Source: Diphasiastrum complanatum | Lineage: Eukaryota; Streptophyta; Lycopodiopsida; Lycopodiales; Lycopodiaceae | Reading direction: 5' to 3' | Length of the DNA: 64,000 nt | Assembly: GCA_029204225.1 (NCBI GenBank) | Contig: CM055099.1 | Coordinates: forward strand, 45,031,489 to 45,095,488 | Shown here: positions 1 to 64,000 of the stretch, one piece after another | Numbering within the stretch: position 1 is the first letter of the stretch | How the letters are laid out: every line of letters starts with the position of its first letter | Notes under the pieces: generated by a model | What the model saw: only the letters and a program-made list of their open reading frames with translations | Database searches by the model: none | Told to the model about the DNA's origin: nothing | Position numbers and translations under genes: made by a program

Positions 1-169
1 AGTATATAGCAACATTGCCCGGGCTTTGTGGTCATCCCAGAACCAGACCATGTCTTTTATTCTTCAAGATTCAAGAGAGTTATGCCATAACAATTGAATT
101 GGACTTTTAAGTGCGTTTTCATTAAGTTGTCACAGTTTTGACATGAGGATTAATGTCACCTTGTGACTT

Positions 170-1290
170 ATGAGAGCAGGTTCTCCTTTTCTATCTCTGA
201 AAATGACCACTTCTCCGAGACCTGATCAACCCCTGACAAGAGGCATTGATGAATTAGAAACAGAATTCCTGAGGTTCAGTAAGGGGAAAGAACCCATGGA
301 AGTTAAAGAACAGGAACAATTCACCGAAGAACTCGACGAATTGGTTACCAAGGAGCAGTTCCTCCATTTGGTAACATAAGTGGATGAACTAAAGTTGCCG
401 TTAGCCAATTTCAAGTCCAGTGTGGACAACTCATTCGCTGAACTCAAAGGCTTGATGTTGAACTCCGCGAAAGAAAGCCTTCTCTCCACTTCTCAGTTGT
501 CCCCTTCTCCACTTCCATCAATTTCGGGTGAGCCTATGCGGTCTCACCCCAGTGTCTTTAAAGACTTAAAGCCTCCTACTTTTATTGGGGAAGAGAAGGA
601 TAGAAACGCAGATATTCTACAAACCTTCCTCAGCAAATGGAAGAACATTCATGCTCTTAAACAGACCCCTGACCATTTGCAAGCTATCGAGGCCATTCTT
701 TCCCTAGGACCCATGGCCTATAAGTGGTGGTTAAATCTCCAGGAGACTGGGCAGACTCCCCGGTCATGGAAAGCCTTTGAAGAGGCTTTCCTAAGAGAAT
801 TCCTACCAGAAAATGAACTTGATAGAGCCTGGGAAGCCTGGGAGAAAACAATAATGGACAAGTCCCTAATCCAATATATCTCACAGTATCGAGAGGCAAT
901 TTTAAAGATTAAAAATATGGATGACTATCAGAAAGTCAGGGGATTTGTCAGTGGCCTCAAAGATGAGTATAAAGTAGAGGTTCAGAGAAACTCGCCCACT
1001 ACCCTAGAGCAAGCTCTCAGATATGCTCAAATCTTTGATGATTCAGTGGGTAGGAAGAGGGCGAGACAACAGTGTCTTTCTGAGCAGTCTCCTCAGAAAG
1101 AATTTCAATTTAAAAAGAAAGAAAGAAGAAAAAGTTAAAAGTGAAGCTCCTCAGAAACGCCCATCACTCATATAGCCCTTAAAACCAGAAGATTTTGAGA
1201 AAGCCAAACAAGAACGTTTGTGCTTTGTGTGCATGGGCAAGGGACACACAGTCAGACAGTGTCCCAAGGGGCCTTTCACTAAAAAAGATA
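170..1290 (+). pseudogene. Ty3/gypsy chromovirus Gag (capsid and zinc knuckle), degraded
   Basis: Structural protein of an LTR retrotransposon that would assemble the virus-like particle. The frame opens at ATG 170, is broken by an in-frame TAA at 377-379, and continues in the same frame to 1138. The central part matches the retrotransposon gag domain (W-W-L near 727, R-E-F-L near 798, then Q-Y-x-x-x-F/Y-R type spacing). A frameshift near 1120 moves the C-terminus to another frame. There, at about 1217-1261, lies a CCHC zinc knuckle with the pattern C-x2-C-x4-H-x4-C (C-F-V-C, H, C). A TAG near 1177 interrupts this frame. The stop at 377 would be CAA before a C-to-T change. It is followed directly by the protease region of the same element. 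Non-functional copy. Confidence 0.85.
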
Positions 1291-1329
1291 AAAAAACAAG
1301 TTCATCTTGTTCAGACCGTAAGTTTCCCC

Positions 1330-1595
1330 AGTGACTCGGCTTTGGGCCGCATGACCTAGTACGTATGCATTGGAAAGTTGGTAACCAGTCAGTCAGAGTT
1401 ATGGTTGATGATGGGGCGACCCATAATTTCATCAACTACACCCTAGTTAAAAAACTCAAACTTCCAGAAGTACCTAGTCAGCATAGGTACATGGTTTCAC
1501 TAGCTAAGGGTGAAGATAAGAAAATCTGGGAAACTATGGTAAGTAATCTAAATCTTGGTATTCAGGGGTACCAAGATGAAATAAAAAACTCAAGC
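1330..1595 (+). pseudogene. Retropepsin-like protease of the same chromovirus, truncated
   Basis: Aspartic protease that matures the gag-pol polyprotein. The frame carries the motif V-D-D-G-A-T-H-N-F-I at about 1395-1425, equivalent to the D-S-G active-site motif with D in place of S. The following strands (L-V-K-K-L-K-L and Y-M-V-S-L-A) fit the family. Near 1580-1600 the protein changes abruptly from protease sequence to the last part of the RT-linked RNase H domain. The back half of the protease, the whole RT palm and the start of RNase H are missing. The locus cannot encode an active polymerase. Confidence 0.8.
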
Positions 1596-2128
1596 CAGCT
1601 CAGACTAGGTACATTGCCTATGAAAAGGAACTCTTTTCTATAGTTCGTGCCCTTAAGACTTGGAGGCATTATTTGTATGGTGCCAACTTTGAGGTCTTGA
1701 CAGACCATGAAAGTCTCAGATACCTTTGCAATCAACCTGAGCTCAGAGGTCGGAAAGCTCGTTGGGCGGAGTTGATGCAAGAGTTTGATATGTCTATCAG
1801 ATATAGACGAGGGAAATTCAATATAGTAGCAGATGCCCTTAGTAGAATGCCTATGATAAACGAGCTGAGTTTTACTCAAATTCGTAATGAGTTACTCGAG
1901 TCCTTGAGACGGAAGTGCCAGCATGATGCATTCTTCTCTAATACTAAAACTCAGTCCAGAGCAGACAGTAACAAACTCGAGAACCAGTTCCCGGGGCTGG
2001 TGCCAGTTCATCCAAGAATACGACAGCTTCCGTTGAGGATGATGATGAGTCCGAGTATACGTCAGATGACGTTGAGGATTCTGAGCCTGTATTACCCAAG
2101 CAAACCCCAAGGGTTGAGGGTCAGTTGA
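1596..2128 (+). pseudogene. RNase H C-terminal half and RH-integrase linker of the chromovirus
   Basis: Continues the internally deleted pol. It starts within the conserved Y-E-K-E-L segment (RNase H catalytic Glu) and carries T-D-H-E-S-L (catalytic Asp), R-x-A-R-W-A-E-L-x-Q-E-F and N-x-V-A-D-A-L-S-R, the classic end of Ty3/gypsy RNase H. The first catalytic Asp (D-A-S block) is lost with the RT deletion. The reading frame differs from that of the upstream protease. The linker after A-L-S-R runs to about 2128, where a new frame takes up the integrase zinc domain. Confidence 0.85.
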
Positions 2129-3018
2129 CTCAAGGATTCAAATGGAAACAGTATTCCATTCAGGATGAGTATTTGCTCTATAGAGATAGAGTATGTGTCC
2201 CCAATTCAGAGGATTATAGGCAGCAGGTCCCATATAAGTGTCATGACAATCCTAGTGCGGGGCACCCAGGCATACAGAAGACCTATGAGCTTCTTCGTAG
2301 GCAATTTTTCTGGCCCAGTTGAAAAGGGACGTCCAGCAATATGTAACCAGTTGCCAGAAATGTCAAGTAAATAAAGCAGAGCGTTTAAAGGCAGGAGAGT
2401 TGTTATAGCCCTTAGATATACCAGCTGGTAAATGGGAGAGTATCTCCATGGATTTTATAGTAGGCCTGCCTAAAACCCAAAAGGGTAATGACGCTATATG
2501 GGTCACAGTTGACCGTCTGACCAAAATGGCTCATTTTATTCCAACCAAGACAACCGTTAGAGCTCCAGAGTTAGCGAGGTTGTTTGTAGATGGGCTATTT
2601 AAATTGTACGGTCTACCTTCCGGCATAGTCAGCGACCGGGACAGTTAATGGAAATTTTTGGAGGGCAGTATTCCATCATCTCCATACTAAACTTAATATG
2701 AGTACCACCGACCATCCACAGATAGACGGTCAAACAGAGAGGGTAAATCAGGTGCTGGAGGATATGCTTCGCGCATATGTCAGCAAGAAGCAGACTAATT
2801 GGGAAGAGTATCTCTCGATATTAGAGTTTGCTTATAACAGTACCAAACATTCAGCTAGGGGATACAGCCCATTTATGTTGATGTACGGTTCTCAGCCACG
2901 CTCACCCACAGCTGTAGGGTTTAAACAAGAAAAAGTTGAAGCGGCCAGAAACTTTTTAGAAGACCTAAACCCGATGATAGAACATGCTAAGCGTAGCATC
3001 AGGCAGTCCTAGGATTGA
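2129..3018 (+). pseudogene. Ty3/gypsy integrase, zinc domain and catalytic core, several frameshifts
   Basis: Integrase joins element cDNA to the host chromosome. The HHCC zinc domain is visible (H in C-H-D, H in A-G-H-P-G, then C-Q-K-C at about 2353-2364 in a shifted frame). The core has S-M-D-F-I-V-G-L-P (first Asp, about 2446), V-S-D-R-D-S (second Asp, about 2628) and H-P-Q-x-D-G-Q-T-E-R-V-N (catalytic Glu, about 2711-2745). Breaks are a frameshift near 2320, TAG 2406-2408, TAA 2646-2648 with a frameshift near 2665, TAG 3010-3012 and TGA 3016-3018. All four listed stops would be Gln or Arg codons before a C-to-T change. Non-functional. Confidence 0.88.
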
Positions 3019-3480
3019 GCCAGGCATTATGCAGATCCACGCAGACGGGATGTGCAGTTCTCCGCTGGTGAGAAAGTCTACTTGAGAGTCCCAGTTGACT
3101 CTAAAACCCTCAGATCAGGAGTGCGTGCTAAGTTGTCTCCTAGGTATTGTGGTCCTTTTACCATCAGTAGGAGACTAGGCGAGGTCACCTATGAACTAGA
3201 ACTCCCACACAGCAGTAAGGTTTTTCCAGTTTTTCATGTAAGCCAATTACGAAAAGCCTTAGCCAGATCAGAAAATTTGGTAGGGGACGGTGTTCTAGTT
3301 CTCCCACTGGATTCTCAGCAACCTCCACATGAACCAGAGGAGATCCTTGATAGTAGAGAGAGGCAGACTCGTCATACTCTATACCGAGAATATCTGGTCA
3401 AGTGGAATGATCAGCCTGTTGAGAATGCCACTTGGGAAAGAGGTAGCGTCCTTCGCAAGATTTTTCCAGACTTTGTCTAA
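3019..3480 (+). pseudogene. Integrase C-terminus with chromodomain
   Basis: In frame with the integrase core after the two stops at 3010-3018. The GPY/F-type module is clear: K-L-S-P-R-Y-C-G-P-F at about 3130-3160 and V-F-P-V-F-H-V-S-Q-L-R at about 3220-3250. The end carries a chromodomain with the pattern P-E-E-I-L-D-S-R, then Y-L-V-K-W-N-x-Q-P-x-x-x-A-T-W-E at about 3337-3435. This module is known in the chromovirus clade, where it directs integration to marked chromatin. The frame closes with TAA at 3478-3480, just before the polypurine tract. This segment is open, but the whole element is dead. Confidence 0.9.
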
Positions 3481-3814
3481 GGGGACCAAGACGGTTCTTA
3501 AGGGGGAGAGAGTGTTACGAGCACTTAACCAGTGCCGTTAACCAGTGCCAAACCTTGGAGGACACAGAAGGTCAGATACGACAGTCAGGTCGTGTCCAGC
3601 GTACACGACCAACAGGGCAAGCCAGTGTGAGTAGTGTGCCCCGGCACGGTCCATAGCCATGGTGGGCCTAACACAGCCTAGGGACCCTGTCAGCAGGATA
3701 GGGCCCCACGTTGGGTCCCGACGTGCAGTCGGCCACAACAGAGCCACGTGGCCGACACTTGGCAGTATGCATGCTATCAGGTCTCACACTGGTCTCTTAT
3801 AGAAACCCTGGTCC

Positions 3815-4035
3815 CTGTGGAAGATCTAGTAGAGCTTCTTTGTGATGAGTCCACGAGTGGACTACCTGAACCTGAGGCGATTGTTAATAGCCGGCAGAAA
3901 ACTAAGGAGTAGAGTGCTTTGGGAATTTTAATCAGGTGGAGGGGCAAGTCAGAAGAGGAAGATACTTGGGAAAAGGAGGCTGATCTCCAAAGAATTTTCC
4001 AAATTTTTCCCTACAAGGAAAAATTTAAAATTTAA
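3815..4035 (+). pseudogene. Chromodomain tail of a second chromovirus
   Basis: A short frame reads P-E-A-I-V-N-S-R-Q, one stop, then L-I-R-W-R-G-K-S-E-E-E-D-T-W-E, followed by L-Q-R-I-F. This is the family's chromodomain C-terminus but is clearly different in sequence from the chromodomain at 3337-3435. It ends about 15 bases before its own polypurine tract (4041-4051), exactly where a chromovirus pol should end. Everything upstream of the chromodomain in this second element is absent. Confidence 0.75.
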
Positions 4036-4051
4036 GTTAAGGGAGAAGGAA

Positions 4052-4980
4052 TGTTACATATCTAGATAACTAGCAGTACTTCAATAACTCCTATGTGACC
4101 ATTTAGTGTCTGGGGGGCTAAATGGCGAGTCACCCTTGAATAAGGAGTACCCTTGGATTAAGGGTAGGTGCCTTTGGATTAAGGTACTTGTGTCCTTGGA
4201 TAAGGGCATGTAGGTGTCTATGCCTTGGATGGAGGCATGGAACCTAGTGAGGTGTTAGGAGGACCTTACCATGGGTATTGGTCATTTTCCTAGACCTTGG
4301 GCCTCAACCTTGAGCCTGATCACATAATAGGCCTTGGGCCAAAGTTAGCTATCACATAAGGGTCATGGGGACCTAGTAAGAGGGCGCACCTAGTAGGGTC
4401 CCTTGATGCCCCTAAAGAACCCAAGAAGTTATAACCAAGAACCATAAGTTATGGAAGGTGTCTTTTGACATTCCACTAACTTGTGAGCCTCTTGGCCTTT
4501 CCTTTGCCTCCCCTTTTCTCATTGGCTTGTGTGGACATTCCATAGTGCTGTGAGTCATTGGCATCTATAAAAGAGGGAGAGGGCACCGAACTCAAGGGAG
4601 ATTTTCGTGGTTGTTGCTTGCTTCTATTCGCTAGTGGAAGGCTAGTGTGTAGAGAGCATAGATTTGGCTTGCTTGTTCTTGAGAGGATCACCATCTTTGG
4701 TATGGGACTTAGATGGGGGTAGGATCTTGAGCATGCTTGTGATTGTGATGGTAGTGATTGTGGTTTAGCAAGGGGGTGCTAGATAGTCTTGCTTGTGCAT
4801 AGATCTAGCTATGGTTGGGTGGTGAATTCTTGAGGCCATTTGATTGTTTACTTTTGGAAGAATCTTAGGAGCATCAGAGGAGAGGCACATTAGAGGGCTT
4901 TTGGAGGCATTGGTGGACATCAACTCAGAGGCTTGGTGGGCAACTCTTCCTTGTTGTAAAAGTAGACAACCATAATTCAT
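4052..4980 (+). repeat. LTR of the second chromovirus (3' end uncertain)
   Basis: Starts TGTTACATA at 4052, right after a purine tract. Contains a TATA box (TATAAAAG, 4566-4573) at a plausible promoter distance. The right boundary is not visible: no terminal CA followed by a primer-binding site or a recognisable duplication was found, so the end is a guess. Short internal CCTTGGAT-type repeats occur at 4130-4240. No coding sequence is seen here. Confidence 0.55.
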
Positions 4981-4984
4981 GCTA

Positions 4985-5429
4985 AAAACACAAATTTCAG
5001 ATCAGACCCTCTTTTAGAAATCACCCAAAAAGTTACACAAAATCGAATAGGAATCCAATTCATCACTTAAATTTGCACCTATTAATGTTTGCATTTGCAA
5101 ACAAGTATGGACAACTAACACTATCAGAAAAACGTCCAAAATAGGTGAAAAATGCACCTTCAGACAGCAGAAAATTTGCCCATAGTGAAGAAAATTTGTG
5201 CCCATTCTGCTAAAAAAATGCGCCTCCTTGCTGCTTGGAAAATGTGCCAATGAATCTGCATCAAACTCGCTCACAAAGACATTGTAAAGTGTGCCCAATC
5301 TGCTTGAAAATGCACCCTTCAGAGACTCCATTTGAAGGAACAAAATTGCCCATCTGCCTACCTTCCAATATGCATAATAATCTCTAGGATGTAGAGGCTA
5401 TGAGTGTTAATCATGCAGCCTATGAACCC
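4985..5429. other. No gene seen; probable leader of the reverse-strand LTR element
   Basis: This stretch lies immediately downstream (on the reverse strand) of a primer-binding site. It has no reading frame similar to gag or pol. It could be the leader of a truncated or non-autonomous LTR element. Confidence 0.4.
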
Positions 5430-5951
5430 GCTCTGATACCATGGCGGAATTCAAGGTGAACTAGAAGCGGAAACATTCACAATGAAATAAGTGATTAATG
5501 TTCTATGAACAATCACAAATTATGCATACTAGTGGAAGCAAAGTAGGATATCAATGGAGACAAATCTCAAAGAATGTATGTACATAAGCATTGCCACTCT
5601 CTCTAGTCTCTCCCGCCTCTTCAGGGTCTTCCTCTCTTCAACAGAAAGAGGGCACCTATTTATACTAGTAGAGAGAGAGAAATCCAAATGCCAATGGTTC
5701 CCAATGTGGAATATCCAAAAGCCAACAACCAAGAGCCATGAATTACATATAAGTTACAAAAGCAAATGAAAAGCCTTGGCATTGGACAGCCAAGTGCTCA
5801 TTGGAGAAGAAGGTCACTTGCCCCATGGACCCCCCATTATGAGTTTGGCCCCTCCAAACTTGAGTACATGGACCAAAAGTTTAAAAATGCTCCTTGGGTC
5901 CTCAAAACCATATACATTGCCCCAACTTCATTAAATATGGCAATAACCCCA
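5430..5951 (-). repeat. Reverse-strand LTR with Met-tRNA primer-binding site
   Basis: On the reverse strand the LTR ends in CCA at 5442 and is followed directly by TGGTATCAGAGC (5441-5430), complementary to the 3' end of plant initiator Met-tRNA. A TATA box (TATAAATA on the reverse strand, 5664-5657) lies within the LTR. The start is placed at about 5951 from a TG, but no target duplication was confirmed. No gag or pol follows within 500 bp, so this is a truncated or non-autonomous element. Confidence 0.65.
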
Positions 5952-6167
5952 TGAAGTCACGCAATCCAAGCCTGGAGAAAGCTCCTTACTCGCCATACTA
6001 TCTCTGGAGAAGATTCCACCCAGGGAGAAAATAAACTCTGATAACCCCTGACAGCCGTCCAGGGTGTACCTTTAGGTACCTTGACTTCGCAGTCAGAGCA
6101 TCAACAGAGGAATCTCCATTAAAGGACAAATAGGATAGATAGTGACTTCCAACAGGGGAGGCAGCAG

Positions 6168-6171
<4 letters not shown>

Positions 6172-6225
<54 letters not shown>
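6172..6225. repeat. (GA)n microsatellite
   Basis: About 27 uninterrupted GA units. Reading frames across it give only poly-(Ser-Leu) or poly-(Arg-Glu) translation and are not genes. Confidence 0.98.
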
Positions 6226-6227
<2 letters not shown>

Positions 6228-6559
6228 TCGCTTTCGTCATTGTAGATCCTGCAAAAAAAAAATTCAGCTGACAGTACAGATTCACAGATTTTGATATCAA
6301 TGATGCATAGAAGATAGCAAAAAACATTCTCCAACTAAGAGATTGTATGAATATCAATGGATCTCCGACTAAGATCTCCAAAATATTACAACTCCCCTAC
6401 AAGAAGCCCAAGACTCAAAATGATCAAAGTTACTAAATAACTAGCCTTAGTGGCTATTTATAGTGGACAAAACCTATCTCCCTTCATATAGAATTGGACG
6501 GAAGGTGAAATTCAAAAATTAGGGCCAAAATTAGAAAACCATGTAAATGTTGTTTCTAG

Positions 6560-6935
6560 GCCTGCCACATGTAATATAACTACGTGTCCAAAAATACTGT
6601 CAAAAATAGAGAAGTATGGACTATAATGTATGTCCATAATAGGTAAACATAGAATAGCAGCAGAAACAACAGAGTGACGAAGAGTATCAAAGATTGTATG
6701 AAAATCCAAAGTCCATATAAAAGAATGGGATTTCTTCAAAAGCACATGAAGAGTGGCCACAGTGGCAAAATCTGGGGTAGGACGATGAAGGTGAGTGGCT
6801 AAACCAAGAAACATATGAACATGATGAACATTAGTAGGCACATGCCAATCCTAAATAACCAAGACCTTAAGAGGGTCAAGTCAAATATGACCATCACAAA
6901 TAAGAAAACTCTCATGATCAGTAATGCACACATGT
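6560..6935 (-). pseudogene. Ty3/gypsy RT-RNase H connection remnant
   Basis: Reverse strand. The block D-P-L-K-V-L-V-I, stop, D-W, V-P-T-N-V-H, F-L-G-L-A, P-D-F-A-T, then H-x-L-L-K-K-S and W-T-L-D-F matches the segment where gypsy reverse transcriptase passes into RNase H. Internal TGA and TAG stops at about 6874 and 6859 would be Arg and Gln before a C-to-T change. It follows a gag zinc knuckle by only about 200 bp. The protease and nearly all of the RT have therefore been deleted. Confidence 0.75.
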
Positions 6936-7129
6936 GATCAAATAGAGCGCGGACCAAGTCGCCCAACCCAAGTAGCATAAGCAAGTTGAGCATGGCATGT
7001 AGCAGCAAAGAGGGTGTCATCAATAGGAGCAGGAGACTCAAAAACATGGTCAAGCTCATCAAGGATCTGGATATAAACATCAAACTCATCAGTAGTAACC
7101 CCCTCATGATAATGGAAGGGGCCTGCTGG

Positions 7130-8075
7130 CAACCGTGAGCAATGTGAATTGGGCTCTTACAATGGAAGCACAGATGCCTCTGTTTAATCTGAGGGAACTC
7201 CACAACAGTACAGCGATTGACGGGGACACAAGCAGGTCGAGGTCAAAAGAGAAACAGAAACAGATGAAGCAGGAGCAAGTGGAATAGAGATAATATAGCC
7301 ACTAAAACAAGATAGAGCGGAACGGGAAAAACAAGAAGCAAAGGTCTCGGGATACTTATGTTGTAGTGTAGTAGCAAGTGAAACAGCATCAGTAAGTACA
7401 GCATGGCAAAAAGAAGCCACATCACAGCGTAAAGGACCTCGGAAGCCAGCAACATAGTGAGATATGAGCTTAGGAGTCTGTACGTCAATGAGGAGGATAG
7501 CTCCATAAAGTGGTCAGTATAGATAGCTAAATCACCTGTGTGAGAAAGGTTGTGAAAAATATGTCGCTGACAACTCAACCACTGAGGATCAATCATAGCA
7601 TGGCGGACGTCACGACGAAAGGCAGTCCACAGGCGCATCCCCTCTCGATCAGGCTCGATATCATAAACATGCTACCAAGTAGTAGTCTCTAAGAGATTTC
7701 CATCACAAAAACCAAAACAGGTAGTAAGTTGGATCCAATCACGAAATTCATGAGTGTAGTGTGGCTTAGGACCAGCATGACAAGGAAAAGGGTAAAAACT
7801 TGGAGGTGGAGTGGCAGGGATGATAGGGCTACCAAAAGGACCACCAACAGGAGAAGGAAATGAAGGAGCTCCAAAGCTATGAAAAGGTGTCATAGGGGCC
7901 TTCCAAGACCATGAGGAGGTTGTAAAGCATCAATTGTGATTGAAGTAAGGCAAGCATGTCATGAGCACGTTAGGACAAGAAGAAATCCCAAATATCACAC
8001 TATCAACGGCTTGTTGAATGTATTCAGCTAAGAGTTCCTAAGGAGTCTCACTAGTAGATGGGGATGAAGATGCCA
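7130..8075 (-). pseudogene. Ty3/gypsy Gag with zinc knuckle, frameshifted
   Basis: Reverse strand, likely starting at the ATG at 8075 (M-A-S-S-S-P-S-T-S). The proline-rich N-terminal region is at 7890-7780, followed by a gag capsid core (F-R-D-W-I-Q-L, then M-R-L-W-T-A-F, then Y-x-x-x-F-M-E-L) spread over three frames at about 7750-7480. A CCHC zinc knuckle, C-F-H-C-x4-H-x4-C, is at about 7170-7130. At least one stop (near 8040) and two frameshifts are present. This is the 5' half of the element whose RT scrap lies at 6560-6935. Confidence 0.72.
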
Positions 8076-8099
8076 TCACAGAAGTAGTGATATAGGTGA

Positions 8100-9600
8100 A
8101 AAAAAAGACCCGAGGGAGAGGACTTTTGTCGTCACCCCAACTTAGTCTAATTCAAACCACCAAAAACACAACTAAAAGAGATAGCCAAAAGGACATAAAC
8201 AATGCTGAAAAACTGGAGTAGCAAAAGAGATGAAAGTTGGAAAACTAGTAGCTAAGAATGGCATAAAATAATAAAAGTAGGAACTACCATAAAAGCTTGA
8301 AATGGTAAGGAGAAAACTGGAAAAGCTAGCTGAGAATGGACACAGAAACTGCCAAGAGAGTAAGTATCCTCCAAAGGGCTAAAAAAATGTCAACAAAATG
8401 ATAGAGGAAACGGCTGTCAAAAAGTCCAGCAGAAATGGGTGCCAAGTTCTTTCAAAAATCAATAGGCATGAGAATCAAGCATGAGAAAGTGATTTATGCA
8501 AAATGGCACATGTAGGCAAGTTAGCCTATAAATCCATTGGGAGGTACTACAAGTATCTAGCAAGGATGGAGCAAAGCAATTAGTAGTTGACCCTAAGTTG
8601 CGTCAAAATAACGTTTTAGAAGCATAGCATTCTGAAAAGAGCCTTCCAAAATGTTAGAACCCGAAAAAATAAATAAATACCTTCAATTTGTTTTTTTACA
8701 GCCATTGGAACTCGAGTAGGAGACCCACAAACTAGGAGCAATAGTAGGTTTCAAAGTCAATGCATCTATGAGTTGGCCCATGTCCCATTTAAAGTAACAT
8801 TCGGAATTTGACGTCATAAGCTCTTTGAAAATCATAAACCTCTAGAATCTAAAGTGATGGGAATAGAAGAGAAGGTGAAAAAACTAAAAAAAACAACAAC
8901 AAACAAATAGAAAATATTTAATGTTGAATCATACCTTCCAACTTAGCTCTTGATCCATGCAAGCAATAAGTGTCTCAAACTTGGAACCTTTGATCTGAAT
9001 GAAGAACAAATGAGACCATAGCAATAGCCATCAATTAGAACCTCGAGTTGCACTTGCAACAGAACCAAATTGAATGTTTCACACTTTAAGCTTATAGAAG
9101 GAACAAAAAAGCAACTAAAAGTTTAGCTTCAAACAATTGCCTCATTCAACATGACTTCCTTTCAAATATCTACTTGTTACAATTACAACAATATCTAAGA
9201 TGATGGATATAATGACCAATCTTATAAACTATCACACCACCAATTAAGAACAACCCAATACTATAGGTAGCAATTGTAAAATGTAGATCAATTTCCAAAT
9301 AACATTTTAACGAAATCGACAATAACAAGAATAAACATTTATAAGATGTCCACTACAAAGGATGGATGGGATAGAAGACCACAAAAATGCATATGCTACA
9401 AAAGACATGTCAATGTGGAATTTAAGATTGATAGAATGTATATTGCTATGGAACAAGTTGCAAAATGATGGATAATATAGAAAAACATCAATGTCTAGCA
9501 ATGAGTAGGCTCTGACTAAATGACTACAGCAAGTGCAAGGGCACGCAAGCAAATAAGTCGACAGACTCCCATGTACCCACATCACTATGACAGTTGTCCA
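8100..9600. other. AT-rich non-coding stretch
   Basis: No reading frame here resembles a protein family I know and no splice-like exon structure is seen. It may be the 5' leader or LTR of the reverse-strand gypsy element ending at 8075, but no primer-binding site was found. Confidence 0.4.
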
Positions 9601-9619
9601 ATTGAGCCAAATATTAAAC

Positions 9620-10440
9620 TTGGTGTCGTTATAAGTTGTGTTGTAGGTGTACTACTGTGAAGTTTTCACACGTGTGGGGACAGCCCAAACAATGTGAATG
9701 ATCTCCTAAAGTATGAGTGATTGCACATAGATTCATGAGCACCAATTTGATAAATGGATTCTAACTTGGCAATTCTAAGGCAAGAGCACTAATCACATGC
9801 ATCAAACACTCAACACACATCATACACATGTGAAGGCAACTTGTGATAAAAAAAACAAAGTGTAATTATGGCTTGCTCTCGGGTAGAGAGAGAATACATG
9901 CATGAGCTCTCGGTAGAGAGAGAAAGCAACTAAAGTGCAAAGTGTAGAATCTCCAAATCTCTCCAAAAAACTTAGTGTAGAATCACTCTCTCTCACTCTT
10001 TAATCAAATCTTGAGCTCCAAGAGGTGTAATCCACAAGCAATATGATTGACCTCTTACATATCACCTCTAAATTTGATTGGTCTAGTGACTTGGCATCTC
10101 TTGCATATGATTGGACCAATTTTATGGATGTTATACTTTTGATTGGTCACATGAGTTCATGACAACACATAACAAAGTGTCACTAGCCCTCTACCATCAT
10201 GCCATGTGTAAAGAGCCTACACTACCTCGAGTTACATCATTAGCTAAAATTGGCCTAATCACCTACTAACATGTGTGCATGGGGTGGAAAAGTCAAAGTA
10301 CCCCCCAAACTCAAAATTAAGGCCTATTGAGTATTCAAACTCATCATAAGTGAACCAAAAAGATTATGACTACCCTCCACATGTGGGAACATGCTCCACA
10401 CATGTGAGATTTCACTATGTACATGAAATTGCAAAATGAT
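9620..10440 (-). repeat. LTR-like block, inverted relative of 18090-18830
   Basis: On the reverse strand it shares several segments, in the same order, with the forward block at 18090-18830. These are TCACATGTGTGGAG followed by TTCCCAC (10405-10380), CCAAT-rich repeats around 10150-10060, and a TCTACCCGAG segment near 9890. The shared order over roughly 700 bp argues for two diverged copies of one LTR or long repeat. Termini are not defined. Confidence 0.45.
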
Positions 10441-10959
10441 GGTATTGCCAATAGTTCCACGTTAACTGGAAAGTTTTTTGGGACCAATAAGAGTGCGTTA
10501 TGGAGAAAAAAATATTTCTTCAAGCACATTCAATTCATTGCCAAAGTATCCTGAAGTCGAACTTGTCAAGAGTAGTAAGCCTGCTAAAATTTTTGACGAT
10601 ATGAATTATGAGTAGGCTATTACAGATGGAAAGAAATGAAGAAATAGACCAGCACTTCAGCTTAGGTTTTTTCATTTTTTAACAGCCTTATACTAGATTC
10701 CAAAGAGTGAGGAAAATAGTAAGATCGGATGGAGTTGGTACAGCTACTGTTCACCTCATTTCCTCCAGGCAATAGTGTAAAGAACTCAAGAGGAAATTAG
10801 CAGCACTCCTACATTGGATAGACTTCCTTCAGACTCAAGTGTGTCAGGAAACAAGGATCTCAAATCAATATGGGAGCTTTTTGAATGAAACTTCAAGTAT
10901 TCAGGATAGAGAGATGCAAAGTTGGCACAAAAATATGCAAACATCTCTTGTAATTTGCT

Positions 10960-11710
10960 GAACACCTAACCACCTGTGAGAGATGTTGATCATGCTATTA
11001 ACTTGGAGGGTCTAGACATATCAACAAGGCAACTTACAGGCTATCAGCTGTTGAGAGAGAAGCAATGGCCAGGCAGGTGGAAGAGCTTCTACAAACCAAA
11101 TTCTTTTGTCAAATTCAGTAACCATTTGCTTCTCCTTTGGTCAAGAAGATAGGTTTTCTAGAATGTTCGTTGATTATCAAGACTTGAAAAAAATTACTGT
11201 GAAGAACAAGTTTTCCATGCCAAGGGTGGATGACATGTTCAGAATAACCAAATGGAGGCAAATTTTTTTACCAGAAAACTGACCTAAAGTTAGGGTCAAA
11301 GATGGGGCTGCATTCTAAACTGCATTCAGAACTGACAGAGAACTTTATGAATTCAAGATGATGGCATTTGGTCTTTCAAAAGCACCAGCTACAATTTCAA
11401 TTAGGATTCCACAGCCATTTCTTTTCAAATATGTAGTGGCCTTCTTTGATCACATATTGGCATACCGCCGGACCAGAAATGTGCACTTGAGGCATGTGGA
11501 AAATATTCCAAAGCCTACAAGGGTGTACCATCTTTTTGCTAAGTTCTCTAACTGTGATTTATGGCAGATCAGTTGAGATATTTAGGTTACATCACTGGTC
11601 AAAAAGGCAATACAGTGGAGACAAACAAAATCCAGGTAGTCAAGGAATGCACACTTCCTATGAATATCTTACTCAGTCAAGAAGATTCTTAGGGTTGCAT
11701 CCTTTTAAAG
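10960..11710 (+). pseudogene. Ty3/gypsy reverse transcriptase remnant
   Basis: Across shifting frames one reads Y-R-L-S-x-x-E-R-E (11040), P-F-A-S-P (11128), V-D-Y-x-D-L-K-K-I-T-V-K-N-K-F (11172-11215), F-K-M-M-A-F-G-L-S-K-A-P-A-T (11354-11395), F-F-D-H-I-L-A-Y (11441-11466) and H-L-R-H-V-E (11490). These are consecutive RT motifs. The catalytic pair that should read F-D-D reads F-D-H, so the active site is lost. Flanking gag, RNase H and integrase are not seen. The remnant lies within what may be a very long intron of the oxidase gene. Confidence 0.8.
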
Positions 11711-11866
11711 GGAGTTTGTTGGGAGCAAGTTCACTGTCAAACTTGATCATAGGACATTCAGACATGTATGTGAACACTATATAACCATATAAATGGCGTC
11801 CCCCAATGTGATTTGATGAAAACATCAATCTCAGATGAACAAAACTCTTAGCTCACTTGCTATTAC

Positions 11867-14293
11867 CTGCTCCTGTTGCTCCTGTGACGGAACTACATCG
11901 ATCAAGTTCTTGAGACTCAAATGAGGAGGCAAAGCAAATCTGCAATGGGTGGAAGAAGCCTTAGCTTTAGAAGAGATTTGTGTGGATAGATATAATGCTC
12001 ATCACCAGCATCATTGAGAATATAGTTCATGTTAAAAATTGATTCTTGTCACCAGTAATGATAACATCAGCCTCAAATCCTTGCTAATTTGAAAATTGTA
12101 TCTTCTTATTCAACTATTTTCTTGGATGAGTTTTGAAGTAGACCTGTTTTTTTTGTCAGCTTCTCTGTGTCCTAGCCTTGGAGTGTCAACAGTAAGTACG
12201 ATTGCCTTGTAGCCTGATTTTTCTGCTCGTTGGACCAGCTGAATTGCATTTGTTTTGTTGAAAATCTGTCAGCTAGATGCAGAAACAGAGAACTTGGTTG
12301 GCAACACCTCATTTACTGCAGACATCAGACAGCTTTAAGCACCACCTCTGTATGAACCTACAGAGGCTACACTAGGGTGGTAGACTCCGCTGTTGTGACC
12401 ACTCTTCTTTTCAAAATAGGAAATACAGATTTGTGATGTTGAACAGAGGTATTTCTCACAGGAATGGAAGAGTCTCCAGAAAGCTAGATATTGGTTAAAT
12501 ATTAAGAAAAAAGACAGCTTGCACTGTGGCTTGCATAACCAAATTGCAACCAAATAAAACTAACCCATTAACAGTGATTCATAGACACGATGAAAGGGCA
12601 CAATATCATAGCAGCATGCATTATTGAGAGAGAACTGTGCCACAAGTGGGAACAAGGCGAAGGATGTCAATAAAAGTAAATGAGTTAACAAATGTAACAG
12701 CTCCTTCAGTATCACATACAAAGAACCAAGCAAGATACACATGGAGCTCAACCTTGTCTATTGTTATCTTCTATTCTTATCACTAAAAACTGACACTGAC
12801 TATTAGTTTAGAACTGCAGATTGGAATCCTCAAAAGTGGCCTAATAGCTTTATAAGAAACAACATCAGAAAATTAAATAGATAACCTCCTTGTAATAGTG
12901 CCATCAATGAGCTTCAAGGGCTTAAAAGGTATCAGTTCTCAAATGAATAGAGAGAGAGAGAACATAATCAACGCCTTAAAGCTAACAGTACAAGAGAGAA
13001 CATGATATACTCATGGCACAAACGCTGAAGAGCATAAACAAATGATAAATGTAATTCTGTTGTAGATCTTCCTTATCTGGAGAATGTTCAATTGCATAAT
13101 GAACCCTCCAATTTGCACATAAAACTTCAAAACCTAGAATCATAGAAGCTCACATTATTGTATTAGTAAAGTTGTCCAAAAGCATTGTTATTTGAACAAT
13201 GAGCAAAGAAAATGATAAGAAAAGAATAAGGAAAACTCACATATAACTGAAAGAAACGTATGCCAGAATTTAATTGAGCAACTTCTTCAATGCTGCTGGT
13301 GGCTCCAGTTGAGAGAACCTGTACAACAAAATATGATACCATATACTTGGTCTTGCAAATAATCACCTAATACTGGTCCAGAGAACATGAGCTCAATGTG
13401 AAATATGGCATGATACGAGATGACTTTTCTTGATAGAACAACTTTGTACTTCAAAAAATACAAAACAAGATAAAATTATCCACAAAGTCAAGCTTTCAAC
13501 TAAAATATAGCCATCTAGAGGACTTTACCATGACTGTGCCTGCAGCAGCCGCAGCCTGTGCAGTGGCTAGCTCTCCTGTCAGCAGGATGGGACAGTGCTT
13601 TCCGTTAGAAGAGTTTCAATAATTGCTCATGAATAACAGATTAAAACTCAGTCAAATTCTGCAGGAGGACAACATACCGTCTGGATGTGCCATTTTGTGC
13701 ATTGAAGTTGGAGCGATCATGACAGGCATGGTAATATCAAATCCTAGCACTCTCGTACTTAGATCCACATTGCTAACATCCAGTAGTATTCGTGGCCAAA
13801 TTCTGAGCCCATACACCATCAAGGGAAACAATTGGCAATTTGGTAATAAGCTTCCAAAGAACTAATAATGAGGTTTTACTTGCAATGCATGTTCAATGGC
13901 TGTGCCGTTTTCAAACATTATGTGGACAGTTAAAACTTTAAAGTTTCCCTTAAGAATCTTAAAACTGAAAAGAGCAATGCAATAATAACCAATCACTTCA
14001 TAATAGTGTCCAAATACACATTTATTCTGTCTGGTTATAAAACTGGAAAACCATATAATCCTTAAATGAATGTAATGCCAACGAAGACTGTGTGAGAGCA
14101 TGCAATTAACATGCACAGCAGATGCTGAAAAATAGATAGGTCTCAACCTGATTGTTTGATATGCTCTCTCATTTTCTTCCAGTGTCCACTCATCTTCGGC
14201 CCCTGAAGCATAAAAGCCATAAACCATCTTTGGGAGCTTCTGCTTTGCCAGCACCTGAAACTCCTTCACGTTTACCACATCCGTTGCCATCAT
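11867..14293 (-). CDS. (S)-2-hydroxy-acid oxidase (glycolate oxidase / HAOX-like), exons 1-6, 3' part missing
   Basis: FMN-dependent enzyme that oxidises 2-hydroxy acids to 2-oxo acids with H2O2, normally in peroxisomes. Reverse-strand exons are 14293-14148, 13802-13678, 13575-13529, 13318-13241, 12265-12144 and 11939-11867. Each is bounded by AG and GT and all phases join, giving 197 open residues of about 365. Recognised blocks are K-L-P-K-M-V-Y-x-F-Y-A-S-G-A-E-D (exon 1), P-R-I-L-L-D-V-S and [16 protein letters not shown] (exon 2), A-T-S-S-I-E-E-V (exon 4), [13 protein letters not shown] (exon 5) and F-A-L-P-P-H-L (exon 6). Phe where glycolate oxidase has Tyr24, and N-V-K-E-F-Q near the start, favour the HAOX branch. 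The exons carrying the catalytic Lys, His and Arg are not found in the 11.8 kb below. They lie across a retroelement-filled intron, outside the window, or are lost. Confidence 0.88.
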
Positions 14294-14299
14294 CTTCAA

Positions 14300-14640
14300 T
14301 TGCTCTTATTGCACTTCAGAATTGCTCAGGAAGTACTATAAGAATCCAACAAAACAGCTATCATCATCCACATTCTCTAACAATTAAAAGGAAAACACTA
14401 AAGTGTCATACCACACTAAGAGAAGTGTTGTGATGATAACCTAATATGTATAGTCACTAATGAAGTTGTATCTTCTAGCAAAACATACCACTTTTTGAGT
14501 GGATGGGTGGTCATGTTTTTATAGGAACGTTGTCGATTATAAAGTGATTGATAGATTGCAATGAGATGAACGCTAAAAGTTTTGGTCGCTCGCACTTTTC
14601 TTTTAGATTGTATAAAAGCATTGGCTTGTGTCATAAAAAA
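14300..14640. promoter_or_regulatory. Upstream region of the oxidase gene
   Basis: Lies 5' of the oxidase start on the reverse strand, so it should hold its 5' UTR and promoter. No TATA box or named element stands out clearly. Confidence 0.35.
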
Positions 14641-14650
14641 ATATTCATCC

Positions 14651-14715
14651 GACGGGGTTGGCTTGGTTGGTTAGCTTGGGATTCAAAATTTAGTTCGTCC
14701 CTGGAAACCAATACG
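14651..14715 (+). repeat. tRNA-derived SINE-like fragment
   Basis: Has an A-box-like TGGCTTGGTTGG (14669-14680 region) and a degenerate B box (AGTTCGTCCC), followed by TGGAAACCA as in the copies at 33.5 and 35.3 kb. No flanking duplication was seen. Diverged third copy of the family. Confidence 0.5.
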
Positions 14716-14719
14716 CATT

Positions 14720-15620
14720 AAACAAAATATTACAATAGTTTATGAAGCACAATAAACTCGAAAGGCTCATTTTCAATTTCTACATGTAAGGGCATTATCA
14801 AAGAATGGTTTCTTTGTGATTCAGCCTTTTAAAACAATCTGTAACTCCTTTTTGTTTCAATGGAAACGTTAACCAATGCTAAATTTTGTAAAATAAAAGG
14901 CTCTAGTTGCAAGAGCTTTCATATATAATTAGGTGATTTGAATACAATACACCTGATTCTATACTTATTTTTGGACACAGCCCATATCTTCTTCAATTTA
15001 TTTTCATATGTATGTTGTCATAGAAAGGTATTGCTTAAGGCATATGGAGATATATCATTCGTTACTACTATATATTTTTTGTGCAAAAGAAGTCGCGCTA
15101 CCACAAGTGGAGAAGCACACTTCATTGCTTTCACTAGATTAGTTGTTATTTATATTCGTTCAACATTCATTTGTAAAATCTCGTATGTTGTTTTTATTGA
15201 AAACTCTAAAAATTATCTTTTTTTTTTTACTATTACTTGTTTAGCAATCATTCGTTTTTTTTCATAGATGACATCATGAACTGAATAGGATCAATGTAGT
15301 GCTAAAATTCACACAAGTTTAATTTGATGTAATTGGATCTTTCCAAAACTTAGAATCCAAAGTGATTTTTGTATGTATACCCATGTACTCTTTGAGGAAT
15401 TAAATCAAGAAATCGAGTTTTTCTACACATTGTTTTGTCGCGGCAAGTTGAAGCTTCGTAGTACTTTCAATTTTTGGTGTGTAATAGGTGTGAAAGATTC
15501 GACTAGTTTCATCACATTTTGTTATATTTCCATATTTGGCATATTGCGGCCAAAACTTGTTTTAGACTTAGAGGTTGACTTTTCAAAGTTCATTAGTCTA
15601 AATTTCATTTGAATAAACAC
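14720..15620. other. AT-rich non-coding stretch
   Basis: Short open frames exist but have no recognisable motif, splice context or codon character. I see no gene here. Confidence 0.45.
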
Positions 15621-15629
15621 TTTTTGAAA

Positions 15630-16149
15630 GTGTGGGGAAGTTAGAATGCGAGTTTGAGTAGATTCAATTTGAATAGTTGGGTACATTGAATCTAGACCCA
15701 AAATTAGTAAGGTTAGCATTTTGGAGGGAAAGCCAAGTGGCCAAATAGGATTTGGACCTGTTATAAAAGGATGTAACTCGTGGAGAGAGCAATCTTCTCT
15801 CTTCTCTATCTCATTTCATGCTTATACATGGTTCTCTTGGGTTCTACTATCCATTGGTGCACTATCTTGGTGATTGCTTGCAATTCTATGTGTAGAATGG
15901 TCTATATTTGCTATTTTTGGATCCACACGTGTGAAATATAGTAGCTTGCTGATTTTGTATGGACAGCAACAGTACATAATCATTTCATTCAAGTTTGATC
16001 AAGTTCTATTGGTGTTTGCATCTCAATTTGTGTGTAGATGCTGATTTTTCTACATTGGTGAGATTGGTAATGTATTTCTCTTTCTAACCAAAGATCATTC
16101 AAGTAGATTGGATCTTAAGGATCTGAAATCTTTCACATGGTATCAGAGC
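15630..16149 (+). repeat. Ty1/copia 5' LTR with primer-binding site
   Basis: Ends TTTCACA at 16137 and is followed immediately by TGGTATCAGAGC (16138-16149), the initiator Met-tRNA primer-binding site. A TATA box (TTATAAAAGG) lies near 15760, and a palindromic CACACGTGTG at 15924-15933. The left end is approximate. Confidence 0.75.
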
Positions 16150-16737
16150 TTGTGTTTCACGTTATGAAGGAGGAAATCAGATCTATCAATGATTTGGTGA
16201 AGATATCAAATCAAGAGCATGCTAGAGAGGATTCTACACCAAAATCGGATTTTTTGCCTTTGTAGATTGGATCTTTTGTAGATCAAAACACTAAATAGGT
16301 CAATACACTTGTTCAATTCCGATTTTTGAATTCACATACTGGATTTGGCCGATTTTTGGATCATTGGATCAGCCTGGGTGGTGGCTTATAGATTGCATAT
16401 CAAATTTTCAGCATTTGCATGTAGATTTGGAATAGTCAATTTTTTGTGATTTTGTCAAAACCCTAATTTTGATTGGATCTCTAGATAATGAGGTTGAAGG
16501 ACTTCATTTGAGTGTGTTTCAATCTTAGGAAGTGGCAAAAGTCATTAGATTGAGGATAGATCATAGGTTGATGAAGATTCCATGATTCTATGTGTTGATT
16601 TGCTTGGATAAGTGCTAGAAGAGAATTTGTGAGATAGTTTCAATTCTTAGTGATTTCTTTTGAAAGCATTTGTTGTTGTTCAAAGGAGTGCTTTGTGCAT
16701 TGAAGCAGGTTGAAAGAGAAGATCAGGTCATTGCTAC

Positions 16738-17083
16738 ATGGCAACCTCAATTGGAGTTTTGTTGGAAGCCAATGATAGGCTTACCTCAAGTAACTATTCA
16801 TTGTGGAAAGTGAGGATGGAGTCACTTCTTGAAATTAATCATGTTTTGGATATTATTGGAGGTTTGGAGGAGATACCATCAATACAACAAGATCAATTGA
16901 GGTAGGGCCAAGAAGGCTCTACACATGATAAAGATGAATTTCACCAATGAACTTCTCAAGGAAGTTGGTAAGTGCACATCATCTTTGGAAGCTTGGAATT
17001 CATTGAAGAAGCTTTATGAATCCAAGTCTACTTCTAGAGTGCTGACTCTAAGAAGGCAAATCTTTTCTTGTTTGCAAAAAATA
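16738..17083 (+). pseudogene. Ty1/copia Gag, N-terminal part
   Basis: ATG at 16738 follows a leader of about 590 bp after the primer-binding site. Motifs typical of the UBN2/copia gag are N-Y-S-L-W-K-V-R-M-E (16794-16820), then in a shifted frame M-N-F-T-N-E-L-L-K-E, W-N-S-L-K-K-L-Y-E-S-K-S-T-S-R-V and L-R-R-Q-I-F-S. A TAG at about 16902 and a frameshift near 16910 disrupt it. It stops at 17083, where foreign AT-rich sequence begins. The last 89 bp also occur in inverted orientation at 20612-20700. Confidence 0.85.
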
Positions 17084-17139
17084 TAAAATAAAAGTCGCGA
17101 AAAATATTAGCAAAATACTAGAAAACAATAAAAAAAAAA

Positions 17140-17550
17140 AAATTCTGGTCAAAGGTAGTATTTCTTTAGTCTTGACCCATTAATACGTGTAGGTAACAGT
17201 TCACCTTCAAGTGATTGAAGTTGTACAGAACCATTCTCAGACACCTCTATGACTTTATACGGTCCAAGCCATCTCATATGGAGTGATGTCGACTGTCATA
17301 TATCAGTGCAAAGTCATCAGCTTTAAGATCACACTTCTTAATATGACTGTCATACTTCTTCTTTCTTTGTTCTTGGATTTCCTTTGTTAATTTTTGTGAT
17401 TTCTCATGAGCTTCAGCTAGTTCTTCAATATTCGTCAACCTTTTGTTTATACATTCTACATCTGTTCGTTGAGCTTGAATACAAAAGTTTTCATCTCAAA
17501 TTCAATTGGCAAAATAGGATGCATACCATACATAAGAAAATATGGTGTCT
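17140..17550 (-). pseudogene. Ty3/gypsy integrase C-terminal fragment
   Basis: Reverse strand. Closely related along its length to 47150-47520. Translation gives P-Y-F-L-M-Y-G-M-H-P-I-L-P-I-E-F-E near 17545-17500, a helical R-L-T-N-I-E-E-L segment, and L-G-P-Y-K-V-I-E-V-S-E-N-G near 17265-17220. These are the end of the integrase core and its C-terminal domain in a Tat/Athila-like gypsy clade. The rest of the element is absent here. Confidence 0.7.
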
Positions 17551-18050
17551 GCGAAATTTTCGAAAAATTTTCTTGACTTCTCTCAATCTTTCAATATAAT
17601 TTTTGAAGTATTTTCGAGAATTATTTGCGACACTAAATTTGTTAGTTAAATTTTCGTAAATCATTTTCAAGAATTTTTCTAAGAATCTTTTCTAGCGTTT
17701 TCTCCAGTTATTCGAGAAATTTTCTAGTATGTTGCTAAAATTTTCGAGAAATTTTCGTGAGTTTTTGTATCATTTTTTTTTTTAGGTTTCTGCGAGAAAG
17801 TTTCGCAAAACTTTCTAGAATATTTCTAGCATATTTTCGAGAATCTCTCGACCTACTTTTTGTATTCCTCCATTAAAGATGATGGCCACGTGATCATCAT
17901 TTTTCACACGTGTGTACGCTCACATATCAAACATATATTGTTTTTTTTTTTAATTTTTTGTTCTTTTCACAAACGGTCTTCCGTCATTAAAGATCGATCT
18001 GCCAAATTATAGTTTCAAACACTGAGCCATGCACATCCTCCATAAATGGA
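17550..18050. repeat. AT-rich tract with many TTTTCGAGAA-like words
   Basis: Degenerate TTTTCGAGAA / AATTTTC words recur about a dozen times between 17545 and 17860. No coding potential. Confidence 0.5.
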
Positions 18051-18089
18051 AGTGACAGATTGTGAGAAATTGGCAAAAATCTAGCTTGG

Positions 18090-18830
18090 TATTTTTTATG
18101 ATAGAAGTTTGTAAGTGAATCTCACATGTGTGGAGGATGTTCCCACGTGTGGAGAATTGTAAAGTAAATCAAAATGTTTGATATAGGGGTCTCATAGAAT
18201 TTCATAGTCAAGCATTTAGGTGTAGGATGTTGATAGGGTCAAATTTGGCATAGATGGCAAATTATCCATTTCCACTTGTAATGCCACTATTGAGCCAAAA
18301 TAGAGCCAAACTTGTGCCAATTAGAGTGTAGACAAGTGTCATGCTTTTTTTTGATGAAGCTTAAGAGGTCCAATAGGATTTAGAGGTGGAACCTTGTGAG
18401 GTCCAATAGAAAATTGAGGTGTGCTTGAATATAGTCCAATAGAATGTAGAGGTGCATGGATCAATGGTCCAATAGGATTAAGAGGTGGCAAAGTGTGATC
18501 CAATCATAGTTAAGCATAGTGGTAGCTCATGAATCTATTAGTATCATTGTACTCCTCCTTTTGGATCTAATTGATTTTGAGATTGAGTGGATTTTGAGTG
18601 TCATTCTACCCGAGGAGAGCAGCTTGTTTTTACTTAGAATACTTTTGGAACACTTCCCACACGTGTGAGTGAGAGTTGGAAGTGATTGAATGCATGTAGT
18701 AGTGTGTTTTTGCTATAGAATCAAAGATAGATCTTGAATCTCAATCTAGTCTTGATCTTGGTGCATCTACACACCTTAGGAGATCACAAGTACATGTAGT
18801 GGACAATCCACACGTGTGAAATTCAACACA
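18090..18830 (+). repeat. LTR-like block with CACACGTGTG motifs and a 33-bp CCAAT repeat
   Basis: Forward relative of 9620-10440. Contains four successive degenerate units of about 33 bp built on GGTCCAATAG and AGAGGTG at about 18368-18500, and palindromes CACACGTGTG at 18658-18667 and 18809-18818. No primer-binding site was found at its end, so it may be a solo or truncated LTR. Confidence 0.45.
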
Positions 18831-19199
18831 GATGTCATGTCACCATGCCATGTCATCATCTCTTCCACACCGCTACTGCATATCCGAGTTATTTTTCATT
18901 TTCTTCCTTACACTTTTGGCCTGCGAGTTTATGCTTTCCTACGCTTATTCTCTTTTGTGATCAAAGCTCACTCAGACGAACTATTGCGATCTACGGAGCT
19001 GTCGTCAAACATTCGACCAATGGCTTCTGGATCAAGTTCTAGTTCTACCATCATTTGGAAAGCACGCGTAGGAATCCGCCTGGGTCTTATTTGGATCGAT
19101 GCAGGTTGGGTGATCTGAAAGTGCAATCATCCTTTCTGAAGTCAACACAAAATCTGTGAACTCCATCCACTCAATTTCTGAGGTGGACTTCAAAGTTCA

Positions 19200-20705
19200 T
19201 GTGCGAGGCCAATTCTTCACTATCTTGATGTTGTATACTCCCTCTTGATCCCATGCTCATCACAAAAGGCCTTGAACTTGTTAGATATGTACTCACCACC
19301 ATTGTCACCTCTCAAGCACTTGATCTTTGTAGAAATTGGTTCTCCCTTGCATTCTTGAACTTGACAAAGACATCATACACTTCATCCTTGCTCTTTAGTA
19401 GATAGATCCAACAAAATCTACTAAGATCATCAATGAATGTTACATACATCTTAGCTCCACTATTGCTAATTGTAGTAAATCCATGAATATCTGAGTGTAC
19501 AAGTTGAAAAGGCTTTGTAGATCTAGAAATAGATCTAGTAGTCTATGTGACTTAGACAAAGCACAAGACTCACAAACATGCTTGTCATTACTTAAGAAAC
19601 TTGGAAGACCAATCACAACCTTCTTCCTTGCCATTACCTCCAATGACTTGAAGTTGAGGTGTCCCATCCTTTTGTGCCAAACCTCCTTGCAACACATCCA
19701 ACTTGGTTAGCAATAACACAAGCATCAAGTTTGAACAACTTCCTTTGCCTTTTACCTTTTCCAATCAAGACATCCTTCCTTTTGATCAAACAAGCATCTC
19801 CATCAAACTCCACTTTGCGGCCCTTCCTTAGAATTTGACTGACACTAAGCAAATTCTTGGTAATAGATGGAATAGACAAGACATCCTCCAAATGAACATT
19901 CCTATTTGTAGGGAGAGAAATAGGAATTGTGCCAATCCCTTTGATTGCACACTCACCATCATTGGCCGTGTAGATCACCCTCTTGTCATCTCCATATGCC
20001 AACAAAGAAGTGAAGTACTCTTTGTGAAAGGTCATGTGTGAATTTGCTCCACTATCAATCCACCAAGGATCTAGATCTCCATCAATAGCAAGCATACATG
20101 AAGACATCACAAAAGCATCATCATTTGCATCTTGAACATCCAAACCATCCTCATCAAGAGTAAGATTACCTTGCTTGTCTCCTTGATCTCTCTTCTTCTT
20201 GTAGCACTCACTTGCAAAGTGTCCTTTGATGCCACAATAGAAGCACTTGAGCTTTGATCTATCCTTCTTTTTGCCACTTGAAGAAGCATCCATTTGATCT
20301 TGCCCTTTAGACCATTTGCTTTTGGTTTTGCCCTTGAATTTGCCCTTTGTGAACATAGCATCCTCTTGAAGTGTCGATGTAGATCCACCTCTTGCTTGAA
20401 GCCTATATTCCTCATTGATCAAGATCTCTTGAAGATCCATCAAACTTGGCAAAGTCTTTTGAATAGCAATACTTTGAACAATGTTAGCATGAGCATCCAA
20501 AAAGCCACTAAGAATCACTTGAATAAGCTCTCCTTCCTTAATGCTTTCATCTATGTAAGCTAACTCATCATTCAATGCTTTCATTCTCAAAACAAAAGTA
20601 CTTGGACTTTCTTCATTCTTTTGCAAACAAGAAAAGATTTGCCTTCTTAGAGTCAACACTCTAGAAGTAGACTTGGATTCATAAAGCTTCTTCAATGAAT
20701 TCCAA
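19200..20705 (-). pseudogene. Ty1/copia gag-protease-integrase, reverse strand
   Basis: The reverse-strand frame runs from about 20705 to 19634, then continues in shifted frames to about 19200. Gag: L-Y-E-S-K-S-T-S-R-V and I-Q-V-I-L-S-G-F. Zinc knuckle: C-F-Y-C-G-I-K-G-H-F-A-S-E-C at about 20243-20200. Protease: W-W-I-D-S-G-A-N-S-H-M-T at about 20068-20030. The GAG-pre-integrase segment W-H-K-R-M-G-H-L is near 19680-19655, and the integrase Asp residues are in L-V-H-S-D and L-R-G-D-N-G-G-E-Y (about 19300). The catalytic Glu and all of RT are missing. The gag start is fused to LTR sequence at 20701-20705 and so lacks its own N-terminus. Confidence 0.88.
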
Positions 20706-20825
20706 TCTACTTGAATGATCTTTGGTTGGAAAGAGAAATACACTACCAATCTCACCAATGTAGAAAAAACAACATCTACAGACAATTTGTGATGCAAACA
20801 CTAATAGAACTTGACCAAACTTGCT
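20706..20825 (-). repeat. LTR fragment fused to copia gag
   Basis: The reverse complement matches the forward LTR at about 15990-16112 almost base for base, ending within AGTAGATTGGA. Gag follows directly without leader or primer-binding site. Confidence 0.75.
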
Positions 20826-20829
20826 AGAG

Positions 20830-21620
20830 AAAATAAAAATTAAACTGTCCTGACTTACTTGTCCATGTTGGTAGAGAAATTTTTCTTGAAAAAAATAAAA
20901 AATAGGATTCTTGTTGGTGGGTCACACCCATGATCAAATTAATAAGATGTTGAGTTGTTTTTCCAAAAGACTAATACTCAAGAAGGCATTTTCTCTAGTG
21001 CTTCAGAGCATTGTTGAAGAATCATACGTGCCAAAGCCAAACGTGTTGTTAATCAGACACACATGATTTTCGTGAATATATTAAGACGTCCAATAAAATA
21101 GATCTCTATGTTGCTACTATTAATGACATTACCTTTCAACACTAGTTCAAAATCAAATGTAATGAAACTGACATCACATTGCTATGGGGCAAACAATTTT
21201 CAAGTTTAGTTTCATGGCTATCTCTTGAAGGAGTACGATTTTTGCTTAATATGCCATGGGGCCAAATCAAGCTTGCTACGTTGTCTCCCTTGAGGTCCAT
21301 GCTAGAAGAACAAAAGGCACAAAGAGTGCATCGTGAGATTGATCCATTTGGCTCATTAATATTCAAGCAGCTTATCAATTTTTTGATGAGTTTGATTAGC
21401 AATGGTGGATGGACTTTTTTGAGGAACAAAACATCAGTTGCTCAATCTTGAAGACGCATCAACAATTAAAGAATTTCAAGTTCTGAATTGAGAGGCATCA
21501 GTGCAAATTCTTTAGAAAATTTATTTTGAAAAAAATATATGTATAATATAATTTAGGCCCTTTTGTATTTTAGTGGCGTTTGGACTTTCAAAAATCATGT
21601 GTTGTCTTGAAATGCTATGT
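20830..21620. other. No recognised gene
   Basis: A 90-codon forward frame at 21179 and its antisense have no motif I know. The stretch may be host DNA between copia copies or decayed element sequence. Confidence 0.35.
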
Positions 21621-21624
21621 GGTA

Positions 21625-22282
21625 TGTGTTAGATTTTACAATTTTTATCTTGTAAATGCAATTTGTTTGATATCTATGTGGATCCACATGTGTGAGGACC
21701 TGTCCACACGTGTGAAATGTCACTCATAATATTTACATCCATTTTACTTAGACTTTATTTGAGTCAAATGTCAAATCTCCTAAATTGTAGGAGTTATCTC
21801 CTAGATTGTAGAAATCTAGAAGGTCAACACTAACCACCAATGGTGATGTGGCAAATTAGATAGATCTTATTCAAAGTGTATATGGATGAGTACAATGAGA
21901 TGTCCCACACATGCTGCAAGTAGCCTAGAGATAAATTATGATGATTGTGTACTTGATCCATGATGGATCCATTGTGAGGTTAATGATAAACATTGATTTG
22001 GGAGCAATCTTGGTGTTTTCGCTCTATTAAGCAAGTTCTTTGTGGATGATTGCTTAGGATTTCTCAAGTAAACTTATTTGTTGTTATTAGGCCGTACACT
22101 TGTTGTAATTCACACGTGTGAAGCCTTTGGATCATTACTTTTGGTTGTTCTTGCTTGGATATATAGAAATTGTCAAGTAGAAGCTAGATTTGGATGCTAG
22201 TTTTTGATATATATCAAGTTACCAATCATCTTATTCATCTTTTGTAGATAATATTGAGTCCATTTCTCTGAAATTTCACATG
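21625..22282 (+). repeat. 5' LTR of the second forward copia copy
   Basis: Ends TTTCACA, followed by TGATATCAGAGG at about 22279, a one- to two-base variant of the Met-tRNA primer-binding site. Contains CACACGTGTG at 21705-21714 and 22111-22120. A leader of about 600 bp separates it from gag at 22896. The left boundary is approximate. Confidence 0.62.
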
Positions 22283-22895
22283 ATATCAGAGGCAAGTCTA
22301 AGATCTTTGATAATAATCCAAAACTCTTCATTTTGCACAAAGCATTGGTGGTAAAATCAATTTGAAGGCAGGTGACTCTAACCAATAGTTTACTTGAAGA
22401 TTTGAGGTTCAAATGAGTATGTAAAGTTCAAGTGTACTTCCCACACGTGTGAGAGGCTGTTGGAATTGTACTTTCACCATATCTATGTGATTTTTCCATA
22501 TTTGTGCTTCAAACAAGATTGTGAGAGTGAAACTAGTGATTCGCTTTGTAAAAATCCAATCATCTCATTGATGTGAAATGGTGTTAGATCTTTGTTCAAC
22601 CTCTAAGTCATTGAGAGTGAGCTTTGAGGCTGATGTTTTTAGTTCTAGAGAGAGACTAAAACCATTCTAAACACCCTAGGGAGGCATATGCACTTCCAAG
22701 AGTCAAATCAAATTTTTCCAAGAGGATAGTGTGTGTAGAATTTTATTTTCCAAGTCTTTTTGAGTTTAAGATCATTATAGATCTTACTTCTTGAGTTTTG
22801 TGAGATTCAAGTGAGTAGCCTTGTGGCTAAATTCTGAGAAAGAGAGAAGGGAGAGCCTTTAAATAGTACATTTGTTGTAATTGTTACTAGTGAAC

Positions 22896-23930
22896 ATGGG
22901 TTCAATTGGAGCCAATCTTTTTGAAGCTAGTGAAAGGTTGAATTCAAGTAGCTATTCAATATGGAAAGTAAGAATGGAGTCACTTCTAGTGCTCTGAGAT
23001 TTGTATGATCTTGTTCTTGGTGAAAATGAAGAGCCTCAAAGAGGAGAAGATCTAGTGAAGTACAAGAAGAGATCTAGGCTAGTATTACATTGTCTTAAAA
23101 TGAATGTTAGTAATGAACTTCTTAAAGAAGTTGCATCTTGTACCTCGGCCAAGGAGGCTTGGGACTCCTTGAGAGGAATTTATGAATCCAAAAACACCTC
23201 TAGAGTGCTTATGCTTAGGAACAAAGTTCTACAAAGCATTAGAGGTAGTGATGAGAGTGCTCAAAAGTATGTCTTGAGGATAAAATCTCTCAATAAAGAA
23301 CTTTCCATCATTAGTGAAAAAATTCATGATGATGAACTTGTGAAAATCATACTAAATGGTCTTGGAGATGAGTTCTCCAATCTAGTACAAAGCTTTGCAA
23401 TTCAAGATTCTCTACCTCTTCTATTCACAAGCTCCATAGTGTGCTTGTGGCTGAGGAGAGTAGGATCCTTCATGTGAGACAAAGTATTGGTTCCTTGAAG
23501 CTACATGATGGAGATGAAAAGGCCAACTTCTCAAGCAAAGGCAAGGCAAAGTCCAAGATGAAGATCCAACACAAGGAGACCAAGAGTGATGATCAAGCAT
23601 CAAGCTCTAAAGGTGGAAAGAAGAACAAGGCCAAACAAAAGTGCTTCTTTTCTAGAAAGAATGGGCACTTTGCATCCAAGTGCTACAAAAAGAAGAATGC
23701 ACAAGGTGGGAGCAAGCAAGGCAACCTTACCCTTGAGGAAGGTGAGGATGAAATTGATTCATCCTTGATGGCATCTACATCAACAATCAAGAGCTACTCC
23801 AATGACACATGGTGGATTGATAGTGGGGCTAGTTCCCACATGACATTCCAAAAGGATTTTTTCTCAACTCTTGTACCTTTTGTAGGTAGTAAAAAGTCTA
23901 TTACAACAACAAGTGATCAAGAATAGATGG
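22896..23930 (+). pseudogene. Ty1/copia Gag and protease
   Basis: ATG 22896 opens M-G-S-I-G-A-N-L-F-E-A. N-S-S-S-Y-S-I-W-K-V-R-M-E-S-L follows, then TGA at 22998-23000 (CGA before a C-to-T change). UBN2-type gag continues to about 23425, where a frameshift occurs. The zinc knuckle at about 23640-23690 reads C-F-F-S-R-K-N-G-H-F-A-S-K-C, with Ser replacing the second Cys. The protease motif W-W-I-D-S-G-A-S-S-H-M-T at about 23810-23845 is intact. A stop at 23924-23926 and a frameshift lead into the integrase frames. Confidence 0.9.
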
Positions 23931-24973
23931 AGTGGGAACTATTCCTTAAGTCTTGGATCCTCTAAAAGAGTAGATCTTCAAAATGTACTCTATTTTCCTA
24001 CATTTACTAAGAGTTTGCTTAGTGTAGGACAATTGATGGATGATGGTTTAGATGTCCATTTAAAGCAAGGTGTTTTCTCCATTATGATGAATGACACTTG
24101 CATTGTAAAGGGATTCAAGCAAGGGAGGCTATTTAAGTTTGATGTTGATATATTTCTTGGAAGTGTGAAATGGCTAAGGAGGAGGTTACACAAGTGGAGC
24201 TTTGGCATAAGAGGTTGGGCCGCCCCAACTACAAATCAATGGAGATCCTATGCACAAAGGACCTTGCACTAGGCCTTCCAAAGACATTCTCAAAGTGTGA
24301 AAAGAGTTGTGAGGCTTGTAGCCTCTCAAAGGCTCACAAGCTACCATTTGCTAATTCTTCCACTAGATCTTCTAAGTCATTAGATCTCATTCATAGTGAT
24401 GTGCAGCCTTTTTCTAAATAATCTAATGGAGGTGCATTAATGTATGTATCTTTTATTGATGATTGCTCTAGATACACTTGGATTGAACTTTTGGATTCCA
24501 AAAGTAAAGTGTTTGACTCTTTTGTAAGTTTCAAAACTCTAGTTGAAAGTCAACTTGATGCTAAAGTAAAAGTATTGAGGAGTGATAATGGTGGAGAGTC
24601 CATCTCCACTAGGATGATAGAGTTTTGTAGATCCAATGGTATTAAAAGAGAGCTTACATGTACATATAGTCCTCAACAAAATGGTGTAGTTGAGAGAAAG
24701 AATAGAAGTCTTTGTGAGTTTGCAAAAGCTTTAAGTCTAGATTCTTCTCTACCTAAGTCATTTTGGGGAGAGGCCATTATTTGTGCAAATTACTTATGTA
24801 ATAGATTGCCATGTAAGCCCATTGGAGGCATAACATCTTATGAGGCTCTATTTGGTAAGAAGCCAAATCTAAAGGATCTTAGAATCTTTGGATCTACTTG
24901 CTATGTTTTTCAATCATTAGATACAAGAAATAAGGATGATCCTACATCCATTAAAGGAGTCTTCGTTCGTTAT
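23931..24973 (+). pseudogene. Ty1/copia GAG-pre-integrase and integrase
   Basis: Contains L-L-S-V-G-Q-L, then W-H-K-R-L-G-R-P-N-Y (about 24192), C-E-A-C-S-L-S-K-A-H-K and the integrase triad: D in L-I-H-S-D (24388), D in L-R-S-D-N-G-G-E (24580), E in P-Q-Q-N-G-V-V-E-R-K-N (24672-24700). Frameshifts occur near 23930 and 24180, and a TAA is at about 24418-24420. The coding sequence is cut at F-V-x-Y-G by a 987-bp insertion and resumes at 25961. Confidence 0.9.
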
Positions 24974-25960
24974 GGGATTTAGCATTTTGCGAGTAAATCA
25001 TCTGCGAGTTTTGAGAGTTTACTGTTTTTAAATTACGTCAAATTGATAGCACATGACATGCTACATTTTTTTTTAGGTTTTTAAAATCATTCTACTTGCT
25101 TTTGGGGGTGAAATCTATTTGTGTACTTCATTATCATGTTGTTTATTTTCTTACTAGCTAAAAGAGATGTCTGCAAATCATGTTGTCTACAAATTTTACA
25201 TAGTATGCTATACAATTGAGAACACAAAAAACTTAATCACTTTAATTTTATATTTATCAAAAACATTTTTGTCTACTGCCAAGGATTGATGTATGACCAT
25301 ACATTAAACGACATGATGGTATGTGGCCAAGCCTATGATAGGTATCATAAAATCAATGTTGGTAAAAAAAAAAATATTTTTATTGTATATTCTAGATGGA
25401 GGCTATAACTTAACTATTAAGCTTATGTTGAGATGATAAAATAATAAAATATTCTCATTTTTTTTATATCAAATTTGATTAAATCACTGTATTCTACATA
25501 AAATATGGAGGATTTTTGCATTTTGGATCATCTCAATCCTAGCAATATTAAGAAAGTTATCGCCCTTCAAAGTTTTTTGGGCTAGTTTTTTTTCTCTTGC
25601 AACTTGAAGGGGGTAGCACGCCGAGGTGCTACCAATTTAAGCTTTTAGTCTTTAACTCAAAGTGATAGCATGCCAGCGTGCTACCCCTTTTGGATTCCAA
25701 GGGAAAAATGTTTTCTAGTCTAAAAAACGTTGAACTGTCATAACTTTCTTACTATTGCTTTGGATTGAGATGGTCCAAAAAGCAAAAGTGCTCCATTTTT
25801 TTTATGTAGAATCCATTGGTATAATCAAATTTAGTTTTTATCTAATATAAAATGATTATATATAAAGCCTATATATTTGATAGCATACCGTGTGCCATGA
25901 AATTTAGAAATCATTTGTAAATAAAACTCGCAAAAAAATTACTCACAGATTGTCAAACCC
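24974..25960. mobile_element. Non-autonomous Mutator-like element inside copia pol
   Basis: A 987-bp insertion with no coding sequence. The nine bases before it (GTTCGTTAT, 24965-24973) and after it (GTTGGTTAT, 25961-25969) match at eight of nine positions. Removing one copy restores the pol reading V-F-V-G-Y-G-E-N-N. Termini are inverted repeats of about 38 bp: both begin GGG and share G-C/T-GAGTAA and TGCGAGTTTT in register with a one-base offset. A 9-bp duplication with long terminal inverted repeats fits the Mutator superfamily. Confidence 0.8.
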
Positions 25961-26489
25961 GTTGGTTATGGTGAAAATAACAAGGGATATAGAGTCTATA
26001 ATCCTATCACTAAAAAGATTTTAGTGAGTAGAGATGTTACATTTGATGAAGGTAACTACTACAAGATGAATGAAAGTGCTACTAATCCCTCTTATGTCAA
26101 GGATCTTGCAAGATTTGAGGAGGATTCATATGATCAAGATCTTGAGGATCCACCTCAAGACCCAAGAAGACCTTTATGGGATTAAGCAAGCACCTAGAGC
26201 TTGGTACTCTAGGTTTAATGCCTTCTTAACCTCTATTAATTTTGTTGTAACTGCTTATGAACTTTCTTTGTACTTAAGATTCAATGATGGTAAGATCATC
26301 ATTCTTATTTTGTATGTAGATGACATTATCCTTAGTGGTAATGTTCACGATGGTATAAAAGAAGTGAAAATAGCATTGTCTAGAGAGTTCAAGATGGTGG
26401 ATCTTGGTGTTCTTCATTTCATACTAGGAATTGAAGTATCAAGAGGTAACCTAAAATATGTTGTACAACTCAATGATAACAAATTCTAG
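25961..26489 (+). pseudogene. Ty1/copia pol, post-integrase spacer and C-terminal RT
   Basis: Resumes with G-Y-G-E-N-N-K-G-Y-R-V-Y-N-P and the linker D-V-T-F-D-E. Near 26170 it jumps straight to Y-G-I-K-Q-A-P-R-A-W-Y. The N-terminal half of the RT, with its first catalytic Asp, is deleted. The RT motif Y-V-D-D-I-I-L-S-G at about 26310 is intact. The sequence ends at a stop near 26488 within the connection domain, and RNase H is absent. Confidence 0.88.
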
Positions 26490-26539
26490 CAAGGTCCAAG
26501 ATGTGCAAAACTTCCCTGAAAATTATACTCCCTTTTTCT

Positions 26540-27060
26540 AACTAGAGGCATATGGATTCTTTACCAATTTCTTCAATCATTTTTTTATCACCTATCATCA
26601 CCTCAATTCTATTGGCAAAGGATTCACAAGTCATGTGAGATGTTGTAGTTGAAGCAAGGTACCATGAGGGGTCCTCTCTATGAGTTGACTCTCTCAATTT
26701 GCTCATCACTGATACAATTTCACTAATATTCCCACTCCATAGGCCATGATGCACAATAAGTCCTTACTTTCTTCCTCTACCATGTGCAAAAAGTTTATTT
26801 TTTTGATTCTTTATATTTTTGAAGCAATTCCATGCAGAGAGCCTACTTCATCATAATAAAAACGCCTATGTCCTGATGTCCATTTTTGTTCTTTCTCCTT
26901 TCCTTGGCTATTGTTGATAATCTTTATCTATCTTTTCTTCTATTCTCTCAATGATAATGATTAGAGAGTTGTAGCTTGGTGGTAGATTAGTACATTCCAT
27001 TTGCAGAGCAAGATCTTTTATGTTTTCAAGATGGTCAGTCATTGAGTGGATCATCCCCAC
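26540..27060 (-). pseudogene. Ty1/copia gag-protease scrap
   Basis: On the reverse strand W-Y-L-A-S-T-T-T-S-H-M-T-C resembles the copia protease active site (D-S-G-A-T-S-H-M-T) with the Asp lost. A degraded zinc knuckle (F-Y-Y-D-E-V-G-S) lies just upstream near 26880-26830. Heavily decayed. Confidence 0.55.
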
Positions 27061-27139
27061 CCATCTCCATTGAGATGATCTATTAGTCTAGGGTTAGAAC
27101 ACTGGCCAACCCTTGTGCCTTATACTTAGTGTAAAGATT

Positions 27140-27450
27140 TAGTATAAATCCTTAATATCTTGCTACAAATGGCAAAAAATACAACTATGAATTTTCTCAA
27201 ATTTGGACGAAAGCGATCATTCATCATCTATTGAATTGTCATAGGTGCATTTGTTAAACCAAAAGGAAGCACTAAAAACTCATAATGTCCAAACCTCATT
27301 TGAAAACTAGTTTTCAGCATGTCATTTGGATGAATTCTAATCTATGATTCTGAAATCAATTTTTAGTAAAGTGTTTAAAGCTTGACCTACAATTTTAAAG
27401 GTTGACAACCCTTTACCAGCATTCTTGGCAGTTCATAGGAAAAGCTCATT
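27140..27450 (-). pseudogene. Ty3/gypsy RT scrap
   Basis: The reverse strand reads [13 protein letters not shown], then [17 protein letters not shown], one TAG, then M-M-N-D. This is the RT segment before the catalytic F/Y-x-D-D, which itself reads as degraded sequence. Confidence 0.72.
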
Positions 27451-27670
27451 TGTCCTTCACAACCCTTTGTAAAATAAAACATGTGTCTTGATGTTGATTT
27501 TTTGTAAATCGGATGGGTTGAGGGGAGGTCAAACTCTAATATGAGCCATTTTGAAATTCTTCCAAAAAAATGGCTCTCAATATCTACAATTTTAAGTTCA
27601 AGGATGTTAAACTCAAAGGAACAATCGGATTTTAAAATAACAAAGCAAAGAAGTCGGTAATACTTGGGGT

Positions 27671-28582
27671 GAGAGCTATTTTGGACACAGCTCTCGAAGG
27701 AGCTATGTTGGGCATAATTCTCACCAAGATCTAGTCCTGGCTAAGCTCATTCAAGAGCTATGCAAATCATAGCTCTCAAACAAAGGTATGCCCTGCATAG
27801 CTCCTTCGAGATCTATGCCTGGCATGGCTCTCACCTCGAGCTATGCCCGACATAGCTCCGGGTGAGAGCTATGGCATACATAGCTCGCTCGAGGGAGTTA
27901 TGTCAGACATAGCTTTGCTTGGGAGATATTCTAGACATATTCCTAAACCGAGCTATGCCGGACATAGATCTTATATAGCCTTTAAACTATTACCTCATGT
28001 CTAGCAATTGAATAGTGACATATTATTTCAAATCTAGAAAATTGTGAGCTAATTCGGAAAAAATCATAATATTTTGAGCAAAAATTCATTTTTCTTTTAG
28101 ATTCTAGAAAATTAAAATACCAAAATTAATACAAAATTTTTGTAATGTATAGTCTCGATGAAATAAAAAGAGAAATTATTTTTTTTTAAATTAAAAAATA
28201 TTCCAAAAAATATTCAATAAATAACATCTTTTGTAAAAAACAAATTAATTTCTAATCAGTTACTATCTTTTGCATGTATTAAAAACAATTAAGGGCATTA
28301 TTTCTTGAGGTCGAAGCTATGCCTAGCATAGTGCCTGCCTCAAGCTATGCCAGACATAGCTCTTTCAACGGTTATGTCGGGCATAGCTCCTTCGAGAGCT
28401 ATGTCAGGCATAGCTCTCGAGGGAGCTATGCTTGACATAGCTCTCAAAGGAGATTAGCCTTGCTTAGTAACAAAAAGAGCTATTCCAGACATAAATCTGA
28501 ACCTGAGCTATGCATAGCATATCTCTCACCACGAGATATGTCGGGCATAGCTCCCACCTAGAGCTATGCTTGGCATACATGG
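27671..28582. repeat. Two arrays of a palindromic GAGCTATG...CATAGCTC unit
   Basis: About 11 units at 27671-27972 and 10 at 28311-28582. Each is a near-palindrome of the form GAGCTATGYCRGRCATAGCTC plus a short CTCGA-type spacer. Period is about 26-30 bp, with adjacent best units exactly 27 bp apart. Between the arrays lies about 340 bp of unrelated AT-rich DNA. No protein similarity was recognised. Confidence 0.85.
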
Positions 28583-28802
28583 GTTATGTTAAAATGGTTA
28601 GAATTATTTCACTTTTAATTTTAAAATAAAACAAAATTCGTGAAGGTTACAAGAAATCAAATATACCTTTAGGTTGTGCGAACGTTGTTGAAGCTCTTAG
28701 GCTATACTCAACATAGACGAGCTGGTGAAGGCAATAGAGTGGATGGAAGCACATATAGAGAGAGTAGCAGAGCAAGAGAATGCATATATGAGGAAGGCAA
28801 AG

Positions 28803-28995
28803 GTGGATAATGCTTAGGTGTGGCCCCTTGTGTAGTTATGGGTCAAGCCTCATGATCATTACATGGAGGCCCCCATGTCGATATGGACCCAAGAGGCCCC
28901 TAGGCCCAAGAAACCAAGATAGTCTATGAAGGGTGGATAATGCTTGTGCGAGGCCCCTGAAGTAGTCAATGTGCATTATCATCACATGGAGGCCA
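28803..28995. repeat. Imperfect direct duplication, period about 122 bp
   Basis: The segment starting GTGGATAATGCTT and ending ACATGGAGGCC occurs at about 28803-28875 and again at 28925-28992 with small differences. Confidence 0.6.
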
Positions 28996-29008
28996 GGAGA
29001 TGCCGAAA

Positions 29009-29093
29009 GCCACATGCACATTTTGCCAAAATTTTCACTGCCATGTGTCAGTCTTTGATTGGTTATCCACATGAGAGTTGTAACATGAAGGTC
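29009..29093. repeat. Dispersed 85-bp repeat, copy 1
   Basis: Matches 38591-38675 over 85 bp in the same orientation with about four differences. Flanks differ. No coding content. Confidence 0.75.
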
Positions 29094-29664
29094 GCAAAAC
29101 GTGATGACATTTGTTTTGGGACTTTGACCAAAAAAAGAGTAACCTTTTTTGGTATTCTTTAGTGGTCTTAGTTTTAGGCCAAAATCATGGTTTTTTTCAA
29201 GGATTATCTAAATTCCAATAAGATAGATTAGGGAGCCTATAAGTCTTCTATACAGTGTGATGTCCTCAAAGGACACTTCATCATCACCATTAGAGCCTTT
29301 CACATTTTGCTCCATAGGAGTATCTCCTCCTTTACAATCTTTCATTTCAAACTTCTCTAAGAAGATGCATATTTGGATTTACAAATAAAACACAGTTTTT
29401 GAGTAATGGTTTTTTATTCAAAAAGATGGACAGACCATGACTAGTGGAGCTAGATTTGGTGACTAGTACTAGTTGCAAGGAGGGATTGGCAGGCTGATTG
29501 CACGCTTGGCATCAAGGATTGCAAATCCAATTACTCTTTGACAAATGCACATGGGCATATCAGAATAGGTAGCTTACAAAAATGGGCAAGCAAGCAAACG
29601 TTGAGTATTGGATATGACATTGTCATGGGAAATGGTGGGGGGGTGGGTCAGGCTCCTCGACCCT

Positions 29665-29890
29665 TCTGCCCAAGAAGGTTGTGCGCCTGAGGGCGCACAA
29701 CCTTCTGCTGGCGGAAGGGCCGGGGAGCCGGCCCTTCCCGGCGTGAATTCATTTTTTACATTTTGTTTTTCCTTTTTTGTTGTAAATTTTTTTTACATGC
29801 ACCTTCCGGGCGAAGGTGCGTGTAAAAAAAGGCAAATTTTTGTACAGGTACCTTCCTGATGCCAGAAGGTGCGTGGAAAAAAAATTTGCC
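29665..29890. repeat. Cluster of GC-rich hairpins
   Basis: Perfect 15-bp stem with TGAG loop at 29673-29706. Perfect 11-bp stem (GGAAGGGCCGG) with GGAG loop at 29713-29738. A 17-bp stem with one mismatch around GCACCTTC/GAAGGTGC at about 29792-29828. A weaker relative at about 29850-29872. Poly-T and poly-A runs flank the last two. Confidence 0.8.
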
Positions 29891-29899
29891 TCACATATT

Positions 29900-31080
29900 A
29901 CGATCTGTGAGGTTGCTCCATTTCCTTTGTTAAAATGTGAAAAGTTACACAGAGATGTGATGCTTGCCTAATGGGGCAATCTTGGCACAAGCAGTTGTAG
30001 GGGCAACATATATGTACATGTTTTGGTACAACAAGATCACGTTTTTGCTTTGAATTCTTAGTCCGTGTGTGTGTGCGGCAATTTCTCGTTATGCACCTCA
30101 AAAAACCAAAGACTTTTTGAGGATATCCCAAAAGAGGTTTCCAATCACTCGATCATGGACCATGTCTTCAAGACAAATCAAAGGATCATTTGGAAATTGG
30201 CATCTAGCGTTATTGTTGGTTGAGGCTCTTGGAACTGAGACAGGAAATCCCAATCCCAATTTATAAAAGATTACATAAATTTGTCTGGTACCAAATTTCA
30301 ATGAAATTATTAATATCATTAGTATAACATATTCAGACTTCACTTTGACATTTGTACTGCTCTGCAGTCTGAAATGAAATCTGGACTTCAGAGAAATAGC
30401 ACGGACTTCATTCATGATTGACACCCGCGATCCGTTGCTCCCTGCAAGTCTACCCGGTGCAGGGCTCCCCAACCCCCGTACCCGTCAACGGCCTTCTAGT
30501 TCCTTTATTGTTCGACGCGACGTCGACGTCGACGTCCGTGCTGACTACTTGGAACTAAAGAATGAACGGAGTGAAATCCAGGCGTCCTTTTCAGCAAAAT
30601 TTGACGCGTACGGTACCTGCTGTTGGGACCGTACGCTGTCGAAAAGGCTATTCGGCCTCGATTGTTGTGCCATTGATTTATTATTAGTTGTGAATGATCC
30701 TAAAACTAGGCTGGGCTCTGCCTTTTATTCTTAATTTGGGCAATCATCTCATCGGCATCGCTTAATTTAAACTATAGTTTATGCCACTTTTTGTAACAGC
30801 AAATCATACATTGCAACGTTTGATCAGTGTACACTCTGGTACAATGCAGATTTAGAGACGGTGTTCTGTCGTCTATGCTTGCTGCTCCTGTTTGTTTTAT
30901 CTGCTCAGATCTTGACTGTTCGATTTTCCTTTCTCTGTATGGGACTATATTGGGAGCTTCAAACTCTTAAGAAGATCTGGTTTTGTGATGTGTAGTGGTA
31001 GTGCAAAGATGAAGAAAGATTGATTTTAGGCCAGAAATCCAGAGCTTGTGTTTCTTTAGTATGTGAATGTAGAGCGATTC
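29900..31080. other. Upstream region of the PHD gene; no gene assigned
   Basis: Contains a 106-codon forward frame (30414-30734) in a locally GC-rich patch with CGACGT repeats near 30518-30540. No domain was recognised. It could be 5' UTR or promoter of the gene at 31560. Confidence 0.35.
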
Positions 31081-31086
31081 CCAGGC

Positions 31087-31206
31087 GCGTTGTATGTTTT
31101 GGGTAGCTAATTAATGGTCCATTTCGATCTTTTCAAGCCCAATAAGGCGTTGTATGTTTTGGGTAGCTAATCATTGTTCCATTTCGATGTTTTCATGCCC
31201 AATAAC
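31087..31206. repeat. 60-bp tandem duplication upstream of the PHD gene
   Basis: Two units of exactly 60 bp (31087-31146 and 31147-31206) starting GCGTTGTATG, differing at about five positions. About 350 bp upstream of the PHD start codon. Confidence 0.9.
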
Positions 31207-31559
31207 TCCAAATCTGGGGTTCAAGCTCTCTCGATTTGAGCTTGCTGCAGTCTGGCCTAAAGAAAATTAAGCTTTTCTTATCCTGTGAAGATCTAGTTTC
31301 AAGCCATCCGTCCACCAATAGCCGATCTCTGGCTCAAGTGAATTATTCTTCTCTAGCTTGGAAATCTAACTGAGTTTTTAGCACTCCCTAGCAACATCTT
31401 TAATGAGCGGGACGTACTTGTTTATTTTTTTCTCGAACAAGTAATACATAGGCATTATGCGGTCAGTGGTCAGCAGTACTCTGCATTTTTGGCATTTGAG
31501 ATCTGAAAATTCCTAGTTATCTACAGAAAATCATCGTCCATGATAAAGTCACGTGTCAT

Positions 31560-32543
31560 ATGAGAATTTCCGAAGCTATTTATTCTTTGGATAATCTTCA
31601 GGGAACATTTTTAGCAGGAAACAGTGAAAGACCCACCATGTTATCGCAACAAGGCATCGATTGTACGGTTCCTGACGATTACAGTAGCCTCATCGCCAAG
31701 GAAGAACCATGGCAGGGACAGCAGGAATGCAGTATGTGCGGAGATGTGGGTATTTCTTCGGAGCTGATTCAGTGTACGAAGTGTCTTCACAGGTTGCAGC
31801 ACAAGTATGTTAAAGATTATAGCACCTTTCTTTCTTCTTGCACTTTTGAGTTTCTTTCAAGAGCAAGTTAGCTTCGTTTGCTCTAATAAGATTTAACGAG
31901 AAAGACATAGCTGGTCTCTAAAAATTTTACTTGCTTATAAATGTCACCCTTTTCATGCAAATCAAAGTTCAACCAATGCTGCGTAAAGAGAGTTTCTTTC
32001 ACGATTCAAAATGTCGTTTTCAGGATAATATTAATTTTAAGCTTTTGAAGCTTGGAAAACTCAAAACATTGTAAATTTGATCGTCGTTCTAGTGCATGAT
32101 CGTTGTGTTTTCTCATCAGGTATTGTAGCAGAGCATACCCAAATATAGCACTTGATGAGTGGATGTGCGACTGGTGTAATAACAATGTAGCTTATATGGA
32201 AGACTTTACTCAAAATTCGAAGCGAAATGCCACAATGGAGATAAACACGACCAAAACGCATTACAAAGATGCATTCGAACTCTTACTTGAAGTTGCTCAA
32301 CAAACTTCAGAAAGGGAATGTCCAGACCCAAAACCTGTTGCAAAACAAGGACGCGGCAGTAAAGACAATGATTCATGCGCCAGGTTTTTACAGGTTCCCA
32401 AACGGCAACGGTGCACTTTGACTTTGAAAAACAAACCAATGATGGAAAAGTGGAAGCCGTTAGATAAGAATAAGCTGCATCCTACATCCTCAGCAAAAGG
32501 AATTGGACGTCGCTACAAACTTCTTTCAGATGTTCTTTGTTAA
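31560..32543 (+). CDS. Two-exon PHD-finger protein
   Basis: PHD fingers read the methylation state of histone H3 tails and occur in plant nuclear chromatin regulators. Exon 1 is 31560-31804 and exon 2 is 32120-32543, with a GTATGT donor, CAG acceptor and 315-bp intron. The join restores H-K-Y-C inside the finger. The product is 222 residues. Zinc ligands are Cys57, Cys60, Cys72, Cys75, His81, Cys84, Cys98 and Cys101, with W97-type D-E-W-M-C-D-W-C at the end: the full Cys4-His-Cys3 pattern. The remaining 120 residues are polar and basic (K-R-Q-R near the end) with no second domain. An internal Met at 31638 is an alternative start. The finger resembles the N-terminal one of the AIPP2-like plant proteins, which are longer, so this may be a short paralogue or a truncated gene. 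Confidence 0.82.
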
Positions 32544-32549
32544 GTTTCA

Positions 32550-33470
32550 GGAGAACCTTCCTTTTCGGCACATGTTTCTGCGCGTTAGACCACAAAACTT
32601 AGTGACGACAAGACTACCTTGAGCATATTACAGACAAGGTTATGTAGTCGTGCATATAGAAATGCAGCGATGAAAGTAAAAGTCGCATCTCTGCTTTTAA
32701 CTTTGATCACTGCATCGTTTTTTATTACGTAAATTGGTGGATGAATCATATTTCTGAGAATAAGCACCTTATCTATCAATGAGATTGGCATGCAGACAAA
32801 TTCCTTACAACATTTGGGATATCTAGCACTGTAACTATCACTTAGAATGAGTATGATTTGATAGCATCCAAAATACATGAGTTAAAATCGCTAAAAAGGT
32901 GACATATTGGTAGTAACATAGGCACTCATCCACTGAACTTCAAACCTATAATCAGATTGTAGTATTGCGTGCTAGAAATGGTCTCGTTGTCAGGCTGTAA
33001 ACACTCATGTCAGTCTCATGCATCCATTTTTATTGCATCTAAGGTTGAATTTAAAAACGATCGAACTATCCATTGGCTCAGAAGATAGGTTTGTCTATTG
33101 AGGCATATCTTTTCTGCGGCCTCATAGTCATCTCCCTTCCAAATCGACATATTTACCAACGATGATTGTCTACATATAATATTTAGAGACCTCGGATAAT
33201 GCATCAGGATTTTGAGTACAGAACGTCAGCTGGCTAGTTCTAAAGGGCGGCCAAGGATGAATTTCGTAATCCGTCACTGCTCGATATTTTAGAGTCGGCA
33301 TTTTGCTGCAGCTTGCAAATATTGGCCAGAGTAGAAACGATTTGACATTCTTGCACCCTTGACAAGTCCCTTTTGTGAGGACTGGATCCCAGTGCTTCTG
33401 GAATCTGCATCCTCAAAAGGCTTTCAAGGCCGCTTTCCTGGCTTTTCGGTTTTAAACGTTGCACGGTGTT
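32550..33470. other. 3' flank of the PHD gene; no gene assigned
   Basis: The first few hundred bases may be 3' UTR. A reverse-strand frame at 33450-33240 (L-R-M-Q-I-P-E-A-L-G and following) is open but matches no family I recognise. Confidence 0.35.
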
Positions 33471-33478
33471 TGTATTGT

Positions 33479-33599
33479 CTACATATAAAATGCTTCTTGG
33501 TTTCCAAGGGGGCCGGAGTCTCGAACCTGGGACCAAAGAAACTTTGGATGCCAAGCCAACCAACTCAGCCAACCCTGTTGGGTCTCTACATATAAAATG
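33479..33599 (-). mobile_element. tRNA-derived SINE-like retroposon with 14-bp target duplication
   Basis: The 93-bp body (33585-33493, reverse strand) holds an A box TGGCTGAGTTGG (33571-33560) and a B box GGTTCGAGACTCC (33527-33515), spaced as in tRNA genes. CTACATATAAAATG occurs at both 33479-33492 and 33586-33599, an exact 14-bp target-site duplication. Two relatives lie at 35307-35393 and 14651-14715. No poly-A tail is seen. Confidence 0.78.
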
Positions 33600-33609
33600 G
33601 CAGGGCGAT

Positions 33610-34600
33610 ATTTGAAATGAACAGTCCCAATCCTGACAATGTGAGGAGTTGCAGCCTTTTTATATTCACTTAATGATAGGTGTAACTATAATTAATGGTA
33701 GTCGGGAAGAAATAGGACGATGAGTAATAATTAAAGCCTAGTAAGGTATGAACTCCGGAGATAGCACAAGAAGTTACTAATAAGTATTTTCGTCACTGAT
33801 TGCTTAACTTTTTAGCTTGCGTAGAATCTTTCGATTTTTGCATGTGTTCAACTCTTGTGTATCATACGACAGGTTTCACCCTTGAGTGTCCACATTGACA
33901 GTCTCAGATCTTCATAAGCGATCGGACTGCGATCCTCACTTAGTGGCCCATTTCGTCTTTCATCAAGAGCGAAAAGCTTCTTTAATCTACTGCTATTTTA
34001 ATTTGCGGGTCAATGTGAAGAAGAAGAGTACGACTGATTCAGTTGATGAAAACAGAAAGTACTGCACAACAAGCTGGCTGCTGCTTTGAGCAACAAACAG
34101 CTGAGATCTGGTGCTTACTGCTAGCAAAAGCTCTATCCTATCGACCCATCAGTATATGGTTAGCGATGGTGCAAGATCGTGAAGCAGTTCTATATACATA
34201 TGACTAAATAAATAGAAAGCCGATTAACAAGGATCCAGAACACCAGTCACTGTATTGATTTACAAGTTATCGACACATCCGAGGATGCGTAATGCCATAC
34301 ACTCAGAGTCTTCCTGCCCATTAAGAAATAAGTCGTCCTCCAATAAGCGATCAGTTGATGAAGATTTTTTTTCCTCTTTCCTCTCAACGTCAAGAGTTCT
34401 ACAGAGAGAACTACTCCAATTGTCCACACAAATGATTATACAGAGAGAAAAAAGAAGGAAACAAGTCACGAATCAGAGATCAATCTTAGTAAATTAGCTA
34501 GTTACCTTAATCGTGTGAAAGGAGTGTTGTGTGTGGTTTATGTTAACAAGGCGTTTTTCGAGCGACGCGTGTGTCTCGCTAGCGCTCACTTATTAAGGGA
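33610..34600. other. No gene recognised
   Basis: Small open frames near 33886 and 34255 carry no motif. TGTGTGTGGTTTATGTTAACA at about 34534-34554 resembles one arm of the fold-back at 35873-35959. Confidence 0.35.
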
Positions 34601-34622
34601 CTGTTCGTTGTGAAAATCCAAT

Positions 34623-34623
<1 letters not shown>

Positions 34624-34659
<36 letters not shown>
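34624..34659. repeat. (CT)n microsatellite
   Basis: About 18 CT units. Confidence 0.97.
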
Positions 34660-34664
<5 letters not shown>

Positions 34665-35290
34665 GATCTGCAACATGATATCCGAGCTCCCAGTGTAGCG
34701 TCGATCCTTTCCTGGCTGAGCTTGCCATAAGATCAGCTCGTTGTGAAACCATATTGCCATAATGAAGCATTAGCTAGAGAAGAGAAACTCGATTCTTTGT
34801 AGAAAGCATGCACGAGAATCAAGATTGCCCGGGAAAAGCCTCACGAGCCTGTGTTCCCAGAGATGTAAAAGAAAATCTAGTCCCTTGATGCGTGTAAGAA
34901 TGTCAAAGAATAGCCCTGTTGGATGAATGCACTGCATTGGGCGCTCAATCCTTCAGAATGGATTGGGTGGTAGAGACGTTAATATGCAATAATGTCTATA
35001 CTTGAAGTATATCCCGAAATAAGAACCTGTTTGTGAGGTTGCTTGATACAGCAAACTGCTTGTTCATGAGTTTGAATGCATCTGTTTATATAGTGTGTAA
35101 AGATGAAATTCTTCTCATTGCTGATTAAGTGATAAAGTTCAGTCAGTCCTGATGGCCCTTTAAGAGTGATGTTTTTAAATGTAACGCTGATTCAACTTGC
35201 TTGCTTTGTACAAAAAATTCATCTTCATATCCATGTGTGTGTGAGACTACAGATCGCATGTGTGAGGTGCCGTGTGCACTATGACTGTGT

Positions 35291-35409
35291 GATGGGCTCT
35301 AAAATGCTTCTTCGTTTCCAAGGAGACTTGAACTTGGGACCAAAGTTTCTTTGGATGCCTAAGGTAACCAACTAGGCCAGCCCCTTTTTGGTCGATGGGC
35401 TCTATAATG
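35291..35409 (-). mobile_element. Second tRNA-derived SINE-like retroposon with 16-bp target duplication
   Basis: The 87-bp body (35393-35307, reverse strand) has A box TGGCCTAGTTGG and B box AGTTCAAGTCTCC. It is flanked by GATGGGCTCTAAAATG (35291-35306) and GATGGGCTCTATAATG (35394-35409), differing at one base. It is clearly related to the copy at 33.5 kb but diverged. Confidence 0.76.
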
Positions 35410-35872
35410 GGAGATGCCTGTGAGTAAAGAGCTCCTTAAAGAAGATGACTGTGTGAATATCTAAAATGCACATGCTCTGTGATTACCTAATGTGTGCAAT
35501 ATTTTTCTCATTGTGATTACAACCTGATCATGCCATATATGCAATCAAGCAGAGTACTAAAATAACTAGTTAACTTAATGCTTAGTGTAAAACTGTGTGA
35601 AAGTAGTTACATCGGGGCAGGCTTGGAATTTTCGTGCACCCTACATTTCACTTTGATGGGCTTTTTTTTTTGACCTTTCATTATTTCATATGACATTTAT
35701 AATGTAAAGGTGCCTTTCAATTAAAATAAGTATGAACCTTTCATTGGCTTTTACATAGCAACTTTTTTGTTTGCCATTCAAATGACATGATTTTGACATT
35801 TTTACCTTTTTCTTTGAAAGTTAAACAGCGCTTTGACGTGCATTGCAGCTTGCAATTATACCAAGCTTGATT

Positions 35873-35959
35873 ACGCGTCGCTGAGAACCTACGTGTTAAC
35901 ATAAACCACACAAGTTCCATGTGTGGTTTATCTTGACACGTAGGTTCTGAGGGACGCGT
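35873..35959. repeat. Fold-back element, 40-bp arms
   Basis: Arms 35873-35912 and 35920-35959 are inverted copies with four mismatches in 40, around a 7-base loop. Both arms end in ACGCGTC. Could be a small fold-back transposon or a hairpin RNA locus. Confidence 0.8.
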
Positions 35960-37500
35960 TTATAACGCCCATCATTGTAAATATAATCCAATGCATTCGC
36001 TGTTTAGTTATTGCGTTATCTTTCTCTCTCTGTTACTCTCACTAACAAATCTTTAATCACTATTTCCATCTGCAACAACTACTGAATGACTTTTTACTAA
36101 AAGCTGACTGAAATAAGAAAATGATACCTACTGGATCAGTCTTCCCCTTGGAATCATACAAAGAGATTATTCAGACTTTGTGGGCCATAAACACTTTGAA
36201 GTTTGTAAGAACATCTGCTCTCATCTCCTCAGTGGGGCATGAGTACTGAGATCTAGTTCCCCAGCCAGAACCGGCCTGTCAAGAACAAAATGAAGTTGTA
36301 GATCAATTTGCCTGGTTCATTTGTGGCACCTGTCACTCCCTCTCAGGAATACACGGCCTTGATTGTCACTGAACAGCGACAGCGGCTCATCATTCTTGCA
36401 CTGCAAAGTGCAAACAATATAGTACCTCTCGATCCAAAGCTTTTCTGCAGGTTTGACGGCTGCACACATTCCGGCGCTTTAGTTTTAGAATGTACACAAA
36501 GCCGCTATCAATTACACTTTTTTAGTAACATCGCCATGCATCACCCAGCTGCATGAACGTGAATCCTGAAGCTTGAAGTTGATTTGCTCTCATCTAGGTC
36601 CGCAGCTCAATCGATTTTATCTCCGAATCCCGTTATTCCTGTCTCAGTCCCTTTGTATAGAATGTCATGCTACACACTCCCACGCGGGTAGCGGCGAAGT
36701 AGTGAAGGACAAGAAGGGACTCAATTTATTGGCTGCAAATACCATGTCGGGCCTGGTTTCAAACTTTTCATACATAGAACGCCTGATATTCATGCTCTTA
36801 TACGAGATTGTCTTCATTCTCTGATCCTCTTCTGCATTGCACGGACACATTCCTTTGGTGAAGTTCACGCCAAAATCAAGCGGTAGTTCAATGGCTTCTA
36901 GTCCCATGCACTAAATCTTGATGATATTCTCCACATACTTCGGCTTGTGCTTCTTAATTTGTTTCCTACTAGTCCCTTGACACTTCTATACCAAGACAGT
37001 AGTTCAAGTCTCCAGGATCCTTGATCATCTCGAACTCAATCATTAATATTTATTGCAAGCATTCAGCTGAGTTAGATCATGTCTTGCAAAATTATGTGAT
37101 GCCACACACATAAATTGTCACTGTAGATAGTTTTGATAGCATCCGCTTCGCATCTGTGAAACTATGTTCTCCCAACTGGGTTGTATCCATATGTCGTTCC
37201 GTGGTCTAATTGACGCCTGTTCTATGCCATCCCTACTTTTGTTTAATCTACATGTACACTGGCCATTCCACTTCTAAGCTGTAATCTATTCCTACAGCTG
37301 CTCACCAATCAAGAAGGCTATGCACACGTCCATGGACCACAACTCTCAATCATGCACAGCTAGAATTAGCCTGATGATCGATCCTAACTGAGCAACTCTA
37401 GCAGAATTATTCTGGTTTTAATTCTTTGATCCATATTCAATCATTTATGTGCCTCCTAAAAGGTTTGGGCTCTCATCTGATTAGAGAGTGAACCTGTGAT
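35960..37500. other. No gene recognised
   Basis: An 82-codon forward frame (36308) and an 80-codon reverse frame (36907) have no motif or exon-like edges that I can defend. Confidence 0.35.
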
Positions 37501-37681
37501 GCACCTCTACTACACAGGTCCCACACCATCCCACACCATCCAATGGAAAAGAAATCTTTTTTCTCCTTTAGCCCCATTCATCACCATTGGATGGAGTGGG
37601 CTTAGCACTACAAGTCCCTCAAGAGGTCCCACACCATCCAAGGGAAAATAAATCTTTTTTTTCCCTTAACCCCGTTGGAGT

Positions 37682-38038
37682 AAAAAAAACTTCCTGGTTT
37701 TATTAATAAAAGATGGGAAAACCCATCAAGAGTACAAAGGAATGCATGTTGAAAGCGTAAAGGCCATAAGGCGAATTGAGATACTGTACAACTAAAACAA
37801 AGCAACAATCTCGCAGAGTATCTACATAAAGCCTACTGCTTGGTGTAAGTCGCTAGTTAAGACAGTTGGAAGTTTAGGTAGTGCAGGAAGCTGTGAAGCA
37901 GCCGTTCCTGCAACTACAACACGTCGAAGTATTGCAAGTGCCTGATTGCGTTGTAAAGTCATAGAAACTCGTTGACGATAATAAGCCGTGATGATAGATA
38001 GAGGTGAGGCACCACGTCCTTGGAGTTTTGTTGCAAAA
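37682..38038. mobile_element. 357-bp insertion with 11-bp target duplication
   Basis: CCCGTTGGAGT occurs at 37671-37681 and 38039-38049 on either side of an insert that splits one unit of a duplicated sequence (compare 37520-37620). The left end begins with A8. The reverse strand of the insert holds an open frame (T-K-L-Q-G-R-G-A-S-P-L-S) that I do not recognise. Class uncertain. Confidence 0.6.
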
Positions 38039-38255
38039 CCCGTTGGAGTGGGGTTAGCGCTACAAGTCCTCTTTGGGTGCACTCCTTAGGTAGAACCCAA
38101 GGTTTGTGGCCCCCTCACATGATGATCTACTTCTTTTTCATGCATTAGAAATTAACTCCATATAGCTCCAAAAGCCTCCTTTCTCTCTCTTGTCATCGTG
38201 TGGGACCCATTTTTGTTGATGCCTTTCACTAGACTTTGCACAAAGCATTAAATGC

Positions 38256-38336
38256 CAGTGCCCATCCAAAGGCCCAGGTTAAGTGAAAGTGTGAGTGACA
38301 CTCTCTCACTTAACTACCATCGTTGGATGGGCACTG
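38256..38336. repeat. 81-bp nested fold-back
   Basis: Outer arms CAGTGCCCATCCAA / TTGGATGGGCACTG are a perfect 14 bp. Inner arms TTAAGTGA / TCACTTAA and AGTGT / ACACT extend the stem after small bulges. Confidence 0.8.
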
Positions 38337-38590
38337 AAATCTAAATCTTGGGCCTTTTTCATTAGGGGGCTTGTTGATTTTCATCACCTAAGTAAGGATT
38401 ATTTAGTTTATTTCTCTTTAGGTTTTTGCCTAATGATCGGGTAAATTTTTTTTGTTAGCATTTAAATAAAAATTAAACACAATTGGCCCTATTTTGGTTG
38501 CATTATGCAAGCAATGATGGGCAAAAGGTACATGGCACATTCAAATATTACCAAAATGTACACGTGCCAAATTGCACCAACTTGTCCTTG

Positions 38591-38675
38591 GCCACATGCA
38601 CAATTTGCCAAAATTTTTACTGCCATGTGTCAGTCTTTGATTGGTTATCCACATGAGATTTGTAACATGAAGGTC
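38591..38675. repeat. Dispersed 85-bp repeat, copy 2
   Basis: Direct-orientation partner of 29009-29093, about 9.6 kb away. Confidence 0.75.
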
Positions 38676-39479
38676 ACAGTTAGAATTAAAGTAGAACTAT
38701 TGTGTTACTGTACTGTGTGGGTCCTAGCAGTGGATTAGGACTACTTGGCCTCGCCATGAGGCGAGTCGACGGGACATGCATCCCGTCAATGACAACATCG
38801 GTTGCCAAAGTAAAAACTATATGTACAGTGTATTTTGGTTTTGAGAAATACAGTTGCTATGTGAGCTTGGAGTGGAGAGCGCTTTCTGTCTATTAACTTA
38901 CTGTGTTGCACGATCTGTAATCCTGTTTATGTTGGATAGAGGTGTGTTGTAAGATAACTCGAAAAGAAATGAACGCAAAAAGAAACGAACTCGAATGAAA
39001 AGTGTTCGTGCGCAGTGGAATAAGCTATCTCCCTCTTTTCTTAAGCATGACTATGCCTATCGATTTCGAACAAAATATTAGTGAAAAAAATCATGTTTGA
39101 TTTGATTACGTAGCCAAACATTAAGCATCAAAACGTCAGACAAATAATCAGTCGCGAAGATCTAGACTAAATATTAGTCGCGAACAGCTAGACCAATAAT
39201 AAGTCGCGAACAGCAGACAACCAAATTAAGCAATTAGAAAGCCAGACAGAATGTAGAAAAGCATTGCAGTATTGACACAAATCTGAACGCAGAACAAACA
39301 AAGCTGTAATCAAATTAAGTTTAACGAAATATACAGGTCAATAATGTAGGTGAGCACAAAACAATAGCGGACGTAACCGCGTGCTTCACCAAGCTAATCA
39401 CAATCTGTAAAGGTGATGAACCTATTCTTGACAATCCATCTGGAAGAAAGAATCAATGCGCAAAGGCATCTATAGTGTC

Positions 39480-40142
39480 TATCTCTGATTACAAGTGATA
39501 TTTCATTCTATCTTCTATTATTTGAATACTGAGATGGTATCCAATATATACATAAATTTTACAGGTGTGTAGATGAAGAAGGTACAAAAGTGGTTGTGTT
39601 ATTTGTAGGAGATCGTGGGTGGCTATTGTTGTTGTCAAATCTGAGTGCATAGTGCATGGAACGAGCATGAAGAGGCCGCGACGTCGGGCTTCACTAAAAT
39701 TAACGCTGGTGAAAATGCGAAAAACGTGACACTTTGACAAATGACTTAAAAAATTGATTTGCAAGGTATCTTCACTTTTCTATAAGGGCACCTTTGGTTT
39801 TTGTAAGTCACCTTCAGCATTTGTAGGGCAGTGTTTCGCCTATCAAAAATTATGTGTGAAAACACAATGTCGCATTTTTCACCTTTTTCGCCTGTTCAAA
39901 TTTACTTGTATTTATGCAGACTGAGCAACTGTCACTTTTCTGGAAGTGTTGCGAAATGCCAGTGGTGAAAAAATGACAATGTTGGGTTTTTCGCCTGTGG
40001 AAATTCCCGAATAAAAATGCAGACTGTGTGACAAACAGTTCAAATATGCAGACTGTGTGACAACACGAGTAAAAATGAAACAGCATGGAGGCAGATTAAC
40101 ATAGGATTTAGGAGAGTAAAGGAGATAAATCCAACACCCCCC
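39480..40142 (-). repeat. 3' LTR and polypurine tract of a reverse-strand copia
   Basis: On the reverse strand a purine run (GGGGGG, 40142-40137) precedes TGTTGGATTTATCTCC at 40136. The start is closely similar to the forward LTR at 63670, and the later GTGAAAA...CACA block resembles that LTR too. The far end is approximate. Confidence 0.68.
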
Positions 40143-41930
40143 ATTAATCTAGATCCGTGAATGCCTTGATCTTCAGACTCAGCAATGCACAAAACTTGTT
40201 GTGTGCATTAACACTTAATGCCTTTGTAAATATATTTGCAACCATGTCCTGCGTTCTACAGTACGTTAAGCTTACCTCTTTGTTGAGAACCTTGCCCCTA
40301 ATATAGTGATATCAAATTTCAATGTGCTTACTCCTAGAGTGAAATCTAGGGCTGGCTGATAAGGCAATAGCACTCTGATTATCATAGAATATTATTTTAG
40401 GGTTGTACTGATACAAAGTAATGTCTGACAGTAAATTTCTCAACCAAAATGCTTCTTTAATGGATTGAGAAGCAACAATGTATTCTGCTTCTGTAGATGA
40501 AAGAGCGATAGAGATTTGCTTACGATTGTTCCATGAGATAGGGCCGTCGTTGAAGAAGAATGTAAATCTAGATATGGACTTACGATTGTCTACATCTCCT
40601 CCCTAGCTTGCATCAGAGTATCCACTAAGTTGATGGAGATTGTCGTTGTTGACTTCTCTATAGCAGATGCACTGGTCCAAGGTAGTTCGAATATACCTCA
40701 TGACTCTTATGAGAACCTTCCAATGGGTTATGCCAGGATTAGCCATATATTGGCTGAGTGAGCTTATTGCAAAAGAGATGTTAGGTCTTGTACAGACCGT
40801 TGCATACATGAGAGATCCAAGTATCGATCGATAAGGATACTCTCTCATCTGCTCCTCTCCTGCTTGGTCTGAGGACATTGGTCCTTTGACAAACGCAGGC
40901 CTGGATCCATCGGTGAGTGAGCTAACTTACAGTTTATCAGATTATATCTGTCAAGAACATTGTGAAGATACCTTTGTTGAGTGATATATATCAGTCGTCT
41001 TGCTCTATCTCTGTGGATTTGAATGCCCAGACAGAAGTGAGCTTCACTCAGATCAATCATGTCGAACTCAAAAAAGAGCATCTGTTTAGAATCCTTAACC
41101 AAATTGGTATTGTTGTTGAAAAGCAACATATCATCCATTTATAAGGTGATGATAATGAAGGATTGATGCACCGACTTAGAATAGACGTTGCAATCAGCAG
41201 TGCTTGGTTGGAAACCTTGTTCAATGAGGAATGTGTTGATCCTCTGAAACCAAGCTCTGGCAGACTATTTCAAGTCGTAAAGTGCCTTATGGAATTTACA
41301 GACACGATTCTTCATACCTTCCAGAATGTATCCTTCGGACTGAATCATATAGATGTCTTCTTGTATAACTCCATTCAGATAAGCTGTTTGCATATCAAGT
41401 TGATGCACTTCAAGGTCAACAGCTGCAACATATGATAGGAGGGCTCAGAACGATGAATGCTTGACTACTGGACTGAAAGTTTCACTATAGTCAATGTTGG
41501 GGATCTGAGTAAATCCTTGTGCTACCAGTCTTGCCTTCCTTCAATCAATCGCTCCATTGGCATTGTACTTGATCTTGAAGATCCATTTGCAATCGATGAT
41601 ATTACAGCCAGTAGGAGCTTCAACTAATGACCACGTCTGGTTCTTGATCAGAGAGGAATATTCTCTATCCATGGCTTCTCTCCAGAGATCAGAGTCTGGT
41701 TGGCTAAGTGCCTCTTTGACTGTTGTCGGTTCCTATATCAAGAGACATGCAAACTCAGGAGTATACCTTCTGGGCTGTGTGTGCACTCGGCTTGATCTTC
41801 TGGGAGGAATTGACTGATGAACCACTCCTGGGACTTGTTACTGGGTAGCAACAACATCTTTGTCTGACTCGCTATCAAATAGTGGATCAACATTCTCACC
41901 AGATAAGACATCATCAACAAATATTCCAAA
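40143..41930 (-). pseudogene. Ty1/copia RT and RNase H, reverse strand
   Basis: Contains W-R-E-A-M-D-R-E-Y, C-K-W-I-F-K-I-K-Y, V-H-Q-L-D-M-Q-T-A-Y-L-N-G, then x-M-D-D-M-L-L-F (about 41138-41115, where Y-V-D-D is expected and the Tyr position is a stop). It continues with Y-R-S-I-L-G-S-L-M-Y-A, Y-S-D-A-S (RNase H Asp), L-S-S-T-E-A-E-Y (about 40510) and F-T-K-A-L-S before the LTR. Several frameshifts and stops. Gag, protease and integrase are missing: the fragment ends where a forward-strand gypsy gag begins. Confidence 0.87.
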
Positions 41931-41939
41931 TAAGATCAT

Positions 41940-43668
41940 AAAAAATTCAAAAACAATGGAGGAAGAGTTATCAAATAACACAAATCACAAGAATGACACA
42001 ATTACTATATCATACTCATCTAAAATTGAAAGAAATAAATCAAGAAGAATTAAAAATGGAAGGACTCATGCAATTCTTCCATTTTCAAAGGAAGAGAATA
42101 TGGGGATGCAGATTTACATGTTCAGAGATTCATGAATGTGTGTCGAGCACATTTAGAAGATGATGATGAAGATCTGTTTTGATTGTTTCCCGCTACTTTA
42201 GAGGGGTCAGCTCTAGAATGTTATTTCCTAGTTGAATTATAGTAAAGTATTTACTTGGGATAAATTGAACGCCAATTTCTTGGATAGATACAGACAAATC
42301 AACTATGCTAATCAAATTATAAGACAGTTAAGTCAAATCAAGATGAGAGAAAAAAAAATTGTTAAAGATTTTGTGAGTCGAATACAATCTTTGGCTAAAA
42401 AGCTACTAGAATTTCCTAGAGAAGAATTCTGTATAGCTTGGTTTGTACACAAATTACCCTATGAGATGGCGTATGTTCTCACTTTTGAATCACCAAAAGC
42501 ATTTGAGGATGCAGTTTCAAGATCTATAGCTCTGGAACATGCTACTAAAGTTATGGGTGAATCCTCTAAAATAAGACAAAAAGCATGGGTGGATGTATCT
42601 TAGAAGATAATCCAAATTTTAATAAAGGATCCAACGAATATAAGAATAGAGGGAATAATTTGTGGAAGTATTAAAGAATTCATTAAGACAAGTGAAAGAT
42701 GAATTATTGAACATTGTCAATAAAAAAAATAGTGACCTTACTATAAAAGGACATAATGAACCTCAAAGAGTAGGAGTATGGTGCACTCATTGTAGAGGCA
42801 GTGGACATATTGCTGTCCTTATCAACAACAAATGTATCCACCAACTTCTATACCTTCACCATTGCCTATGAATATGCCTTTAACCTCAAAATATTATGAA
42901 ATTTGTAAAAGATCAAATCATAAAATTGTAGAATGCTATTATAACAAAAATGGACGGGGAGGTAATTTGAGGAATCCTCTAGTGGCTAATGTAAACCTTG
43001 AGTATAATCATGGACAAAATTATCCTCCTTTGTAACATACACTAGCTTTTTATAGTGGATCATCTACACAAAATATGGATTATAATGGATTGCCTTATTA
43101 TCCAGTTTATTTCACTCATTCTTAACCACAAATGCCAATATCTTTATATGGACAAACACAATCTAGTCAAGAACAGTATAGACAGAATTATAACAATAAT
43201 GGAAATAATTCAAACAAAAGATCTTATCCAGTTAAAAATAATATACAATGTTATGGATGCCAAGGGATCATGACATATGGCAAATGAATGTCCAAACCCT
43301 ATAACTGCATAATTAAAAATATATGTAAGACATTCGGTGGAGAACATTTCCAATGATTTATTATGGTTGGTGCTATTACAAGAGCACAAGCTGTTGCTAA
43401 CCGTATATCTCCAATGATAAACGAAACCATGGGATCACCTATGATACAACATAAACAGAATGTGGATAAACCACTTATATATGAAGCAATATATCCTAGT
43501 AGAGATGTAGATAGAGAAGTTCATGAGGAAGCAATGAATGAGACGGAAAGAGAATCACCCTTCATGGCATTTCAAAAGCCACCAAGTCCAATAATAAATC
43601 ATTCAAGAAACAAGGGCAAGAAGATACTAGGTATATCAAAAGGAGTGGAATACTATGATTTAGTTTAG
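41940..43668 (+). pseudogene. Ty3/gypsy Gag with three zinc-knuckle-like motifs
   Basis: Readable in broken frames. L-E-D-D-D-E-D-L-F and T-W-D-K-L-N-A-N-F-L-D-R-Y-R-Q are the gag capsid signature at 42150-42300. L-S-Q-I-K-M-R-E and V-K-D-F-V-S-R-I follow. Three CCHC-like motifs follow: C-T-H-C-x4-H (42783), x-x-x-C-K-R-S-N-H-K-I-V-E-C (42900) and C-Y-G-C-x4-H-x4-C with one stop inside (43250). A later frame 43363-43668 starts M-V-G-A-I-T-R-A-Q-A, like the pro-region of Tat/Athila-type elements. Pol is absent. Confidence 0.75.
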
Positions 43669-43669
43669 C

Positions 43670-44340
43670 AGGCAACAAGCTTGGGTGTTGTAGTTTAGTT
43701 TTATCATGCCTGTCAGAGGATACTCGAGCAACGTTCACTCTTGAAACGTACTCACATTACTTGAAGATATGCAAGTCATTAGCTTGCTACTCGGATGAAC
43801 ACCCAGCAAAATCCTATTTCTAAATGTTATAGAATCAAATGAAATAGATCCTAATAAACTGCAAGTAATCTACATGCATCAAACAGAATCAAGAACAAGA
43901 AACAAGAAGCTAATTAGCAAGCAATATAAGTGCAACAATCAATAAACACCCATCTCTTGCCATCTTGGATTTCCCAAGAACATTAAGAACTACAATGTAT
44001 GAGGATTTGCAAGATTCAAACTGCAATTTCAGCCTATTTTGTTTAATTGAATGCTTGATTCTAGTACACTAATCCACAAACAAGAAATCTAATCCATAAT
44101 GCATAAGGAAAGAAAGCAAGAAACTAAGCTAAATCCACATTCACACATGCAAGAATGGAAGTGCATGATCATAAAAGCATCACACAAGAAAGCCATCATG
44201 ATCAAGGAGCTCAAAGGACTGCAAAAACTCGTGGAGGATCTTCTATTCAATAAACAAGAGTAGAGACAATACATGTAAAGCTCCCTCACAAGAGAGGAGA
44301 TCTCTTAAATAAGCAAGAGAGGTGCTTATGTGGAGCCCAA
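43670..44340 (-). repeat. Possible LTR, reverse strand
   Basis: The reverse strand has a TATA-like TTATTTAAGAG near 44310 followed by a T-rich transcribed-leader-like sequence. The block abuts the gag remnant exactly at 43668. No primer-binding site or duplication found. Confidence 0.3.
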
Positions 44341-45300
44341 GTGGCAATTCCACAATTTCCCAAATTACAAGTGGAATTAGCTTCTCCACTAGAGGTCACC
44401 ATCAAAAGGTGGCTCACTCTACTTTTTAAAGAGGGGTCTACTAGCATTTATTTCAAATGCCTTATTGATCGAGACTACATGATAAAAATGACAAACCATT
44501 CAAAAAACACAGATTTTTTCGTAAAGAGTATTTTACGTAAGACATTTGATTTGGCCATTTCACTGCCTTTAATTCAAAACAAAATATAGGTGGAGTGATG
44601 CAAGTGTTACATATAGCTTCTAATAAATTTAGTTTAAATGAGGTCCATTTTTTCAAAATCTGTGTTGTAGTAAATTTCAATTAAAGTTGAACAAGTTGTA
44701 ATACATACATAAGGAATTTTTTTATAAGAGTAGCCCAAACTTGTTTTGAAGTTTTTTGGCACGAGAAAATTTCACTTCTATAAAAAGAAAAAAGAAATAA
44801 TTAATGGTTGCTTAGTAATCACCCCCTTTTCTCCTTTTTTTTTTTTTTGTTTGCTCTTGCTTTCTCTTGATCATTCTATAATTTGGTCTCTTTGTTGAAC
44901 CACAAGATTTAATTTGAAGTGGTATGAAATTTACTGCATTGCTCATTAGTCTTAGTTGAGGTAGTTCTTTGGATTATTAGCTTTGAATTTTATGAAGATG
45001 GCAAGTGTTAGTGATCCCTTTGTAGAGTGATGGAAAATTGGGTGTACTTCATGAATACATGGCAATTGGCCTTGTTTGGGACTGCTTTTATTTTGCATAG
45101 TTTATGAAACCTCTACGGTGTTGTATCATCTTTGAAAATTTTCCCTCTCCTTATGTATAAGCCAATTCCCATCTTCCTTTTGGTAGAGACGTTCCATGCC
45201 TCTCTCTCCTGCCATCAACTCCACATAATGTCATTACATTTATACCTTGGTGCAGTGTTGTAATATTTCTTGCATTTGCATCTATTTCCCTACTTCCTAC
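44341..45300. other. AT-rich non-coding stretch
   Basis: No protein motif seen. Confidence 0.4.
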
Positions 45301-45309
45301 AATTCTTAA

Positions 45310-45500
45310 AGTAAATCTCATCAAGCACCTCCTCGTCGCTGCGCGAGAGCTCCTCCCCCTCTCTGTCCAAGCTTGTCTTCCTCCTTTTGAGCAACTCCTC
45401 ACTTTCAGCTCTGATCACCTACAAGAGATCCTCTTGGAGCGCGTGCACAAGCAAACCCTTTCCAGCATGCTCTCTGAGGCTCCTTCGACGTTGCATCGAG
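45310..45500 (+). other. GC-richer open segment, possible captured exon
   Basis: Forward frame open through L-L-V-A-A-R-E-L-L-P-L-S and L-Q-E-I-L-L-E-R-V-H-K-Q, with amphipathic helical character. It ends where reverse-strand copia sequence begins (about 45512). I do not recognise the family. The antisense frame is also open, so coding is not established. Confidence 0.25.
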
Positions 45501-45511
45501 CTCGACTGACT

Positions 45512-46650
45512 GTCGCTATGTATAGTCGTGGAATTTTCCTATTTCATGCCTACTTCATCCAAAATTTGCCTCAACCATATAGCTTCCTGTGCTGCACTAC
45601 ACATTGCCTTATACTCTGCTTCTGTTGTGGATAGAGCAACTATATTTTGCTTCTTACTAGACCAGGAAAAACAACTGCCACAAAGCTGGAATACCCTGTG
45701 GTGGATCTACGATCATCATAGTCACCTCTCCAATCTGCATCCACATAGCCACATAACTCAGGTAAACCCTCACGCATTTTGTACCCAAGCCACAATCTGA
45801 AATGCCTTTGACATAACAAAAAATGTGCTTGGCTACCTTCCAATGTGTTTCTATAGGTGCTTCCATAAACTGACTTATAATACCAACAACATAGCATATA
45901 TCTGGTCTAGTCGTGGTAAGATAAATCAAGCTCCCTACTAACTACCTGTACAGTGCAACATCAAATGGCTGTGATTCGTCAATCTTAGAAACCTTTTTAC
46001 CTGGCTCAATAGGAGTGTTCACTGGCTTGCAATCCTGCAACCTGAACCTGTGCAGCAACTCTCTGACATATGTTAGACCCACCTTGTGTCCTTTTTGCCA
46101 CACCTCCACTTCAAGGCAATAATGCATTAGGTTGAGATTTGTCATCTCGAATTATTCCATGAGATCTTTCTTGATCATATCTACCATCTCTTGATTATTT
46201 CCCGTGATAATCAAATCATCAACATAAAGACCAATCAAAACAACCATACCATCAAAGCATAAGACATAAAGTTTTGGATCAGAGTGTGTTCTCACCATCC
46301 CCTTAGAATGAAAGTAAGCATCAATCCTGCTATACCATGCACGTGGTGCATGTTTAAGACCATAAAGTGCTTTCTTCAAGCGACATACTTTATTCTCCTG
46401 TCTTTTCACTAAAAAGCCTTCAGGTTGATCCATGAACACCAATTCTTCTAACTCACCATTTAAAAAAGCAGATTTCACATCCATCTGATGCAAAGGCCAA
46501 CTAAAATGTGAAGCTAAAGCAACAAGTAGACGTAGAGTATTCCACTTACATATTGACGCAAAGGTCTCTACATAGTCGATCCCTTTACTTTGTGCATACC
46601 CTTTGATCACCAATCTTGCTTTGTGCTTTGCTATACTTCCATCTGTGAAT
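45512..46650 (-). pseudogene. Ty1/copia RT and RNase H, reverse strand
   Basis: RT from D-G-S-I-A-K-H-K-A-R-L-V (about 46640) through H-Q-M-D-V-K-S-A-F-L-N-G, Y-G-L-K-H-A-P-R-A-W-Y and the intact catalytic motif L-Y-V-D-D-L-I-I-T-G (about 46230-46200). TAA follows at about 46152, then H-Y-C-L-E-V-E-V-W, L-V-G-S-L-I-Y-L-T-T-T-R-P-D-I, Y-V-D-A-D-W (RNase H Asp) and S-T-T-E-A-E-Y. It ends at H-S-D-S-Q-S near 45512. Upstream domains are missing: the RT is fused to unrelated sequence at about 46650. Confidence 0.9.
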
Positions 46651-46659
46651 GATCTGCTT

Positions 46660-47040
46660 GATAAGAGTGTAGGAAGCGTTGTGTAATAATGCTCAACTCT
46701 TTGATAGCGAAAATGATAGTAGATCGACGAGCGATGGAGAGCAAGAGAGTAAAAGAAAGTGTAAAATGAAAATAGAAAATCATAGTGTTTAACAATGACA
46801 CAATGGAGGCGATGATTACATGGCAACATGATTTAACAATTGTCATTTTCATAATTAAGAGCGGTGGCTAAAAGAAAATCTTTAGTTAAAGTAAGACCGT
46901 TAAAATTTTAAAAAAAATCAAGCCTACGCAGTCTTTCATGTGGTCATAAATGTGAATGAACTTTTATAACATGTGTACATTTAATAAAAAAGAGATTCAC
47001 TAAATTTAAGAAAACTAAATAATAAATAACAAAAAAAAAT
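46660..47040. other. No gene; junction sequence between two reverse-strand elements
   Basis: AT-rich, with an open frame only as a read-through of the copia RT. Possibly part of an LTR. Confidence 0.4.
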
Positions 47041-47109
47041 TCGAAAAAGAAAAATTCGAGAAAAAGGAAAGTTAAAGATAGACGAAAGATTCTTGAAAGA
47101 TTCTCCCTT

Positions 47110-49290
47110 CAAAATCATTCGTCAGAGATAATATTTCTTTAGTCCTGAACCATGAATACGCGTTGGCAATAATTCATCGTCCAATGACTGAAGTTGGACA
47201 AAACCATTCTCAAATACTTCCATAACCTTGTATGGTCCCATCCATCTCATATGTAATTTTCCAAGAAAAATCTGATGTCGACTATCGTAAATCAAAGCAT
47301 AATCATCAACCTTAAGATTAACATATTTAATACGAGTATCATGCTTTTTCTTTTGCTCCTCCTGTATCTTCTCTATAATATTCTTTGAGTTGTTTTGAGA
47401 TTCGGATAGTTCTTCAATGGTTAACAGTCTTTCATTAATACAATCTATATTTGTTGTTCTACTTGTATTTGAAAACTTGGCATCTCAAATTCAATCGAAA
47501 GGATTGGATGCATACCATATGTGAGGAAATAAGGAGTCTGTTTCGTTGTGATCTTCTCCGTGTTTCTATATGCCCAAAGCACTGAAGGTAGCTTTTGATC
47601 CCAGTGTATAGCATGTGCAACAATGATCTTATTAAGGATCTTGCATAAAATTCCATTCACTCTTTTAGTTAATCCATTAGCTTTTGGATTATACGGGGTT
47701 GTCTTTATGTGCTTGATCAGAAAATATGACGACAGTAAACGAATTGTATCATTTAGAAAATGAGTACCACGATCACTAACTAATTCAAGAGGACACCCAT
47801 AACGTGTAATTATAAATTTAAATAGAAAAATAGCGACAATTTTCACATTGTTTCGTTTTGTCGCTTCCGCTGCAACATTCTTCGTTGCATAATCTGTTGC
47901 TACTAAAATATATTGAAATTTTGTATGTCAAGTTACTAGCTTAATTGGTCCAACAAAGTCAATCCCCCACTTTTCAAATGATGCATGCAAGTGGAATGAT
48001 TGGCATCAATGGTCAATTCATGGATTTGGTTGGTTTGCCAGATCTTTGGCATGGATCACAAGATCGAATATGGACGGAAACATCCTTAAACATGGTAGGC
48101 CACCAATACTTGCGGTTAAAATCTTATTAACAGTACTTTTTTAAGCAAAATGTCCACCAATGTCTTCAGAATGTAAGGCTTGAAATTTTTTAATGTCGAA
48201 ATTTTTTCACTAATAAAAATCGTTCCAAGAGTTTTCTTTTTCTGTTGCCGAATAATTATTCTTTGAGGAGCTAAGCTGGCGACTTACATAGTATATTGGA
48301 TGGTCTTTCTTCTGTTCGTCCTTCTGGCTTAGACAAACACCAATCACAAATGCTGACACATCAACATAACAATGAAATGGTTTCGTCCAGTTAGGTGGTC
48401 TCAGAATTGGAGCATTAATCAGTTTGTGCTTAAGTTCTTCAAATGCTCTATGTTGTGTTGCTGTCCAAATATAAGCTACTTGCTTCTTAAGTAACTGCGT
48501 AAGCGCTGCAGCAGTATAGGTATGATTCTGGATAAATCTTCGATAATAACCCACATGTCCTAGGGAATGCCTTAGTTCATGTAGATTTATTGGTATCAAC
48601 AGATTCTTAATGACTTCGACTTTATCTTTGTCGACTTCAATTCCTCTACTAGATATTCTATGACCCAGAAGTATACCTTCTCTCATACCAAAAAAACATT
48701 TTTCGGGGTGAAGTGACAAACAAGTGTGACACCTCTACAATGTAAGCTTCAATTTCTGAATATGAGTTTTGATATTACTGTAGACACAAAAATTATCAAT
48801 GAAAATTTCGATAATTGTTCTTAGGAAAGCAACGAAAATCAACATCATAATTCTCTGGAACGTAGTTGTAGCCGATGCGTTACAAAGACCAAAGGGCATT
48901 TTATTGTAAGCATAAGTGCCCAAATCAGTAGTAAAATTAGTCTTTGGTCGATCCTCCTTCCTTACTCCAACTTGATTGAAACCATCACGAAAACTGTAAC
49001 GATCTTGCCCAGCGACCTGTTCTAAAATGGAATCCGTAAAGGGTAATGGATGGTGATCTTTCTTTGTAGCAGCATTCAGCTTCCTGAAATCTTGGCAAAT
49101 TTGAATCTTGCCAGACCTCTTCTTTGGAACTATAACATTAGGTGATATTCATTCACTACTTAAGGCGAGATAAATAATACATGCCTTGAGATGCTTGTTG
49201 AGTTCGTTTTTTACCATCAGAGATTACTTTGGATTAAGACAATACTATCTCTGTCGAACATGAACAACATGTTCTTTAAGATCAATGTGG
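47110..49290 (-). pseudogene. Ty3/gypsy pol (RT, RNase H, integrase), Tat/Athila-like, reverse strand
   Basis: RT begins near 49290 (L-M-V-K-N-E-L, then P-N-V-I-V-P-K-K-R-S-G-K-I-Q-I-C-Q-D-F-R-K-L-N). It continues with T-Y-A-Y-N-K-M-P-F-G-L-C-N-A (about 48915-48875) and a catalytic segment reading I-F-I-D-N (about 48800) where F/Y-x-D-D is expected. RNase H has Y-V-D-V-S and T-E-K-E. The integrase shows W-G-I-D-F-V-G-P (about 47965), V-S-D-R-G-T-H-F and P-K-A-N-G-L-T-K-R-V-N (about 47675), where Lys replaces the catalytic Glu. The C-terminal domain reaches about 47110. A second copy of its end is at 17140-17550. Dead element. Confidence 0.88.
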
Positions 49291-49299
49291 TGCTCGCCA

Positions 49300-50840
49300 A
49301 ATTCCACAAGGATTCCGTTCAAATCTTCGAGAGACCCTTTGCATGCCCTTCATGCCTGTCATGTGAGACGGCGGAAACTCAAACATCTGATCTCCATTGT
49401 ATTCGTTGGGCATTTCATTTGTTGCTTTAGGATTTCCACAAAGCTTGATGATTTTTCACAGCTTGCTTGACAAAGGCAAATTTTGGAACAACTGTTAAAT
49501 TGATAGTGCAGGCTGGCCGACTGGATTTTCACCCACATTCATCTTTGTGATGTGAGCAGGTCTTTCATCCTCACTAGAGGTGGTCAAGATTAAATTGACC
49601 TGTTGATCCATGCTTGTTGATGGATTGATTCTTGCAGATGGAACAACATGAAATGGAAATCTCAGTATAGATTTTGGAGAACCACGATTTCAACGGTGTG
49701 TGAATCACTTTATATCGTCTATCAACAGATAAAGCTCCATCTGTTGTAGAGGGAGAAAATTTCCATGCCAGAACCAATCATCATTGCTCCTCCAGATGGC
49801 TATTGAAATTCGGCTACATTATTACGGGAATGGGCTTTCCTGCCAATTATGACAGCCACTTTCAACTGTCACAAACTAGCTTCCAAAAGAGCTATACAAT
49901 CCCATGAAGAATTAGACCCTGTTAAAAAAAGTAACAAAATTCAAAATTATGTTACAACCCATTGATACACCCATGATATGAATAACTTGCTGCTCCCTTT
50001 CTTAAGTTAACGATTTAGTCCAATTCTTGGATCAGTTATAGCAATTTATGGGAGAACGAAACTAAGAATATATATATTGGATTCCTTGAGCCCAACGCAT
50101 CGACCATTAATAACCCCATTTAAGAACATGAGTTGGACTGTACAGTTATGCTTCCTACGCCCAACTCTCAATATCCCAACTCTCAATATGAGTCCTAATA
50201 CCCAGTATCTCGAGAGAAAGAAAAACATGGTATATCATGCTAGTCCTAACTGTCCTATCAATAGCCATGAGGCCTCTACAACTACTTGCAAGTTGTCATT
50301 CTTGACTGTTCGAGAAAATTGACATAGTATAAAAATAGAATTTGCAACTTTTCTCAAAAATCAACTGCAAAAATATAATGCAGGATGTTGACTTTTTAAT
50401 TGATAGAAATTTTATTTTGTAAAAAAATTTATGTTTAGCAAAATGTATTTAATATTTTAGACTGTTGGCTTTTGAATATACATGATGCATGGATGCATTC
50501 AACTCGATGGGCTCATTGGTGATTAGGTTTTAGGTTTCTAAGGTTTTAGCACTTCTTCTTCTTCGTGAAAGCACTTTATGCTCTTCCTAGTGAATGCAAA
50601 TGCACTTTTCAAGAGCGATGAAGGAGGAGCTTTTATTGGAAGGAGGAGCGACAGAGGATTAGCTTCGATACGGGGGAGCATTTGCAAACAAGTTAGATCT
50701 AAGTTTGGGCATACATTTGTAAGTTTCCTTAGGACTTTTTCATGTTTGCCTCAATGAAGCTATGGCCTTTTGTGGATGAAGAGGCCCGCTGTAGGTTTCT
50801 GCCTGAGAAAGTCAGCTGGTTGCTCGCTGATAAAAGTGAG
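49300..50840. other. Mostly uninterpretable; possible gag/protease region of the gypsy element
   Basis: Sits upstream (reverse strand) of the RT above and should contain gag and protease if the element is co-linear, but no zinc knuckle or D-S-G motif could be read. Confidence 0.35.
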
Positions 50841-50850
50841 ATTCGTTTAT

Positions 50851-51018
50851 TTGCCAGGCAAATTTTTTTTGCTTGGTGGCGCTAATAGAAGAGTGGTTGG
50901 TTTCTTTGCCAGACAAGTTTTTTTTGCTTGGTAGCACTAATAGAAGAGTGGTTGGTTTCATTGCCAGGCGAAATTTTTTTGCCTAGCAACACTCCCTCCC
51001 TCCCTCCCTCCCTCAGCG
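50851..51018. repeat. Three 55-bp tandem units followed by (CCCT)n
   Basis: Units start TTGCCAG at 50851, 50906 and 50961, exactly 55 bp apart. A CCCT microsatellite follows at about 50993-51014. Confidence 0.88.
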
Positions 51019-51073
51019 CTCCCTCCCTCATCGCATTCGGATGTTTTGTTATCTTGTATGAGCATTTTTTTTT

Positions 51074-52395
51074 GCCAAGCAAAACAAAAAATATGCTTGG
51101 CAACTGGTTGATCGCATTTCTGCAGTTCTATTCATCCGCTCTGCCTTTGCGATCATTGATGGTACATTAGGTTCATAGATTACATTTCAACTTCTGAAGT
51201 AGCAATTCTATGTTTGAGACAATGCTCCTAAACAATGAACCTTCTCAAGACAGACAGCCGTTGAATAATTAGTGAACATGACCTTAACTCGCATGCTCAA
51301 GGATTACACAAAATGGTCAGCAGTCTATGAACCTGCTACAAAATTTGCTCCACGAATGAACAGTGAGTCTCAGAAACTGATTGGTCTTCAATGTAGCAAT
51401 AAAGTCAACAAATAGAATGCTCTTAGGCAATGATCATAATGATAGTCATTTTCACTATCAATCAATCAATGGCAAACACTCAATAGAGGTAGCCGCTCAT
51501 AAGTTCGCCTATGAACTCTCTCAAAATAGTAGCAAAGATTCATAGTTAGGCAGTTTATAGATTCATCTTCAAGTGTCGATCATTTTGTTCAATTGCTTGT
51601 TGCTTATGACTGAATGTTTGATCTTCCAATTTTTCAGATCAAACTTTGGATGCATTTCACAGATGATCAGACCAAAATTTCTCTCTACATTTAAACGTGA
51701 AGCTCACATGGAGCGCTGCCAGGCAAATTTTTTTTGCTTGGCAGCTCTGTCTCATTGTCATGGAGGGTAGATATGAGATTTAACTGAACACTGTTAATCA
51801 GTTCTTTAACATATGGAACTTCATAATTGAGAGCTTGACCACATCAAGGCTTTGTGGTTTTAAATCATCTCTTGTGCAGTCATAGAAATTTAATCAAGTT
51901 TTAACTTTTCTACTAAATGTACAGGAGACAGGCCCACCATTTACCCATGCGTTGATGTACATTTTCATGTTTTGTACTCAGCTCAGTACAGGAAGTCCTG
52001 CAGGTTAAGAGTAGTTGACAATCAGCTACATGAAGCTCGATTAAGGAAATGAGTAAAAAACTAAAAAAGATTATATATAAGAGCTGCCACTCTCCATAAT
52101 CATGCATTAATCCCATCCTTGATAAATCATGAGCCATGTGCTAGAAGGATTGGTGAAGCAGGGTAGAAGATAAGATTGGCAAATCTCCATGACGATGAGG
52201 CTGATCTGTCAGACCAAATTTTTTTTGCCTGGTAGCATTGCTCACCAGCAAGCAATGCTGCCAAGCAAATTTTTTTTGCCTGGCAACGATGCCTCACTCA
52301 TCGCCATGGAGGATTGCCAGGCAAATTTTTTTGCCTACTACCATTGCTCGCCGATGAGCAATGCTGCCAACCAAATTTTTTTTGCTCTGGCAGCT
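51074..52395. repeat. Dispersed palindrome GCCAGGCAAA-T-run-GCCTGGC, six further copies
   Basis: Copies start at about 51074, 51718, 52208, 52260, 52316 and 52366, in addition to the three in the 55-bp array. Each has arms GCCAGGCAAA and TTTGCCTGGC around a T-run of about eight. In the last cluster the intervening DNA is itself palindromic (AGCATTGCT ... AGCAATGCT). Confidence 0.85.
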
Positions 52396-52913
52396 CTGCC
52401 TTATGGTTCTAATGACTGTTAAGCTAATGCTCTTGACAAACTTAATCCATGTCTGTGAAGATTGCGACTACCCTAATCTACATTGTTGTAGCCTAAGCTT
52501 CCCTCTCTGCAGGATTTGCCCTATTAATTATATGTTGCTAGATAGATTATCCAAGCCGTTAACCAAAACATGATATTACCCTACGATTTTTAAGTTGGTA
52601 GATACCTTAGAACGAGGTTTCTTAAAAGACTTTTGGTATATGTGTATATATAAGTTAGTAAAATATGTAACACAAACTGTATATCAATGACGATTGGTTT
52701 TGTGTTCGCTCTATATATCAATGACATGACTGGTTTTGTGTTCATGTTGGGTATAGGCACATACATCTTGTTGTTTGGGATTTAGAAACTTCGATAGCTC
52801 TTGCAAGGAGTTAATCGGTGAGATGGACTACCTTTGGTTACCTTGAAAAGTTATGTATTGTGATCACCACATAAATTTTGTAAATCTAACAATTGGTGAG
52901 TTGATTGGACAAT

Positions 52914-55900
52914 ATGGTTTTGACAAGATCACAAGCAATAATATTTTTGCAATTAGAACAAGTGGATGGAGCCGACGTGCCACTTTCAAATGAAACTTTG
53001 ACAGAGGATGTGAGTATGTGGTATTTTTTTTTTGTCATTGCATTTATTTAGGTGGTAGCAATGACTTCAATATGTGTGTGTTTCTAGGCACTTCATAGAA
53101 CCGATTGATGAGATGCACATTACAAGAAATCAAGCATGCCTAGAGGATGTTGAGCTTACACAAGCATCCCAATCGCTTGTGGAGATAGCTACAATAACAG
53201 CAAATGTTGATGATGCCCATGAAGCTGGAGAGGTGGCCGATTTGGGAGGTAAGCGTAGCGCAGGCATCCCAAGGGGAGCCGGGAACCACGACTTAGCTTC
53301 CCAGCCTTCAACTCTTGCCATCCAAACCCACTTGACATACAAGCAGCCAACTCGCCGTCTCCGGGGAGCTGGCATGCCAAGGCAAGTGCCAGGACAACAT
53401 TCCAGCAAGGGAGGCTGAGACTTGGTTGGAGCTCGCCCTGAGTCGCAACCCGCACTTCCCTATAGTATTGGTGGGATTTGGCACTCCCCCCCTCATACCA
53501 AGCACTCTACCCAGGCTGGTAAAGCACGTTTCTCTCTCTCTAGGATTTTCTCTCTCTAGAATGTCATTTTCTTTCTCTAGATTTTATTGATCCCCAGGCT
53601 TCCTTTAATCATGCCTTGATTGTGTGAGGTAATTGCACATCGATCTGAGTTCTCTGGACTTCGCTAGAACCGATCAAAGATTTTCAGCCATAGGAACTTG
53701 GCGCCGGCTGAATTCTGGTCACAGTGGCGCCGGGAGCGGCGCCGGCGCCGTTGGCGCCGGCAGCAGCAGGGGCGCTGCTGGCGCCAGTGGCGTCGGAAGT
53801 AAAGCTTGTAAAGGTAGCTTTACAACAGTAAGAGGGGTAGAAAGAAGTCCATGCTAGTTGACGAGATAGGTAATGTGCCTTTGACATTCCATCTGGATAT
53901 GTTGTCAGTGACAATGGCTCGATTGAGGGTAAGTCAAGACTCTCTACCCCTTTTGTTTCCTTTGTGTTGAATTGCCGCATAAAGCTATACGGACTATTGG
54001 AAAACAAAGGCTACGTATGAAACATATATTTGGAGAAGATGGATACTTAATGGAAAAATGTGACTTTATATTGTCAATGGCAACACCCTCAGGTCAGAGT
54101 GTCCTTGTAAACGATCATGTAAACGCTTTTTGGGATCCCATTTGGGAACAATTGATATCAAGACCCATCCTGGAGTGATATGCAAGGCTGCATGTTCATT
54201 TGTTAGGATGGAAATCATCGGGCTGCAAGTTGGATGGAAGCCATACATGAGGAGTTTGCATGTGATATAAGCAGACATGTGTCGGTACGAGCTAGCTTCA
54301 TTGAGCCAGACGTCGAAAGTGGAATGGCGCTCCTATCTTCTATGAATCGAATCAATATGTATGTTAAACATCTCCACTATTTTTAGTACTCTTTTTTTTG
54401 CATTGATTACTTGAGTAATGTGTTTGTTAAATTGTTGGCCTTTTTGTACCAGACTAAACAAGATAGGAATTGTTAAGACCGAGCTGGGTGATCAGTTGTA
54501 TAGTGTTCGACAATTGTGTGAGTGCTCATTTGAGTATTTCAAACTTAAATTTACAGAGACAGAATTGGCCGAGGTGGAGAAGATTCAAGTGGTTGAAGTG
54601 GTGTATTGGTCCAATGAGCGGTCAATTTGGTATCCCCAAAAGTGACAAAGAATTCAGATTATGGGTTGTCAAAGAAACTTGGCTGGAGTGTTCATTAGAA
54701 ACAAACAAAGTGCTAGCGGAGTGTATGGCTTTACGTAAGTATTTGAAATGTTTTTGCAATTTGGATCAATATTTTGCTCCATATCTCACTTTGATAGTAG
54801 ATAACAGTCCAAGTAATATAGCATTGACCATAATAATCGGTTCTACTTGTGCTTATATGTCATGTTCATTGTTGAAAAATAAGAGCCTTATGCAAAATTT
54901 TACATTGTTAGGGCCATTGCATATTGGTGATGATGAGTCACTAGAAGATTATTTCATAGATTTCAAATTGCAATATAGACGAAAAATGTTTTTTACTATT
55001 GGGTGCGACATGGATTTATCAAAAGGTGCCAAAGAGCAACCAGACATAAGGGGAAGTGCAAAAAGAGTTGTATGGAGGTAAATGAAATATTCATTTTTTA
55101 TTTGTTCAACTAGAGGCAAAATTTGCACACTAAATTTTTGGAGTATAACAATGTTTTATCGTGCATTGTAGGTACATTGCATATCTTGTAAGAAAGAAAA
55201 AGGTTGAAAAGATGCCATCGTACTTCAAACTTTGGACACAAAGACGGGATAAAGAGACTTGTATGTATTGTGACGATTATCATTTTTGTGCCAAAAGAAG
55301 TCTAAGTGAGTGAGAGAGAACAAACAATCCCTGGTGGATTGATTTTCCAGAAGGTTCTTGCCCGGAAAATGAGATGGAAAGCTATCACATGCATAGTAGC
55401 GGAGCTTTGTCTACCCCCAGTGTGGATGTTGACGTACCACACATGGAAGTTGAGATGGGCACTACATTGGAGACAAGATTGAAAGAAATAGAATTGCTTG
55501 ATTCTGATGTAGTGCCTAGACAACGTTTTGCTAGAGTGGGTCGTAAGGGGAAGGAACATGCAGGGGCTCCATTTATGGACCCATCTTTGGTTGTGACTTC
55601 GAGTGCCAAGCGATAACGTGATGAATTTGTATTTGCTCGACCTGCACACTACCCACTCACTAGTCATAGCAAGGTTTGTTGAGAATTTTATTTGATAAGT
55701 TTGGAACATATTGTTTTTTCGCCTATGTTGTGTGATTGTGACATATAGTTTTTTTTTTTTGTGGTAGATATTCACTTTGTGTGGAGACATACTCAATATT
55801 GTGAAATGTGCTACTGCTAAGACCACTGCAAGTGAGATGCATACCATTTTGTCTCATATGAAGACAATTTGTGTGGGAACTAGAGCACGACGAGGTAAAA

Positions 55901-57007
55901 GCGTGCAATACAGCACATACATGGTTTTGCTAGACTTTCCTATAGGTTTTATATCAAATGGTTTTGCTAGAAAAGTGCCTGTATGGAATATACTTGATGA
56001 TAGATTGATGGAGGCATCAATGCAATTCGCATTAGCAATTGTCAATGATGATGGTCTCATAGTCAGTATTTTAGGAGTGCCAGAGATACCGACATTTGTT
56101 AGAGTTGCTTCAAAGTCTGGATTGAAGGTGGTGCATCATGCTATTTTGCGAGAGGTGATGAATTTGGCATCACTGCGATGGGATTTCAGGTGAATTTCAC
56201 CTCAACATATGTTCTGGCAATGTCATTGTTTTTTTCTAGTCTTTGAGTCATGATTTTGAATCTACATACCATTTTTTCACATGTACATATACTTGTTGTT
56301 TATGTCACATGCCGCATCGATTCATCTCCTTCGATTCCTATGGGTGATTGCGACTCGATTGATCCTTCCCTTTTCCATAGTGTGACTGACCATTGGATAC
56401 ATTACTCTTCTCTAGCAAATAGACTGAAGGATAGTAGTGGTACTCAACCACTGCGTGGAGGAGTTGAGAAGAGCCATTCATGCGTTTCTTGGTGGAAATG
56501 TTTTGTAAGTCTTCAGGAGTTGTGGTTGATCCTTTTCTGGGTTGTGGAAGATCATTGTATGCATGCAGAAATACCAGCCGACATTGCATAGCCATCGTCG
56601 ATATGGCCACCCATAGATATGGTATGCAAATGCTGCAATTAGTATCAGTACAAAAATGATATTTCAAATTTGTTTTGTTAATGTTAAACACACCATATCT
56701 TGTTATGTAGAATCGTCCACTTCTGTCGCACATGCACAACAGATTGATTCGGACGAAGAGGAAGACGTGCAAAATGAAACATGGGATTTTGATGAGTTTC
56801 AAAATTGGTATGTCAAATTTATAATGCATTCTTCGCTTGTTTCGATCTCAGTGTTGTGCTTGAGTATGCTATCATAACGTTAGTTGTTTGCCATCCTATG
56901 CAGAGGTAGCGGCCAGAGCCATGGTACTTCATGAGGCTACACCAACATTAAGAAAACATAAACAACCTTCACGAAGTATGTATGTTGATGATGAGTGCGA
57001 GGAGTAG
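52914..57007 (+). pseudogene. ParB-like plus permuted DNA methyltransferase gene, multi-exon, broken
   Basis: Proposed role: a DNA-modifying enzyme combining a ParB/sulfiredoxin-fold domain with an N4/N6-type DNA methyltransferase. Exons with consistent phases are 54207-54358 (starts D-G-N-H-R-A-A-S-W, the ParB GNHR motif), 54453-54734, 54912-55077, 55172-55673 and 55768-56189. Upstream exons (53088-53253 continuing at 53833-53928, and 52914-53009) and one near 53964-54110 are less certain. C-x2-C-D-D-Y-H-F-C near 55262 may bind zinc. L-L-D-F-P-I-G-F (55925-55950) sits where motif IV belongs. V-V-V-D-P-F-L-G-C-G-R-S (about 56518-56552) is motif I. The order IV then I marks a permuted (beta-type) enzyme. 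An acidic segment (D-S-D-E-E-E-D, 56750) and the TAG at 57005-57007 end it. Damage: TGA 55311-55313, TAA 55614-55616, frameshifts near 54637 and 56480, and a 574-bp insertion. Confidence 0.7.
53249..53832. mobile_element. 574-bp insertion in the ParB-methyltransferase exon, 5-bp target duplication
   Basis: GTAAG at 53249-53253 and 53828-53832 brackets the insert. Removing the insert and one GTAAG joins D-L-G-G to K-R-G-R-K-K-S-M-L-V-D-E in one frame. The right end on the reverse strand begins TGTTG, as an LTR would, but the other end reads ...TACG rather than ...CA. The insert is GC-rich and contains TTGGCGCC near 53699 and several further GGCGCC palindromes to 53790. Best guess is a degraded LTR-type or non-autonomous retroelement. 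Confidence 0.6.
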
Positions 57008-57009
57008 TG

Positions 57010-58000
57010 TTAGGTCACTTTATTTTCTCATGTGAATTTCATCTCGTATCCCGTAAATGCTAAAATACTACTTGAACTCAAATATCGTACATTTGCATCT
57101 GGATTGAAGACCAATTTTATGGTTTTGAAATGGATCAGTGTTTGTTTTGGTCTTGATTTACAAGAACATCTCAATGTCATAGGCTCGTGCAGTTGTGATT
57201 TTTTGTTTTGGTAATTGGTATTCTAATATGGGGTATGCATTGGTATTCTAATATGCACAATAATTCCGAGTGAAGTTGGATTAGAAATTTTGAGATCTTT
57301 CATATTGAGACATGCAGTTATGGTTTTTATTTTGGTACTCCAAAATGCACAATAATTGCGAGTAAAGTTGGATTAAAATTTCTAAGAACTTTCATAATGA
57401 GATAACACTAAAAGATAATGTCATAGAGGTTTGTGCTTTCAGTATCATGAAGTGGATCAATCTTGTCGTCCTCTAAATTGGGAAATGATTTGAGAGATAT
57501 TTTCATATTTTGTAATTGCCCCACTGTGAAATAACACAGTCACGCTTTCATCAAAAACATGTGAACTATATGTATAATACCACGTGAGTCCTAGCATAAG
57601 CGACGTGAGTCCCAGCATACATGCTCACTTAATGGTCTCATTTTTTGTTGATCTTGCCAATCAAATATATCGATACCCTAAAACTCGCAAAACTCGCATT
57701 CTATTTACTCACAAAATGGTCGAACTCTTAAAAAGCCTCTACTGTCCTACTATATCTGCAGATTGCCATATCTCCTCTTATGCTCTGAATATAGTGGTTA
57801 TTCAGCCTCCTACATCCATCTCTTTTGAGTCTTTGCAGGTGTCTTAGGAAGAGAGCTGTAACTTGGGTCTGCCTTCATATCTTTTTAATATCCTGTCTGA
57901 TCTAAGAGCAGCTTACACAAGCTGCTAACTAAAGGGAACCTTACCCTTTCAAGCCTTGGACAGTAAAGGCAGAGTTCACAGTAGAAAGATTTATATCGCC
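57010..58000. other. Downstream flank; no gene seen
   Basis: Contains an imperfect direct repeat (about 57253-57311 and 57345-57405) around ATGCACAATAATT and AAGTTGGATTA. No coding motif. Confidence 0.4.
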
Positions 58001-58007
58001 TGCCTAG

Positions 58008-58703
58008 TCATCTTGAGAAGCCTCGCGAGTTCTTGAAGAAGTCAAGTAATCCACGTAGCTCATTTGAGTACGACCTTATTGGCCTGGAGTCAACAAAATA
58101 TGTAGACAAAAGCTTTAACTCATCAAATGCCAGGACGAGTGGTTTCACTGACAACTCTCTACTATATAACATAATAACAAAGAGACCAAATGCAAGGTCA
58201 AGAATCACAAATAAGATGTCTGTCAGAGCTTTCTTGATTGACAAGGTAGTGGGCAAAGCTATCTCCAAAAAGCGTTTCCAAACGCGGGACAATTCGCTGG
58301 TCAGAATAAGCAAGACAATGTTAAATAAAATACACAAACCCTGTGCTAAGCTTCTCTGTTCCATCCAGTCCTGAGATGAGTCTATGACATTTGAACCTTG
58401 CAGCCCATATTTGTAGACAGCTTTCGAAGATACTTCAGGACAAGTAGAGTGATGTGCGTGAGGCAGAACATGGCGCCACTCCTCTGATGTCGAGTAGGGC
58501 GCCGAGGAATCATTGATCGGAGAGGCAACCTTTTCGTTATCATTTGATTCATTCTCGGTTTTCAAAAGCCCAATAGGGTTGGATTCCGGAAACGAATTGG
58601 GCTTGAATGCTAGTTTTCTGTGCTTTCTGCGTCCCAATAGCGACAACAAATTCATGCTATTCAGCTTCCTTACAACTCGCAGCTTAACCGCTTTGATGGC
58701 CAT
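58008..58703 (-). CDS. Small predicted membrane protein of unknown function
   Basis: Single reverse-strand exon of 231 codons from ATG 58703. The N-terminus is basic (about residues 7-34, rich in K and R), and residues 35-115 are polar and probably disordered. Two hydrophobic segments follow, about residues 118-135 (Q-G-L-C-I-L-F-N-I-V-L-L-I-L) and 161-180 (D-I-L-F-V-I-L-D-L-A-F-G-L-F-V-I-M-L), separated by a charged loop. A basic tail ends in S-R-G-F-S-R. This suggests a two-pass membrane hairpin with both ends on the same side. No family recognised. The frame is long and open in an otherwise decayed region, which supports a real gene. An AT-rich TATATATA lies immediately upstream, too close to the ATG to be a normal TATA box. 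Confidence 0.6.
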   Translation of the reverse strand: MAIKAVKLRVVRKLNSMNLLSLLGRRKHRKLAFKPNSFPESNPIGLLKTENESNDNEKVASPINDSSAPYSTSEEWRHVLPHAHHSTCPEVSSKAVYKYGLQGSNVIDSSQDWMEQRSLAQGLCILFNIVLLILTSELSRVWKRFLEIALPTTLSIKKALTDILFVILDLAFGLFVIMLYSRELSVKPLVLAFDELKLLSTYFVDSRPIRSYSNELRGLLDFFKNSRGFSR

Positions 58704-58719
58704 CTATATATATCGCACC

Positions 58720-59100
58720 CTCAACACTCAACTGCTTTGCTTCGCCAGCCACATCGGCTATAAGCAGTTGATTTGAGACAAAGCTGGAAAAGGATCGCTA
58801 GGATCTAGATCTACGAGCAAGGGCCTGATGGATGCGATCACCGAGCAGAGATCGGCGAGCACATGAAAGAAGAAACAGCTTCGCCATGAATAAATAGGAG
58901 AGAGATCAGATGAGGATGTAGGCTGTAGGGAAGTGGGAACTGAAATTGGAATAGTTTGAAGCTGACCAAGTCGTACCCTGGTCAAAGTCAACATCTAAAA
59001 GTGAAGGGTAGTGGATTACTAGTCAAGTAAGTTGAGCTTTTTTTTAAAATTGACCATGGAATCCTACCCCTCGCAGCGGCCCGCCTCCACCCAAGAGGTG
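58720..59100. promoter_or_regulatory. Likely 5' region of the membrane-protein gene
   Basis: Reverse-strand upstream sequence. The open frames here are short and have no motif. Confidence 0.3.
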
Positions 59101-59187
59101 TGTGCAACAAATGCTATGTGGAGTTGAGTCCTTTTGATTTGACCATGCTCCTCACGCTCTCGAGCCTCCTCCACCGGCGGCACCCTT

Positions 59188-59498
59188 GCCCGAGCCTCCT
59201 CCTCCACCATTGACTTGAGACACCTTCGCAAGTGTACATTTGTCATGTCGTAGTTGTTAGTTGTTGTGCAAAGTAGGTTGAGAACACTTTGCCCGAGCCT
59301 CCTCCTCCACCGAGCACTTGAGATACCTTCGCAAGTGTACATTTGTCATGTCGTAGTTGTTAGTTGTTGTGCAAAGTAGGTCGAGAACACTTTGCTCAAG
59401 CCTCCTCCTGCACCGTTGACTTGAGACACCTTCTCAAGTGTACATTTGTCATGTCGTAGTTGTTAGTTGTTGTGCAAAGTAGGTTGCAAACACTTTGC
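59188..59498. repeat. 103-bp tandem repeat, three copies
   Basis: Units begin near 59188, 59291 and 59394. The core AAGTGTACATTTGTCATG recurs at 59230, 59333 and 59436, exactly 103 bp apart. A CCTCCTCC-rich segment precedes each core. Confidence 0.9.
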
Positions 59499-59639
59499 CC
59501 ATAACTTTCTAGTCATTCACATTAAATAAAATGCATTTACCAAATAAAATTACAAACAATACAACTAGCCAATGAACAAAAGCTTAATCTCTTAATACGA
59601 AATTGAATTTACATATGATTAAAATTAATATAAACCCCA

Positions 59640-60955
59640 AAATTTTAAAACATTCAAAAGAACTTCATACTATTGTTTTTTTCATGCTATGCTCAATTTT
59701 GCTAGTGCTCTTTACCTCTCTCACTTCTTTACTTAAAGCTTTCGTAAATATATCAACAACTTGTAACAACGTAGAACAGTGTACAATACTTATATCTTCA
59801 GATTGTAGTTTTCACACACAAAGTGATATTTTACCTCAATATGTTTTGTCCTCGTGTGAAAGACGAGATTCTTAGCCAATTGTATTCCAGTTTGGCTGTC
59901 ACAGAAAATAATAGTAGGATTTACCTGCTTCATGCCAATTTTACATAACAACTTACGTAGCCAAATAGCTTCTTGGGTGGCAGAACTTAACGCTTTATAT
60001 TCGGCTTCTGTAGAAGAAAGAGAAATGGTATCTTGCTTCTTGATAGACCATGAAAAACAACCGCTACCAAAATTGAAGGCATAACCTGTTGTTGACTTTC
60101 TATCATCTACATTTCCTGCCCAATCAGCGTCAACATAACCCTGCAATTTAGGTAAAGCACTTTGTCTTTTGTAGATCAAGCCAAGGTTAGGTGTACCTTT
60201 CACATACCTCAAAATCCTTTTTGCAGCTTTCCAATGGTCCATAGTGGGTGATGACATGAATTGGCTAATCAACCTTATAGCATAGCAGATATCAGGACGT
60301 GTGGTCGTAAGATATATCAAACTCTCAACTAGCTGACGAAATAAAGTAGCGTCAACATGTGCACTATCATCAATATGAGATAATTTCTTACCAGCTTCGC
60401 AAGGGGTGATGGAAGGTTTGCATTCTGTCATGCGAAATCTCTCCAATACCTCGCGCACATACTTGTTTTGACATAACCTGATATCACTGCCAATTTTCCA
60501 TACTTCGACACCCAAGCAATAGTGCATAAGATCTAAATCTGTCATCTCAAATTGCTTGTATAACTTGGCTTTGATAGAATGAGTGTTCTCATCATTGCCC
60601 GTGATAATGATATCAATAACATAAAGTACAATCAAGGCAATGCTATCTTCGTTTATAAGAACATAAAGATTTGGTTTTGAATTTGTTTTTACAAACCCAT
60701 GAGAAAGAAGTCCACTTAGCCACTGGAGCAAATGTCTCTTCATAGTCAATTCCTTTATTTTTCTCATAGCCCTTCACTACTAGGCGTGCCTTATGCTTTG
60801 CTATCGTGCCATCCTCATGAAACTTTGTTCTAAACACCCATTTGTTGTCAATGGGTTTCTTTCCAAGTGGTAGATCAACGAACTCCCATGTATCATGCTT
60901 GTGGATGGATTCCATCTCCTCTTCCATTGCCCTTTGCCATTCTTTGTGATCCTTT
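59640..60955 (-). pseudogene. Ty1/copia RT and RNase H, internally deleted
   Basis: RT starts at M-E-E-E-M-E-S-I (60927), reads K-W-V-F-R-T-K-F and H-K-A-R-L-V-V-K-G-Y to E-T-F-A-P-V-A-K-W (about 60720). It then jumps to L-S-H-G-F-V-K-T-N, losing the middle of the RT with its first catalytic Asp. The second motif reads L-Y-V-I-D-I-I-I-T-G, with Ile replacing an Asp. RNase H (Y-V-D-A-D-W-A-G, L-S-S-T-E-A-E-Y) is otherwise well preserved. After TAA near 59790 the tail V-V-D-I-F-T-K-A-L-S continues in another frame to about 59690. Confidence 0.92.
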
Positions 60956-62184
60956 GCTTAATCAAAGGTTGATGGCTCTCGACACTTCAAAATGTCACTC
61001 ATTAGGGCATAGTTCACATGATAACGATCGGGAGACTTTCTTTCCCTCATTGATCTTCTCACTTCTCCTTGTGTGCTAGATCTTGGTTGATTTAGCTTTA
61101 CGTCCTTCATGATCTTTTTATACCATTTTGGTATCTTAGATTTAGGTAATACACTACGTGGAAAGTATGTGTCCCAAGAAGTGTCCAAGTAATGTCTCTT
61201 ACTTCCAATCGGTTTCTCCTTTATTGCTCCTATTGGCAAGTACTTTCCCCTAGGCTCTTGAATAGGTGGTGTTTTCTCGTGACTCACCCTCTCGACTCTC
61301 ATCTTCACGTGCATCATCTTGTGGAGCGTTTTCTTCATCTTCTTCTTCCAGAATTGTGAGAAGTCTTTTGATGCTTTCATCACTTGCATGGTCTTTATCT
61401 TCATACCTATGCGTCTCATCAAAGATCACATATTTGCTTATGGAATCTTGTTCATTACAGGGTCAAAACAACTATATGCCTTCGTCCTCTCATCATAACT
61501 GACAAAGATACACTTGACTGCTTTTGCATCAAGTTTCTTTCGTTCTTCCTTTGGCACATGTACATAGGCCCTACATCCAATGACACGAAACTTGTCGATT
61601 TTTGGCTTTATTCCTGTAAATGCGTCTTCGGGACTCACATTTGGAACCGCAACTATAGGGCTCCTATTTTGCAAGAACGTTGCCGCACTGCACGCTTTCG
61701 ATCAAAGTGAATCGGTCAAGCCCATTTGCTTCATCATGGAGCATGCACTCTCCATAATAGTCCTATTTTTCCTTTCAGCTAAACCATTACTATGTGGCGT
61801 GTGTGATTGTGTGAATTGTCTTTTGATGTCGTGTTCCTTACAAAAGTCCTCAAAATCATCAAATTTGTATTCGCCCCCTCTATCAGATCTTCGCACTTTG
61901 ATGCGTGCATCAAGTTGGTTCTCTACTAAAGTCTTAAACTCCTTGAAGTGAGCAAAAGCGTCAGATTTCTTCTTCAAAAAATAAATCCATGTTCTCCTAG
62001 AGTAATCATCCATGAAAGTCATAGAATAATATGCTTTCCCCAACAACATGGTCTTCATTGGGCCGCACAGGTCGCTGTGAATAAGTTCCAGTGGTTTCTT
62101 AGTTCTTGCAGCTCCACCTTTCTTGAATGTCTCCCTGTGATGCTTTCCCATGATGCATCATTTACATATTGTGTGATGATCATC
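60956..62184 (-). pseudogene. Ty1/copia integrase and linker
   Basis: Triad residues are all visible: D in L-I-H-S-D-L-C-G-P (about 62075), D in R-R-S-D-R-G-G-E-Y (about 61885) and E in L-A-E-R-K-N-R (about 61780). The C-terminal part (F-R-V-I-G-C-R-A-Y-V-H-V-P) and a long basic linker follow. Stops at about 62178 (TAG), 62166 (TGA) and 60959 (TAA) would be Gln, Arg and Gln before C-to-T changes. A frameshift lies near 61690. Confidence 0.9.
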
Positions 62185-63420
62185 CTACAATGCTGGTGAT
62201 ACTATTACCATCTTCAGCTTCGCCTTCAATCTTAAGCTCCCATAGTTCAAGTGACCAAGTCTTCTATTCCACAACTCAAATTGAGATGTTGTTGAGATAG
62301 CCAAACCATATTCTCCTATCTTAAGATGTTGATTTGCCAGTACTCCAACAGAAAGCAAACTCTTTTTGAGTCCAGGAACATAAAGCACATTAGGGATATT
62401 CTTGATTTTACCATCAGGAAACTGCATAGGTACATTGCCAACACCCTGTATTTGGCGTTCCTCCCCATTGGCTTGAGTGACTTTGTCCCCATCATGGATT
62501 GGTGAGAATTTCTCAAACCAATCGCGTTTCCCAGTCATATGCCTTGTGGCGCCTAAATCTATGAACCATCTGGCACCATCATCAACCTGGGATGCCAATG
62601 CTAATGAGAAGACACTTATCTCATCATCTTTCCCATCATCTTCGTCGATGTTGCCTTGTTGTTTCACATTGCCCGCCTTTATGTTTGCTTTCTTCTTGTA
62701 ACACTCACGTGCCCAATGACCCAGTTTGTGGCAATAGTAACATTTGTCTTTCTTCTTCTTTTTTGCCTTCAATGACAACTCTCCCTCGTCATCATCATCC
62801 TTGGATTTCTTGGGAATCCTTTTCCATCCTTTTTGCTTGCCTTTAGCAAGCAAGGCTTGATCCTCCTGTGGGGTTTGCCTTGACTTCACCACTTCGTGGC
62901 GCTGCTCTTCCTGCAACATGATTCCATGGAAGTCTTCAAAAGCAGGCAATCTCTCCCTCGAAACAATGCCACTCACAAACATCTGTAGCCCTTCCGAGAC
63001 ACCGCTCATAGTGGTATGTACCAATTCAACGTCCCTAATTGGTTCTCCAATTGCCACAAGTTGATCTCTCAGCTCCTTTATTCTGGTGAAGAAAGATCCC
63101 ACCGATTCACTTTCTTCCATCCTGACTACGTTCAATATCGACTTCAAGAACATGGCTCGAGCTACATTGCAAGTTTGAAATTGCATTCTAAGAGCTTCCC
63201 AAGCTCCCCTAGCTATCATTGCATCACTTATATGGGTGATCACATGGTCTTTCACTAAAAGATTGATCAAGGACAATGCTCTCTGCGCCTTTTTATCAAA
63301 GGCCCTCTTGTCACCTGGAGTGGTATTTGGCCGAACTTCAATACCTGCTACGATCTCCCATAACTCTTTCTCCATCAAAATGCTCTTCATTTTGAATTTC
63401 CAGATGTTGTAGTTAGAAGA
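62185..63420 (-). pseudogene. Ty1/copia Gag and protease
   Basis: One long open frame of 401 codons from 63390, with the same frame readable upstream to N-Y-N-I-W-K-F-K-M near 63420, so the true N-terminus has been cut off. It has UBN2-type gag, a lysine-rich stretch, zinc knuckle C-Y-Y-C-H-K-L-G-H-W-A-R-E-C (about 62745-62700) and a protease reading W-F-I-D-L-G-A-T-R-H-M-T (about 62565), with Leu replacing the active-site Ser. L-W-N-R-R-L-G-H-L-N is the GAG-pre-integrase motif. Best-preserved element of the window. Confidence 0.92.
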
Positions 63421-63669
63421 GTGGTAATCAAAGCGACATCACTTTATCAGCCAATCCTAGATTTCATTCTAGGAGTAAGCACATTGAACTGAAGTATCAT
63501 TTCGTCAGAAGCAAAGTTCTCAACGAAGAGGTCAGATTGCAGTATTGTAGAACGCAAGATATGACAGCAAATGTTTTTACTAAAGCATTAAGTTTGGAGT
63601 CACACAGCAGATTCTATATAGAACTAAGTTTGAAGGTCAAGACATTCAAAGATTCAGATTAAGGGGGAG
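63421..63669 (+). pseudogene. Copia RNase H C-terminus and polypurine tract, forward strand
   Basis: Frame N-P-R-F-H-S-R-S-K-H-I-E-L-K-Y-H-F-V, then N-V-F-T-K-A-L-S, ending in a stop at about 63661, followed by the purine tract AAGGGGGAG (63661-63669). The protein is closely similar to the end of the reverse-strand copia at 40143-40500, so it is the same family. It abuts the opposite-strand copia gag at about 63420. Confidence 0.88.
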
Positions 63670-64000
63670 TGTTGGATTATTCTCCCTCTTTCCAATCGAC
63701 TAATCGGTTTTAATCTTCATCCATTGTTTATCTAGTTCTGCAAATTTTCTCGTGTGTTTACACAATAGTATGCAAAATTACATGGAGTTTACGACAATAT
63801 CGTCTTTTTTGCCTGTCATGAATTCTGTTGAAAATGTAACGTCTCTTTTTCACAGTTTTTGCTTGACAAAAATCTTGTGTAAAATCACAGTGTCACATTT
63901 TTTGCTTTTTCTATAGATCCTCAAATGTTAAGGAAATGACTCTGGCAAAGTGTGGGGCAACCCTAAATGAGATTTAAGGGCACCGTCTCCTTTTCTCCCT
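63670..64000 (+). repeat. 3' LTR of the forward copia, cut by the window end
   Basis: Starts TGTTGGATTATTCTCC immediately after the purine tract. Similar start and a shared CACAGTGTCACATTTTT-type segment with the LTR at 40136. The right end is outside the window. Confidence 0.8.

Follow-up and report, generated by a model that had tools for sequence, protein, structure and literature searches.

Eukaryotic N4-methylcytosine (4mC) and N6-methyladenine (6mA) are contested, and few of their writers are known. The catalytic motif of permuted (beta-class) amino-methyltransferases is [DNS]-P-P-[YFW]. Proteins that join a ParB domain to a methyltransferase occur in bacteria and phages, for example a 415-aa protein of a Ruminococcus phage (NatCom_28274), which carries both PF02195 and PF01555. 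In eukaryotes, fusions of ParB with N4/N6 methyltransferases have been described in algal transposons, according to the accessible part of the report (PMC12477816). In the accessible text on the methyltransferase N4CMT of bdelloid rotifers, SPPY, DPPY, NPPY and DPPW are named as catalytic motifs, and a change from SPPY to APPA is stated to have abolished the activity of the rotifer enzyme (PMC8885841).

The gene considered here was originally predicted from its sequence as a plant fusion of a ParB-like domain with a permuted methyltransferase, and as a candidate for an undescribed system. The word "undescribed" is too strong, because such fusions have already been published for algal transposons, as far as that source extends. 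For land plants, no description of this kind of gene was found in the open-licence literature, among the matches listed.

The window is a stretch of 64,000 nucleotides from Diphasiastrum complanatum (contig CM055099.1). At 52914-57007 of its forward strand it holds the relic of an apparently intron-bearing gene, recognised by reading open reading frames and by comparison with relatives (loci denoted L). The window also contains a match to a plant PHD family (PF25054), in agreement with the plant setting that had been proposed. The exon model, of about 870 residues, is a first model that was partly corrected later by comparison with L045. The features are as follows.

49335..57727, + strand: repeat unit, shared piecewise; homology starts at 49335 with L045 and L046, and stops at 57727 with L040 and L043
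52914..53009, + strand: first coding exon (MVLTRSQA...), which does not join the following exon in clean phase
53089..53253, + strand: ParB-like exon, first part, interrupted by an insertion
53254..53827, + strand: 574-bp insertion within the ParB-like exon; 5-bp repeat GTAAG at both sides; absent from L045
53828..54356, + strand: remainder of the ParB-like exon, containing DGNHRAASWMEAIHEEF at 54207; frame broken at least twice
54456..54733, + strand: middle exons; frame break near 54640
54912..55077, + strand: exon GPLHIGDDESLEDYF...VVWR; its homologue is L041 2469-2714
55172..55673, + strand: exon YIAYLVRKKK...TSHSK; in-frame TGA at 55311 and TAA at 55614
55768..56189, + strand: E9 exon, N-terminal half of the methyltransferase, motif IV DFPIGF; frame break near 56160
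56322..56621, + strand: C-terminal half of the methyltransferase, with DPFLGCG as motif I; frame broken at about 56468; PF01555 and phrog_67 matches
56711-56807 and 56904-57007, + strand: acidic C-terminal exons, ending DDECEE and a stop; conserved in L039 and L040

The window copy is dead and not functional. It has two in-frame stops (55311 and 55614), frame breaks within 53930-54207 and near 54640, 56160 and 56468, the 574-bp insertion and an internal loss, with about 130 residues of L041 and L042 missing from the middle exons. Both stop sites are open in L040, and the second is also open in L039. Starts resembling that of the first exon are seen in L043 (SMVLTRSQAK) and L041 (SMVLTYPMAK). 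Two gaps in the ParB-like exon were considered as introns and ruled out, because L045 reads the region corresponding to 53250-53985 as one open exon and the window has the insertion there, together with a frame break; for the second part of the ParB-like exon, an open homologue lies at 4208-4999 of L045, on the reverse complement. The exon phases had been predicted to join cleanly, and this is contradicted by the stops, the frame breaks and the insertion found in place of introns.

All the sequence boxes that had been singled out are present: GNHR lies at 54207, the exon at 55768-56189 contains DFPIGF, and VVVDPFLGCG falls within 56468-56621. The profile search suggested for the methyltransferase part matched Pfam N6_N4_Mtase (PF01555) at 56468-56659, with E 2.8e-6 and 27.9 bits over profile positions 170-209 of 221. 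The cut-off of this family is 26.7 bits, and longer joined readings of the window fall just below it, at 24.4 bits (870 aa) and 26.4 bits (220 aa), while L041 reaches 36.4 bits. The C-terminal half in the window also matches the PHROGs DNA-methyltransferase family phrog_67 (E 3.8e-8). When compared with phage and bacterial ParB-methyltransferases, the plant methyltransferase half aligns from motif IV through motif I (hhalign E 5.6e-12), which bears out the predicted order of the motifs; in the window, DFPIGF precedes DPFLGCG, the permuted arrangement. With the E9 exon family alone, DFPT is aligned onto DPPY of the phage proteins at an hhalign score of 25.9, a value reached by 0 of 100 shuffled controls (maximum 22.1). 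The SAM-binding motif I (DPFxGxG) reads DPFLGCG in the window and L039, DPFVGCG in L041 and L042, and DSFLSCG in the decayed copy L040. The profile match, the hhalign alignment and the paralogues support the assignment of the window family to a permuted (beta-class) amino-methyltransferase fold of prokaryotic type, residing in a eukaryote and, as had been proposed, apparently with introns.

Upstream of the methyltransferase part, an exon carries DGNHR. For this exon and its relatives, no fitting family was found in Pfam, PHROGs or NCBIfam, and searches of the PDB gave chance-level matches or none. The PF02195 profile has 0 matches in the whole 1.74-Gb genome, and the same profile finds matches in 10 of 14 control genomes. 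The two boxes of phage ParB can be aligned with DGNHR and MNRIN (E 0.03 and 0.055), at a score that 4 of 60 shuffles also reach. The putative ParB identity of the exon is a motif-level assignment, and it passes no profile test. The predicted fusion has therefore held up in part: the methyltransferase profile matches and a DGNHR exon lies upstream in the same gene, the two parts being co-located, but no ParB profile matched in this plant.

In the genome, the DGNHR exon (searched as a 50-aa stretch) gave 406 first-look candidates and the E9 exon gave 513; 150 were scored in each case, and all 150 matched at E <= 0.001. The scored DGNHR matches lie on all of C1-C23 as well as on smaller contigs. 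Pairing of 150 DGNHR places with 145 E9 places (five second E9 fragments were left out) yielded 31 same-strand pairs within 5 kb, all with DGNHR first, and 0 opposite-strand pairs, where 0.06 are expected by chance; several of the 31 are near-identical duplicates. Many of the dispersed copies show decay, many with stops. Between L041 and L042, which are without frame breaks in the exons compared, dN/dS is 0.17, 0.09, 0.13, 0.01, 0.20 and 0.15 in six exon blocks with trimmed ends, which shows purifying selection between these two open-exon copies. The search for intact paralogues in this genome, which had been advised, was thereby answered by L041 and L042, open in the exons compared; both parts lie together in 31 places.

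The gene lies in a repeat unit. Homology to L045 starts abruptly and stands at 92% over 49335-50537 (blastn); L045 and L046 are not independent, because they are 99.6% alike. At the 3' side, homology ends at 57727 in both L040 and L043. An inverted terminal repeat was sought for the 49335..57727 unit and none was seen, neither a transposase nor a target-site duplication was found for it in the sequence read, and 49335-50600 contains, by eye, no long coding frame. Segmental duplication accounts for part of the family's spread. L038 repeats window 49995-59950 in inverted orientation at 98.9% and shares its damage, and L043 and L044 share 8.4 kb reaching past the repeat unit of the gene. This kind of gene is probably, though not provenly, transposon-borne.

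A second family of methyltransferases exists in the same genome. A search with PF01555 gave 1605 first-look candidates, and 150 of 150 scored were matches, the window's own exon not being among them. These belong mainly to the second family, with an LDLFSGSGTT-type motif I in 15 of 20 stretches fetched. Here, a ParB-like GGIHSLQA is followed by motif IV [DN]IPYGF and then by motif I, as in the window gene. As exact patterns, all three boxes occur in 2 of the 20 stretches (L024 and L037), GGIHxLQA in 4 and motif IV in 7. The aromatic motif IV (DIPY or NIPY) occurs only in this family, and four of its loci have a common abrupt 3' end with different flanks. Its kinship to the window gene is not significant (tblastn, best E 0.10).

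The explanation favoured here, with moderate confidence, is that the window contains a dead copy from a dispersed plant gene family of high copy number. In the intact protein, a ParB-like (DGNHR) segment at the N terminus would be followed by a long middle region and, at the C terminus, by a beta-class amino-methyltransferase fold, the exons presumably being spliced. The ParB-like part may bind DNA, and the protein as a whole would bind SAM and act on DNA. By analogy with algae, the gene probably travelled as an accessory gene of a mobile element, whose own DNA it would mark or shield.

Catalysis by this family is doubtful, because motif IV is DFPI in the window and in its segmental copy L038, and DFPT in 5 of 5 relatives read (L039-L043), not DPPY or SPPY. 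The catalytic pattern is absent from the window family, which is therefore credited with the fold and not filed as an active member. T or I takes the place of the aromatic residue of the DPPY base pocket, which may change or abolish methyl transfer and leave SAM binding intact. The suggested role as a source of 4mC or 6mA in plants is not supported, the aromatic residue being absent from motif IV of the relatives read. There is close to an even chance that the fold is retained in a catalytically dead form and that the protein acts by binding DNA or RNA. The DFPT and DFPI tetrads would fit a dead fold, as would motif I, which stays DPFVGCG in L041 and L042 while motif IV has changed, and the inactive APPA form of the rotifer enzyme, as given in the accessible text (PMC8885841). 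It is harder to reconcile with the D and third-position P of motif IV, invariant in 4 of 4 aligned rows, and with the aromatic residue retained by the second family. Since a dead fold is compatible with either origin of the gene, its probability overlaps with those of the other readings.

It is rather unlikely that the gene belongs instead to a domesticated host multigene family, expanded by segmental and tandem duplication and with a function in the cell, for instance in binding DNA or chromatin or in methylation. The first-look candidates (406 and 513), the presence of scored DGNHR matches on all of C1-C23 and the many copies with stops speak against a host family, as do the end of homology at 57727 in the independent copies L040 and L043 and the abrupt 3' end shared by four loci of the second family. 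The apparent introns, the purifying selection seen in each of the six compared exon blocks, the segmental copies (L038 and L043/L044) and the failure to find a transposase in the sequence read are what such a family would account for.

An origin from an endogenous DNA virus, such as an inserted giant virus that carried a ParB-methyltransferase gene, is very improbable and was rejected because none of the queries E9 exon, A3 and A2 had a confirmed relative in viral contigs. Large DNA viruses and phages commonly carry ParB-like genes and amino-methyltransferases, but the window gene has several apparent introns, and the 8 of 49 window frames of at least 110 aa that were run against Pfam gave 0 viral matches. 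In phages, tblastn gave 573 records with weak matches (best E 8e-3 among 20 listed); no relative of the window gene was confirmed in bacterial or archaeal genomes, and no match was found in a protein database (8000 candidates scored, and 528 in a second search), which is not evidence of uniqueness. Chance similarity in degenerate DNA, for which the heavily broken window copy might speak, can be dismissed because there are paralogues whose exons are open and dN/dS lies far below 1, to which the profile matches are added.

A wider proposal, which is put forward only tentatively, is that the plant has two large mobile, intron-bearing families of ParB-like/amino-methyltransferase genes. Members with [DN]IPYGF may still write 4mC or 6mA on element DNA; the DFPT family, keeping its fold and SAM site under selection with a changed tetrad, might represent a SAM-binding, DNA-directed class of proteins new to plants. 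If the [DN]IPYGF members are active, nanopore or PacBio data would be expected to show 4mC or 6mA on the copies of their own elements. A genome with at least 150 PF01555 matches (1605 first-look candidates) and with open, constrained related genes provides a concrete set of proteins for assay.

Among known systems, the phage and bacterial ParB-methyltransferases have the same succession of ParB and permuted methyltransferase, alignable from motif IV to motif I. The NatCom_28274 protein differs in having no introns, in its DPPY and in its length of 415 aa; in the plant proteins, some hundreds of additional residues separate the ParB-like part from the methyltransferase. The rotifer N4CMT is likewise a permuted N6_N4_Mtase in a eukaryote, with introns; unlike the plant family it has SPPY and a chromodomain, was shown to make 4mC, and is an allelic pair in Adineta vaga, not a dispersed family, according to the accessible text (PMC8885841). 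The 4mC methyltransferase of Marchantia sperm is also a bacterial-type amino-methyltransferase in a land plant, but is described, in the account accessible via PMC8885841, without additional N- or C-terminal domains, unlike the window family; this comparison is by description. The algal (Ectocarpus) gene is eukaryotic too and likewise couples a ParB-like segment to a methyltransferase domain of the N4/N6 type, and its protein is also long, at 1104 aa against about 870 residues in the first, partly corrected model of the window gene, going by the accessible part of PMC12477816. Compared by description with that gene, the plant family differs in its host, in its DFPT or DFPI motif IV, in a ParB part that is not detectable by profile and in that no transposase partner was found. 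The plant genes suggest that the ParB-methyltransferase genes of algal transposons have plant counterparts, and in our judgement the family appears to extend this kind of gene to a plant, with an altered catalytic motif.

All the exon pieces from which the original prediction had read a plant fusion of a ParB-like domain to a DNA methyltransferase (GNHR, DFPIGF and DPFLGCG) are present in the window sequence. The DPFLGCG piece matches Pfam N6_N4_Mtase (E 2.8e-6, profile positions 170-209 of 221) as well as phage DNA-methyltransferase families (phrog_67, 3.8e-8); joined readings of the window gene (870 and 220 residues) fall slightly below the Pfam cut-off. Among the families searched, including Pfam and PHROGs, neither the DFPIGF nor the DGNHR piece, taken singly, gave a profile match. 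The profile search thus bears out the methyltransferase and not the ParB part.

The window copy of the gene (52914-57007, plus strand) is dead, as seen from its in-frame stops (55311, 55614), frame breaks (one region at 53930-54207, the others close to 54640, 56160 and 56468), an insertion, and the absence near 54640 of about 130 residues that are present in two related copies, L041 and L042. Relative to L045, a copy on a different contig whose ParB-like exon is a single open frame of 264 codons, the window exon holds 574 additional bp (53254-53827) with the 5-bp repeat GTAAG on both sides. By eye, this insertion is a retroelement fragment; it has a GGCGCC-rich stretch, and a 95-bp piece of it is found again in copy L043. 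An inverted, 98.9% identical copy of window 49995-59950 lies 228 kb off (L038) and carries identical damage, which marks it as a segmental copy.

Paralogues with open exons, sought in this genome, do exist. L041 and L042 share 77-78% DNA identity, and their frames are open across all six exon blocks compared. After manual trimming of the block ends, dN/dS was 0.17, 0.09, 0.13, 0.01, 0.20 and 0.15 (dS 0.57-0.78), and these low ratios show that the protein was under purifying selection in both lineages.

Aligned together, L041, L042 and the window were compared by hhalign with eight phage and bacterial ParB-methyltransferases, giving a probability of 97.5 and E 5.6e-12. The match runs from ADFIFMDFPTDF, opposite ANLVVTDPPYNV, to DPFVGCGST, opposite DPFGGSGST, and none of 100 column shuffles equalled its score. 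The exon family of the N-terminal methyltransferase half (E9, window 55768-56189) by itself scored 25.9, where the best shuffle reached 22.1, and its DFPT fell on DPPY. In the ParB-like exon, DGNHR and MNRIN fall on two phage ParB boxes (E 0.03 and 0.055; 4 of 60 shuffles as good). The ParB profile PF02195, positive in 10 of 14 control genomes, found no match across the whole genome, and PDB searches with the ParB-like part gave hits at chance level or none. For these reasons, the ParB identity of this exon is a reading from motif and position.

Both exons are abundant in the genome. Of 513 first-look candidates for E9 and 406 for the DGNHR exon, 150 each were scored and all of these matched; the E9 matches are 30 to 100% identical, and the DGNHR matches are spread over all of C1-C23 plus smaller contigs. 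Between 150 DGNHR and 145 E9 places (five E9 second fragments excluded), 31 same-strand pairs lie within 5 kb, DGNHR first in all (467 to 4634 bp), although some are near-identical duplicates and the independent events are thus fewer. There are no opposite-strand pairs within 5 kb. The expectation under random placement is 0.06. This ordered pairing is good evidence that the two exons would belong to a single gene.

PF01555 gave 1605 first-look candidates, and all 150 scored matched. These are chiefly a second methyltransferase family, and the window's own exon is absent among them. Four same-strand matches spaced at roughly 4.5 kb form a tandem cluster at C22:12333634-12347569, and a copia-like frame is repeated with it in L030. 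By exact pattern in 20 stretches, this family has motif IV DIPYGF or NIPYGF in 7, motif I LDLFSGSGTT or LDMFSGSGTT in 15, and a ParB-like box GGIHSLQA or GGIHNLQA in 4; all three occur in order in L024 and L037.

L024 3079-5025, plus strand: second-family methyltransferase (DIPYGF/NIPYGF, LDLFSGSGTT, upstream GGIHSLQA)
L037, minus strand, and others of L018-L037: second-family methyltransferase with the same motifs
L031 6183, L033 3622, L036 3716, L037 3587: shared abrupt 3' terminus ...TTTTTTTGGTCATCATGTT, flanks differing per locus

In tblastn, the second family had no significant match to the window gene (best E 0.10); domain order and motifs are what suggest a relationship between the two.

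The window and L038 have DFPI as motif IV; the five other relatives read (L039 to L043) all have DFPT. The D and third-position P are retained and the aromatic is lost. For motif I, the window, L039, L041 and L042 have either DPFLGCG or DPFVGCG, and L040 has DSFLSCG. In rotifer N4CMT, according to PMC8885841, an SPPY to APPA change abolished activity. Together with the lost aromatic, this makes methyl transfer by the window's subfamily doubtful, while SAM binding looks retained. The second family, whose motif IV looks intact, is the better candidate for an active amino-methyltransferase.

The window (C8:45031489-45095488, in an assembly of 1.74 Gb and 5176 contigs) reads as plant nuclear DNA by its content, namely copia- and gypsy-type fragments (RVT_2, RVT_1) and two Pfam matches.

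31500-31868: plant PHD finger (PF25054)
13862-14302, minus strand: FMN-dependent dehydrogenase exon (FMN_dh, PF01070), presumably glycolate-oxidase-like, judged by eye

A 231-aa open frame with an ATG start (58008-58703, minus strand) has no Pfam match, and a tandem array at 59186-59500 has about three copies of a 103-bp unit (91% matches).

Two explanations for the spread of the window's gene can be weighed, a mobile element and a host family. Homology to other copies begins abruptly at 49335 (L045 and L046, the latter 99.6% like L045) and stops abruptly at 57727 in L040 and L043 alike. The second family likewise ends at GGTCATCATG, with flanks differing among four loci. No inverted repeat joining 49335 and 57727 was found, no long frame was seen in 49335-50600, and the sequence read held no transposase for the unit. 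Within the unit, upstream of the gene, a short element around TGCCAGGCAAATTTTTTTTGC has 7 or 8 scattered copies (50850-52403). The segmental copies L038 and L043/L044 show that duplication also contributes. On copy number and abrupt ends, a mobile element origin is favoured, and the transposon reading ranks above the host-family reading, short of demonstration.

Among the papers listed from an open-licence library, none concerned a land-plant ParB-methyltransferase. PMC8885841, which describes rotifer N4CMT, also mentions a Marchantia sperm enzyme. According to PMC12115072, the red alga Asparagopsis has 66 N6_N4_Mtase genes, where three others have six, five and four. ParB-methyltransferase fusions have already been reported from algal transposons (PMC12477816).
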